In this document: piece by piece, positions 1-46,176 of the stretch | Numbering within the stretch: position 1 is the first letter of the stretch | Layout of the letters: every line of letters begins with the position of its first letter | NCBI GenBank assembly: GCA_021825445.1 | Contig: JAKAHA010000007.1 | Coordinates: forward strand, 1 to 46,176 | Direction of reading: 5' to 3' | Source: a bacterium | GTDB lineage: Bacteria; Patescibacteriota; Microgenomatia; UBA1406; GWC2-37-13 | Length of the DNA: 46,176 bases | Notes under the pieces: generated by a model | What the model was told of the DNA's origin: nothing | The model's database searches: none | Seen by the model: only the letters and a program-made list of their open reading frames with translations | Translations under genes and position numbers: made by a program

Positions 1-134
1 ACCAATTACCAATCGAATCAAAATTAAAAACCGTTTGGTCTATTGATTTTTGAATATTGATATTTGTTTGTTTCTTGGTATTTGGTCATTGGTTATTATT
101 TAGTAATTAGGTTAATTAAGTCAATTTCTAATCA
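1..134. repeat. R1 long palindromic repeat, copy A (cut by window edge)
   Basis: Nearly identical to the distal part of the copy at 1892-2092, in the same orientation, and an inverted match to those at 2711-2894 and 3352-3540. It shares the central AAAAACCGTTTGGTCTATTG core and the terminal TTAGTAATTAG. It abuts the 3' end of pilB. The left part lies outside the window. Confidence 0.85.
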
Positions 135-1841
135 TCATGTTTCTGCAACTCTAAGGACTTCCTCCATCGTCGTTACGCCATCAAGAACTTTTAAATAACC
201 GTCTTCTATCATCTTAACAAATCCTTCTTTTTTTGCGGTTGCCTCAATCACTTCTGAGGAATCTTGATGTAGTATATGTTGGTTTATCGCTGTGGTCACT
301 TTAAGTATTTCAAAAATAGCAATTCTTCCAAGATATCCAGACTTGTTGCATTCCTGGCAACCGGCACCTTTGCTCAAGGTAATGGGGGAGTTATCATATT
401 TTTTTGGAAAAATTGGTCCCAATACCGCACGAATATTGGCGCCTACTTCATCAGATGCTTTATAAGTAACCTTACAATAAGGACAAATTTTTCGTGCAAT
501 TCTTTGAGCTAGAATAGCAGTCAAAACAGATGCGATCAAAAACGATTCGGCACCCAAATCAATTAAACGTGGAATTGCGGTTGCGGCGTTATTTGTGTGA
601 AGAGTGGAAAAAACCAAATGACCAGTCAATGCTGCTTGAATTGCCAGTTGCGTCGTCTCCTTATCTCTTACCTCTCCAACCAGAATAATATTTGGATCCT
701 GACGCAAAAAAGCCCTAAGACCTGTTGCAAACGTAAGACCAGCTTGGGCATTAACTTGAACTTGGTTAATGCCTGCAATTTGGTATTCGACAGGATCCTC
801 GAGAGTCACAATATTAACCGTTGGCTTGTTGAGTCTTGATAAAATAGAATAAAGAGTTGTTGTCTTTCCACTTCCAGTAGGTCCTGTAATCAAAATAATA
901 CCATATGGTCTTGAAATCGATTCTTCCAACTCTTTTAACTGTGGACCACCGAACCCTAGCTCGGAAAGAGTCGGAATACCGCCAGTTTTTTTCAGTAATC
1001 TCATGACGACCTTTTCTCCAAAAACAGTTGGAAGTGTTGACACACGCAGATCAACCTCATCTTTGGCAGATTTGTAAGTAAAACGTCCATCTTGGGGAAT
1101 TCTTTTTTCGTCAATTTTCATCTCAGAAAGGATTTTTATCCTTGAAACAAGTGCCTCATGAATTGTCCTGGGGAGTGATAATTTTTCTTGCAGTATTCCA
1201 TCGATTCGGTAACGAACTTTGGTACGGGTCTCTTCTGGTTCAATATGGATATCAGAAGCTCTCCCTTTGACTGAAAATTCCAAAATTGTGGAAACTATTT
1301 TTGCAATTGGTGCTTGCTGTAGTTGGATATTACTATTGTTAGTTTCCTTTTTTTGGTCTGGTGAATATTCTTTTAGGGCATCACGTACCTCAGGTGACAA
1401 ACCTTGACTAAAAGAAAGGTCGATCATCTTTAGAATCTGATCTCGATCGGCAAGTGACAAATTTATTTTTTTACCTGTTTTCTTTTCCAAAAAATCAACA
1501 ATTGAACGGTTAAAAGGATCCTCGGTCGCAATTGAGATTGCGGAATTTGCTGAATCAAAATGATAGGGGATTATCGTATATCGACGAGAGATGGACTCCG
1601 AAATCAAGCCTACCGCCTGGGAATCGATCGGGGTTTTGTCTAAATCAACATAAGAAATTTTTTCAACCTCTGCTTGGGCTCTGATAATTTCGATCTTATC
1701 GATATTTGTAAATTTTCTTAGATATTCAATAATTGGAATATTTTTTTGTAGACTAGACACCTCAAATTGACTAGCTTCAGTATCTGTAATTTGATTGTTT
1801 TTTACCAATTGATCAAGTAATACTTTTGGAGTTATGCTCAT
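135..1841 (-). CDS. pilB: Type IV pilus assembly ATPase PilB (GspE/PilB family)
   Basis: Hexameric cytoplasmic ATPase that powers pilus extension. The 568 residues have family order: an N-terminal GspE-II/MshEN-like domain (about 1-150), then the ATPase core with Walker A GPTGSGKTTT (320-329), Asp box TLEDPVEY (346-353), Walker B ILVGEVRD (386-393) and the following His-box region (about 408-420). A zinc-binding CPYC (453-456) and CQEC (495-498) pair is complete, as in PilB and unlike PilT. Length is typical. It is transcribed toward the left window edge, and R1 repeats lie on both sides, so it is physically separated from the pilMNO operon by the repeats and prepilins. PilC and PilT are not visible. 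The motifs leave little doubt about family; extension ATPase rather than type II secretion ATPase is inferred from the pilM/N/O neighbours. Confidence 0.95.
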   Translation of the reverse strand: MSITPKVLLDQLVKNNQITDTEASQFEVSSLQKNIPIIEYLRKFTNIDKIEIIRAQAEVEKISYVDLDKTPIDSQAVGLISESISRRYTIIPYHFDSANSAISIATEDPFNRSIVDFLEKKTGKKINLSLADRDQILKMIDLSFSQGLSPEVRDALKEYSPDQKKETNNSNIQLQQAPIAKIVSTILEFSVKGRASDIHIEPEETRTKVRYRIDGILQEKLSLPRTIHEALVSRIKILSEMKIDEKRIPQDGRFTYKSAKDEVDLRVSTLPTVFGEKVVMRLLKKTGGIPTLSELGFGGPQLKELEESISRPYGIILITGPTGSGKTTTLYSILSRLNKPTVNIVTLEDPVEYQIAGINQVQVNAQAGLTFATGLRAFLRQDPNIILVGEVRDKETTQLAIQAALTGHLVFSTLHTNNAATAIPRLIDLGAESFLIASVLTAILAQRIARKICPYCKVTYKASDEVGANIRAVLGPIFPKKYDNSPITLSKGAGCQECNKSGYLGRIAIFEILKVTTAINQHILHQDSSEVIEATAKKEGFVKMIEDGYLKVLDGVTTMEEVLRVAET

Positions 1842-1891
1842 AATTTAAATATACATAAAAATTATGCTAGAATGCAAGAAGATAGACTAAA

Positions 1892-2092
1892 AAATTACTA
1901 ATTTCTAATTACCTAATTTCTAATAAAATCCCAATAACCAAATTTCAAGTATTCCAAGCAATAACCAATTACCAATCGAATCAAAATTAAAAACCGTTTG
2001 GTCTATTGATTTTTGAATATTGATATTTGTTTGTTTCTTGGTATTTGGTCATTGGTTATTATTTAGTAATTAGATTAATTAGGTCAATTTTT
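1892..2092. repeat. R1 long palindromic repeat, copy B
   Basis: An AT-rich element of about 200 bp filling the gap between the divergent pilB and holB-like genes. Its right part matches copy A in the same orientation, and the whole matches copies C and D inverted. The two ends carry related CTAATT-type motifs in opposite orientation, so single strands could fold into one long imperfect hairpin. It ends 2 bp before the holB-like ATG, so any promoter must lie inside the repeat. Confidence 0.85.
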
Positions 2093-2094
2093 AT

Positions 2095-2715
2095 ATGATT
2101 CCTCTACTAATTCTTTCTAAAAATCCAAAACTCATCAAAAAATATATCGACGATCTTAAAATTGACTCCCTTTTTTTTGAAATTAACCCCGAGGAAAAAG
2201 AATATTCCATCAACGACATAAAAAATTTAATTAAAGAAACTAGTATCTTTAATCCAAAAACTCGCATTTATTTTCTTGAAAATTTCCATAATTCATCGAT
2301 ACCTGCTCAAAATTCGTTTTTAAAACTTCTTGAAGAGCCACCATCCAACGTCCAATTTGTATTGACGACAGATAATAAAAATAGTTTATTACCAACAATT
2401 ATTTCCAGGGTTAAAATTGTGAAATTACAAACAAATAAAATGGATGATATTGTTGATAAATTTGATTTCGACGTTACAAAAATACCATTATCATCATTTA
2501 AAATCACCGATAAAGAATCGGCTAAAAAAATTCTTTTAAATTTAATAATGTTTTTTAGAGAACGATTGGAATCTGATAAAAAAGCACCTTTGATCATCAA
2601 GGAAATTCTTCGTCTGAACAGTTTACTTGAAACTAATAATTTAAACCCTCAACTAACCGTCGACCAGGGGTTGATATTTATTTGGAAAAGATATAGTATA
2701 AATAAATTGACCTAA
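2095..2715 (+). CDS. holB: DNA polymerase III delta'-like clamp-loader subunit, short form
   Basis: The 206-residue product carries the delta'/DnaX core stretch NSFLKLLEEPPSNVQF followed by ISRVKIVKL. This corresponds to the sensor-1/SRC-like region of the clamp-loader AAA+ fold. It lacks the usual N-terminal P-loop segment and most of the collar domain; typical HolB is about 300-330 residues. It probably serves as a non-catalytic clamp-loader subunit with DnaX. It is bracketed by R1 copies B and C in opposite orientation, so it has no operon partner. The start at 2095 sits right after the repeat, with no evident Shine-Dalgarno. A truncated gene is possible, but the reading frame is clean and short delta' proteins are plausible in reduced genomes. 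Confidence 0.75.
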   Translation: MIPLLILSKNPKLIKKYIDDLKIDSLFFEINPEEKEYSINDIKNLIKETSIFNPKTRIYFLENFHNSSIPAQNSFLKLLEEPPSNVQFVLTTDNKNSLLPTIISRVKIVKLQTNKMDDIVDKFDFDVTKIPLSSFKITDKESAKKILLNLIMFFRERLESDKKAPLIIKEILRLNSLLETNNLNPQLTVDQGLIFIWKRYSINKLT

Positions 2716-2894
2716 TTAATCTAATTACTAAATAATAACCAATGACCAAATACCAAGAAACAAACAAATATCAATATTCAAAAATCAATAGACCAAACGG
2801 TTTTTAATTTTGATTCTATTGGTAATTGGTTATTGTTTGGAATATTTGGAATTTGGTTATTGGGATTTTATTAGAAATTAGGTAATTAGAAATT
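2711..2894. repeat. R1 long palindromic repeat, copy C
   Basis: About 184 bp, in inverse orientation to copies A and B and nearly identical to copy D. It overlaps the last codon and stop of the holB-like gene and ends immediately at the ATG of the first prepilin gene. It contains GACCAAACGGTTTTTAATTT at its centre and AATTAGGTAATTAGAAATT at its right end. Confidence 0.9.
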
Positions 2895-3341
2895 ATGAAG
2901 CATGGTTTTACCCTCATCGAGCTTCTTGTCGTCATTGCCATCATCGGTAGTCTTTCGGCATTGTTTTTACCAAACTTTATGGCTGTGCGCGAGCGAGCCC
3001 GCGATACCCAACGTAAATCGGACTTAAAGCAAATTCAAAAAGCTTTTGAACTTTACAGGCAGGACCAAACAGATTCATCTTTTCCAACATCATTGCCAAC
3101 CATTGGTGAATGCTGGTCGAGCTTGGCTGGTTGTACTGGTAATGTTTATGCTGGTAAATTTCCGGGAGATCCAAACAGGACTGATAACAGTGGAGCCTAT
3201 TATTACTCACAAACTAGTTCTACAACTTATGTTTTGTGTAGTTGTCTCGAAAATAAGGCAGATCCTGACGGAACATCTGGCAATTGTGATGCCAGTTATA
3301 CTTGTACCAGCGGAAAAAGTTATTCAGTTAATCAACCATAA
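2895..3341 (+). CDS. Type IV prepilin-like protein (pseudopilin 1)
   Basis: The 148-residue protein begins [18 protein letters not shown], a class III signal peptide. Prepilin peptidase would cut after Gly4, leaving Phe1 and Glu5 of the mature N-terminal helix. The rest is a globular domain with the pseudopilin motif [21 protein letters not shown] and several Cys residues near the C-terminus that may form disulfides. It is likely an assembled pilin or minor pilin outside the cytoplasmic membrane. R1 repeats flank it on both sides in the same orientation, so it is a separate unit from the next five prepilin genes. Which prepilin is the major pilin cannot be told from sequence. Confidence 0.9.
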
Positions 3342-3351
3342 AGTTATAAAT

Positions 3352-3540
3352 TGACCTAATTAATCTAATTACTAAATAATAACCAATGACCAAATACCAA
3401 GAAACAAACAAATATCAATATTCAAAAATCAATAGACCAAACGGTTTTTAATTTTGATTCTATTGGTAATTGGTTATTGTTTGGAATACTTGGAATTTGG
3501 TTATTGGGATTTTATTAGAAATTAGGTAATTAGAAATTAA
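3352..3540. repeat. R1 long palindromic repeat, copy D
   Basis: Nearly identical to copy C and in the same orientation, so prepilin gene 1 sits between direct repeats. It fills almost the whole gap between the first and second prepilin genes. A leader or promoter for the downstream prepilin run would have to lie in or just after it. Confidence 0.9.
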
Positions 3541-3551
3541 AAATTTTAAAT

Positions 3552-3944
3552 ATGTTCAAAAAAGCTTTTACATTACTTGAAATGTTAGTTGTCATCGGCA
3601 TCATTGCAGTTTTAGTTAGTATGGTGATCTCGTCTTTTTCAACAGCTCAAAAAAAGGCTCGAGACTCCAAGCGGCAGTCGGAGCTTAAAACTGCTCAACA
3701 GGTGATGGAGCAGTGTTACTCCGTAAATAGTTATCAATATCCAATTATTTCCGCAGGTGCAACCGCAGGCTCAATAACAGCAACTTGTCCTGCCCCAAAT
3801 ACGACTATCACATTTACTCTATCTGACCCTCTAAATTCCGCTCCATATGTCTATACAATAACGTCGTCAACAACGGCTGCCTATGAACTTAGCGCCGATC
3901 TTGAAACATCAGCAGCAGATTTTACAGTTAGCAATCAACAGTAA
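3552..3944 (+). CDS. Type IV prepilin-like protein (pseudopilin 2)
   Basis: 130 residues beginning MFKKA|FTLLEMLVVIG. The residue before the cleavage site is Ala rather than Gly, which prepilin peptidases tolerate. A hydrophobic helix (about 6-25) is followed by the AQKKARDSKRQSELKTAQQ amphipathic stretch typical of pseudopilins and a short Thr/Ser-rich C-terminal domain. It is the first gene of a close run of five prepilin-like genes (3552-5953). Its stop lies 1 nt before the ATG of the next gene, supporting one transcript. Confidence 0.88.
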   Translation: MFKKAFTLLEMLVVIGIIAVLVSMVISSFSTAQKKARDSKRQSELKTAQQVMEQCYSVNSYQYPIISAGATAGSITATCPAPNTTITFTLSDPLNSAPYVYTITSSTTAAYELSADLETSAADFTVSNQQ

Positions 3945-3945
3945 T

Positions 3946-4359
3946 ATGAAAAATTCGAAAGGCTTTACATTTATTGAAATACTTGTTGTTATAACGATCA
4001 TTGGTCTTTTGACAACGATTGCTGTCATCTCATATTCAGCATTTTTAAAACAATCACGAAACGCAAAAAGAAAAGCAGATTTGGAACAGATAAGATCTGC
4101 ACTCGAGATGTATCGAAGCAATGAGGATACTTATCCAGTTGGAAATTTATCAGTATTAAGCGGAACGCTAACAACCACATATATACAAACATTGCCAACA
4201 GATCCAAAAAACCCCTCCTATGTTTATTATTATTCTTCTGCTGCAGGCACAGACTACACTGTTGGAGCTTATTTTGAATCTACAAGTACGTGCTCGGAAG
4301 TAATTTCTTGTGGAGGCGCCAATTGTAATTATTGTGTTGGTCCTTATGGACAAAAATAA
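3946..4359 (+). CDS. Type IV prepilin-like protein (pseudopilin 3)
   Basis: 137 residues from ATG 3946, MKNSKG|FTFIEILVVITIIG. This start gives a canonical short positively charged leader; an upstream start in frame would add 21 non-leader residues inside the previous gene. A hydrophobic helix is followed by RNAKRKADLEQIRSALEMY, YPVGN and YIQTLPTDP, the pattern of GspG/PilE-like pseudopilins including the calcium-loop-like PTDPKNP. Four Cys residues lie near the C-terminus. The start lies 1 nt after the stop of pseudopilin 2. Confidence 0.9.
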   Translation: MKNSKGFTFIEILVVITIIGLLTTIAVISYSAFLKQSRNAKRKADLEQIRSALEMYRSNEDTYPVGNLSVLSGTLTTTYIQTLPTDPKNPSYVYYYSSAAGTDYTVGAYFESTSTCSEVISCGGANCNYCVGPYGQK

Positions 4360-4361
4360 TC

Positions 4362-4859
4362 ATGAACAAGTATCGTGGTTTTTCTTTAATAGAACTTTTG
4401 GTGATAATAACGGTAATCGTTTTGTTTTTAGGTTTTGGAATGTCAAAGTATAATACTTACTCTCAACAAGTAAAGTTGAAAAACGATGCAAAAAAACTTG
4501 TTGATGTGCTGGAATTAACTAAAAAAAAGGCTCTTTCTGCAGATCTACTGATAACGCCTGGTACTCCCAATACTTTTTGCTCTAATTTTACAGGTTATAA
4601 GGTCTCCATTGCTGCAAGTTCATATTCGTTAAATTACTGCTGCTCTTCAACTTGTTCGTTGGTCCAGAATTACGATCTATCTGACAATATAACTGTAATC
4701 TCGGGACTGGGGGATTATACTTTTCCTCCTCTGATGAATAATCCAAATTTTATCAGTACAACAATCAGATTGAGAAACTCTACGATCAGTATGTGTCTTG
4801 ATATTTCTATTTCGCCCATTGGAATAATTGAGTTAAACGAAACACTGATTACGTGCTAA
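4362..4859 (+). CDS. Type IV prepilin-like protein (pseudopilin 4)
   Basis: 165 residues from ATG 4362, MNKYRG|FSLIELLVIITVIV. It has the class III leader, a hydrophobic N-terminal helix and KLKNDAKKLVDVLELTKKKA, closer to GspH/FimT-type minor pseudopilins than to GspG. Paired Cys residues (CC near 100) occur in the globular domain. The start follows the stop of pseudopilin 3 by 2 nt. The gene ends just where a dRS3-like element starts. Confidence 0.88.
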   Translation: MNKYRGFSLIELLVIITVIVLFLGFGMSKYNTYSQQVKLKNDAKKLVDVLELTKKKALSADLLITPGTPNTFCSNFTGYKVSIAASSYSLNYCCSSTCSLVQNYDLSDNITVISGLGDYTFPPLMNNPNFISTTIRLRNSTISMCLDISISPIGIIELNETLITC

Positions 4860-4921
4860 TGTCATTCCCGCGAAAGCGGGAATCCAAAATACATGGATCC
4901 CCGATCAGGTCGGGGATGACA
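4860..4921. repeat. dRS3-like palindromic element (two hairpins on an outer stem)
   Basis: Outer arms TGTCAT/ATGACA enclose two hairpins, ATTCCCGC-gaaa-GCGGGAAT and ATCCCCGA-tcagg-TCGGGGAT. The same arrangement occurs at 8640-8704, and half of it at 25857-25882. The hairpins resemble the dRS3 core of Neisseria and related elements in many genomes. It starts right after the pseudopilin 4 stop and keeps an open frame into the next gene, but that gene's prepilin leader begins downstream of it. Confidence 0.9.
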
Positions 4922-4933
4922 ATAATCATAAAT

Positions 4934-5392
4934 ATGATTTGTAAAAATAGATATTTAAAGGGCTTTTCGCTTATTGAAGTTATGGTGTTTGTAACTGTCC
5001 TTTCGCTTTTTTTTATTTCCGCAGTCTCGGTAACTACGTTCATTTTAAGAAATATGTTGGTTCAGGAGCACAAAATTATAGCAACTCGATATGCTGAGGA
5101 GGCAATTGAGTGGCTAAAGCAAGAAAAAGAAGATGATTGGAGTGTTTTTACTTCACACGACACAGGATCGGGAACAACATATTGCCTAAATACTCTTGAT
5201 TTCAATACCACATCAGATTGCGGAACCAACTACGTTTTAGGTCCACCAAATATTTTTAAAAGAGTTTTGATTATTACAAATAGCGGAAGTCCCGTCGTAG
5301 ATAATGTTGCCGTTAATTTAACGGTTTCCTGGTTGGAAAATGGTAGTGAACAAAAAGTAATTATTAAATCGGTTTCAAATTTGTGGGAATAA
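4934..5392 (+). CDS. Type IV prepilin-like protein (pseudopilin 5, PilV/GspI-like)
   Basis: 152 residues from ATG 4934, MICKNRYLKG|FSLIEVMVFVTVLS. The open frame extends upstream to 4853 through the dRS3-like element, which would add repeat-encoded residues; the 4934 start gives a normal prepilin leader and is preferred. The hydrophobic helix is followed by ARYAEEAIEWLKQEKEDDW, reminiscent of PilV/GspI minor pseudopilins. It is followed after 6 nt by pseudopilin 6. Confidence 0.86.
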   Translation: MICKNRYLKGFSLIEVMVFVTVLSLFFISAVSVTTFILRNMLVQEHKIIATRYAEEAIEWLKQEKEDDWSVFTSHDTGSGTTYCLNTLDFNTTSDCGTNYVLGPPNIFKRVLIITNSGSPVVDNVAVNLTVSWLENGSEQKVIIKSVSNLWE

Positions 5393-5398
5393 AAAAAT

Positions 5399-5953
5399 AT
5401 GAAAAAGGGTTTTACTTTGATTGAAACGATAGTTGTCATCGCGATAGTCTCTCTAACTTTACCGGTAATATTTTCAATATTTTTTGTTTTGCTTCAACAA
5501 CAAACAAAAATTTATAGGTTAAATACTGTGAAAAAGGAAGGAGACTATATCATCAGCCTTATTGAAAACACTATAAAAAATAAAGCTGTATCTATCCATT
5601 CGTCAACCCCTCCGGATGATGCAAATAAAAAATGTGCCGACGATTCCTCAAGCTATTCGTCAACGACGAGTTTATATTTTTTAGGTAGCAATGGTAACTG
5701 GTTTGGATATTTGGTAAATGCTGATTCAATAGCCTCTTCTTCCGCAATACTTCCTTCAATTGGTTTAACTTCCTCAAAAACCAAAATAAACAATTTTTCG
5801 ATATCTTGCTCTAGAAGATACGCATACTCCCAGCCATCGGTTTATGTGAGTTTTGATGTCCAATATTGTAATGATGTCGCCTGCAGTCAAATCCGTCCTG
5901 AAGAGATAGCTACTATGCATTATCAAACAGCAATCAAATTAAGGAGCCACTAA
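5399..5953 (+). CDS. Type IV prepilin-like protein (pseudopilin 6, PilW/GspJ-like)
   Basis: 184 residues, MKKG|FTLIETIVVIAIVS, then the long hydrophobic helix and LLQQQTKIYRLNTVKKEGDY, the pattern of GspJ/PilW-like minor pseudopilins, the largest class. The FTLIE motif keeps Glu5. It is the last gene of the prepilin run; 47 nt of AT-rich spacer separate it from pilM, so the platform operon may be co-transcribed. Confidence 0.86.
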   Translation: MKKGFTLIETIVVIAIVSLTLPVIFSIFFVLLQQQTKIYRLNTVKKEGDYIISLIENTIKNKAVSIHSSTPPDDANKKCADDSSSYSSTTSLYFLGSNGNWFGYLVNADSIASSSAILPSIGLTSSKTKINNFSISCSRRYAYSQPSVYVSFDVQYCNDVACSQIRPEEIATMHYQTAIKLRSH

Positions 5954-6000
5954 AAAACATACTACTTGATACTTAAAGCCCTATACCTTATATTGAAGTT

Positions 6001-7026
6001 ATGGCTGATAATTATTTCTGTTTGGACATAGACGAAAAATTTACCAAATTATTAGATTCAAGTAAAGTTGGAGATTTTGTACAGATCGATGCAATTGGAA
6101 GAATTGAAACGACAGATTCTTTTTACACTAGCAACCTTGAAAAAAGCATCGATGATCAAGTTGTAAGAATTACAAAACTACTTGAGGCCTCAAAAGTTAC
6201 AAAAAAAAACGTCAATATAATTATCCCTGATAGCCTTACTTACAATCAAATCATAACTATGCCACTACTTAAAGAAAAAGAATTGATAACGGCAATCAAA
6301 TATCAAGCAGATCAATTTATACCAATGCCCATTGAGGAAACCAATATCGATATTGAAGTAATAAGCGAAGATCAAAAAGAAAAAAAAGTCCTTTTGCTAA
6401 TCGTCGCCGCTCCCAAAAAAGTCATTGAACGGGTCCAGACAACAGCAGAACTTGCAGGCTTAAACCCCGAGTCAGTCGAAAACGAACTAAGTAGTAACAG
6501 TCGATTCGCTAATTATTTTTCCAAAAACCTTATCAATCAATATAAAATCAGTCAGAATCAGGGGATTGTAATTGCAAATTTTGATAGTAATTCAACTTCT
6601 CTTTCATACTACAGCTCACAGGAATTGGTGATTAAGGAAGTACACCACTTATCTATTGGGTATCAATTATTTTTGAAAGAAACTCAAGTAAACACCGATA
6701 CCGATATTAAAAAATCTGAAGAAATGCTTAGGTCTTACGACAAAAAAAATGTATCGTCTTATCCTATCGAAAAGATAGTTGAGCCTCTCGTTAGAGAATT
6801 TTCCAGCGAGTTGAGTATTTTTGTAAATAAATATAGTTCATCAACAATTTTGTTTATAAATAAAATAGTATTATTTCCTGCTTTGGTTAGTATTTTGACG
6901 GAAAAACTTGGATTACCAGTTAATATCATTGATCCGAGCCAGTTACTAAAAAAAACTCAACTAACTGAGACATATAAAAATGACCTGCCATTTTTTATCC
7001 CGACACTGGGCGGAAATTTGAGGTGA
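6001..7026 (+). CDS. pilM: Type IV pilus platform protein PilM (actin-like ATPase fold)
   Basis: 341 residues. The start MADNYFCLDIDEKFTKLL is the phosphate-1-like strand of the PilM/FtsA actin fold, followed by the PilM-like IIPDSLTYNQIITMPLLKE and AIKYQADQFIPMPIEE stretches. PilM sits in the cytoplasm and binds the N-terminal tail of PilN, linking the motor to the alignment complex. Gene order pilM-pilN-pilO supports the call strongly. The C-terminal half is divergent. It is followed by pilN after 19 nt. Confidence 0.85.
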   Translation: MADNYFCLDIDEKFTKLLDSSKVGDFVQIDAIGRIETTDSFYTSNLEKSIDDQVVRITKLLEASKVTKKNVNIIIPDSLTYNQIITMPLLKEKELITAIKYQADQFIPMPIEETNIDIEVISEDQKEKKVLLLIVAAPKKVIERVQTTAELAGLNPESVENELSSNSRFANYFSKNLINQYKISQNQGIVIANFDSNSTSLSYYSSQELVIKEVHHLSIGYQLFLKETQVNTDTDIKKSEEMLRSYDKKNVSSYPIEKIVEPLVREFSSELSIFVNKYSSSTILFINKIVLFPALVSILTEKLGLPVNIIDPSQLLKKTQLTETYKNDLPFFIPTLGGNLR

Positions 7027-7045
7027 TAGTGAGCGAAGTTAAACT

Positions 7046-7618
7046 ATGAAAAAAAACAGTATAAACCTTCTGATCAATAGGGAAGACTATCAGAGATACG
7101 AGAATATATTTGAACGTTTAAAACTTTCTGCAGCAATTTTGACAGCTGTCTTGACTATAATTTTCATCTTTTTTTTTGTTTTATTAAAAAACAAATCATC
7201 GCAATATGAAAAACTGAGTGGTCAAAAAAAAGACTATCTTCAGATACTTATGAATAATAAAAAAGATGAGGCAAAAATCAATTACATTCAAAAAAAATAT
7301 TCTGACTTAAAAACATTTTTGAAAGATGATGCCTCGTCCGTCGCATACTACGAGATTCTTTCAAACGCGATTAAAAATAGCAGTGAATCTGCCGTACTAA
7401 AATCTCTCGAAGTTGATAAGACCAGAAATACTTCCTTTACGATAACTTTTAATGTCTTTGAAAAAATGATGGATTTTCTTAAATTTGCCGAATCGGAAGT
7501 TTTCTTAAATAATTTTGAAAAAATATCGCTAAAGAACCTTGTTATCGTCGGAGATGTCGAAAAAAACGAAAATTATGAGCTAAGCTTTAAGGGAAAATTT
7601 ATCAAGTTAAACAAATAA
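7046..7618 (+). CDS. pilN: Type IV pilus platform protein PilN-like
   Basis: 190 residues. The N-terminus KKNSINLLINREDY matches the PilN motif (INLLP-like) that docks into PilM. One membrane helix (about 28-48, rich in Ile and Phe) is followed by a Lys-rich coiled-coil segment and a small ferredoxin-like domain outside the membrane. It would pair with PilO to form the inner-membrane alignment ring. Identification relies on the tail motif, topology and gene order. Confidence 0.82.
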   Translation: MKKNSINLLINREDYQRYENIFERLKLSAAILTAVLTIIFIFFFVLLKNKSSQYEKLSGQKKDYLQILMNNKKDEAKINYIQKKYSDLKTFLKDDASSVAYYEILSNAIKNSSESAVLKSLEVDKTRNTSFTITFNVFEKMMDFLKFAESEVFLNNFEKISLKNLVIVGDVEKNENYELSFKGKFIKLNK

Positions 7619-7620
7619 TA

Positions 7621-8316
7621 ATGACAAACACAAATAAAATTAAACCTTTTGTAAAAAGATTAATTAAAGAAAATATTTTTTATATCGTCGGCAATGTCTT
7701 TTTATTTTTGTTAATAATAATAGTTTTTTACATTGGTTTTACGGAAAATGCTGCATACAACAAAAAAAATACCATATTAAAATCTGAAAATGCAGTCTTA
7801 ATAAATAAAATCAATCTCATCAACAACGTCGTACCCAAATCGGAAATATTGGATGAAGATATTAAATTTTTAAACTCTCTCATTCCAAATACTGAAGATT
7901 ATTTTTCCATCATCTATGCCTTAGAAAAATTGTCTCAAAAAACTAAGTTCTCGATAGTGAGCTACTCGGTAAACGTCGCAACATCTACTTCTCAAAAACT
8001 AAGGATTAGTGTGACAGGAATCGGGGATAGCCAATCATTTGTGGATTTTTTGAAAGACTATAATTTTTCAGGTGGTCGTCTAATCACGTCAGACAAAGTA
8101 TCTCTTGATCCTAATTTTTCAGGATCGATCATTGTGGATTTGACTTTTTATAATAAAAAAACTCCTCTTACTAGCGATCAATCGGATATTACCCCCAATA
8201 GTAGCGTTTATAAGGAACTCGAAGCTTTGAAAAGCAAGGTAAACTTTAGTTTTGAACAAAATCAAATCGCGGTAACCCCAGACTTGAATTATCCTAGGAA
8301 AGAAAATCCTTTTTAA
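7621..8316 (+). CDS. pilO: Type IV pilus platform protein PilO-like
   Basis: 231 residues with a short cytoplasmic tail, a single membrane helix (about 22-41), a coiled-coil stretch (KKNTILKSENAVLINKINL) and a C-terminal ferredoxin-like domain. The layout and its place 2 nt after pilN fit PilO. Sequence identity to reference PilO cannot be judged here. The stop overlaps the rpsP stop on the other strand by 4 bp, so the two genes are tightly convergent. Confidence 0.78.
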   Translation: MTNTNKIKPFVKRLIKENIFYIVGNVFLFLLIIIVFYIGFTENAAYNKKNTILKSENAVLINKINLINNVVPKSEILDEDIKFLNSLIPNTEDYFSIIYALEKLSQKTKFSIVSYSVNVATSTSQKLRISVTGIGDSQSFVDFLKDYNFSGGRLITSDKVSLDPNFSGSIIVDLTFYNKKTPLTSDQSDITPNSSVYKELEALKSKVNFSFEQNQIAVTPDLNYPRKENPF

Positions 8317-8552
8317 GCTTTTCTACCTTTAAGAAGTTTAGCAAGACCTTCAGATACTTGAGCGCCGACTTTCATCCAATAATCAAACCTTTCCTTTTTG
8401 ACGGTGAAAACGACAGGATTGGCTATCGGATCGTAAAACCCAACTTCCTCAATATACTTACCATCGGCTTTGTAATGTTTATTTACAGCAACGATCCTGT
8501 AAGATGGACTACCTTTTTTTCCCTGACGATATAATTTTAGTGCAACTGCCAT
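8313..8552 (-). CDS. rpsP: Ribosomal protein bS16
   Basis: 79 residues with the full bS16 pattern: MAVALKLYRQGKKGSPSYRI, then GKYIEEVGFYDP and W.KVGAQVSEGLAKLL. It is a small-subunit protein needed for 30S assembly. It is the last gene of the minus-strand run rpmF, nusB, rnc, rpsP, separated from rnc by a dRS3-like element. No clear Shine-Dalgarno precedes the ATG. Confidence 0.97.
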   Translation of the reverse strand: MAVALKLYRQGKKGSPSYRIVAVNKHYKADGKYIEEVGFYDPIANPVVFTVKKERFDYWMKVGAQVSEGLAKLLKGRKA

Positions 8553-8639
8553 ATCATTAAAAATTTCTAATATCTAATTACTAATTTCTAAACTAAGTTA
8601 AATTATAACATTAAAAAATTAAATTTGTATGCATTTGTA

Positions 8640-8704
8640 TGTCATTCCCGCGGAGGCGGGAATCCAGAACAAAAGCATGGATCCCCGTTTTCACGGGGAT
8701 GACA
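8640..8704. repeat. dRS3-like palindromic element (two hairpins on an outer stem)
   Basis: Outer arms TGTCAT/ATGACA with hairpins ATTCCCGC-ggag-GCGGGAAT and ATCCCCGT-tttc-ACGGGGAT. It lies between rnc and rpsP, just past the rnc stop. It could terminate or stabilise the rnc transcript, but no T-tract follows on the minus strand. Confidence 0.9.
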
Positions 8705-8717
8705 ACGTCAGCACAAT

Positions 8718-9419
8718 TTAAATGCTCTGTTTTAATGCTTCCTTCGCTGCTGCTTCCTCCGCTTCTTTTTTCGAAGGGGCAATTCCTGTCCCGAGCAACT
8801 TATTATTAAAATAAACTCCTATTTTAAATATTCTTTTATGCTCCGGACCATTTTCGTCCAACACTTTATAAACCGGTGTTTTTTTATATTTACTTTGAAT
8901 TAATTCTTGAAGTTTGCTTTTTGAAGATAAATATAAATTATTTTTTAACAAATAATCGAGTTTATCTTTAAAAAGAAAATCAACAACAAAGGAATAGGCT
9001 GTCTCAAAATTTTTGTCTAAAAATATAACGGCAATTAAAGCTTCGAAGCAATCTGCCATAATATTGTTGTTTTCCCGTCCTGCGCCTCGCTCTTCACCTC
9101 GTGAAAGTAAGAGATATTTATTTAGTTCAATTTTTTGAGCGGCTTCGGCTAAGCTTTCCATCTTAACTATTGCAGATTTTATCTCGGTATAGTCTCCTTC
9201 TTTTAACAGTGGATATTTTTTAAATAAATAAACTGAAGTTATGAGGGATAAGACACTGTCTCCTAAAAACTCCAGCCTTTCATTTGATTTAAGACTCGAA
9301 TTTTTATGTTCATTAAGATATGAGCGGTGAATGAAGACGTTTTCGAGTAGAATTCGATCGTCAAACTTTATATTTATAGTTTTTTCTAAATTAGAATATT
9401 TATTGTCCATATACTTCAT
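8718..9419 (-). CDS. rnc: Ribonuclease III
   Basis: 233 residues from ATG 9419. The signature NERLEFLGDSVLSL (46-59) carries the catalytic Glu and Asp residues, and ADCFEALIAVIFLD supplies the second acidic pair. A C-terminal double-stranded RNA-binding domain follows (SKSKLQELIQSKYKK to the Ala-rich KKEAEEAAAKEALK). It cuts double-stranded RNA, including rRNA processing stems such as the one predicted around the 16S gene in this window. An in-frame TTG lies 12 nt upstream and another ATG 9 nt downstream. The start codon lies inside a hairpin-forming repeat shared with the 3' end of nusB, which may affect its translation. Confidence 0.95.
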   Translation of the reverse strand: MKYMDNKYSNLEKTINIKFDDRILLENVFIHRSYLNEHKNSSLKSNERLEFLGDSVLSLITSVYLFKKYPLLKEGDYTEIKSAIVKMESLAEAAQKIELNKYLLLSRGEERGAGRENNNIMADCFEALIAVIFLDKNFETAYSFVVDFLFKDKLDYLLKNNLYLSSKSKLQELIQSKYKKTPVYKVLDENGPEHKRIFKIGVYFNNKLLGTGIAPSKKEAEEAAAKEALKQSI

Positions 9420-9420
9420 T

Positions 9421-9545
9421 AATACTACCAATACTACAAATAATCAAATACTACAAATAAATGAAAAACAAAATAACCAAATGATTTGATTATTTGTTTA
9501 TTTGATTATTTATTTATAGTATTTGTCGGATTGGTAGTATTTGTA
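9421..9545. repeat. Long inverted repeat between nusB and rnc
   Basis: The left arm AATACTACCAATACTACAAA and the right arm ending GGTAGTATTTGTAGTATT are complementary over about 40 bp with a few mismatches, around an AT-rich loop. The right arm encodes the NusB C-terminus; the left arm covers the region upstream of the rnc start. Confidence 0.85.
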
Positions 9546-9886
9546 GTATTATAAATCTTACCAAGTACTGCATTCACAAACCCAAACGTCTTCTCACTTC
9601 CCAACTCCTTAGCCAACTCAATTGCCTCATCAATTATAACTTTTGGGGGTGTTTTTTTTTCAAAATTTAATTCATATACTGCAAGTTGAAGTATTGCTAA
9701 ATCAACTTTTGAAACTTTATCAAGTGGATATTTAGGAGCATGCTTTTTAATCAACTCATTTATTTGAGGTAATATTTTTATTATAGATATAGTCTTATCT
9801 TCCTTTTTTTTTATTTTTCCATCGACAAAACTTAATGCAAATAATTGTTGAATAATTTTGACTCGAAGCTCGTGTCGTGGATCCAT
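9506..9886 (-). CDS. nusB: Transcription antitermination factor NusB
   Basis: 126 residues, all helical. It has the family's conserved C-terminal part DEAIELAKELGSEKTFGFVNAVLGKI. NusB binds boxA RNA with S10 in rRNA antitermination. The last 14 residues (NTTNTTNPTNTINK) look unlike NusB and are encoded by the inverted repeat at 9421-9545, so the repeat has extended or replaced the natural C-terminus. It lies between rpmF and rnc on the minus strand. Confidence 0.92.
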   Translation of the reverse strand: MDPRHELRVKIIQQLFALSFVDGKIKKKEDKTISIIKILPQINELIKKHAPKYPLDKVSKVDLAILQLAVYELNFEKKTPPKVIIDEAIELAKELGSEKTFGFVNAVLGKIYNTTNTTNPTNTINK

Positions 9887-9895
9887 AATAACGCT

Positions 9896-9990
9896 TAGAA
9901 TCAGTCGGAGTCGGTCAAGTCAGTCGAGTCGGTTGAATCAGCAAAATAAATACTGATTTAACCGATTTAACCGATTAAACTGATTTAACT
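9896..9990. repeat. Imperfect inverted repeat between rpmF and nusB
   Basis: The left arm has repeated GTCGG/GTCAG motifs ending GTCGGTTGAATCAG; the right arm begins CTGATTTAACCGATTTAACC. The arms pair imperfectly around a short AT-rich loop. It fills most of the gap between nusB and rpmF and would be transcribed in the nusB leader. Confidence 0.75.
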
Positions 9991-9997
9991 AATTTAA

Positions 9998-10147
9998 TTA
10001 CTTATTACAATACTTACACGCTTTGTGTGGAAGTTTATTTTTTCCACAATTTTCGCATTTGACTAATTTTGAAAACGATCTCATTTTTGAGACTAAGCTT
10101 CTTCCTTTTCGAGCGGTTGACCTTTTTGATTTTGGTAGAGGAGCCAT
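9998..10147 (-). CDS. rpmF: Ribosomal protein bL32
   Basis: A 49-residue gene beginning MAPLPKSKRSTARKGRS, the standard bL32 N-terminus, with a complete zinc ribbon CENC (31-34) and CKYC (44-47). It is a large-subunit protein and the first gene of the minus-strand run leading to nusB, rnc and rpsP. The zinc-binding (C+) form is retained. Confidence 0.95.
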   Translation of the reverse strand: MAPLPKSKRSTARKGRSLVSKMRSFSKLVKCENCGKNKLPHKACKYCNK

Positions 10148-10206
10148 ATACAAAAATTTCTAATTTCTAATTAACTAATTTCTAATATTATCATATAAAA
10201 TATCTA

Positions 10207-10236
10207 TTGACAAATGGAAAAGCGATAAGCTATATT
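10207..10236 (+). promoter_or_regulatory. Sigma70-type promoter for pseudopilins 7 and 8
   Basis: -35 TTGACA (10207-10212), an 18-bp spacer and -10 TATATT (10231-10236). The expected transcription start, about 7 nt after the -10, falls at or 1-2 nt before the ATG at 10245, so the mRNA should be leaderless. Confidence 0.75.
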
Positions 10237-10244
10237 TAAGCTAT

Positions 10245-10745
10245 ATGAAAAAATTTAAGGGGTTTACTCTTATTGAACTTTTAATCGTTATTGCTCTTCT
10301 TGGAGCGCTTGCAGTTGGACTCTTGGCGGCTCTTGACCCCTTTGAACAACTTAAAAAAGGTACTGACACAGGAACTAGAAACATAGTATCGGAAGTTCAT
10401 GGTGCTATAATCAGATATTATGGTATAAAAAGTCACATGCCTTGGTGTCCAACCGGAACAGCTTGTCCTGCAGATCCTTCCGGCAATGACTTAACCACAG
10501 CACCAGTCTCAACCTCTATAACTAATATTATTGAAGCCGGAGAATTAAAAAGTGATTTTGTAGAACTGGCAGGCGGAAATACAACTAAAGTTTTTGTCAC
10601 AGGTTCTGAAGTCGACGCTACAGTTGCCGTATGCTATAAACCAACCGCCAAATCTTTTATTGCAGACGCTAATTCTAAATATACCATCTTTCGTGCTGCA
10701 ACATGCACAGTTGGAAGTGGTGACTGTTATTGGTGCGTAAAATGA
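10245..10745 (+). CDS. Type IV prepilin-like protein (pseudopilin 7)
   Basis: 166 residues, [20 protein letters not shown], with a class III leader and Glu5 conserved. The mature N-terminal helix is followed by DPFEQLKKGTDTGTRN and a globular domain with several Cys residues. It has its own promoter only 8 nt upstream, and its stop overlaps the next start (ATGA). It is separated from the main prepilin run by the ribosomal/rnc genes, so it may belong to a different pilus or to a differently timed subset. Confidence 0.9.
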   Translation: MKKFKGFTLIELLIVIALLGALAVGLLAALDPFEQLKKGTDTGTRNIVSEVHGAIIRYYGIKSHMPWCPTGTACPADPSGNDLTTAPVSTSITNIIEAGELKSDFVELAGGNTTKVFVTGSEVDATVAVCYKPTAKSFIADANSKYTIFRAATCTVGSGDCYWCVK

Positions 10746-11215
10746 TGAATAAAAAAGGTTTCACTTTGATCGAGCTTCTTATAGTTATTATTATTCTTGG
10801 GGCTTTGGCTTCCTTAATCACAGGTAATTTTTTTACTTCCTTAAAAAAGGGAAGGGATACAAAAAGAAAAGGTGATCTGGAGCAGATACAAAGAACTCTT
10901 GAGATGTATTATGAAGATAAGCGGACATACCCACTGACGGCTGAGTTGGCGTTTGGTAGTGCTCTTACTGATTCGGTTAGCGGAAAAGTCTATATGCAAA
11001 GAGTTCCCAATGACCCAATCTCGGGCAAAAACTATCAATATCTATCAGCTGACGGAACAAGTTATAAAATATTTGCTTGTTTAGAAAACGTTTTACAAAT
11101 ATTACCTTACATATCAACCGAATCAACTTTGACTTGTGGTAATTGTAAGGCTCCTGATGGCACAACGGACACTCCTTGCATTTGGGCAGTATCAAGTACC
11201 AATATTTCACCGTAA
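10742..11215 (+). CDS. Type IV prepilin-like protein (pseudopilin 8)
   Basis: 157 residues from the ATG at 10742, or 156 from the adjacent ATG at 10745. [19 protein letters not shown] is a class III leader. RDTKRKGDLEQIQRTLEMYYEDKRTYP and RVPNDPISGKNYQY match the GspG/PilE-like pattern, including the loop before the last strands. It is translationally coupled to pseudopilin 7 by the ATGA overlap. Its end overlaps the convergent O-antigen ligase-like gene by 9 bp. Confidence 0.9.
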   Translation: MMNKKGFTLIELLIVIIILGALASLITGNFFTSLKKGRDTKRKGDLEQIQRTLEMYYEDKRTYPLTAELAFGSALTDSVSGKVYMQRVPNDPISGKNYQYLSADGTSYKIFACLENVLQILPYISTESTLTCGNCKAPDGTTDTPCIWAVSSTNISP

Positions 11216-13345
11216 ATATTTTTTCAGCAACTCTTTTTTAAGTGAGAACGCTTCCTGATAATTTGACTTTAATTTGATACTTTTATCAATTTCCTCAAGA
11301 GATATTTTTTTCCAATTTTCTTTGTCAACGTTATTCTTGGTCAAATCAAACAACATTGAAGTATAAAGAGCTAAGGAATATGGAATTTTTGGGTCTGTTG
11401 GAGATAATTTTTGTGCATTTTTTAAAGCCTCAACTCCCTGCAATAATTCATTTTCATTCTTCGTTATTAAATAAAAATAATACATATTTTTTGCCCTCGT
11501 CTTCCAGTAAAAAACATTTTTTGGATAATCGTGGATCGTCGACCTATTATAAGAATCGGAAATTGCGATTATTTGCTTTGCCAAATCAGATTGATTTTGA
11601 GCATCGGCTAAAGCAGAAAGATAGGCGAGGGAAGACGAAAAACGATCAAAATAAATAGGCTCTCCTCTTAACTTTATTGCTTTTTCAAAATATTGAGATG
11701 CTTTTTGTTGATCGTTAATTTTAGAATATTTTAGACCAAATGAATAATTAACATCGGCGAGATAATAAATATAAACAGAAAATAGAAGATAGATCGTTGA
11801 GGATATAAGAAGGAAGGTAAAAAATTTCTGTAAATTTGTAGGGAACAAAAATCTTTGTTCCGTACGAGAAATGGAATCATTATTTGAAAACACAGTTGCT
11901 GGGATGAGGAAGAAAAATAGTTGAGTCGTCGTTGTCGAAAAACCAAAAAAGTTGGTGATGAGGATTGTAATATAGGCAATTAACAAACAAATTGTCAGAA
12001 TTGTTTCATTGTCACATTGTTCTATTGTTAAATTGTTTTTTAATTTTGATTTTGAAATTTGAAATTTATTTGATATTTGATATTTGATATTTGATATTTT
12101 AAAAATATAAAAAAGAAAACTAAATATTAATATAAAATAACTTATTAAACCGACAAAACCTGTAGTCGCCAGATAGTTGAAGTATTCATTATGGGCTTTG
12201 TTGTAGACGTAATCCCATTCGCTCGTCAAATTATGAGCAACGGGGCGAACTAAATAATAACTATAAGCAAAAGTTTCAACTCCGGTTCCAAAAAAAGGAT
12301 ATTTTAATGCTAATTTCCAAGCACCCTCCCAAACGATTTTGCGAATATCAAAAGATTCGGTAATGTTGGGAGAGGTTGTAGGGGGTAGGTTGTAGGGGGT
12401 AGGATTTAAAACAGCGGGTTTTTTTACAAATATGTTTTTATAGGTTTCAAGTTTTAAAAACTTGTCAAGTTTATTTTCTCCAGTTTTAAATAGAAAAGTC
12501 GGAACAATTACAATAATTAACAAAATCAATAATGTTTTTTTAAAGTTTGTTTTTATAAAAAATAAATAATATCCGATAAATAAAATTAATCCAACTATGA
12601 CGGCACCAATCGCCGAGCGGGAACGAGACATCAGGATCATTGAGAAGTTTAGGAATAAATATATTGATACAAAAATATTTTTGTAATTTGTAATTTGAAA
12701 TTTGTAATTTATTTGTGATTTGTGATTTAAAATTTGAAATTTAATCAGGAAATAAACCCCAATAAAAAACGCCACAGCCAAATACGCTCCTAGCCAATTT
12801 GGTTGACCGAGGGTTGAGAAAGCTCGAAGCTCCGGACGAAACGCAAGAGTTGTATTATCCCAACAAGAATTATCAAAGACTCCTGCAAATAGTAAGCAGG
12901 TCATATCATGACCAAAGTGTCCGGGAATTGCCCAGAGAATGACAAGTAGTGAAGAAGCTAGAATTATTTTTAATATTTTTTCTGTATTTACATTATTGGA
13001 GACAAAACCATAATAGAGTATTATGTAGCTAAAAAGAGAAAGTAATCCGCCATTAAACCTACCATAGTAACCAAAAATTGAAGTATGCCGATCTATCGAA
13101 AAAATTGTTGAAATAATCTGAGATAATAAAAATATTACGATTGGAATATCAAGGGGTGTTTTTTTCAGTATAATTTTCTTATTAAGGTTCATTTTTAGTA
13201 ACCAAAAAAAAGAAATCAGGACTGTTGAGCCGTAAATAAAAAGCATTTTATTAAACTCAAATAGTTCTGAAGTAGATTTTGTCATAACTAGTGGGGTGAT
13301 AAAAAAGAGAGCACTGTAAAGAAAGGTAATAATTTGATCGATCAT
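11207..13345 (-). CDS. O-antigen ligase/Wzy-like polytopic membrane protein with TPR-like tail
   Basis: 712 residues from ATG 13345. About a dozen hydrophobic segments surround a large external loop with the Wzy_C/WaaL-type region WEGAWKLALKYPFFGTGVETF. The C-terminal third holds TPR-like repeats (YSKINDQQKASQYFEKAIKL and LKNAQKLSPTDPKIPYSLAL). The family transfers or polymerises lipid-linked glycans outside the membrane. Loops carry low-complexity inserts (for example NHKSQINYKFQITNYK, PTPYNLPPTTSP and ISNIKYQISNKFQIS) encoded by tandem DNA repeats at 12679-12745, 12365-12415 and 12040-12105. Its start codon is 1 bp from that of mreB on the other strand. Substrate unknown. Confidence 0.82.
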   Translation of the reverse strand: MIDQIITFLYSALFFITPLVMTKSTSELFEFNKMLFIYGSTVLISFFWLLKMNLNKKIILKKTPLDIPIVIFLLSQIISTIFSIDRHTSIFGYYGRFNGGLLSLFSYIILYYGFVSNNVNTEKILKIILASSLLVILWAIPGHFGHDMTCLLFAGVFDNSCWDNTTLAFRPELRAFSTLGQPNWLGAYLAVAFFIGVYFLIKFQILNHKSQINYKFQITNYKNIFVSIYLFLNFSMILMSRSRSAIGAVIVGLILFIGYYLFFIKTNFKKTLLILLIIVIVPTFLFKTGENKLDKFLKLETYKNIFVKKPAVLNPTPYNLPPTTSPNITESFDIRKIVWEGAWKLALKYPFFGTGVETFAYSYYLVRPVAHNLTSEWDYVYNKAHNEYFNYLATTGFVGLISYFILIFSFLFYIFKISNIKYQISNKFQISKSKLKNNLTIEQCDNETILTICLLIAYITILITNFFGFSTTTTQLFFFLIPATVFSNNDSISRTEQRFLFPTNLQKFFTFLLISSTIYLLFSVYIYYLADVNYSFGLKYSKINDQQKASQYFEKAIKLRGEPIYFDRFSSSLAYLSALADAQNQSDLAKQIIAISDSYNRSTIHDYPKNVFYWKTRAKNMYYFYLITKNENELLQGVEALKNAQKLSPTDPKIPYSLALYTSMLFDLTKNNVDKENWKKISLEEIDKSIKLKSNYQEAFSLKKELLKKYLR
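11832..11865. repeat. Short palindromic repeat inside the O-antigen ligase-like gene
   Basis: A palindrome GGAACAAAAATCTTTGTTCC with flanks. Its reverse complement matches intergenic 21205-21238 at about 32 of 34 positions. Here it is read in frame and encodes part of a soluble loop (TEQRFLFPTNLQKF). Confidence 0.8.
12040..12105. repeat. Tandem AT-rich repeat in coding sequence
   Basis: Repeats of GATATTTGATATTT and GAAATTTGAAATTT units within the O-antigen ligase-like gene. They encode the KISNIKYQISNKFQISKSK insert between two membrane segments. The unit resembles repeats at 12679-12745 and 22170-22205. Confidence 0.8.
12365..12415. repeat. GTAGGGGGTAG-type tandem repeat in coding sequence
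   Basis: Two head-to-tail copies of GGTTGTAGGGGGTA-type units. On the minus strand they encode TPYNLPPTT in a soluble loop of the O-antigen ligase-like protein. Confidence 0.8.
12679..12745. repeat. Tandem AT-rich repeat in coding sequence
   Basis: Repeats of TTTGTAATTTG and TTTGTGATTTG units within the O-antigen ligase-like gene. They encode the QILNHKSQINYKFQITNYK insert, related to the insert encoded by 12040-12105. Confidence 0.8.
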
Positions 13346-13346
13346 T

Positions 13347-14402
13347 ATGCTTAATTTAACTGATATTTTCAAAAAAATCAAGCTTCCTTTTTTCTCAAAT
13401 ATCGAAGTTTATTTTGATTTAGGCACTTCTATCACTAAAATTGCCATCAAAGATAAGGGTGTAATTTTAAGAGAGCCGTCTTTTTTAGGCTATAACTCAC
13501 ATATTAAAGATTATTCATTTTTTGGCATGGAAGCCAAAACAATTCTTGGAAAAACCCCTGATTTTATCAAGATTGTAAAGCCTATCGTCAATGGAGTTAT
13601 TTCAGATTTTGATGCCGAAGTCTCTTTATTACAAAAATTTATGGAGCGGTCTGTTTATCTTTATTCAGGAAATCAGTTAATAAAACCGATGATGATAGGA
13701 ATTGCAACGGTACCAACAACCGCTACCGAAATTGAACAAAAAGCAGTCAAGGAAGCATTGCTGAAAATTGGAATGTCTCAAGTTTTTTTAATTGAGAAAC
13801 CATTGGCGACAGCCTCCGGAGCTGGGATAAATATCTTTTCCCATGAACCAACGCTTATTGCAGATTTGGGCGGAGGATTGATAGAACTATCTATCGTCGG
13901 ATCAAGCGGAATTCTTTCTCAGAGATCTTTTAAAAATGCCGGCGATCAAATGAATAAAGTAATTTTTAATTATGTTTATTTGAAATATGGAATAATTCTT
14001 GGGGAGGCAACTTGTGAAAACTTAAAAATAGAAATCCTGAATTTTAAGGATACAGAGAAAATAATCGTAACTCGTGGTAAGTCACTTGAAAATGGATTAC
14101 CCAAATCTGTAAAAATAAAAAGTTCGGATATTAATGAAGCTTTGAGATCTAATTTTAATCAGATTATTGACGGTATAAAAGAATTGATTGAAAGCTCTCC
14201 ACCTGAGGTGGTTGATGAAGTGATGCAAAAAGGAGTTATTCTTACAGGGGGACTTTCTCGAATTTCCGGAATTGATAAGTTTTTTGAAGAAGAATTAAAA
14301 GTGTCTGTTAGCTGTAGTGATAAGCATGAGTTTACAACAATTAATGGTCTGATGAAATTAACACATAATGAAAGTAATTTCTCTAAAATAGTAATAACTT
14401 AA
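13347..14402 (+). CDS. mreB: Rod shape-determining protein MreB (actin homologue)
   Basis: 351 residues. Phosphate-1 motif FDLGTSITKIAI (near 24), the MreB-like PIVNGVISDFDAE, phosphate-2 motif ADLGGGLIELSIV, GEATCENLKIEI (equivalent to GE.TAE.IK..IG) and the adenosine motif GVILTGGLSRISGID. It forms membrane-associated filaments that guide lateral wall synthesis, consistent with rod-like or elongated growth. No mreC, mreD or rodA is adjacent. The ATG is 1 bp from the start codon of the divergent O-antigen ligase-like gene, so its promoter must lie inside that gene. Confidence 0.9.
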   Translation: MLNLTDIFKKIKLPFFSNIEVYFDLGTSITKIAIKDKGVILREPSFLGYNSHIKDYSFFGMEAKTILGKTPDFIKIVKPIVNGVISDFDAEVSLLQKFMERSVYLYSGNQLIKPMMIGIATVPTTATEIEQKAVKEALLKIGMSQVFLIEKPLATASGAGINIFSHEPTLIADLGGGLIELSIVGSSGILSQRSFKNAGDQMNKVIFNYVYLKYGIILGEATCENLKIEILNFKDTEKIIVTRGKSLENGLPKSVKIKSSDINEALRSNFNQIIDGIKELIESSPPEVVDEVMQKGVILTGGLSRISGIDKFFEEELKVSVSCSDKHEFTTINGLMKLTHNESNFSKIVIT

Positions 14403-14492
14403 ATTCAGAAGTCATCAAAGTATTGAAAATATATAAATCTTCATGTAGAATGCGACTTGCAACTTTCATTATTTAATTTTAAATATAGTTGT

Positions 14493-14759
14493 ATGAGAGA
14501 AAAAAACCCCGCCAGTAAAAGACTTTTTAATTATATTCTTCGAGGCATGGTCGGCGGAGCAGGTCCTGGAGAAGAAAAAAAACTTTTTAAACCTGGTGCT
14601 CTTAAAAAAACCGCAACTGTTGTAGAAATCGGAGTAGATGCAATGGCTCTTTTAATGGGTATTCCTGAAATTCCATTATTCTTATTTACATTACACACAG
14701 TTTTTGGAGCTGTTAGTGGGATTTCTCAATGGTCGGTAATGAAAAATACTAGCCGATAA
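14493..14759 (+). CDS. Small hypothetical membrane protein
   Basis: 88 residues from ATG 14493. A basic N-terminus (REKNPASKRLFNYILRG) and a Gly/Lys-rich stretch are followed by two closely spaced hydrophobic segments (about 45-62 and 63-82) ending in a polar tail SVMKNTSR. An in-frame TTG start at 14457 would add 12 residues; the ATG is preferred. I recognise no family. Overall plan (charged N-terminus, hydrophobic hairpin, short basic tail) resembles the small proteins at 31887-32159 and 31612-31867. It lies between mreB and the 16S gene, in the same direction. Confidence 0.6.
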   Translation: MREKNPASKRLFNYILRGMVGGAGPGEEKKLFKPGALKKTATVVEIGVDAMALLMGIPEIPLFLFTLHTVFGAVSGISQWSVMKNTSR

Positions 14760-14961
14760 AGTAGTTGGAATTATTTTTTACGAAGGTCTCCAAATTGGTG
14801 TTGCTTTTCGAATATATTTTTTATAAAATTAAAACTCACTGAAATCTATTCAGCAAGCACTTTAACATTTATAGTTGTTTTTCTTTGCCAATTTAATTTT
14901 TTTTAGTTTCAATAGTCGGGTTAGGATCAACCGCTATGGATGCGTTGTGCGTCTATAGGGT
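14760..14961 (+). promoter_or_regulatory. 16S rRNA leader with possible promoter and processing elements
   Basis: There is no gene here. A weak promoter candidate is TTGCTT (14801-14806) and TATAAA (14822-14827), spaced 15 bp, which is shorter than ideal. Nearer the gene, 14911-14926 pairs with 16557-16572 beyond the 3' end. A hairpin with arms CTATGGATGC and GCGTCTATAG (about 14934-14958; the 10-bp stem has G-U pairs) sits just before the mature 5' end. Confidence 0.6.
14911..14926 (+). other. 5' arm of the predicted pre-16S processing stem
   Basis: AATAGTCGGGTTAGG plus the next A pairs without a break with 16557-16572 (16 bp, two G-U pairs). The stem loops out only the 16S gene, as expected for an RNase III substrate. 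The rnc gene is in this window. Confidence 0.7.
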
Positions 14962-16483
<1,522 letters not shown>

Positions 16484-16556
16484 TTATTTTCTTTCAATTT
16501 GTAAAGAAAGTAGTCTGACACGTTAAAATGTAACGTAGTACGACTTAAAACAAATT

Positions 16557-16572
16557 TCCTAGCCCGATTATT
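16557..16572 (+). other. 3' arm of the predicted pre-16S processing stem
   Basis: TCCTAGCCCGATTATT is complementary to 14911-14926. Between the 16S end and this arm lies a small hairpin, ACGTTA-aaatg-TAACGT. The arm lies 36 nt before the end of the convergent lepB gene. Confidence 0.7.
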
Positions 16573-16607
16573 AGACTAAAAAAAATAATTGCAAAGAAAA
16601 CAAAAAA

Positions 16608-17177
16608 TCAGCGAATAGACTTCGGAAGAGGATTGGATATTACTCCAACAACATTTGCAGGAAAATAGCGATAAAAAACGTCTCCTATAATACTTGATAT
16701 AGTTACAGCACAAAATTCCCGTGAATCGGAAGATCGTGGTCTGTTGTCTCCCATAACAAAGATGTAATCAGGTGGAACAGTATAGGGCACATTATCTTTT
16801 ATACAACCGTCATCCCATAGATTTGTGGGGGCAGCAATATAATCTTCTTTCAAAAGAATATTGTTTACCCTAACCTCCTCATTTGAGATGTTTATTACAT
16901 CGCCTGGCAAACCGATTATTCTTTTTATATATTCGATATCCGGGTTTTTTGGTGATTTAAAAACTATGACATCGCCCCGTTCTAATCTTCTAAACTTATA
17001 AGTAACTCTACTGGTCAATATATAATCACCAGTATGAAAAGTATTATCCATCGAAGCTCCTTTTACTTGATTTGGAGTAAGGATAAATAGATAAACAACA
17101 ATAAACATGGAACCTATAAAAACAACTGTTTCCAAAATGTCCATCACAAAATCAACAATCGATTTGACAATCTTCAT
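16608..17177 (-). CDS. lepB: Signal peptidase I
   Basis: 189 residues from ATG 17177 (MKIVKSIVDFVMDILETV). The open frame extends 31 codons upstream through the leader, but this start gives the usual short cytoplasmic end before the membrane helix (about 15-34). The catalytic Ser42 lies in GASMDNTF, where the family's SMxPT has Asn in place of Pro; the general-base Lys85 lies in YIKRIIGLPGD. The box E motif GDNRPRSSDSREF is present. It removes signal peptides from secreted proteins such as the 17454-20027 product. It converges on the 16S gene and is divergent from tRNA-Val. Confidence 0.95.
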   Translation of the reverse strand: MKIVKSIVDFVMDILETVVFIGSMFIVVYLFILTPNQVKGASMDNTFHTGDYILTSRVTYKFRRLERGDVIVFKSPKNPDIEYIKRIIGLPGDVINISNEEVRVNNILLKEDYIAAPTNLWDDGCIKDNVPYTVPPDYIFVMGDNRPRSSDSREFCAVTISSIIGDVFYRYFPANVVGVISNPLPKSIR

Positions 17178-17224
17178 AAGTTTTAATTTTAAGAAAACTG
17201 ACTCTGTTTTACAAGCGAGTTTTG

Positions 17225-17230
17225 TATAAT
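17225..17230 (+). promoter_or_regulatory. -10 box upstream of tRNA-Val
   Basis: A perfect TATAAT 25 nt before the tRNA. I see no good -35 at 16-18 bp, so this is only a partial promoter. Confidence 0.5.
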
Positions 17231-17255
17231 ATGCGTAGGTTGCCGGACTTACCAT

Positions 17256-17328
17256 GGACCTGTAGCTCAATGGCTAGAGCGCTTCATTCACATTGAAGAG
17301 GTTAAAGGTTCGAGTCCTTTCAGGTCCA
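17256..17328 (+). tRNA. tRNA-Val (anticodon CAC)
   Basis: The acceptor stem GGACCTG/CAGGTCC, D-arm GCTCAATGGCTAGAGC, anticodon arm CTTCA-TTCACAT-TGAAG and T-arm AAAGG-TTCGAGT-CCTTT all pair. Anticodon CAC reads GUG. CCA is not encoded (ACA follows). Flanking TACCATG and CATGGTA could extend the acceptor stem in the precursor. Confidence 0.96.
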
Positions 17329-17453
17329 CAAGTCATGGTAGGCGGGACACCGCATTCTAATTACCCCTAACTGATACCTTTTTGTATGAGTTTAATGAAT
17401 TATTTTTTTGCAGGTTTTCTAGCAGAACCTTTCGGTTAAAATAAAAGGATTGT

Positions 17454-20027
17454 TTATTTCTCCAAAATTTTCTTCCTAAACAAATAGCCGACTCCTCCTA
17501 GCATCAACGAACTTAATGACGCCCAAATATAATTCCAAATATTTAACGATTTTTTAATTTCGTTATTTGTTTTTGATTGTTTTGTTGATTGAATTGTTGG
17601 AGTAATTAATTCTTCATTGACGGACGACATTCCTAAAACTGAAGGAACAGATTCTTTTGATATTGGAATTTCGTTACTTGATGAAGCAATCGATGATGTT
17701 GCGGGTGATGATGTTGAATTTGAAGTTTGGCTTGTTGGTTGTGGAGTTGAGGTCGTAACAGGTGTTTCCGTAGGGATCAAACATGCCTGATCCGTACAAT
17801 ACGGTGTTGCTGTTGGCGACGGAGTCACGGTTGGTGTTAAGAATGGAATCGCAGTTTGATCGTTATATAGTATATTATAGTTATCTATTTGAGATGAAGC
17901 TGGCGACTGTATAATTTCTCCATTAATACTTTCCCAAATATCGTTATTTTCAGAAACTTGACCAATTATCACTTCATATTTGCCACTATCAACTCCCTGG
18001 ACTTTTAATTTATAATTTCCAGATTGAGCATCCGGAATAATTATTATACCTTCATCCTCGGTATAGATACTATCTTCAAACTCAACTTTCATCGTTGCTG
18101 GTGATTTGATCATAAATATCAAAGAGGAGGAAATTTTAGTTGCCTGTCCCTCCACTATTTGGTCATCATTGAAGTTTATATTTAGTAAGCCTAGTATTTT
18201 TTTAATTGCTTCTTTTTTAGTAATGATTTCCCCGTGATCTAAATATAATTTTTCTGAATCAGTGTCTTGGGAAGCACTTTTACTTAAAATCGTATAATCT
18301 CCAAAATCAAAATATGATTCTCGCGGTTTTCCATCCAAATAGTTTCCCAACAATTGATCAATGATATTTCGAGGTTCAACTACAAAACCTGCAGGAGTGT
18401 TACCATCCTTTTCTCCGTAAATTGCTGTAAATATTGGAAAAATATCAGAAAAATTTTGATTATATGAAGGTAAAAAATTGTTTTTTATTATTAAATTATC
18501 GATAGATATTTCGTTGCCAAAAGAATCCTTTAAAAAATTAAAAGTAGGAAATAGATCCTTTGCCACAGAAAATTTGGTAGCAATTGTGTCTCTATCACTT
18601 TCTATCGTTGATTTATTCAAAGCTAAAACTATTTTTTCTGCAAGCCATAAAAACGTATTATCCCGATCAACTTCTCCCGCCTCAACTGGTTTATAAAATT
18701 GAACCGCTCCAAAATGAGGCGAACCTACTGAAATAATTTTGTTAACTTTATCTTTGTTTTTTTGTGTGAAGATTCGACCAATTAGCCCTCCTAAAGAATG
18801 ACCTACGATATTTATTTTTTGATTAGGGTTATCATTCCAAATTTTTTTTTGAAGAAAATTATTTAAATCATCAGTAGTTTTTTCAATTGATTGACGCCAA
18901 TCATATGGAAATATAAATAAATTGATGCTTTGCTCATATCCAATATTTTTTAGTGAATTCATTATACCGTCATATTCTTTGACAAAATTCTGCAGTTTCC
19001 AAGCAGAATAGTCTACTGTTTGATTGTGTATGACTGCCTCTTTGTTCCATGAAGCCATAAAACCGGGAATTACAATTATTGGTAATTTTTCGGGAATTAA
19101 CGTTGGCGTTGGAGTTGAAGTCGGCAATAAACATGCTTGCCCAGTACATGCCAAATCAAAATTCCAATTCCAATTTGAATCACGACCGGAATAATATAAT
19201 TTTAAACCGCCATTACCATCATTTATAACTGAAGGAAAGATCATGTGCCTTTGATCATAGAGTTTATCTTTAATCAGCAGCGACCCCTGGTCCATAAATA
19301 TCGAATCACAACTTAATGGCAATGAAGTTTTTGCAAATTTTATTCCATTACTATTTGATTGATGAAAAAATAAATACAAGTCATTATTTTCTTGATATGG
19401 AAATGGTCCATCGCCGCCGTATAAAAATCTATTTGAGCATTTTTGCCAAGTGATCAAATCGTCAGAATATGCCATTTTGATTTTAAACCCATCATCTCCC
19501 CAAGCACCAAAAAACATATAAGTCGTATTTTCTTGTTGAAAAGGACGACCGGCAAAGACTCCCTTGTTTTCTGAATAATCATTTAAATCCGGTGTTATAA
19601 CTTGAGATAAATTTGTCGAACAATTAAAATCAAAATCGCATAATGAAGAATAAATTTTATATATTAAATTGTTGTCGTAACGCGTAATAAATAATACATA
19701 TCCACTATTTGTTTTAATAATACTGGGATTTGAAAGCTCAACTCCGGTATTTATAATCTCCTTTTTCATCTGCCAGTTAACGCCATCTGTTGATTCAAAA
19801 TATCCTAAGGAATAATAAGTTTCAGGAGGTCTATTAATAACAAAAATTCCTTTATATATGTTTTCTTCTTTAAAAATATGATGTTGAAGTTGATTAGAAT
19901 AGTTATTGATGTATGAAACTGAGAGAGGATTATTTTCCGATTTTACAAATTCAAAAGCAAAATTATTTTGAGTAAATAATAAATATGCAATCAAAATTAA
20001 AATAAATCTAAAAATATTTTTTAGCAT
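17454..20027 (-). CDS. Secreted propeller and LCAT/lipase-like fusion protein with C-terminal membrane anchor
   Basis: 857 residues. A signal peptide (about 1-25) is followed by a region of about 270 residues with repeated blades (SLGYFESTDGVNWQMKK, MAYSDDLITWQKCSN, PSVINDGNGGLKLYYSGR), like the five-bladed propeller of GH43/GH32-type proteins. A CTGQACLLPT segment and Thr/Pro linker lead to an alpha/beta hydrolase of LCAT/PGAP1 type: oxyanion region IVIPGF, FPYDWRQS, nucleophile Ser411 in GHSLGG, and candidate Asp (in GEKDGNTPAG) and His (in LDHGE). A second CTDQACLIPT and a long Ser/Thr/Pro linker precede a C-terminal membrane helix with a basic tail. It probably acts on lipid or ester substrates at the cell surface; the substrate is unknown. 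I see no glycosidase catalytic residues that I could assign with confidence. Confidence 0.75.
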   Translation of the reverse strand: MLKNIFRFILILIAYLLFTQNNFAFEFVKSENNPLSVSYINNYSNQLQHHIFKEENIYKGIFVINRPPETYYSLGYFESTDGVNWQMKKEIINTGVELSNPSIIKTNSGYVLFITRYDNNLIYKIYSSLCDFDFNCSTNLSQVITPDLNDYSENKGVFAGRPFQQENTTYMFFGAWGDDGFKIKMAYSDDLITWQKCSNRFLYGGDGPFPYQENNDLYLFFHQSNSNGIKFAKTSLPLSCDSIFMDQGSLLIKDKLYDQRHMIFPSVINDGNGGLKLYYSGRDSNWNWNFDLACTGQACLLPTSTPTPTLIPEKLPIIVIPGFMASWNKEAVIHNQTVDYSAWKLQNFVKEYDGIMNSLKNIGYEQSINLFIFPYDWRQSIEKTTDDLNNFLQKKIWNDNPNQKINIVGHSLGGLIGRIFTQKNKDKVNKIISVGSPHFGAVQFYKPVEAGEVDRDNTFLWLAEKIVLALNKSTIESDRDTIATKFSVAKDLFPTFNFLKDSFGNEISIDNLIIKNNFLPSYNQNFSDIFPIFTAIYGEKDGNTPAGFVVEPRNIIDQLLGNYLDGKPRESYFDFGDYTILSKSASQDTDSEKLYLDHGEIITKKEAIKKILGLLNINFNDDQIVEGQATKISSSLIFMIKSPATMKVEFEDSIYTEDEGIIIIPDAQSGNYKLKVQGVDSGKYEVIIGQVSENNDIWESINGEIIQSPASSQIDNYNILYNDQTAIPFLTPTVTPSPTATPYCTDQACLIPTETPVTTSTPQPTSQTSNSTSSPATSSIASSSNEIPISKESVPSVLGMSSVNEELITPTIQSTKQSKTNNEIKKSLNIWNYIWASLSSLMLGGVGYLFRKKILEK

Positions 20028-20096
20028 ATTTTTATATTTTGTATGACAATTTATGACTTTAAGAACTTTATAGACTTTATATACTTGTATGTCTAC

Positions 20097-20134
20097 GGTT
20101 TATAACCTACAAAGTTATGTTTTTGGAGTGTTAA
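20097..20134. repeat. Direct repeat flanking the GT-C gene, copy 1
   Basis: TATAACCTACAAA with downstream TATGTTTTTGGAGTGTT closely matches 21267-21302 in the same orientation. The two copies bracket the gene at 20136-21197. Confidence 0.7.
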
Positions 20135-20135
20135 A

Positions 20136-21197
20136 TCAACTTTTTTTTGACGATATATACCCGATTTTTATGAAGCTAAACCAAAGAGCAAAACCTACAA
20201 TATTTTGAATAGTCAATAACCAATTTGGTGTCTCTGCACATGTTTGACAAAAAACCAAAAAATAGTAAAAAGAGCATAAATAAATAGAAATTAAAGTAAT
20301 TAAAATCAAGTAACTTTTTGGTTTTATTAAAATTAAAAAGGGGATAATCCAAACAAAATACTGTATCGAAAAATTAGTCGTAAAAATAAAGAAAAAAAAT
20401 AAAAGCTTAAGAATATTTTTTATTAAATTTTTTTCTTTGTTAATCCATGAATAGCTAAGAAAACTAGTTAAAAATAATATCGTCAATAATTTTTGCCAAA
20501 ATATTCTAGTTTTTCCGAGCAATGTAAATGGTCCCCAGATTCCCCATAACCCCTGATAACTTATTAATGTCTTACTAATATCAATTGGATTTGATTTAAA
20601 AAAAATACAATATAATGTTATAAATAACATCGGGAAAAACACTATTAAAAAAAATAATATTTTGTTTTTAATATTTCTTAGAATTGGAATAAAAAATAAT
20701 ACTGGCCATGTCTTCACAAGAATTGCAAATGAAAAACATAAGACAGATAATAAGTCCTTCTTCTTTTTAATTAAGTAAACTGCCAACAAAATAAAAAATA
20801 CCGGAATTACATCAAACTGTCCGTGCAAGGTCGTGATTAAAATTGTCACAGGATTGATTGCATAGATTGATGCAATTTTAAGGTTATTTTTTGACAAACA
20901 ATAAACTAGATATAAGATTCCAAGATCAAAAAAAACTAAAATTGCTTTAATTAGACATATTGAACTAATTGGACCAATGAGTCCAATTTGTCCAATATAT
21001 GTAGAAATAGCTTCTATATACATAAAAAATGGCAGATACGGATGATGAAGATTTGCTATTTCCGGATAAATATTTAATCCCTTTAAAGTTAGCTTCCCAA
21101 CTAGAACATATGATTGCAAATCATAATTTGTAACGTTACGAAATAAACATAGACAAATAATACGTATTAAAATCGCCAAAAGAAATATCCTTCGCAT
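20136..21197 (-). CDS. GT-C fold membrane glycosyltransferase (mannosyltransferase-like)
   Basis: 353 residues with about nine hydrophobic segments. An acidic motif in the first external loop (NYDLQSYV, residues about 24-31) and NPVTILITTLHGQFDVIPVFFILLAVY match the GT-C pattern seen in Gpi18/PIG-V- and GT87-like transferases that use polyprenyl-phosphate sugars outside the membrane. Family membership is inferred from these motifs and topology; the sugar and acceptor are unknown. The gene stands alone on the minus strand, bracketed by a direct repeat (20097 and 21267). It lies next to the polysaccharide cluster on the plus strand, with which it may work. Confidence 0.65.
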   Translation of the reverse strand: MRRIFLLAILIRIICLCLFRNVTNYDLQSYVLVGKLTLKGLNIYPEIANLHHPYLPFFMYIEAISTYIGQIGLIGPISSICLIKAILVFFDLGILYLVYCLSKNNLKIASIYAINPVTILITTLHGQFDVIPVFFILLAVYLIKKKKDLLSVLCFSFAILVKTWPVLFFIPILRNIKNKILFFLIVFFPMLFITLYCIFFKSNPIDISKTLISYQGLWGIWGPFTLLGKTRIFWQKLLTILFLTSFLSYSWINKEKNLIKNILKLLFFFFIFTTNFSIQYFVWIIPFLILIKPKSYLILITLISIYLCSFYYFLVFCQTCAETPNWLLTIQNIVGFALWFSFIKIGYISSKKS

Positions 21198-21204
21198 ATT
21201 TTAT

Positions 21205-21238
21205 GTAAGGAACAAATATTTTTGTTCCCTACAAATTT
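21205..21238. repeat. Short palindromic repeat, intergenic copy
   Basis: GGAACAAATATTTTTGTTCC with flanks ending CCTACAAATTT. It is an inverted near-copy of 11832-11865, which lies within a coding region. It begins 8 bp upstream of the GT-C gene start, so it may overlap that gene's promoter. Confidence 0.8.
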
Positions 21239-21266
21239 ATAAACAATACAAATCGATTTTTCAGTT

Positions 21267-21302
21267 GGTTATAACCTACAAAAATATGTTATTGGATTGT
21301 TC
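21267..21302. repeat. Direct repeat flanking the GT-C gene, copy 2
   Basis: GGTTATAACCTACAAAAATA and TGTTATTGGATTGTT match 20097-20134 with few differences, same orientation. Confidence 0.7.
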
Positions 21303-21343
21303 TATTGCTTTATTGTTGACGATATACCACATAAAGTAGGGTG

Positions 21344-21349
21344 TATAAT
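21344..21349 (+). promoter_or_regulatory. -10 box of the polysaccharide cluster
   Basis: TATAAT lies 6 nt before ATG 21356, so the transcript is predicted to be leaderless. A TTGACG at 21316 is 22 bp away, too far for a standard -35. Confidence 0.6.
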
Positions 21350-21355
21350 ATAAAC

Positions 21356-22105
21356 ATGAAAAGACTCTCAGTTTTAATGATCACAAAAAACGCCGCAGAG
21401 ACTTTGGAAAAGTCTTTAGCTTCAATTAAGAAAATTGCCGATGAAATAATTATTGTCGATAGTATGTCAACTGATCGAACGGTAGAAATTGCTAAAAATT
21501 ATCTTGCCAAAGTCTACGTCAAAGAATTTGAGGACATTGGCAAACAAAGGATATTCGGTTTTAATAAAGCGACTGGAAAATGGGTGTTAATCTTAGATAG
21601 CGATGAAATTGTCTCGGAAAAATTGATGATGGAAATTAAATCAAAAATTGAAAATACAAGAATAAAAATCAATAGTTATTATATCCCTTATCAAAACTTT
21701 TTTCTAAATAAACCTCTTCAGTTTGGTGGAGAAGATTATAAAATGTTACGATTATTTCGTCGGGTAAAAATTAATATCGAACCATCACTTGTTCACAATA
21801 AGATTGAAATTAAAGATAAAAAAATCGGATACCTAAAAGGAAAAATATTTCACCATTCATATAGATCTATTTCCCAAACATACAAAAAGTTTACTGACTA
21901 CGGAATTAAAATGGCAAAGGAGAAGTTTTTAAATGGTGAAAAATCATCTTTAAAAAAAATATTTTTATATCCACTTCATATGTTTTGGGCAAGATTTGTA
22001 GAGGACAAAGGTTATGAAGATGGTATTTTTAGAATTCCGCTTGATTTAGGATTTGCCTACATGGAGTTTGTGACTTACCTCACATTATTTTTATTGTCTT
22101 TATGA
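21356..22105 (+). CDS. GT2 family glycosyltransferase (WaaE/KdtX-like)
   Basis: 249 residues from ATG 21356. It has the GT-A start SVLMITKNAAETLEKSLASI, the nucleotide-binding DEIIIVDSMSTDRTVEIAK, and DSDE as the metal-binding DxD-like motif (ATGKWVLILDSDE). This subgroup resembles LPS core beta-glycosyltransferases of the WaaE/KdtX type. An upstream in-frame start at 21341 is rejected because it overlaps the -10 box. It is first in a cluster of overlapping genes; its stop overlaps the next ATG by 4 bp (ATGA). Donor and acceptor unknown. Confidence 0.88.
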   Translation: MKRLSVLMITKNAAETLEKSLASIKKIADEIIIVDSMSTDRTVEIAKNYLAKVYVKEFEDIGKQRIFGFNKATGKWVLILDSDEIVSEKLMMEIKSKIENTRIKINSYYIPYQNFFLNKPLQFGGEDYKMLRLFRRVKINIEPSLVHNKIEIKDKKIGYLKGKIFHHSYRSISQTYKKFTDYGIKMAKEKFLNGEKSSLKKIFLYPLHMFWARFVEDKGYEDGIFRIPLDLGFAYMEFVTYLTLFLLSL

Positions 22106-24036
22106 AAACCGCTTTTATTTTTGTTTTATATAAAACTCCTCAATCAGAAATTAATCGTCTAAAAACTGAGGTTAGAAAGTTACAAGTTACAAACTACAAA
22201 TTATATCTCATCGACAACACTTACAACGGTCAAGGCTACGCGGCAGGTGTTAATAGAGGCATAAAAAAAGCCATCAAAGACGGGTGTAAGCTGTTTGCGA
22301 TAGCTAATCCTGATATATCATTAACTAAATTGGTCAAATTAGATCTATTGACCATATTAGATCAATTTGACATTTTTGGTTTTGCCATGCACCAGCAAGG
22401 AAAAATTTATTACGGTGGACAGATTGATAAATGGCGTGGGAGTGGGGGACTTATTGATAAAAAGCCTCGTGGGCGTTTTGCAAAAACAGATTTTGTTTCC
22501 GGTTCTCTAATGTTTATTAAGAAAAAAGTCATAGATAAAATAGGCTTTTTTGATGAAAGTTATTTTATGTATTATGAAGAAGTTGATTACTGTTACCGTG
22601 CTAAAAAAGTAGGATTTAAGATAGGTATTGATTCAAAAAATTACTACGAACATTTTGAAATTTCAAAAGAAAATTCTCAAAAAGAATTTCTTCTTTTTAA
22701 AAATAGGCTTAAATTTTTGTTTAGATTTGGTAATTTTAAACAAAAAGCGCACGAATTTTTTCGAGCTCCAAAAACTATTTTTGAAGAAATTAAAAAAAGA
22801 CCATTTTATTTAAATTTTTTTAGTTTAAATATTTCTTCAGTTGTCAATAAAATTCTTCATTTTGTTTTATTTTTAGTTTTAATCAATTATTTTCGACCTG
22901 AAGAATACGCGATCTATACTTTAGCTTGGACACAAGTTGGGTTACTTTCACCTCTTCTTGATTTTGGGACAACTTCTTATGGATTGGTGCACATCAATGA
23001 TTCGGTTGAAAAAAAAATTAAAGAGCTTTTTTCTTTGCGGTTTTATTTGTCATCGATTACTTTCATTCTAACAATTATTTTGGCTGTTTTATTTAAGTAT
23101 TCCTTGTCAATTTTGCTACCGATTATTTTTATATCTTTTGTTATTTTTGCCAACATGTTTTCTGGAACATATTTAATTCTAAGTTCTATAAAACAAAAAT
23201 CATACATTGCGTCGCTTGTTTCGATGATCTTTCAGGTTTTGCTTGTAATCTCGCTGATCACTGGGGTTTTGATTACTAAACAGTTGTTGACAGTCTTTAT
23301 AATCATTTTTATCTTATATAATACATATTCCTTAATAAACTTTTTTCTAATCAGAAGAGAAGTTGGCAACTTGTCATTAAAAATTGATTTAAAAAAGTGG
23401 TTAATTATTATAAAAAAGTCAATTATTTTTCTTTTGATAAGCTTGCTTGCCGGCTTTTATTCGAAAGTTGACGTTCTTATTTTAAATTTTATAAAAGGAA
23501 CGGAAGCTGTTGGGATATATTCTGCAGGTTACAGGTTTTTAGATGCTTTAATGTTTGTGGTTGTTGCGTATAACGTTTCTTCTATGTCGCTTTTTTCACG
23601 GTTGATAAAAGAAAAAAAACGAAATCTTTTTATAAGAAAAATCAAAAAGGATGTTATTTTGGTTTTTACTATTGGCATGTTTATTGCATTAGGTTTTTAT
23701 TTTTTTGGACCAATTTTATTGCCACTTGTTTACAAAAATACTTACCTTAAATCAATCCAAGTACTTCGAATAATTATTTTTGCACTACCATTAATTCTTT
23801 TGACATCTGTCTTCCTAAACTCTATATATGCCCTTGGAAAAGCAAAAGCAGTTATTTATATTTTTTTGTTTCAATTAATTTTTAACATTGTCTTAAATCT
23901 AATTTTTATTCCAAGGTTTAGCTTTTTTGCATCAGCTTATATTACATTGTTAGGAGAGGTTATAAATTCGTTGTTAACCTTTATAATATTAGGGTCAGTA
24001 CTTATAAGGACTGACCTTATAAGGAGACTACCATGA
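22102..24036 (+). CDS. GT2 glycosyltransferase fused to a Wzx-like polysaccharide flippase
   Basis: One 644-residue reading frame. Residues 1 to about 225 form a rhamnosyltransferase-like GT2 domain: TAFIFVLYKT, GQGYAAGVNRGIKKA, ANPDISL, SGSLMFIKKKVIDKIGFFDE and FMYYEEVDYCYRAKKVGFK. From about 240 on there are some 12 hydrophobic segments typical of the Wzx/MATE-like flippase family (FSLNISSVVNKI, FRPEEYAIYTLAWTQVGLL, GSVLIRTDL at the end). The fusion would put sugar addition and export of the lipid-linked unit in one membrane protein. No internal stop or frameshift is seen. Residues KLQVTNYKLYLI near 27-38 come from a tandem repeat. It overlaps both neighbours by 4 bp. Confidence 0.85.
   Translation: MKTAFIFVLYKTPQSEINRLKTEVRKLQVTNYKLYLIDNTYNGQGYAAGVNRGIKKAIKDGCKLFAIANPDISLTKLVKLDLLTILDQFDIFGFAMHQQGKIYYGGQIDKWRGSGGLIDKKPRGRFAKTDFVSGSLMFIKKKVIDKIGFFDESYFMYYEEVDYCYRAKKVGFKIGIDSKNYYEHFEISKENSQKEFLLFKNRLKFLFRFGNFKQKAHEFFRAPKTIFEEIKKRPFYLNFFSLNISSVVNKILHFVLFLVLINYFRPEEYAIYTLAWTQVGLLSPLLDFGTTSYGLVHINDSVEKKIKELFSLRFYLSSITFILTIILAVLFKYSLSILLPIIFISFVIFANMFSGTYLILSSIKQKSYIASLVSMIFQVLLVISLITGVLITKQLLTVFIIIFILYNTYSLINFFLIRREVGNLSLKIDLKKWLIIIKKSIIFLLISLLAGFYSKVDVLILNFIKGTEAVGIYSAGYRFLDALMFVVVAYNVSSMSLFSRLIKEKKRNLFIRKIKKDVILVFTIGMFIALGFYFFGPILLPLVYKNTYLKSIQVLRIIIFALPLILLTSVFLNSIYALGKAKAVIYIFLFQLIFNIVLNLIFIPRFSFFASAYITLLGEVINSLLTFIILGSVLIRTDLIRRLP
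22170..22205. repeat. Tandem AAGTTACAAGTTACAAACTACAAA repeat in coding sequence (short form)
   Basis: About three tandem units of the type GTTACAA lie early in the GT2-flippase gene and encode KLQVTNYKLY between the first and second strand of the GT2 domain. They resemble the AT-rich repeats in the O-antigen ligase-like gene. Confidence 0.6.
23994..24017. repeat. Short palindrome at the end of the GT2-flippase gene
   Basis: Arms GGTCAGT and ACTGACC surround a near-palindromic centre ACTTATAAGG. It encodes the last residues of the flippase (GSVLIRTD) and is followed by the Shine-Dalgarno for the next gene. Confidence 0.75.
24019..24032 (+). promoter_or_regulatory. Shine-Dalgarno of the GT4 gene
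   Basis: AAGGAG 8 nt before ATG 24033 is one of the few clear ribosome binding sites in the window. It lies inside the end of the upstream gene. Confidence 0.7.
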
Positions 24037-25022
24037 AAATTTCTGTTGACGGGGGAGCATTAAACGCAAAAAACAATCAGCGATTTGGTACGTCAATTTT
24101 TTCTGAAAATTTAATTAAAGCTCTTCAGCTTTACGACAAAAAAAATCAATATAAATTGTATACTTTTGAAAATTTAAAGCCAAAAGTATTTTGGATGAAA
24201 GTTAGAGTTTCAATCGAAGAATTTGTAAATAAAAAAGATGTTTTTCTAGGTCTAAATCAAGCGCTTCCTTTATATGTTTCGGGAAAAACATTTAGTTTTT
24301 GTCATGGTCTTTCTTATTATTTTTTCCCTCAATATTATCCAAAAAGGGGTGTAATTCGTTTAAATAAGCAATTAAAAGAAATGATAAAGCGATCAGATAA
24401 AATAGTAGTTTCCTCAGAAAAAGTTAAAAATGAACTTGTTTCAATATATCGATATATTGAAACAAAGGTTATTGTAATCCCATTTGGGATACCTTTAGAT
24501 ATGTTAGATAAACCTGCTCTCACTAGAACTACAGCGAGTAAGAAAAAATATTTTCTATTTGTTGCCAATAATCAACCGATTAAGAATATTGATTTTATAC
24601 TTCAATCGTTTAATCGATTGAAGTGTGATAATAAATTTAAAGATTATAAATTATATTTAGTTGGAAATTGGAAAAAATATGAAAATAAAAAGAAGGGGAT
24701 CATTCCTTACGAAAGCCTTTCTAGAAATAAACTTAAAAATCTTTATCAAAATGCCACTGCTTTATTGACGGCTTCTCATTATGAAAGTTTTAACTTTCCC
24801 GTACTTGAAGCGTTATCTCTCGGCTGTCCTGTGAACGGACTAAACTCCGCAATTGTCCCCGAACTAAAACCATACGTTAATCTTGCTGATAATATCGAAA
24901 AGTTTGTCAAAAACATGAAGAAAATTCAAATAAGACCTACACTTCAATCGATTAAACGATTGAAGTATTTATTTAACTGGAAAAATTATGTTAAAAATCT
25001 AGTAAAATTATACAAGCAATAA
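24033..25022 (+). CDS. GT4 family glycosyltransferase (GT-B fold)
   Basis: 329 residues. It has an N-terminal MKISVDGGALNAKNNQRFGTS, acceptor-domain region SDKIVVSSEKVKNEL, and C-terminal donor-site motif HYESFNFPVLEALSLGCPV with the EX7E pair of GT4 enzymes. It likely adds a sugar to the lipid-linked chain on the cytoplasmic side. The start overlaps the preceding stop by 4 bp. Three palindromes lie within the coding sequence (24436-24465, 24599-24624, 24941-24966), encoding LVSIYRYIET, LQSFNRLKC and LQSIKRLKY; these do not break the frame. Confidence 0.88.
   Translation: MKISVDGGALNAKNNQRFGTSIFSENLIKALQLYDKKNQYKLYTFENLKPKVFWMKVRVSIEEFVNKKDVFLGLNQALPLYVSGKTFSFCHGLSYYFFPQYYPKRGVIRLNKQLKEMIKRSDKIVVSSEKVKNELVSIYRYIETKVIVIPFGIPLDMLDKPALTRTTASKKKYFLFVANNQPIKNIDFILQSFNRLKCDNKFKDYKLYLVGNWKKYENKKKGIIPYESLSRNKLKNLYQNATALLTASHYESFNFPVLEALSLGCPVNGLNSAIVPELKPYVNLADNIEKFVKNMKKIQIRPTLQSIKRLKYLFNWKNYVKNLVKLYKQ
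24436..24465. repeat. Perfect 30-bp palindrome in coding sequence
   Basis: The left half is TTGTTTCAATATATC and the right half is its exact reverse complement, without a spacer. It encodes LVSIYRYIET in the GT4 protein. Confidence 0.9.
24599..24624. repeat. Palindromic mini-element in coding sequence, copy 1
   Basis: Arms ACTTCAATCG and CGATTGAAGT enclose TTTAAT. It is the exact reverse complement of the element at 24941-24966, whose loop is ATTAAA. Confidence 0.9.
24941..24966. repeat. Palindromic mini-element in coding sequence, copy 2
   Basis: Arms ACTTCAATCG and CGATTGAAGT enclose ATTAAA. The same element as at 24599-24624, inverted, 317 bp further in the same gene. Confidence 0.9.
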
Positions 25023-25075
25023 GTCCTAGCCAACCTGTACGAACCTCGGAGGTTCGGCATCGGGTGGCAAGGACG
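25023..25075. repeat. GC-rich compound palindrome between GT4 and GT2 genes
   Basis: Outer arms GTCCT/AGGAC and GCCA/TGGC enclose a strong inner hairpin CGAACCTC/GAGGTTCG. It is far more GC-rich than its surroundings and nearly fills the 60-bp gap between two genes. It could act as an attenuator, RNA stabiliser or mobile palindrome. Confidence 0.75.
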
Positions 25076-25082
25076 GCGTAAT

Positions 25083-25880
25083 ATGAAGATAACCGCAATA
25101 GTATTGACGAAAAATGACGAAAAGAACATTGAAAGGTGCTTAAAGTCGTTGAATTTTTGTGATGAAATTGTAGTGATTGATGATTGCTCGACTGATAATA
25201 CTAAAAATAAAATATTAAAAATCAAAGACAAAAACGACAACTTAAATATTAAAATCTTCGAAAAAAAGCTTAATGATGATTTTGCGGGGCAAAGAAATTT
25301 TGGTTTGAACAAAGCCAACAATGATTGGATTTTGTTTGTTGACGCGGATGAAGAAGTAACGCAAGAATTAACTAGCGAAATTGTTAAATTATTAAATGGT
25401 TATATTGTTAAAGAAAATGCATTCTATCTAAAACGTCGGGATTATTTTTGGGGGCAAGAGCTGAGATACGGAGAGGTAAGAAAAGTTAGACAGATTGGTT
25501 TAATTAGACTAATTAAAAAAAATTCTGGAACTTGGATGGGTTCTGTTCATGAAATTTTTTATACTGCAAAAAAAACTGGAAAACTTAACGGTTTTTTAAA
25601 TCATTATCCTCATCAAACTTTAAAAGAATTTATTAATGATATAAATAAATATTCCGATATTCGAGCTAAAGAATTGTTTAATAGGGGAACAAAAACTAAT
25701 ATTTTTCAAATAATTTTTTTTCCACTAAGTAAATTTATTTATAATTATTTTTTTAATTTAGGTTTTTTTGATGGTCCTGCCGGTTTTACATACGCTTTTA
25801 TGATGAGTTTTCATTCATTTTTGGTTCGTGCAAAACTTTATCAATTGAGTAATACTGGATTCCCGCTTTCGCGGGAATGA
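25083..25880 (+). CDS. GT2 family glycosyltransferase (WaaE/KdtX-like)
   Basis: 265 residues, MKITAIVLTKNDEKNIERCL, then CDEIVVIDDCSTDNTKNK, AGQRNFGLNKANNDWILFVDADEE with the DxD-type VDADE motif. It is the second WaaE-like enzyme of the cluster and probably adds another sugar of the same glycan. The last residues (TGFPLSRE) and the stop codon are encoded by a half dRS3-like hairpin at 25857-25882, so a repeat has supplied the natural end of the protein. The gene follows a GC-rich palindrome. Confidence 0.88.
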   Translation: MKITAIVLTKNDEKNIERCLKSLNFCDEIVVIDDCSTDNTKNKILKIKDKNDNLNIKIFEKKLNDDFAGQRNFGLNKANNDWILFVDADEEVTQELTSEIVKLLNGYIVKENAFYLKRRDYFWGQELRYGEVRKVRQIGLIRLIKKNSGTWMGSVHEIFYTAKKTGKLNGFLNHYPHQTLKEFINDINKYSDIRAKELFNRGTKTNIFQIIFFPLSKFIYNYFFNLGFFDGPAGFTYAFMMSFHSFLVRAKLYQLSNTGFPLSRE

Positions 25881-25882
25881 CA
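25857..25882. repeat. Half dRS3-like hairpin providing a gene's end
   Basis: ATTCCCGC-tttc-GCGGGAAT followed by GACA. It corresponds to one of the two hairpins of the elements at 4860 and 8640. It encodes the C-terminus and TGA stop of the upstream GT2 gene. Confidence 0.9.
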
Positions 25883-25890
25883 GAGAGATC

Positions 25891-26952
25891 ATGACTATTT
25901 TGTTTTATCTGACCAGTTTTTTATTTTCTCTCGGTCAACTGGGACGAATTTCTTTTGCAAATCAACAGATTAATTTTTATTTGTACGAAATCGTCTTAAC
26001 AATTAATTTACTTTTTCTTTTTTTTAAATATAGATTTCAGCCGATTAAAGAAGCTTGGAAAAAGCATCGTCCGATTTTTATTTTTCTTGGAATTTTACTG
26101 GTTTCACTACTTATTAATTTGACAAAATATGCACAGTTTCAAAACTTTGTAGGTTTTTTATATTTTTTTCGTTTGGCTTTATATTTTTTCTATTTTTTTT
26201 ACCTTAAATATCATTCACCAAACGTTAAGAAAGGAACTTTTTTAATTGCAACTCTAACAATAGTTTCGACTCTAATTCAATATTTTCTTTATCCCGATTT
26301 AAGAAATTTGCTCTACCAAGGATGGGATCCTCATCTTTACCGAACATTCGGAGTTTTTTTTGATACATCAATTTCGTCAGCTATATTTGGAATTTTTTTT
26401 ATGACGATCAATCTGCCAATTATCAAAATATTTTATCTATTACTGGTCGCTCTAAGTTTTTCCCGATCTGCTTATATTAGTTTATCTACCAGCTTAGTGT
26501 TTTTTTTTATTCAGCAAAAACAATTTAAAAAAATATTATTATTTTTATTTCTTTTTGTTACTTTAATTTTTATTATTCCCAAACCGTCAGGAGAAGGAGT
26601 AAATTTGAAAAGATTTTATTCAATTTCTTCACGAGCCATAGATTACCGGCAGGGAATTAGTCTTTGGAAAAATAAACCAATTTTTGGTTATGGATACAAT
26701 CGAATTCGATATATAAAAAATAATAATTCAATTCATTCTGGAGCAGGTTTTAGTTCGAGTTTTCTTACAATTCTTGTCTCTTCTGGATTGATCGGATTAT
26801 TTAGTTTTATTTGGGTTTTATGGAATTTAAGAGATCTAAACAAAGTCGCACCATACCTACTAATTTTTTTAAGCATCATGTCACTTTTTGACAACGTTTT
26901 TTTTCATCCTTTTATCTTATTTTTGTTATTTATCAATCTTTCTGATAAATAA
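25891..26952 (+). CDS. O-antigen ligase/Wzy-like polytopic membrane protein
   Basis: 353 residues, about ten hydrophobic segments. The external-loop region SSRAIDYRQGISLWKNKPIFGYGYNRIRY matches the Wzy_C/WaaL-type motif also seen in the 11207-13345 protein (WKLALKYPFFGTGVETF). It likely polymerises or transfers the cluster's glycan outside the membrane. It follows the GT2 gene by 10 nt and ends the cluster, overlapping by 20 bp the convergent gene at 26933. Shorter than the first ligase-like protein and without the TPR-like tail. Confidence 0.8.
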   Translation: MTILFYLTSFLFSLGQLGRISFANQQINFYLYEIVLTINLLFLFFKYRFQPIKEAWKKHRPIFIFLGILLVSLLINLTKYAQFQNFVGFLYFFRLALYFFYFFYLKYHSPNVKKGTFLIATLTIVSTLIQYFLYPDLRNLLYQGWDPHLYRTFGVFFDTSISSAIFGIFFMTINLPIIKIFYLLLVALSFSRSAYISLSTSLVFFFIQQKQFKKILLFLFLFVTLIFIIPKPSGEGVNLKRFYSISSRAIDYRQGISLWKNKPIFGYGYNRIRYIKNNNSIHSGAGFSSSFLTILVSSGLIGLFSFIWVLWNLRDLNKVAPYLLIFLSIMSLFDNVFFHPFILFLLFINLSDK

Positions 26953-27637
26953 CTTTCACTGTTTTTGATTCAGTATTTACAGCAATATCAACTGCTGTAA
27001 TTTGAATTTGATTTTCCCCATCTTTTAACCTTACTGATGTTTCAAAGTTGCCGTTGACATCAACCACAACAGGTGAATCGTTGACGCGAATATACGTCTC
27101 CTTACCTGTATTTCCTTTTACTTTTATATCTTGATTGTTTGTCGTAAAATTATCAGTTGGTTCTAAAATCTCTATCTTTGGCTTTTCGTTTTTATAAAAA
27201 ACTTTGTAGATAATAGTATTTTTTTCGGTTTTACTTTCTTTAGATTTTGCTTTAATATAGATTTCGTTGTTTCCTTTTTCCAAATCACCAATCTCCTCAC
27301 TAAATGTATCGGCGACGGATTCTTTTTCTTTTACTTTTTTTCCATTTATATAAAATTCTAAAATATCAAAATTTAATGTCGATCCAGAAACAATAATTTT
27401 TGCACTATTTGTAGCTTGAGGAATTGAATAAACGTCAACCGAATTTATTCCATCTTCTAATTTCGTTGACGGCTTAACAGATGGTTGAGGAAAAAGTCCA
27501 GAAATAAAACTTGAAGTGTTGAGTAAAAGTTTTATACCAAAAGTAAAAATCAAATATATGACTACAAAAAGAATTACGATATATAAAAAAATCGTATTTT
27601 TCATTTTTTTTTCTTGAACTCGCTCTATCCTTCCCAT
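26933..27637 (-). CDS. Membrane-anchored protein with Ig-like/glucodextranase-B-like domains
   Basis: 234 residues. A cytoplasmic N-terminus (MGRIERVQEKKMKN) and one membrane helix (about 15-38) precede an outside part with two repeated beta-sandwich units. The first runs VSGSTLNFDILEFYINGKKV to EIGDLEKGNNEIYIKA, the second KGNTGKETYIRVNDSPVVVD to RLKDGENQIQITAVD, the pattern of bacterial Ig-like domains of the glucodextranase-B type. These are usually stalks or carbohydrate-binding modules. The start at 27637 lies 5 nt after a TATATA box, favouring it over the in-frame ATG at 27604. Function unknown. Confidence 0.7.
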   Translation of the reverse strand: MGRIERVQEKKMKNTIFLYIVILFVVIYLIFTFGIKLLLNTSSFISGLFPQPSVKPSTKLEDGINSVDVYSIPQATNSAKIIVSGSTLNFDILEFYINGKKVKEKESVADTFSEEIGDLEKGNNEIYIKAKSKESKTEKNTIIYKVFYKNEKPKIEILEPTDNFTTNNQDIKVKGNTGKETYIRVNDSPVVVDVNGNFETSVRLKDGENQIQITAVDIAVNTESKTVKVIYQKD

Positions 27638-27705
27638 GGGCTTATATATTACTTATAACATAATTTTGACACCAACGATACCGTTGCCCCGCCTGCCAAT
27701 TTGCC

Positions 27706-27781
27706 TGGAGCCGACTATCGGACTTGAACCGATAACCTGCTGTTTACGATACAGCTGCTCTACCAATTGAGCTAAGTCGGC
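27706..27781 (-). tRNA. tRNA-Thr (anticodon CGT), CCA encoded
   Basis: Acceptor GCCGACT/AGTCGGC, D-arm GCTCAATTGGTAGAGC, anticodon arm GCTGT-ATCGTAA-ACAGC and T-arm ATCGG-TTCAAGT-CCGAT. Discriminator U, then an encoded CCA at 27706-27708. Anticodon CGT reads ACG. In the same direction as tRNA-Gly 50 nt upstream. Confidence 0.96.
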
Positions 27782-27831
27782 AATCGGCGACTGGCGGGCA
27801 GGTCTGCCGTTGAGCTAAAAAGGCTTGTGTG

Positions 27832-27902
27832 AGCGGGCGAGCAGAATTGAACTGCCTACTTATCCTTGGGAAGGATACATTTTACCGGTAAACTACGCCC
27901 GC
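27832..27902 (-). tRNA. tRNA-Gly (anticodon CCC)
   Basis: Acceptor GCGGGCG/CGCCCGC, D-arm GTTTACCGGTAAAAT, anticodon arm TATCC-TTCCCAA-GGATA and T-arm GCAGTTCAATTCTGC-type pairing. Anticodon CCC reads GGG. CCA is not encoded. Between it and tRNA-Thr lies a D-arm-like tRNA fragment. Confidence 0.95.
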
Positions 27903-27936
27903 AGCGAAAGAAATTTTCTAAAAAAAATTTCAACGC

Positions 27937-27988
27937 TGCTGGAACGTTTAATCCCGATTAAATCGGGATTATTACGTTCAGCAACGTA
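27937..27988. repeat. Palindrome between tRNA-Gly and the LysM gene
   Basis: Arms TGCTGGAACGTTTAATCCCGAT and ATCGGGATTATTACGTTCAGCA pair with few mismatches around TAA-like loop. It lies in the tRNA-Gly leader and downstream of the LysM gene stop, so it may act as terminator of the LysM transcript, although no T-tract follows. Confidence 0.75.
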
Positions 27989-28006
27989 AATATTATAAAC
28001 TATTTT

Positions 28007-28627
28007 TTATTGGCGGGGGATAATCAAAACCATTCCGGCATTGATACTGTCTGGAGTCAAAAGATTATTGGCGTTCATTATTTTTGGCCAGGCAAATAAA
28101 TCGCCATAAACTTTTTGAGCAATTATGGAAAGTGAATCGCCTGGTTGAACAATATATTTATTTTCTATATAAGTAATCTGGGAATTGGTTCCTGTTGAGA
28201 TATCTCCAACTGTTGGTTGACGAGGCGTAACTTGAGGTATAACTAATTTTGTTCCAACTTCAAGAGTTGAAGATTCTGCAATTTTATTTGCAACCGATAT
28301 GTCATAAGCATTAAATCCTGATCCATAAAATTTTTCAGCAATATTCCACAAATCATCTCCTTCAACAACAATGTAAGTCTTTAATAGTTTTTTAGTAACT
28401 ACCTTAGTTTTTACAGTTTTTGATCCAAACTTAAACTCAGGTAATTTGAAAGCCAAATTTATCTTAATATTCTTTAAAAATATTTTATAAGTAATTAAAG
28501 AAATTATCAGAGACACAACTATCCCAAGAAATAAACTTACATATTTTTCTTTGATAGTTAACATCAAAAGTTTTTTGTAATCGATGTTTTGAAACTTTAC
28601 CGGTCTTTTCTTATAAGAGCGTATCAT
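28007..28627 (-). CDS. Membrane-anchored protein with two LysM domains
   Basis: 206 residues. A basic cytoplasmic N-terminus and one membrane helix (about 33-51) are followed by two LysM repeats: KTYIVVEGDDLWNIAEKFYG to GTKLVIPQ (about 104-152) and NKYIVQPGDSLSIIAQKVYG to GMVLIIPRQ (about 157-206). LysM binds the glycan of peptidoglycan, so this protein probably ties the membrane to the wall. No catalytic domain is present. It has its own strong promoter just upstream and is divergent from the gene at 28685. Confidence 0.88.
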   Translation of the reverse strand: MIRSYKKRPVKFQNIDYKKLLMLTIKEKYVSLFLGIVVSLIISLITYKIFLKNIKINLAFKLPEFKFGSKTVKTKVVTKKLLKTYIVVEGDDLWNIAEKFYGSGFNAYDISVANKIAESSTLEVGTKLVIPQVTPRQPTVGDISTGTNSQITYIENKYIVQPGDSLSIIAQKVYGDLFAWPKIMNANNLLTPDSINAGMVLIIPRQ

Positions 28628-28634
28628 AAGCCCG

Positions 28635-28663
28635 ATTATATAAAATTAAGTAGATTTTTTCAA
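28635..28663 (-). promoter_or_regulatory. Promoter of the LysM gene, predicted leaderless
   Basis: On the minus strand -35 TTGAAA (28663-28658), 17-bp spacer, -10 TATAAT (28640-28635), then 7 nt to ATG 28627. The predicted start of transcription coincides with the start codon. Confidence 0.8.
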
Positions 28664-28672
28664 TGACAAGAG

Positions 28673-28678
28673 TACAAT
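28673..28678 (+). promoter_or_regulatory. -10 box of the 28685 gene, predicted leaderless
   Basis: TACAAT 6 nt before ATG 28685. No good -35 is visible. Its spacer region overlaps the -35 of the divergent LysM promoter, so the two may interfere. Confidence 0.5.
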
Positions 28679-28684
28679 GAGACC

Positions 28685-29437
28685 ATGGAATGTTTATCTT
28701 CAATAAGTAGTATTGAGTCAGAACATTTTAAAGATCTTACACAAATAAATTTTGCCGATGCAACTTTAATGACTTCCTTAATAGCTTTAAGTCACGGTAT
28801 TAGTCGGGTGGTAGTATTGGATCCAAATGGACAAGCTGCTAGAAATATAATTGAAGAATTAAATTCGAATACGCCCGTTTTTGATTTCTTATATGGAGAT
28901 ATATCTCAACAAAATCGTTACGGCGTCATTTATGAAAAAATTTTTTGTGACGCAGAACTAACAGAGGAGTTAAGAGCTATTTATAGAAAACTCTGGAGTA
29001 AAAAAGAAGTTAATCAAGGCTCGCTTATTTTTATAGAATCAACTATTGAGGATACTTTAAAGCAAATTAAAGAACCTCACCCGATGACTGATTTAATTAC
29101 TTATTATTATCCAGATAATCCATATACCAGGGACGGACGCGGTTCTTTATTTAAAGCGTTGCAACTGGCGAGTCTTCTTCTTAAACCAGGGGGAGAATTT
29201 AAAGTCAGATCAGAAGATAAAATGGTTATTGATGATTTCAAAAACTATGCATATAAATATGTAACAAGATCTGGTTATGTAAAAAGAAACGAAGGTTATC
29301 AGTCCGCCTGTGAATTAGCCATAGGTCAATTTGGGCATCACGAAATTACCATAAAAAATGTAAGAAATGAATTACCTGGTTATATTTTTTCCAGAAAAGG
29401 TCTTCGAACGATGGCTTCTTTGGGATTGGTTAAATGA
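28685..29437 (+). CDS. Methyltransferase-fold-like protein, function unknown
   Basis: 250 residues. Two stretches suggest a class I (Rossmann) methyltransferase fold: a strand-loop with acidic end RVVVLDPNGQAARNIIEELN (about 39-58) and ASLLLKPGGEFKVRSED (about 160-178), similar to the post-motif-III LKPGG loop of Methyltransf_11-type enzymes. The glycine-rich SAM loop (GxGxG) is not evident near the N-terminus, so activity is doubtful. In between lies PMTDLITYYYPDNPY, resembling motif IV in position. It stands alone and is divergent from the LysM gene. Call is tentative. Confidence 0.5.
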   Translation: MECLSSISSIESEHFKDLTQINFADATLMTSLIALSHGISRVVVLDPNGQAARNIIEELNSNTPVFDFLYGDISQQNRYGVIYEKIFCDAELTEELRAIYRKLWSKKEVNQGSLIFIESTIEDTLKQIKEPHPMTDLITYYYPDNPYTRDGRGSLFKALQLASLLLKPGGEFKVRSEDKMVIDDFKNYAYKYVTRSGYVKRNEGYQSACELAIGQFGHHEITIKNVRNELPGYIFSRKGLRTMASLGLVK

Positions 29438-29678
29438 AAAAGAGAGTTTCTTACGCTGCACGACCTTTGGGATAAAGTTGGAACTTTTTTAAATTTAATT
29501 ATTCTTTTCTAAATATCTTTTTAGTAATTTTTTAATTGTTTTTCTTACATCCCGCTTTTCAAATAAATTTTTTATTAAGAAGTCAATGAACATGCGTTTC
29601 ACGTCGCCGAAGCCGAGCCGAAAAAACTTAACGAATCCCGCCTTCACCCGATGAAATCGGGTTTCGGCGAGGCGAAGG
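29438..29678. other. Intergenic stretch upstream of tRNA-Asp 3' end
   Basis: No convincing gene. The left part is AT-rich. The right part (29639-29680) is a GC-rich palindrome: arms CGCCTTC/GAAGGCG enclose ACCCGAT-gaa-ATCGGGT, touching the tRNA-Asp 3' end; on the minus strand it could be the tRNA's terminator, with a TTTTTT run at about 29620. Confidence 0.5.
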
Positions 29679-29750
29679 CGCGCCCAGGGGGAATCGAACC
29701 CCCCTCTGTTCCGTGACAGGGAACTATTCTAGCCGATGAACTATGAGCGC
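29679..29750 (-). tRNA. tRNA-Asp (anticodon GTC)
   Basis: Acceptor GCGCTCA/TGGGCGC (one G-U), D-arm GTTCATCGGCTAGAAT, anticodon arm GTTCC-CTGTCAC-GGAAC and T-arm GGGGG-TTCGATT-CCCCC. Discriminator G; CCA not encoded. Anticodon GTC reads GAC. Confidence 0.95.
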
Positions 29751-29756
29751 TGACGC

Positions 29757-30371
29757 TTACATTTTATCATATTTTTCGAAAACGTAAACGATGTCCTGCC
29801 AATCCTCATAGATTTTTTTTGGTTTATTAAAGTGATGTTTATTCAAAAAAGAAAATAGTTTCCCTCTGTTATAACGGTTCAGATAATATCCGTCTTTATG
29901 AAGTTTAATTCTGTCTCCAAGGAAAAATGACGGTTTTATAAACATCGAGAGAATTAAATATTTTTTTGTGACCCTGGCTAACTCAGTCAAAATCTTTACA
30001 TAATGTTGATGATGTTCAATTACATCTTTGGTCAATGTAAAGTCAAAAAATCGATCTTTATAATTTAATTTGGAAGTATCGGAAAATATAAATTTGAAAT
30101 TAGGAATATTTTTTAGGTTTTTTCTAGCAAATTTTATCGCTTTAAAGTTGTTATCAACTCCATAATATCTTCCTTTAAATCCCTTTTTATGAAGCCTAAA
30201 TGCCTCAACCCCTGTATTGCAGCCTGCATCTAGTAATTTTGAATTTTTAGTAGTATTTTTAATAATATATTTTTCTATGGCTTCTCGGGTATTTTTTTGA
30301 CCTATCAAATCAAAGTCTTTTGCCTCAGTAGGTCCGACGATTCCTTTAATTTTTTGCCAATAAGTTTTCAT
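29757..30371 (-). CDS. Class I SAM-dependent methyltransferase
   Basis: 204 residues. Motif I KLLDAGCNTGVEAFRL (about 46-61), acidic end of strand 2 YYGVDNNFKAIKFARKN, motif II-like FIFSDTSKLNYKDRFFDFTLTKDVIEHH and LARVTKKYLILS are those of the Methyltransf_11/UbiE-like superfamily. Substrate is unknown; many such enzymes near polysaccharide genes modify sugars or lipids. The start ATG lies 6 nt after a TATAAT box, implying a leaderless message. It is followed by tRNA-Asp in the same direction. Confidence 0.85.
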   Translation of the reverse strand: MKTYWQKIKGIVGPTEAKDFDLIGQKNTREAIEKYIIKNTTKNSKLLDAGCNTGVEAFRLHKKGFKGRYYGVDNNFKAIKFARKNLKNIPNFKFIFSDTSKLNYKDRFFDFTLTKDVIEHHQHYVKILTELARVTKKYLILSMFIKPSFFLGDRIKLHKDGYYLNRYNRGKLFSFLNKHHFNKPKKIYEDWQDIVYVFEKYDKM

Positions 30372-30377
30372 ATGGAC

Positions 30378-30383
30378 ATTATA
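30378..30383 (-). promoter_or_regulatory. -10 box of the methyltransferase gene, predicted leaderless
   Basis: TATAAT on the minus strand (30383-30378), then 6 nt to ATG 30371. The -35 (GGATTT at 17 bp) is weak. Confidence 0.6.
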
Positions 30384-30592
30384 AACAAAAATAAGCCTTT
30401 AAATCCGCCCGAATTTTTTAAGCTGATAGTTAAACTACATTTGTAAAACTGTAAGTTGCTACTATGCGGTCCTTTCGACAAGTGTCCAGATAATATAAAT
30501 TGTTCATGACAGTCGAAATTTTCTCAGAAATCTACTAAAGTGTTTGAAACTGTAGTCAAATTCAAGCAGGTTTAAAAGCTTATATATAGTAT

Positions 30593-30611
30593 ATCACAAT
30601 AAAATTGTGAT
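30593..30611. promoter_or_regulatory. Candidate operator palindrome
   Basis: ATCACAAT-aaa-ATTGTGAT, 8-bp arms, placed over the transcription start expected from the TATAGT box at 30585. Such a site upstream of an antitoxin gene suggests autorepression, but the DNA-binding partner is not known. Confidence 0.4.
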
Positions 30612-30679
30612 GCAATCCCAAGTTGAATAACGAGAATTAATCAAGTTTAGACTGATGAAATAAGCTTGAATTAAAGCTG

Positions 30680-30708
30680 TTGACTTTTATGATATAATGA
30701 CCTATATA
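30680..30708 (+). promoter_or_regulatory. Promoter of the 30716-31581 module, predicted leaderless
   Basis: -35 TTGACT (30680-30685), 17-bp spacer, -10 TATATA (30703-30708), then 7 nt to ATG 30716. Confidence 0.75.
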
Positions 30709-30715
30709 TAAAAAT

Positions 30716-30982
30716 ATGGCAGATACACCAAAAGATATAAAAGTTAATCCCAATACCGTAGTTGGCTCTAACTTGTCCCAGCTTGTTGGAGTAACTGTAA
30801 CAGATATAGATGTAACACTGGAGTTTGTTTATTTAAATCCAAGAAATCCTCAAGAAGGAAGTGTAGTTTCAAGAATAACTCTACCAAAAAACGTAGCCTT
30901 TGATTTGGCAAATACCATAAGTCTAACAATAAAAAAACATGATTTAAAAAAACAAGAAAAAAAAGATCATGAAAACAATTAA
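30716..30982 (+). CDS. Small protein, DUF3467-like
   Basis: 88 residues. The pattern DIDVTLEFVYLNPRNPQEGSVVSRITLPKNVAFDLANTISLTIKKHD resembles DUF3467 proteins, which have a strand pair, a conserved SRI.(L/M)(S/T)P.hA segment and a C-terminal helix; the assignment is by eye. The C-terminus is Lys-rich. It is the first gene of a three-gene unit, overlapping the DUF433 gene by 14 bp, so it may be part of the same module. Confidence 0.5.
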   Translation: MADTPKDIKVNPNTVVGSNLSQLVGVTVTDIDVTLEFVYLNPRNPQEGSVVSRITLPKNVAFDLANTISLTIKKHDLKKQEKKDHENN

Positions 30983-31217
30983 TAAACTTATTGCTATCGA
31001 CTCCGATGTTAGAAGTGGAACTCCATGTTTTAGGGGTACTGAAATACCCGTTTCATTGGTTATTGATCACATAGCAAAAGGTTGGTCAATTCCTGATTTA
31101 AAAAAAGTATTCCCAAAAATAAAGACTTCTGATATGGAGAATTTAATGTATTATTTATCAGAAAAATTTACAAATGGTAAAAAAACAGACGAAACGTGGT
31201 CTTTTAACTGCGGATGA
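30969..31217 (+). CDS. DUF433 family protein, probable antitoxin
   Basis: 82 residues. IAIDSDVRSGTPCFRGTEIPVSLVIDHIAKGWSIPDLKKVFPKI is the DUF433 core (consensus G.P...GTRI.V......G.....I...YP.L), a winged-helix-like domain often paired with DUF5615 PIN-like toxins. It overlaps the next gene by 44 bp in another frame, so its C-terminal KTDETWSFNCG is outside the family core. Probably neutralises the downstream protein and may bind the operator upstream. Confidence 0.8.
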   Translation: MKTINKLIAIDSDVRSGTPCFRGTEIPVSLVIDHIAKGWSIPDLKKVFPKIKTSDMENLMYYLSEKFTNGKKTDETWSFNCG

Positions 31218-31581
31218 AGGTGTGTATCCTGGATTAAAGACAGAAGCTCAAACAAATGGATGGACTATTAATGACATAAATTTTTATAAAAATAGCAGTA
31301 CGTCTGATGAAACGATATCTAACGAATTTGGTAAAAAAAGAAGAATACTATTGACGCATGACAAAGAATCGTATAAACATAATTTACAAGGCGGATTTAA
31401 AGGATATGTCGTTTATGAAGGAACGCCAACAAAAAAACAGATAAAACAATATATAAAAAATTGCGGAAAAATATTGTCAAAATTTACAAGTTCTTACTCT
31501 GAAAATTCCATAATAAAAATAAGACCACTAAAATTAACTTTTGAAAAAATTCATATTCCAAGGGAGTTTATTAAAAAATAA
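31174..31581 (+). CDS. DUF5615-like PIN-fold protein, probable toxin RNase
   Basis: 135 residues. STSDETISNEFGKKRRILLTHDKESYKHNLQGGFKGYVVYEG matches the conserved half of DUF5615/Mut7-C-like PIN proteins (acid-rich SDE, then RILLTHDKxxY in place of the usual LVT.D.DF). The first acidic site may be TADEGVYPG near the N-terminus, unlike the usual L.DENLP. It starts inside the DUF433 gene (44-bp overlap), indicating tight coupling. A ribonuclease role is inferred from the family pairing. Confidence 0.7.
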   Translation: MVKKQTKRGLLTADEGVYPGLKTEAQTNGWTINDINFYKNSSTSDETISNEFGKKRRILLTHDKESYKHNLQGGFKGYVVYEGTPTKKQIKQYIKNCGKILSKFTSSYSENSIIKIRPLKLTFEKIHIPREFIKK

Positions 31582-31611
31582 GTATTTATCTACGCTGATA
31601 ATTAACGTTTA

Positions 31612-31867
31612 TTAAGAATTGAATTGTCTTTTTTGAGCAGTAGCAACCCCTCTTCCTATTTCCATTGCGTTAAAACCATTCCAAATTAATGCCGGACCAA
31701 GAATAATCATGTGAGAGTTGGATTGTCAATAATTTTCTTGCATAAAGTAAAAATACCCAAAAATATAGAAGATAATTTCATTGCATTTGAAACACCAACT
31801 GGATGTTTTTCTATAAATTTTTCTATTTTACTATTAAGATTCTTAAATATGTTAGTTTTTTTGACAT
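31612..31867 (-). pseudogene. Small two-helix membrane protein gene, broken or frameshifted
   Basis: From ATG 31867, 19 nt after the preceding gene, the frame reads MSKK and then LTYLRILIVK with a stop. A -1 shift at TCA-AAA-AAA (a seven-A run) instead gives TNIFKNLNSKIEKFIEKH, PVGVSNAMKLSSIFLGIFTL and CKKIIDNPTLT up to TGA. There an overlapping ATGA starts MIILGPALIWNGFNAMEIGR, GVATAQKRQFNS, ending at TAA 31612. Joined, this would be about 85 residues with two hydrophobic segments, much like its neighbour. It may be a decaying gene, carry sequencing errors, or be expressed by frameshifting and coupling. No family recognised. Confidence 0.5.
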
Positions 31868-31886
31868 GCGATTTATTAATAATTAA

Positions 31887-32159
31887 TTATTTTCCTCTTC
31901 TGACTCTATTATTCATGTAAGAAACTCCAAATGAAGTCGCACTAAGTAAGCCTATTGTATTACAACACATAGCTCCACCTAATAGATCTCCGGCTGCGAT
32001 CCCAATTGCACCTGTAAAAAGAGCTATTGTCATCAAAGCTACTCCAACTTTTGTTGTAGCTTGTGTTTCTACATACCAATGATATGCTTCCGATATTTTT
32101 TGAATACCTCTTTGAATACCTTTTTGAATAAGATTTGGATCTTTTGATTTCCTTTCCAT
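31887..32159 (-). CDS. Small hypothetical membrane protein
   Basis: 90 residues. A charged N-terminus (MERKSKDPNLIQKGIQRGIQ), an aromatic segment YHWYVETQATTK, then two hydrophobic helices (about 37-58 and 60-80) rich in Gly/Ala, ending in a short basic tail NNRVRRGK. No family is recognised. It has a textbook promoter that leaves only 6 nt before the ATG. It is followed on the same strand by the disrupted gene at 31612-31867 of similar plan. Confidence 0.65.
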   Translation of the reverse strand: MERKSKDPNLIQKGIQRGIQKISEAYHWYVETQATTKVGVALMTIALFTGAIGIAAGDLLGGAMCCNTIGLLSATSFGVSYMNNRVRRGK

Positions 32160-32165
32160 TTCTGA

Positions 32166-32194
32166 ATTATAGCAATACTATAAGACGATATCAA
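32166..32194 (-). promoter_or_regulatory. Promoter of the small membrane protein gene, predicted leaderless
   Basis: Minus strand: -35 TTGATA (32194-32189), 17-bp spacer, -10 TATAAT (32171-32166), then 6 nt to ATG 32159. Among the best promoter matches in the window. Confidence 0.8.
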
Positions 32195-32297
32195 CACTAT
32201 TTATAAGTCTGTATTTCTCCATGAATTTTGAAAAACATAGCAGTAATTATTTAAACTAATGTTATACTTATTATGTTATTAATTTTTGATTAATATT

Positions 32298-32843
32298 ATG
32301 ATGATCACAGGCGGAATTTTAATTCTTTTGGTTGTTTATTTGGTTGCTCAATATAACGGTTTTGTAATGTTAAAAACCCGAATTCAGGAAGCACTATCTG
32401 GTATTGATGTCCAGCTTAAAAGACGAGCTGATTTGATCCCAAATGTCGTTGAAACTGTAAAAGGTTATGCCAAACATGAAAAGGGAGTTTTTACGGAAGT
32501 TACCAAAGCTCGAACCGCTTTAATGGGAGCAAAATCTCCCGGCGAAAAAGCTGAGGCTAATAATATGCTAAGCGATGCATTGAAGTCTTTATTTGCAGTT
32601 GCTGAGGCTTATCCAGACTTAAAAGCTAATACGAATTTTCAGGATTTGCAAAGACAACTTGAGGATACTGAAGATAAAGTTGCCTATTCCCGACAGTTTT
32701 ACAATTCAAATGTTCTTGACTTTAATACTAAAGTACAAATGTTTCCATCGAATTTGATCGCAAATATCTTTGCTTTCAAAGCCTTTGAATTTTTTGAAGC
32801 TGAAGAAGAAGCGAAGAAAAGCATTAAAGTCAAGTTTGACTAA
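32298..32843 (+). CDS. lemA: LemA family protein
   Basis: 181 residues from ATG 32298 (an adjacent ATG at 32301 is equally possible; an in-frame TTG at 32286 is less likely). One N-terminal membrane helix, then the LemA core: [41 protein letters not shown] and a long helical region ending [20 protein letters not shown]. Family members face the outside as helical bundles and often sit next to htpX, as here. Role unclear; probably membrane stress or protein quality control. Confidence 0.93.
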
Positions 32844-32844
32844 A

Positions 32845-32953
32845 TCACTAATTACTAATTTCTAATTGATCTAAGGAAATACCAATGACTAATTGGTTAG
32901 TTTGGAATTTATTTAGAAATTAGGTTAATTAGATCAATTAGGTCAATTTTAAA
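32845..32953. repeat. Short, divergent R1 repeat, copy F
   Basis: About 110 bp with the R1 ends (CTAATTACTAATTTCTAATT at the left, AATTAGATCAATTAGGTCAA at the right) but with the centre shortened to ACCAATGACTAATTGG. It fills the gap between lemA and htpX and ends 1 bp before the htpX start. Confidence 0.7.
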
Positions 32954-32954
32954 G

Positions 32955-33842
32955 ATGACCGTTTACAATCAAATTTCAGAAAATAGAAACAAAACTTTTT
33001 TGATAATGTTTTTGTTTGTAATTATATTTTCCACTTTTTTCTTTTTGCTTGGAAAATATTTTGATTCACCCTGGGGATATTTTTTTGCTGGAATTTTTAT
33101 TTCTTCAGTATCTTCAATCGGGAGCTATTTTTACGGAGACAAGATCGTTCTTTTGACGACAGGGGCAATACCAGCAAATAAAAAAACCTATTTTAATTTT
33201 TACACTGTTGCAGAAAATCTAAGTATCGCCTCAGGACTTCCTATGCCTAAATTATATGTGATTAATGATTCGTCGCCTAATGCTTTTGCAACAGGTCGCA
33301 ATCCAAACCATGCTGTTGTTTGTGCTACCAGTGGCTTACTTGAAATCATGGATCGAACTGAGCTTGAAGGCGTTATTGCTCATGAGCTTTCTCATGTAAA
33401 GAACTATGACATACTCTTGGCTTCGATTGTAGCTGTTCTTGTGGGAACTCTTTCTCTTATTTCCGACTGGGTTATGCGAAGTATGTGGTGGGGTGGGCAT
33501 GATGACGATCGAGAAAATCGAAATCCAATTTTTTTTGTATTACTGATAATTTCCATGATTTTGACTCCAATTATTGCCACGATTATTCAACTGGCAATTT
33601 CAAGACGTCGAGAATATCTGGCTGATGCCTCAGCCGTTCTTTTAACCCGTTATCCCGAGGGTTTAGCCCGTGCACTTGAAAAATTACAAAACAACCCAAG
33701 ACCAATGGCAAGAGCTGCCTCTTCAACCGCTCATCTTTTTATCAGTAGTCCTTTTGGCAAAAAAAGATTATCTTGGCTCACAGGATTATTTTCCACCCAC
33801 CCACCACTTGAGGAACGCATCAAAATTTTAAAGAGTATGTAA
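32955..33842 (+). CDS. htpX: Membrane zinc metalloprotease HtpX
   Basis: 295 residues. Two N-terminal membrane helices, then the M48 catalytic site HELSH (143-147) in LEGVIAHELSHVKNYDI, two further hydrophobic segments, and the third zinc ligand Glu220 in RRREYLADASAV. The substrate-region PNAFATGRNPNHA is conserved. It degrades misfolded membrane proteins. Length is typical. It follows lemA after the R1-type repeat, a common pairing. Confidence 0.96.
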   Translation: MTVYNQISENRNKTFLIMFLFVIIFSTFFFLLGKYFDSPWGYFFAGIFISSVSSIGSYFYGDKIVLLTTGAIPANKKTYFNFYTVAENLSIASGLPMPKLYVINDSSPNAFATGRNPNHAVVCATSGLLEIMDRTELEGVIAHELSHVKNYDILLASIVAVLVGTLSLISDWVMRSMWWGGHDDDRENRNPIFFVLLIISMILTPIIATIIQLAISRRREYLADASAVLLTRYPEGLARALEKLQNNPRPMARAASSTAHLFISSPFGKKRLSWLTGLFSTHPPLEERIKILKSM

Positions 33843-33851
33843 AATATAATT

Positions 33852-34373
33852 ATGAAAAAAGAAATTGTATATGCTTTTATTGATAGTCAAAATCTTAATC
33901 TTTCTGTATTAAATGAAATAAAAAATATAAAAACAGAAAAAACAATTTATCAAGGTTGGAAACTTGATTTTAAAAGATTTTTTATTTACCTAAAGCAAAA
34001 ATATAATGTAGATAAAGCTTTTTTATTTATTGGGCGTAAACCTGAATATGAATCGTTATATAAATCGCTAAAAAACTGGGGATTTCATATAATTTTTAAA
34101 CCTACTTTAGATCACGCTGGTAAAACAAAAGGGAATGTTGATGCAGAGTTGGTCTTACATTCAATGATAGAGTTCGAGAATTATAATAAAGCAATTATTA
34201 TTTCTGGAGACGGTGATTTTCATTGTCTAATTGAATACTTAGAAAAAGAAAATAAATTATTTAGAATTTTAGTTCCAAATGAGTTTAGTTATTCTTCATT
34301 ACTTAGAAAATTCAATAGAAAAATTGCGTTTGTCAGTAGATTAAAAAGTAAGTTAGAATTTACAAAAAAATAG
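33852..34373 (+). CDS. NYN-domain (PIN-like) protein, DUF88/LabA-like
   Basis: 173 residues. The acidic residues expected of the NYN fold are all visible: FIDSQNLNL (Asp11 region), KGNVDAELVLHSM and IIISGDGDFHCLIEYL. NYN proteins are probable RNases of the PIN superfamily. It follows htpX by 9 nt. It is immediately followed by a symmetric hairpin that may end the transcript. Substrate unknown. Confidence 0.85.
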   Translation: MKKEIVYAFIDSQNLNLSVLNEIKNIKTEKTIYQGWKLDFKRFFIYLKQKYNVDKAFLFIGRKPEYESLYKSLKNWGFHIIFKPTLDHAGKTKGNVDAELVLHSMIEFENYNKAIIISGDGDFHCLIEYLEKENKLFRILVPNEFSYSSLLRKFNRKIAFVSRLKSKLEFTKK

Positions 34374-34414
34374 ACAGGCATTTGCGCGGTATTAAACCTT
34401 TGCAGGAGCCTGTC
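34373..34414 (+). other. Structured hairpin with symmetric internal loops
   Basis: GACAGGC-att-TGC-gc-GGT-attaa-ACC-ttt-GCA-gga-GCCTGTC: three stem segments separated by two internal loops. It begins in the stop codon of the NYN gene. No T-run follows directly, so it is not a classical terminator; 30 nt later ACCTCT...AGAGGTTTTTT forms a loose second hairpin with a T-tract (34424-34472). Confidence 0.55.
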
Positions 34415-34481
34415 ATCGTGATTACCTCTATTATAGCAAAAACCGATTAATAATTGTCAAGAGGTTTTTTATTTATAAATA

Positions 34482-35768
34482 ATGAATACGATCTTAATAT
34501 TACTCGGAAAAATAATTATCAAAATAAGCCAACTCCTTAACCTTGGTTCTGGTTCTACTTGGCCAGGACACGTTGCCTTACTACTTAATAGTAAATTTAT
34601 TGAGCAAATAATTGATAAAAATAAAAAAATGAAAATAATTGTTATTGCAGGCACCAATGGAAAAACAACTTCAACTGCACTACTCAAATTCTTACTTGAA
34701 AAATCCGGGCATAAAGTTTTAACAAATAACGAAGGGGCAAATTTATTAAATGGTGTAGCGTCAACTATCATTCGAAACTGTGATGAATTTTCAAAATTAA
34801 ATTATGACTATGCAATTTTTGAAAGTGATGAACTTAACCTACCCTTGCTTTTAAATAAAATAGTACCTGATAAAATATTGATTCTTAATTTATTTCGAGA
34901 TCAACTCGATCGTTATGGAGAAGTAAATACGATTGCCACAAAATGGCTTTCTGCTTTAAAAAAACTTGACGAAAAAACTGAAATATTTATTAATGGAGAT
35001 GATCCACAACTTTATTATATCGGTACTAAATTATCACAAAAAGTTCAATATTTTGGAATTGATAAAAAATTAATGAAATTAAAAGATGTTCCAAACGATG
35101 TTGATTCTATTTATTGTCCTGTTTGCTTATCAATGTTGAAATACCACGAGCTTTCTTACGCCCACCTTGGAAATTTTTATTGTTCAAAATGTAATTTTAA
35201 GAGAAGAGATGTTTTTGATTTTTCAAAAGTAAAAATTAATTATCCAATGAAAGGACTATATAATGTATATAATACAAATGCGGTCTTGCTGCTACTGGGA
35301 ATCCAAAACAACAAATGGCTTGGGCAGTTTACCCCTGCCTTTGGTCGTCAAGAGGAAATTGTTTATAAAAACAGAAAAATATTCTTATTACTCTCAAAAA
35401 ACCCCGCAGGATTTAATCAGTCTATTCAAACTGTAAGCAGCATGGTAAAAAGCAAGGCAAACTTTCTTATTATTCTAAATAATAGAGTTCCCGATGGGCT
35501 AGACGTCTCTTGGATCTGGGACGTTGATTTTAAACCAATCCTTGAAGTTGCCAATAATATTATTGTTTCTGGAGATCGTTTATATGATCTTAATTTAAGA
35601 TTAAAATATGAAAATACAAAAAATAAAATTGAAGCCTTCGAAGATTTATCCAAAGCAATTGAAACAATCGTTAACAAAACAAAGGTTGGAGAACGGCTCT
35701 ATATTTTGCCAACTTATTCGGCAATGTTGGAGGTAAGAAAAATATTATTAGGACGTAAACTATTATGA
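34482..35768 (+). CDS. murT: Lipid II isoglutaminyl synthase subunit MurT
   Basis: 428 residues. Mur-ligase P-loop GTNGKTTST (57-65), central-domain motif LNLFRDQLDRYGEV, a four-Cys zinc ribbon inserted in the central domain (Cys212, Cys215, Cys234, Cys237), and the C-terminal MurT domain (FGRQEEIVYKNRKIFLLLSKNPAGFNQ). With GatD it amidates the D-glutamate of lipid II to D-isoglutamine using glutamine and ATP. The family is typical of Gram-positive-type walls. It overlaps gatD by 4 bp (ATGA). Confidence 0.95.
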   Translation: MNTILILLGKIIIKISQLLNLGSGSTWPGHVALLLNSKFIEQIIDKNKKMKIIVIAGTNGKTTSTALLKFLLEKSGHKVLTNNEGANLLNGVASTIIRNCDEFSKLNYDYAIFESDELNLPLLLNKIVPDKILILNLFRDQLDRYGEVNTIATKWLSALKKLDEKTEIFINGDDPQLYYIGTKLSQKVQYFGIDKKLMKLKDVPNDVDSIYCPVCLSMLKYHELSYAHLGNFYCSKCNFKRRDVFDFSKVKINYPMKGLYNVYNTNAVLLLLGIQNNKWLGQFTPAFGRQEEIVYKNRKIFLLLSKNPAGFNQSIQTVSSMVKSKANFLIILNNRVPDGLDVSWIWDVDFKPILEVANNIIVSGDRLYDLNLRLKYENTKNKIEAFEDLSKAIETIVNKTKVGERLYILPTYSAMLEVRKILLGRKLL

Positions 35769-36523
35769 AAATAAATATCGGCTGGCTCTATCCCGATCTT
35801 ATGAACACCTACGGCGATCGTGGGAACATTATTACCCTGAATTATCGTGCAAAGATGATGGGACTGGATCCTATTGTCAACAAAATTTCTATCAACGAGC
35901 CTGAAGACTCAATTTCCAAAATGGACTTAATCTTTATGGGCGGAGCACAAGACACACAACAAGAAATAGTTAATGAAGATCTAAAAATTAAAGGATCGTT
36001 TTTGAAAAAAGCAATTAATGATGGAGTGCCGGGGCTTTATGTTTGTGGTGCCTATCAATTTTTAGGAAAATATTATAGAGAAGCCAACGGTAAAATAATT
36101 GATGGAATTGGAGCATTTGATCTCTATACTGAAAGTTCAAAATTTGGCGACCCACGATGTATTGGAAATATCGTGATTGAGTCAAAATTATTTCCCAAAA
36201 TTAAATTAGTAGGTTTTGAAAATCATGGTGGAAGAACTTATCTCGCCGATAAAAATTGTGCCTTTGCTCACGTAATTAAAGGTTATGGAAATAATGGTGA
36301 AGATAGGACGGAGGGAATTTTTTACAAAAATAGTTTTGGTACATATTTACACGGACCCATCCTCCCAAAAAATCCAGAGTTGGCTGATTATTTAATAAAA
36401 AAAGCAGTTGAACGAAAGTTAGTCCAGAATGTAGGGGTTAAGTGCGATCGACCTTTTAAATTGAAAAATATTGATAATAAGTTGGAAAATAAAGCAAGAG
36501 AATTTGTTATAGATAAATTATAA
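35765..36523 (+). CDS. gatD: Lipid II isoglutaminyl synthase glutaminase subunit GatD
   Basis: 252 residues, class I glutamine amidotransferase-like (CobB/CobQ type). Nucleophile Cys94 in LYVCGAYQFLG and His196 in TYLHGPILPKNPELADYL form the catalytic pair; GYGNNGEDRTEG is conserved. It releases ammonia from glutamine and channels it to MurT. Translationally coupled to murT. dnaE starts 6 nt after it. Confidence 0.95.
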   Translation: MKINIGWLYPDLMNTYGDRGNIITLNYRAKMMGLDPIVNKISINEPEDSISKMDLIFMGGAQDTQQEIVNEDLKIKGSFLKKAINDGVPGLYVCGAYQFLGKYYREANGKIIDGIGAFDLYTESSKFGDPRCIGNIVIESKLFPKIKLVGFENHGGRTYLADKNCAFAHVIKGYGNNGEDRTEGIFYKNSFGTYLHGPILPKNPELADYLIKKAVERKLVQNVGVKCDRPFKLKNIDNKLENKAREFVIDKL

Positions 36524-36529
36524 TATTTT

Positions 36530-39500
36530 ATGTCATTTGTCCACCTACACGTCCATACTGGTTACTCGCTCCTTGATGGTATGTGCCGAATTGATGATCT
36601 ATTGGATAAAGCGGTTGCGGACAAAATGCCGGCAGTTGCAATCACTGATCATGGTGCACTTTATGGTGCTTTTAAATTTTTTGTCAAAGCTCAGGAAAAA
36701 GGGATTAAACCAATTATTGGAGTGGAAACTTACAAGGCTAAAGGCTCGCGATTTGATAAAGAAAGTAGTGACCGCGAACGTTATCATTTAGTTTTACTTG
36801 CTAAAAATTTAACAGGATATCAGAATTTATTAAAATTAGTTTCGGAGGCTTTTCTTGACGGATTTTATTACAAACCAAGGGTAGATTTTGAAATTCTCGA
36901 AAAATATCACGAAGGAATAATCGCACTATCTGCCTGTATGGGCGGTGAAATTCCATCTTTAATTTTGGAAAATCAAAATAAACAAGCAGAAATTATTTTA
37001 CAAAAATATTTAGATATTTTTAAAGACGATTTTTATCTTGAAATTCAAAGACATCCCGGAATTCCCGATCTTGAGAGATTAAATACTGAACTAATTAGAT
37101 TATCAAGAAAATTTGGTGTCCCGCTGGTTGCCACCAACGATGTTCATTATCTGGAAAAGGACGACGCCTATGCTCAAGAAGTTCTTCTTTGCATCCAAAC
37201 CCAACACACGATGATTGAAAAAAATCGCCCGATGTCGATGATCGACGTTCCTGATTATTACTTTAAATCAACCGCGGAAATGAAAGGAAGTTTTATAGAT
37301 CTGCCGGAGGCAATTGAAAACACTGTAAAAATTGCGGAAATTTGCAATGTTGAGATACCAAACGGTAAATGGATTCTTCCAAAATTTGATACTCCAAATA
37401 ATATGCCCGTTGCCGATTATTTAAATCAACTCGTTGAAGAACGAAAGAAGCGGGTTTCAACTTATGAACAAACCATGATAAACACACGAATAAAATATGA
37501 ACTAAATATTATCAACACCAAAGGCTACTCAACTTATTTTTTGATCGTTCAGGATTTTGTTAACTGGGCAAAAAATCAAGGAATAGCGGTTGGTCCCGGA
37601 AGAGGGTCGGTAGCAGGGTCCTTGGTCGCCTATATTTTGGGAATCACAGATATTAATCCTATCGACCAAAATCTTCCGTTTGAAAGATTCTTAAACCCAG
37701 ATCGTCCAACTCCGCCAGATATCGATATCGATTTTGCCGATACCCGACGGGACGAGGTTTTGAAATATGTGACAAATAAATACGGCGAAGATAAAGTCGG
37801 ACAGATTATTACTTTTGGAAAAATGGAGGCACGACTTTCGGTACGCGACGTAACTCGGGCACTTGGACTTTCTTATTCAACCGGTGACAGGTTGGCTAAG
37901 ATGATTCCTTTTGGAAAACAAGGATTTAACATGACAATTTCTCAAGCTCTTGAAGAGTCGGCTCAATTGAAGTTTGCATATAAAACAGAGTCAGATACAA
38001 AAAAAGTTCTTGATGTTGCCCGCCGTATCGAAGGGTTGCCACGTCATTCTTCGGTTCACGCTGCAGGCGTTGTCATTTCCGCCAAAAGTTTAGTTGAATA
38101 TGTTCCAATTCAAAGGGATAACAAAGAAGGAAAAATAATTACCCAGTACGATATGTACTGTATCGATCTTAACGCCGTCTCAAACCAGAAAGCCGTCGGA
38201 CTACTTAAAGTCGACTTTTTAGGTCTTAGAAATTTAACAATTATTGAGGAGGCTTTAAAATATGTTGAAATTAATTCCGGAGTCAAAATAGATATTCACC
38301 ATGTCCCAACCGATGATAAAAAAACGTACGACTTAATTTCAAGAGGGGAAACAATTGGTGTCTTTCAACTTGAATCAGGTGGAATGAAGCACTTAGCTAA
38401 GGAATTAAAGCCAAATAAATTATCTGATATTTCAGCGATGGTCGCACTATACAGGCCAGGTCCAATGGATCTGATTCCAGCATTTTTGGAGGGAAAAGCC
38501 AATGCTAAAAAAATCAAATATCCTCATCCTGATTTAAAATCGGTGCTTGAGGAAACTTACGGCGTACTGGTTTATCAAGAGCAGGTGATGGAGATCGCCC
38601 ACAAACTTGCAGGTTTTTCGATGAGCGAAGCAGACAATCTACGAATGGCGATGGGTAAAAAGAAAAAAGCCTTAATGGAAAAAGACAAAATTAAATTTTT
38701 TAAGGGTTGCGAGGCAAAAGGTTACAAAACTTCCATGATTGAGAAAGTCTGGAACTTTATGGAAAAGTTTGCCGCCTACGGATTTAATAAACCTCACTCT
38801 GCATCATACGGCTTGATCGCCTATTGGACCGCCTACATCAAAGCCAATTATCCAGTCGAGTATATGACAGCGCTTCTTACAGCCGAACTTCACGGAGTTG
38901 CAGGTCCTGCCCGAGAAATAAAAATGTCTCAGGCAATTGAAGAGTGTCGAAGAATGGAAATTGAAGTTTTGCTTCCTGATATCAATAAATCAATTTACAG
39001 TTTTTCGATTGAGGGATCAAAAATTCGCTTTGGACTCTCGGCTTTAAAAAATGTTGGCACAGCGGCAATTGACTCGATCATTGAGGAAAGAGCTAAGAAA
39101 AAATTTAACGGATTAAAAGATTTTTTGTCTAGAGTTGACCTGCGTCGAGTAAATAAAAGAACTTTGGAAAGTTTGATTAAAGCAGGAGCATTTTCAAATT
39201 TTGGAAATAAAGCAACAATGATGTTTAATTTTCCGCTGATAGTTGCCGATATTCAAAGAACAAAAGTAAAATCTGAAAAAGGGCAATATGATCTCTTTGC
39301 AACTACCGCCGAAGAAAAAATTACGGATAATTTTAAAGAATTACCAGAGTATGAAGAGGATATTTTATTTACGATGGAAAGGGAAGTGATCGGGTTTTTG
39401 ATAGGTAAAAATCCTTTGGCAAAATATCAAGCGATTATTGATAAAAAAACTACCAAAAAAATTGGAGAAGTGACCATTGAAGACGCAAATAAGCCGGTGA

Positions 39501-39754
39501 TACTTGCAGGACTTATCAGCGGTAAAAAAATTGTTAAGACCAAAAAAAATAATGAAGAGATGGCGATCATTCAGATCTTTGATGAAAGCGGCACTATCGA
39601 AGTTGTCGTTTTTCCAAAAAGTTATAAAACTTTAAAAACATTTTTAAACATCAATAAAATAATAATGCTAAAAGGAAAAGTCAACGATCGAGAGGGGAGG
39701 ATTGGAATAATCCTCGAAAACGCAGTGGATTTGGAGAAAGTGAATCAAGATTAA
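36530..39754 (+). CDS. dnaE: DNA polymerase III alpha subunit
   Basis: 1074 residues, slightly shorter than E. coli DnaE. PHP domain with intact metal ligands at the start (HLHVHTGYSLLDG, ITDHGALYG), polymerase palm with GPGRGSVAGSLVAYILGIT and the catalytic PDIDIDFAD, then VQIITFG-type thumb/finger motifs, ALYRPGPMDLIP and YGVLVYQEQVMEIA. A C-terminal OB-fold (VILAGLISGKKIVKTKKNNE, then FDESGTIEVVVFP) is present. This is the replicative polymerase, the DnaE1-type without a fused exonuclease. It follows gatD in one operon-like run. Confidence 0.98.
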   Translation: MSFVHLHVHTGYSLLDGMCRIDDLLDKAVADKMPAVAITDHGALYGAFKFFVKAQEKGIKPIIGVETYKAKGSRFDKESSDRERYHLVLLAKNLTGYQNLLKLVSEAFLDGFYYKPRVDFEILEKYHEGIIALSACMGGEIPSLILENQNKQAEIILQKYLDIFKDDFYLEIQRHPGIPDLERLNTELIRLSRKFGVPLVATNDVHYLEKDDAYAQEVLLCIQTQHTMIEKNRPMSMIDVPDYYFKSTAEMKGSFIDLPEAIENTVKIAEICNVEIPNGKWILPKFDTPNNMPVADYLNQLVEERKKRVSTYEQTMINTRIKYELNIINTKGYSTYFLIVQDFVNWAKNQGIAVGPGRGSVAGSLVAYILGITDINPIDQNLPFERFLNPDRPTPPDIDIDFADTRRDEVLKYVTNKYGEDKVGQIITFGKMEARLSVRDVTRALGLSYSTGDRLAKMIPFGKQGFNMTISQALEESAQLKFAYKTESDTKKVLDVARRIEGLPRHSSVHAAGVVISAKSLVEYVPIQRDNKEGKIITQYDMYCIDLNAVSNQKAVGLLKVDFLGLRNLTIIEEALKYVEINSGVKIDIHHVPTDDKKTYDLISRGETIGVFQLESGGMKHLAKELKPNKLSDISAMVALYRPGPMDLIPAFLEGKANAKKIKYPHPDLKSVLEETYGVLVYQEQVMEIAHKLAGFSMSEADNLRMAMGKKKKALMEKDKIKFFKGCEAKGYKTSMIEKVWNFMEKFAAYGFNKPHSASYGLIAYWTAYIKANYPVEYMTALLTAELHGVAGPAREIKMSQAIEECRRMEIEVLLPDINKSIYSFSIEGSKIRFGLSALKNVGTAAIDSIIEERAKKKFNGLKDFLSRVDLRRVNKRTLESLIKAGAFSNFGNKATMMFNFPLIVADIQRTKVKSEKGQYDLFATTAEEKITDNFKELPEYEEDILFTMEREVIGFLIGKNPLAKYQAIIDKKTTKKIGEVTIEDANKPVILAGLISGKKIVKTKKNNEEMAIIQIFDESGTIEVVVFPKSYKTLKTFLNINKIIMLKGKVNDREGRIGIILENAVDLEKVNQD

Positions 39755-39764
39755 GTCTTCATGA

Positions 39765-39770
39765 TATAAT
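39765..39770 (+). promoter_or_regulatory. -10 box of the GNAT gene, predicted leaderless
   Basis: TATAAT then 6 nt to ATG 39777. No good -35 at 17 bp (GAATCA). Confidence 0.55.
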
Positions 39771-39776
39771 TTTGAA

Positions 39777-40133
39777 ATGTCAGAGCAGTTTAAAATAAAA
39801 AACGTCAGTAAAAATTTTGGAAGAATTCATTTAGTAGCTTTCTCTCTTTTAAATAATCAACCTGTTGGGGAAGCAGTCGCTATAAGCGTAGGAAAAACTG
39901 CAAATATTTTCACTTTTTATATTAACCGTGATAAAAGAAATCAAGGTGCGGGTTCGTTACTTCTATCTGAATTAGAACAGGTAACTTTACAAGAAGGAAA
40001 TACGTCAATAAAGCGAATAGGATGGTTTTGTGACGAAGAATCAATTCAAGGATTTTTTAGAGCACGAAAATTTTTCAAGAAACACGGATATTCTGACAAA
40101 ATATTATATCTTTCAAAAAAATTAGCTAAATAA
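39777..40133 (+). CDS. GNAT family N-acetyltransferase, short
   Basis: 118 residues. The acetyl-CoA-binding motif A appears as FYINRDKRNQGAGSLLLSELEQ, followed by ARKFFKKHGYSDKILYLSKKL at the C-terminus, the usual ending of GNAT proteins. The N-terminal part of the fold is short. Substrate cannot be predicted. It lies alone between dnaE and the ATP synthase operon with its own -10 box. Confidence 0.78.
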   Translation: MSEQFKIKNVSKNFGRIHLVAFSLLNNQPVGEAVAISVGKTANIFTFYINRDKRNQGAGSLLLSELEQVTLQEGNTSIKRIGWFCDEESIQGFFRARKFFKKHGYSDKILYLSKKLAK

Positions 40134-40227
40134 TCTAATCTCCGCATTTTGCAGGTTATTCTTCGATAAACTTAGGACAGGTAAACGATTGACAAGGAAA
40201 ATGTTTTGATGAATTTATTATCACCGT

Positions 40228-40295
40228 TCGTAGGGAACGACCACCGTGTCGTTCCATTCAATAATCAGGTCGGACACGATGGTCCGACCCTACGA
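40228..40295. repeat. Compound palindrome upstream of the ATP synthase operon
   Basis: Outer arms TCGTAGGG/CCCTACGA enclose two hairpins, GAACGA-ccaccgtg-TCGTTC-type and GGTCGGAC-acga-tg-GTCCGACC. This is the same plan as the dRS3-like elements (outer stem plus two hairpins) with a different sequence. GC-rich against an AT-rich background. Confidence 0.85.
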
Positions 40296-40324
40296 CAAAA
40301 TGTTTGTTAAAATTGTATTTATAT

Positions 40325-40612
40325 ATGACTAACAACTATTTTGAAATTGACAAAAATGGAAATTTAAAAAAGGGAATTCCTCATTTATTAAAAAAAAACA
40401 AACCCAATAAAGATTTTGGTATTGCAAAATATATGAACATGGGTTATTATTTAATTATTCCGATTGTGTTTGGGATTTTTTTTGGGTTATTTTTAGATAA
40501 AAAATTTCAAACTAATAAAATATTTTTTTCAATATTTTTTCCTCTCGGAGTTTTCGCTAGTTTTTATAATTTATACAAAATTTACATAGATGAGCGAAGT
40601 AAAAGCAATTGA
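40325..40612 (+). CDS. AtpI/AtpZ-like ATP synthase assembly protein
   Basis: 95 residues from ATG 40325; an in-frame start at 40304 is less likely because it lies in the putative promoter region. A hydrophilic N-terminus is followed by two hydrophobic segments with YYLIIPIVFGIFFGLFLDKKF and FFPLGVFASFYNLYKI, the pattern of AtpZ/AtpI ('ATPase gene 1') proteins encoded at the front of F-type operons. The family helps c-ring assembly. It overlaps atpB by 23 bp. Confidence 0.82.
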   Translation: MTNNYFEIDKNGNLKKGIPHLLKKNKPNKDFGIAKYMNMGYYLIIPIVFGIFFGLFLDKKFQTNKIFFSIFFPLGVFASFYNLYKIYIDERSKSN

Positions 40613-41387
40613 AGAAACTGCAAAATCAGGCATTCAACTTCTTACCGAGATGCCCGCCATTAGTATTAAAGCCGAACCAATCTTTCATATATTAAATTTT
40701 AAAGTTAACAACTCGCTGATACTAAGCACGTTGGTCTTGATATTTTTTACACTCGTCGCTTTGTTTTATAATAAACAATCAAAAGAGAAGAAGAAAAATA
40801 AATTTTATTATTTGATAAATTTTATTTTAAAGTCTGTTTACGGAATTTTTGAATCGGTATTAAAAGAAAAGACAACTTTGTTTTTTCCATTATTTGGAAC
40901 TTTTTTTATTTTTATACTTCTTCAAAACTGGTTTGGACTACTCCCTGGAGTAGGAAGTGTCGTTCTTAAAGTAGCCGAAGAGGGTAAGATTCATTTTTTT
41001 CCGCTATTGAGGGGAAATAATGCCGACTTAAATACAACTCTTGCCTTGGCACTTATTTCGGTTTTTTTAATTCAGTTTTATGGAATCAAATATTTGGGAT
41101 TTAAGGTCTATATAAAAAAGTTTATTAATTTTTCCAATCCTGTCAATTTTTTTGTTGGTTTTTTGGAATTAATTTCTGAAGTGTCAAAAATTATTTCCTT
41201 CTCATTTCGTTTATTTGGAAATGTTTTTGCCGGAGAGGTATTACTTACTATTATGGCTTTTTTGATTCCTGTTGCCATTTCTTTTCCATTTGTAATACTT
41301 GAAATCTTTGTAGGCTTAGTTCAGGCCTTGGTATTCTCATTATTATCGGCAGTCTTTTTAAATTTGGCTATTTCCAGCCATCATTAA
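40590..41387 (+). CDS. atpB: ATP synthase F0 subunit a
   Basis: 265 residues, five to six hydrophobic segments. The essential Arg207 lies in ISFSFRLFGNVFAGEVLL, and NWFGLLPGVGSV is conserved. It forms the half-channels against the c-ring. The start at 40590 lies inside the previous gene; an internal ATG at 40650 (MPAISIKAEPIF) would also give a typical a-subunit N-terminus. Confidence 0.95.
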   Translation: MSEVKAIEETAKSGIQLLTEMPAISIKAEPIFHILNFKVNNSLILSTLVLIFFTLVALFYNKQSKEKKKNKFYYLINFILKSVYGIFESVLKEKTTLFFPLFGTFFIFILLQNWFGLLPGVGSVVLKVAEEGKIHFFPLLRGNNADLNTTLALALISVFLIQFYGIKYLGFKVYIKKFINFSNPVNFFVGFLELISEVSKIISFSFRLFGNVFAGEVLLTIMAFLIPVAISFPFVILEIFVGLVQALVFSLLSAVFLNLAISSHH

Positions 41388-41416
41388 AAATTATTATAAA
41401 TTTTTTATATAAATAA

Positions 41417-41647
<231 letters not shown>

Positions 41648-41653
41648 AAATAT

Positions 41654-42151
41654 ATGGAAAGCTTAGGCATTGAAGTAAAATTATTAGTTGCGCAAATAAT
41701 AAATTTTGGACTTTTCTTTTTTATATTTAAAAAATTTATTGCTAAACCTTTTGCAAATTTCATGTCCGAAGAAGCAAAGAAAGAGCAACTAAAAGAAAAG
41801 ATGTTGAGTGATCTCAAGAAAAAAGATGAAGAAATGATCGCTTCGCAAAATAAGTTAAAAGCATCTCTAAAAAAAGAGCTTGATATGGCAATAAAAAAAT
41901 CTAAAGAAGATGCATCTGTTTACAAAACAACTCTTGTTGCGGAAGCTAAGAAAGAGGCAGAAGAAATTATTTCAAAAGGTAAAAAACAAATTGAAATTGA
42001 GAAAAAAACCTCAGAAAAAGAGTTTAAAAACAGAGTAATTGAACTTTCTACAGTTATGGTTGAAAAAGCTTTTAGTAAATTTTTATCAAAAGATACTCAA
42101 AAGGATATTAACAAAAATATTCTTAAAAACTTTGAGTCAAATTTAAATTGA
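41654..42151 (+). CDS. atpF: ATP synthase F0 subunit b
   Basis: 165 residues. One N-terminal membrane helix (IEVKLLVAQIINFGLFFFIFKKF) and a long charged coiled coil (KKEQLKEKMLSDLKKKDEEM to KKTSEKEFKNRVIELS) form the peripheral stalk. The length is normal. The conserved FxxF-type KKFIAKPF follows the helix. atpH starts 4 nt downstream. Confidence 0.93.
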   Translation: MESLGIEVKLLVAQIINFGLFFFIFKKFIAKPFANFMSEEAKKEQLKEKMLSDLKKKDEEMIASQNKLKASLKKELDMAIKKSKEDASVYKTTLVAEAKKEAEEIISKGKKQIEIEKKTSEKEFKNRVIELSTVMVEKAFSKFLSKDTQKDINKNILKNFESNLN

Positions 42152-42155
42152 TTAT

Positions 42156-42371
42156 ATGAAAGCTGAAATTATTTCAAATTATAAACTTAGTGAATCAGAA
42201 ATTCAAGAAATAACAAAGAAATTTAAGTTTCTTAAAGATTATGACGTGATAAATACAATAGACACTGCTATTTATGGCGGAATGATAATTAAATATCAAG
42301 GTAAGGTGATTGACCTAAGTTTGTCTTCAAGATTAAAAAATTTTAAAAAAACACTGTATGAAATCGCTTGA
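42156..42371 (+). CDS. atpH: ATP synthase F1 subunit delta, C-terminal domain only
   Basis: 71 residues, against about 175 in typical delta. Only the C-terminal part is recognisable: DTAIYGGMIIKYQGKVIDLSLSSRLKNFKKTL, equivalent to the GG..i..gd...D.S...rL..l...L ending of delta/OSCP. The N-terminal six-helix domain that binds the alpha subunit is missing, and it is not fused to the normal-length b subunit. It sits in the normal place between atpF and atpA and overlaps atpA by 14 bp. Confidence 0.85.
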   Translation: MKAEIISNYKLSESEIQEITKKFKFLKDYDVINTIDTAIYGGMIIKYQGKVIDLSLSSRLKNFKKTLYEIA

Positions 42372-43844
42372 TCAATTCATAAAAACAGCCGGAGAACGAG
42401 CAGAGAAAGATAAAGTTTATTTAAGACCTCAAGAGTTTGGAGAGATTCAAGAAATCAAAGATGGAGTGACGATTTTAACCGGTTTGAAAAATGTTTCATT
42501 TGGTGAAATTGTCCAATTTGAAAATGGGGTTAAGGGTTATACAGTCGATCTAACCGATGACAAAGTCGGAGTGATTGTCCTTGGAGATTATCTTTCGCTT
42601 AAAGCAGGTGATCGAGTCGTTTCTTTAAATTACACACTTTCAATTCCGGTTTCAGACAAAATCATAGGAAGAGTTGTTGATCCGCTAGGCAATCCACTTG
42701 ATGAGCTACCACCTCTGACCAATGCTAAAAACTATCCAGTAGAAAAAATTGCTCCAGGCGTAGTTAAACGTCAACCGGTAAATAAAGCTTTGCAAACCGG
42801 AATAAAATCAATTGACGCTTTAATTCCTGTCGGTCGAGGTCAACGAGAATTAATTATTGGAGATCGCGGAACCGGCAAAACAACCGTTGCAATTGACGCT
42901 ATCTTAAATCAAAAGGGTGAAGATGTTATTTGTATTTATTGTGGAATCGGCCAAAAAAATTCTAAAATTGCCGGAGTTGTTGAACTGTTTCGCAAACATA
43001 AAGCACTAGACTATACAGTTGTTTTGTCTGCCTCAGCCTCAGATCCAGCCGCTTCTCAATATTTGGCTCCATATTCAGCAACAGCAATCGCCGAATATTT
43101 CATGGATAAAGGAAAAGACGTTTTAGTTGTCTATGATGATTTAACTAAACATGCTTGGTCCTATCGACAGATTTCTTTGATTTTAAGAAGACCTGCAGGA
43201 CGTGAAGCTTATCCAGGAGATATTTTTTATCTACATTCAAGACTTCTTGAAAGGTCTTGTAGATTAAGTGATAAATATGGAGGGGGATCAATTACAGCTC
43301 TTCCGATTATTGAAACTTTGGAAGGTGATTTGTCATCATATATTCCAACTAATGTTATCTCAATTACCGATGGACAGATATTTTTGGAAACTGATTTATT
43401 TAATTCAGGAATTAGACCAGCTATCAATGTTGGATCGTCAGTTTCCCGAGTCGGAGGAACAGCACAAACAAAAGCAATGAAGAAAGTCGCAGGAAAACTA
43501 AAACTAAATCTTGCTCAATACCGAGAAATGGCGGCATTCTCCCAATTTGAAGGAGAACTTGACGAGGAAACAAAGAAATTTTTAAGTCGAGGTGCCAGAC
43601 TTACTCAAATTTTAATTCAAAAGAAAAACAAACCATATTCGTTGGCTTTACAGATTGCCCTAATTTATTCTGCCAACACCGGTTTATTGGACAATGTTGA
43701 AATATCCGATATTGCTGAGTTTGAAAATAAATTAGTCAACCATATGGAAGTCAACGGAAAGGCGTGGTTGAAAAAAATCAATAAAAATAAATCTCTAGAG
43801 GAAGCTGATGAAAAAGAATTGGAAAAAATTGTTAGAGAAATATT

Positions 43845-43848
<4 letters not shown>
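42358..43848 (+). CDS. atpA: ATP synthase F1 subunit alpha
   Basis: 496 residues. P-loop GDRGTGKT (168-175), ALQTGIKSIDALIPVGRGQRE and the conserved arginine-finger region SRLLERSCRLSDKYGGGSITALPIIE and VGSSVSRVGGTAQ are all present. It forms the alpha3beta3 head. The N-terminus (MKSLDQFIKTAG) is slightly short compared with E. coli alpha, which may match the reduced delta it contacts. It overlaps atpG by 4 bp. Confidence 0.98.
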
Positions 43849-46097
<2,249 letters not shown>

Positions 46098-46098
<1 letters not shown>

Positions 46099-46176
46099 AT
46101 TGACCTAATTAATCTAATTTCTAAAAAATAACCAATAACCAAATAACAAGAAACAAACAAATATCAACGTTCAATT
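46098..46176. repeat. R1 long palindromic repeat, copy E (cut by window edge)
   Basis: Begins AATTGACCTAATTAATCTAA right after the atpD stop, with AAGAAACAAACAAATATCAA, in the same orientation as copies C and D. It is slightly diverged and truncated by the window end. Confidence 0.85.

Follow-up and report, generated by a model that had tools for sequence, protein, structure and literature searches.

The window, meaning the whole stretch of 46,176 nucleotides analyzed here, is contig C33 of G000, a 33-contig, 1.02-Mb CPR genome; all genomes used were draft MAGs, with genes predicted by a simple purpose-built caller. The window holds a set of imperfect palindromes, here termed R1, and every copy listed in a first-pass annotation was recovered in its place. 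Copy A (1-130, plus strand) belongs to a long-form element that the contig end interrupts, and only the Y half of that element is in the window. It is 98% identical to copy B; the corresponding X half closes contig C11 (C11:26487-26617), and C11 and C33 are adjacent in the relative G008. Copy B (1892-2092, plus strand), in the long form, lies between divergent pilB-like and holB-like genes. Copy C (2705-2894, minus strand), also long, lies between the holB-like gene, whose stop codon it supplies, and prepilin 1, and the long copy D (3348-3539, minus strand) lies between prepilin 1 and prepilin 2. Copy E (32843-32949, plus strand), in the short form, is placed between two genes, and copy F (46098-46176, minus strand), a Y half following atpD, is cut by the contig end and has 78 bp in common with an element at C2:37391. 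Lone X arms occur at 8559-8592 and 10152-10187, both on the plus strand.

The copies form closely matched pairs, as had been proposed: C and D are a direct pair with 99% identity, 644 bp apart, while B is inverted relative to C (97% identity over about 200 nt) and likewise to D (97%). That such pairs drive inversion, a further proposal, is only suggested. In G000, an atpC segment (C2:37391-41309, with window 46098-46176) lies between inverted long elements and apart from atpD, unlike in G002, relative to which it is inverted; this arrangement could be a real inversion or a misassembly at the repeat. The unit size had been put at about 185 bp. A long form of 185 to 200 bp does exist and is a recently spread subtype, but it is in the minority, the usual R1 measuring about 105 to 150 bp.

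Other repeats are present as well. Palindromes of different families (AAATAATCAAATACTAC and AGTCGGTCAAGTCAG types) lie at 9432-9505 and 9887-9997 of the window, and 9-bp units (GACTAATTN, ATTGGACCA, and the like) form arrays at about 20939, 22320, and 25485, at C7:8528-9094 of G000, and at L302:14560-14780, some of them in coding frame and one inside an IVP-like gene. REP-type repeats of the form GTCATCCCCGCG...GGGGATCCA were seen at L029 (C19), L290:13199, L293:5237, and L298:11982; one lies next to an X arm, in the reading frame of a DUF359 gene.

Arm structure and distribution of R1

The outer arms of R1 are short tandem arrays, typically of four CTAATT hexamers each, separated by spacers of 1 to 3 nt and repeating every 7 to 9 bp. 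The pattern CTAATT-N(1-4)-CTAATT-N(1-4)-CTAA gave 190 matches in G000 (101 + 89) and none in a reversed control, and R1 is therefore not a product of chance. A BLAST search with R1 returned 59 matches in G000, and 35 two-armed copies were counted in the 412 kb of this genome that were read. The spacer vocabulary is small (T, A, AC, GAC, AAC, GAT, AAT, and ATT) and differs between the ends. At the X end, the outermost spacers are nearly always T, followed by T or A; at the Y end, they are GAC, AAC, or GAT, followed by AAC, GAT, or AAT, so that the element has a direction. Inward of the outer arms lie AAAATAACCAATAACCAA-like inner arms and then a variable loop. Spacers of equal rank in the X and Y arms differ in both length and sequence and are thus unable to pair, indicating that the hexamer array, and not base pairing, is conserved. 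Hexamers conserved in this manner point to the array itself as what may be recognized. The arms also mix 7- and 9-bp units, and they do not align as one fixed structure.

The family proved far larger than the first-pass annotation had noted and is not confined to this genome. CTAATT arrays were found in 27 of 57 relatives and in 110 of 380 genomes of the phylum (CPR), with few control matches in any genome. The relatives with an identical arm grammar are CPR (Patescibacteria) bacteria.

Gene junctions and turnover of sites

The sampled part of G000 is 91% coding, and in it R1 copies are located between protein genes or within them. Nearly every copy fills an intergenic gap, each of its two ends lying no more than about 20 bp from a start or stop codon. 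This bears out the earlier description of copies that begin at or inside stop codons and finish 0 to 14 bp ahead of starts, and several G000 genes now take their stop codon from R1. Pieces of the element also occur in frame. An R1-like core lengthens the GTPase-domain loop of lepA, before DTPGHVDF, by about 35 amino acids, and an X arm is in frame in a DUF359 gene. Across the genus, six genomes have an empty or nearly empty lepA loop, and nine have an insert there. These inserts are mostly palindromic and belong to different families; examples are those of G010 (AGTATCC arms), G005 (GTTAACG arms), and G019 (a REP type). A derivation of the arms from neighboring host sequence, hinted at by lepA in G002 and G010, was considered and discarded as a general cause, as the families recur at unlinked sites.

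Orthologous sites in related genomes were compared, and empty ones exist. The pilB-holB gap that holds copy B contains a CATTGTTT palindrome in G008 and no insert in G015 and other genomes. The copy C site, between holB and the prepilin gene, carries a short R1 in G008, G015, and G006 and is empty in G014, G009, G010, and G004. At the copy D site, in the prepilin gap, a short R1 is present in G008 and G015, other palindromes are present in G014, G009, and G010, and nothing is found in G004 and G003. The atpD-atpC gap is empty in 8 of 17 genomes, the remainder holding several different inserts, and the site at C2:20293 is empty in G002 and G016. R1 is thus neither restricted to this genome nor fixed at the same sites everywhere; copies in other genomes occupy different sites, and R1 sites turn over fast in the genus. 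Among 117 syntenic gene pairs, the long gaps of G000 and of its relatives coincide (odds ratio, 11.4; P = 2e-8), so that the same permissive slots are refilled repeatedly. Existing copies are probably replaced too, since G000 holds the long form where relatives hold the short form. At copies C and D, the long form may have been acquired by conversion of an old site, without any new insertion, gene conversion and transposition being inseparable at old sites. No clear target duplication was seen between filled and empty sites, which share about 75 to 80% DNA identity and have ambiguous AT-rich flanks.

IVP genes and their arms

Elements with the same ends as R1 can contain a gene. By inspection of array pairs, X...Y pairs spaced 420 to 490 bp apart were collected among the matches listed, and all five enclose one open reading frame (ORF) of about 120 amino acids. 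The five CTAATT elements come from four genomes (G289, with two, and G112, G247, and G049) belonging to four CPR families, and every enclosed ORF matches PF05635 (23S_rRNA_IVP) above the curated cutoff. Both of the two ORFs run against NCBIfam are TIGR02436 four-helix-bundle proteins, and the closest solved structure for the one enclosed IVP that was searched is 2rld. The protein is also known as S23 and is related to the Avd protein of diversity-generating retroelements. The full element of about 420 to 490 bp therefore has the order arm X, IVP ORF, arm Y. The R1 inner consensus is matched beside the arms, on at least one side, in three of the five elements (P ≤ 0.013), including both G289 elements, which match on both sides (P ≤ 0.0015); the G247 element is weak in this respect, and the G112 element does not match. 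In the elements that match, the motif ANAATGNCYAATNACC contains the IVP start codon. R1 retains the CTAATT arms and some adjoining inner sequence but not the gene, and given the matching arms and inner sequence, it looks like an IVP element minus its gene.

In the part of the host genome that was read (roughly 40%), no IVP with CTAATT arms turned up, and among the 57 relatives, G049 alone has one among the matches listed. PF05635 is absent from 13 of the 57 relatives (among the matches listed), and all 13 have 0 or 1 CTAATT arrays. At C11:1993-2238 of G000 (L288), X and Y arms surround a 52-amino-acid ORF that is not an IVP and is perhaps a host gene caught between arms.

Enclosure by inverted arrays is a general property of IVP genes. 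At an alignment score of at least 30, 81% of 70 IVP genes sampled from genus to class lie inside inverted short-repeat arrays, compared with 5.6% of 630 other genes (odds ratio, 75; P = 2e-46), and several of the top-scoring control genes happen to sit between two R1 copies. The repeat unit varies among IVP genes (AAAGTYTAT, GTTAACG, AGTATTA, GATTTAA, TAGATGC, ATTGTTTC, and others), and it follows the IVP subfamily, even across taxonomic families. Arms were shared in 37 of 54 IVP pairs at 55% identity or above, whereas permutations gave at most 10. Between GTDB families, they were shared in 9 of 13 pairs at 55 to 75% identity versus 1 of 482 pairs below 45%. This test used aligned arms only and left out the five CTAATT loci, which had been chosen for their arms. 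An earlier arm/IVP correlation, based on 110-bp windows and contaminated by a shared promoter-like motif, was null below 50% identity. Within G000, ATTGTTTC arms flank the IVP gene at C9:22010 and are also found in gene-less palindromes elsewhere in the genome; in G005, GTTAACG arms surround an IVP gene as well as forming part of the lepA insert. Outside the CPR, one Sulfurovum IVP gene (L114), whose protein is distant, lies inside AATTTCT arrays; this case neither supports nor contradicts the subfamily rule.

Two further observations concern nearby sequences. A partly palindromic motif, TTGTAGGTTATAAGCGRTTGACA (also TTGTAGCATATAGTCCATTGACA), beside a TTGACA box is repeatedly found upstream of RAYT and IVP genes and of one HTH-type gene (L094-L113, which are RAYT loci; L292:1850-2000; L290 near 9094; L296; and L286:17250). 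In several genus members, a gene of 146 to 147 amino acids has inverted ATCGATTAATCGAT-type repeats on both sides (L286:17369, L320, L325, and L289:372).

Origin of R1 and its relation to known elements

Collectively, we consider it probable that R1 derives from IVP elements as a MITE-like form without the gene. The first-pass annotation had raised MITE-like elements as one option, and the data support it: copies are dispersed and nearly identical, some orthologous sites are empty, the ends are directional, and versions with the same ends carry a gene. The IVP would recognize its own arm array, either as DNA or as a hairpin, and new copies would enter AT-rich intergenic gaps, and sometimes genes in frame, through host replication or repair or the action of another partner. 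Recombination between shared arms may later replace older copies with more successful versions, and in a genome with so little noncoding DNA, only inserts at junctions or in frame would survive. Several points stand against this derivation: the IVP is not known to have a catalytic activity that could account for strand transfer, the part of G000 that was read showed no CTAATT-armed IVP, no clear target duplication was seen, copies C and D may reflect conversion of old sites, and copy number within the genus tracks the RAYT count (rho = 0.70) better than the IVP count (rho = 0.38).

The correlation with RAYT count raises the alternative that R1 is a REP/REPIN-like element mobilized in trans by the RAYT genes of the genome (Y1 transposase, TnpA_REP). 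Three Y1_Tnp genes are present in G000, and genomes lacking Y1_Tnp genes have 0 or 1 CTAATT arrays, as this explanation would have it. We nevertheless regard it as unlikely, since the inspected RAYT genes (20 RAYT-region loci) adjoin G+C-rich REPs of their own and not CTAATT arms, the partial correlation over all relatives is weak for RAYT once IVP is taken into account (0.15, versus 0.49 for IVP), and the genes enclosed by CTAATT arms are IVP genes. With different REPs beside them, RAYTs are no obvious partner or mover of R1, although the correlation within the genus keeps them a rival candidate. Palindromes could also form in place, by slippage and template switching at AT-rich gene junctions, and spread between sites by gene conversion, with the IVP as cargo or a bystander. 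Arms built as short tandem arrays with variable unit number, different palindromes at the same sites in related species, and the replacement of the short form by the long form at copies C and D would all fit such a process. However, the directional ends are common to several CPR families, near-identical copies lie at unlinked sites, the arm unit is tied to the IVP subfamily across families, and the site of copy B is empty or holds another family in relatives, and we give formation in place little credence.

A regulatory RNA or DNA element (a terminator, processing site, or promoter) kept for gene expression would explain why R1 is placed at gene ends and has hairpins predicted to be stable, and RNase III is known to cut the hairpins of rRNA intervening sequences (IVSs) (PMC4990558). 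We consider this explanation very improbable. Orientation relative to codirectional genes (16 versus 9) is random, and divergent, convergent, and tandem gaps are all occupied; the same junctions in relatives lacking R1 have only a few base pairs there; and copies occur in frame inside genes. The suggestion that R1 carries promoters is not supported, given the random orientation, the few base pairs at those junctions in relatives, and the absence in G000 of a Shine-Dalgarno signal above background that could be lost. Such motifs occur upstream of 5.5% of G000 genes, compared with 7.6% inside genes (sampled 412 kb), and at 1 of 22 R1 ends, so an R1 copy abutting a start codon need not do harm. 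RNA structure, also proposed at first, is not supported as what is conserved: the arm spacers do not pair, differing as they do in length and sequence, and an Rfam search with R1 matched no family.

As a derivative of IVP elements, R1 has its closest counterpart in the 23S rRNA IVSs of Leptospira, Coxiella, and Brucella. The two share the PF05635 protein (S23/IVP) in their gene-bearing forms, a similar size (428 nt in Coxiella), terminal inverted repeats, and shorter forms lacking the ORF. Unlike the rRNA IVSs, R1 and its IVP relatives lie at junctions of protein genes or inside them, have arms that are tandem arrays with a subfamily-specific unit, and reach tens of gene-less copies per genome. 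Rickettsia palindromic elements (RPEs) are palindromes of about 100 to 150 bp in a reduced genome, some of them in frame inside conserved protein genes. R1-related pieces in lepA and the DUF359 gene resemble them in this, while R1, to our knowledge unrelated to RPEs in sequence, lies mostly at gene junctions and has gene-bearing relatives with the same ends. With MITEs, R1 shares its short, nonautonomous form, inverted ends, many copies, and empty orthologous sites, although its gene-bearing partner encodes an IVP and not a recognized transposase. REP/REPIN sequences are likewise intergenic, high-copy palindromes in genomes with RAYTs, but the RAYTs here adjoin other, G+C-rich REPs, and R1 does not flank the gene at the 20 RAYT-region loci inspected.

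Intervening sequences in rRNA genes that carry the S23 ORF are known as selfish elements of unclear origin, and S23, for which no function is known, assembles as a homopentamer of four-helix bundles (PMC4990558). In 1993, the ORF was proposed to take part in IVS mobility (PMC4990558), and we found no demonstration since; some 30 years on, both function and origin are still called unclear (PMC4990558). IVP ORFs have been noted in rRNA insertions of CPR bacteria (PMC11270868). We found no report in the open-access literature of non-rRNA IVP genes in cognate tandem-repeat arms or of dispersed gene-less derivatives.

More broadly, it is possible, though we put it forward tentatively, that a widespread class of mobile elements lacks a recognized transposase and has IVP four-helix-bundle proteins as its mobility factors, each IVP subfamily recognizing its own tandem-repeat arms and spreading both itself and gene-less palindromes, with 23S rRNA IVSs, in-frame protein inserts, and CPR junction palindromes all as products of this class. 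Because the arm unit goes with the IVP subfamily, the old idea of a mobile element can be tested directly. Derivation from IVP elements would explain the origin of inserts in ribosomal genes, at gene junctions, and even in proteins, and it accounts for a good part of the noncoding DNA in reduced CPR genomes. It also carries a warning that segments of CPR proteins encoded by palindromes, the LepA loop among them, are debris of mobile elements, and it offers, beside RPEs, another route to new protein segments.
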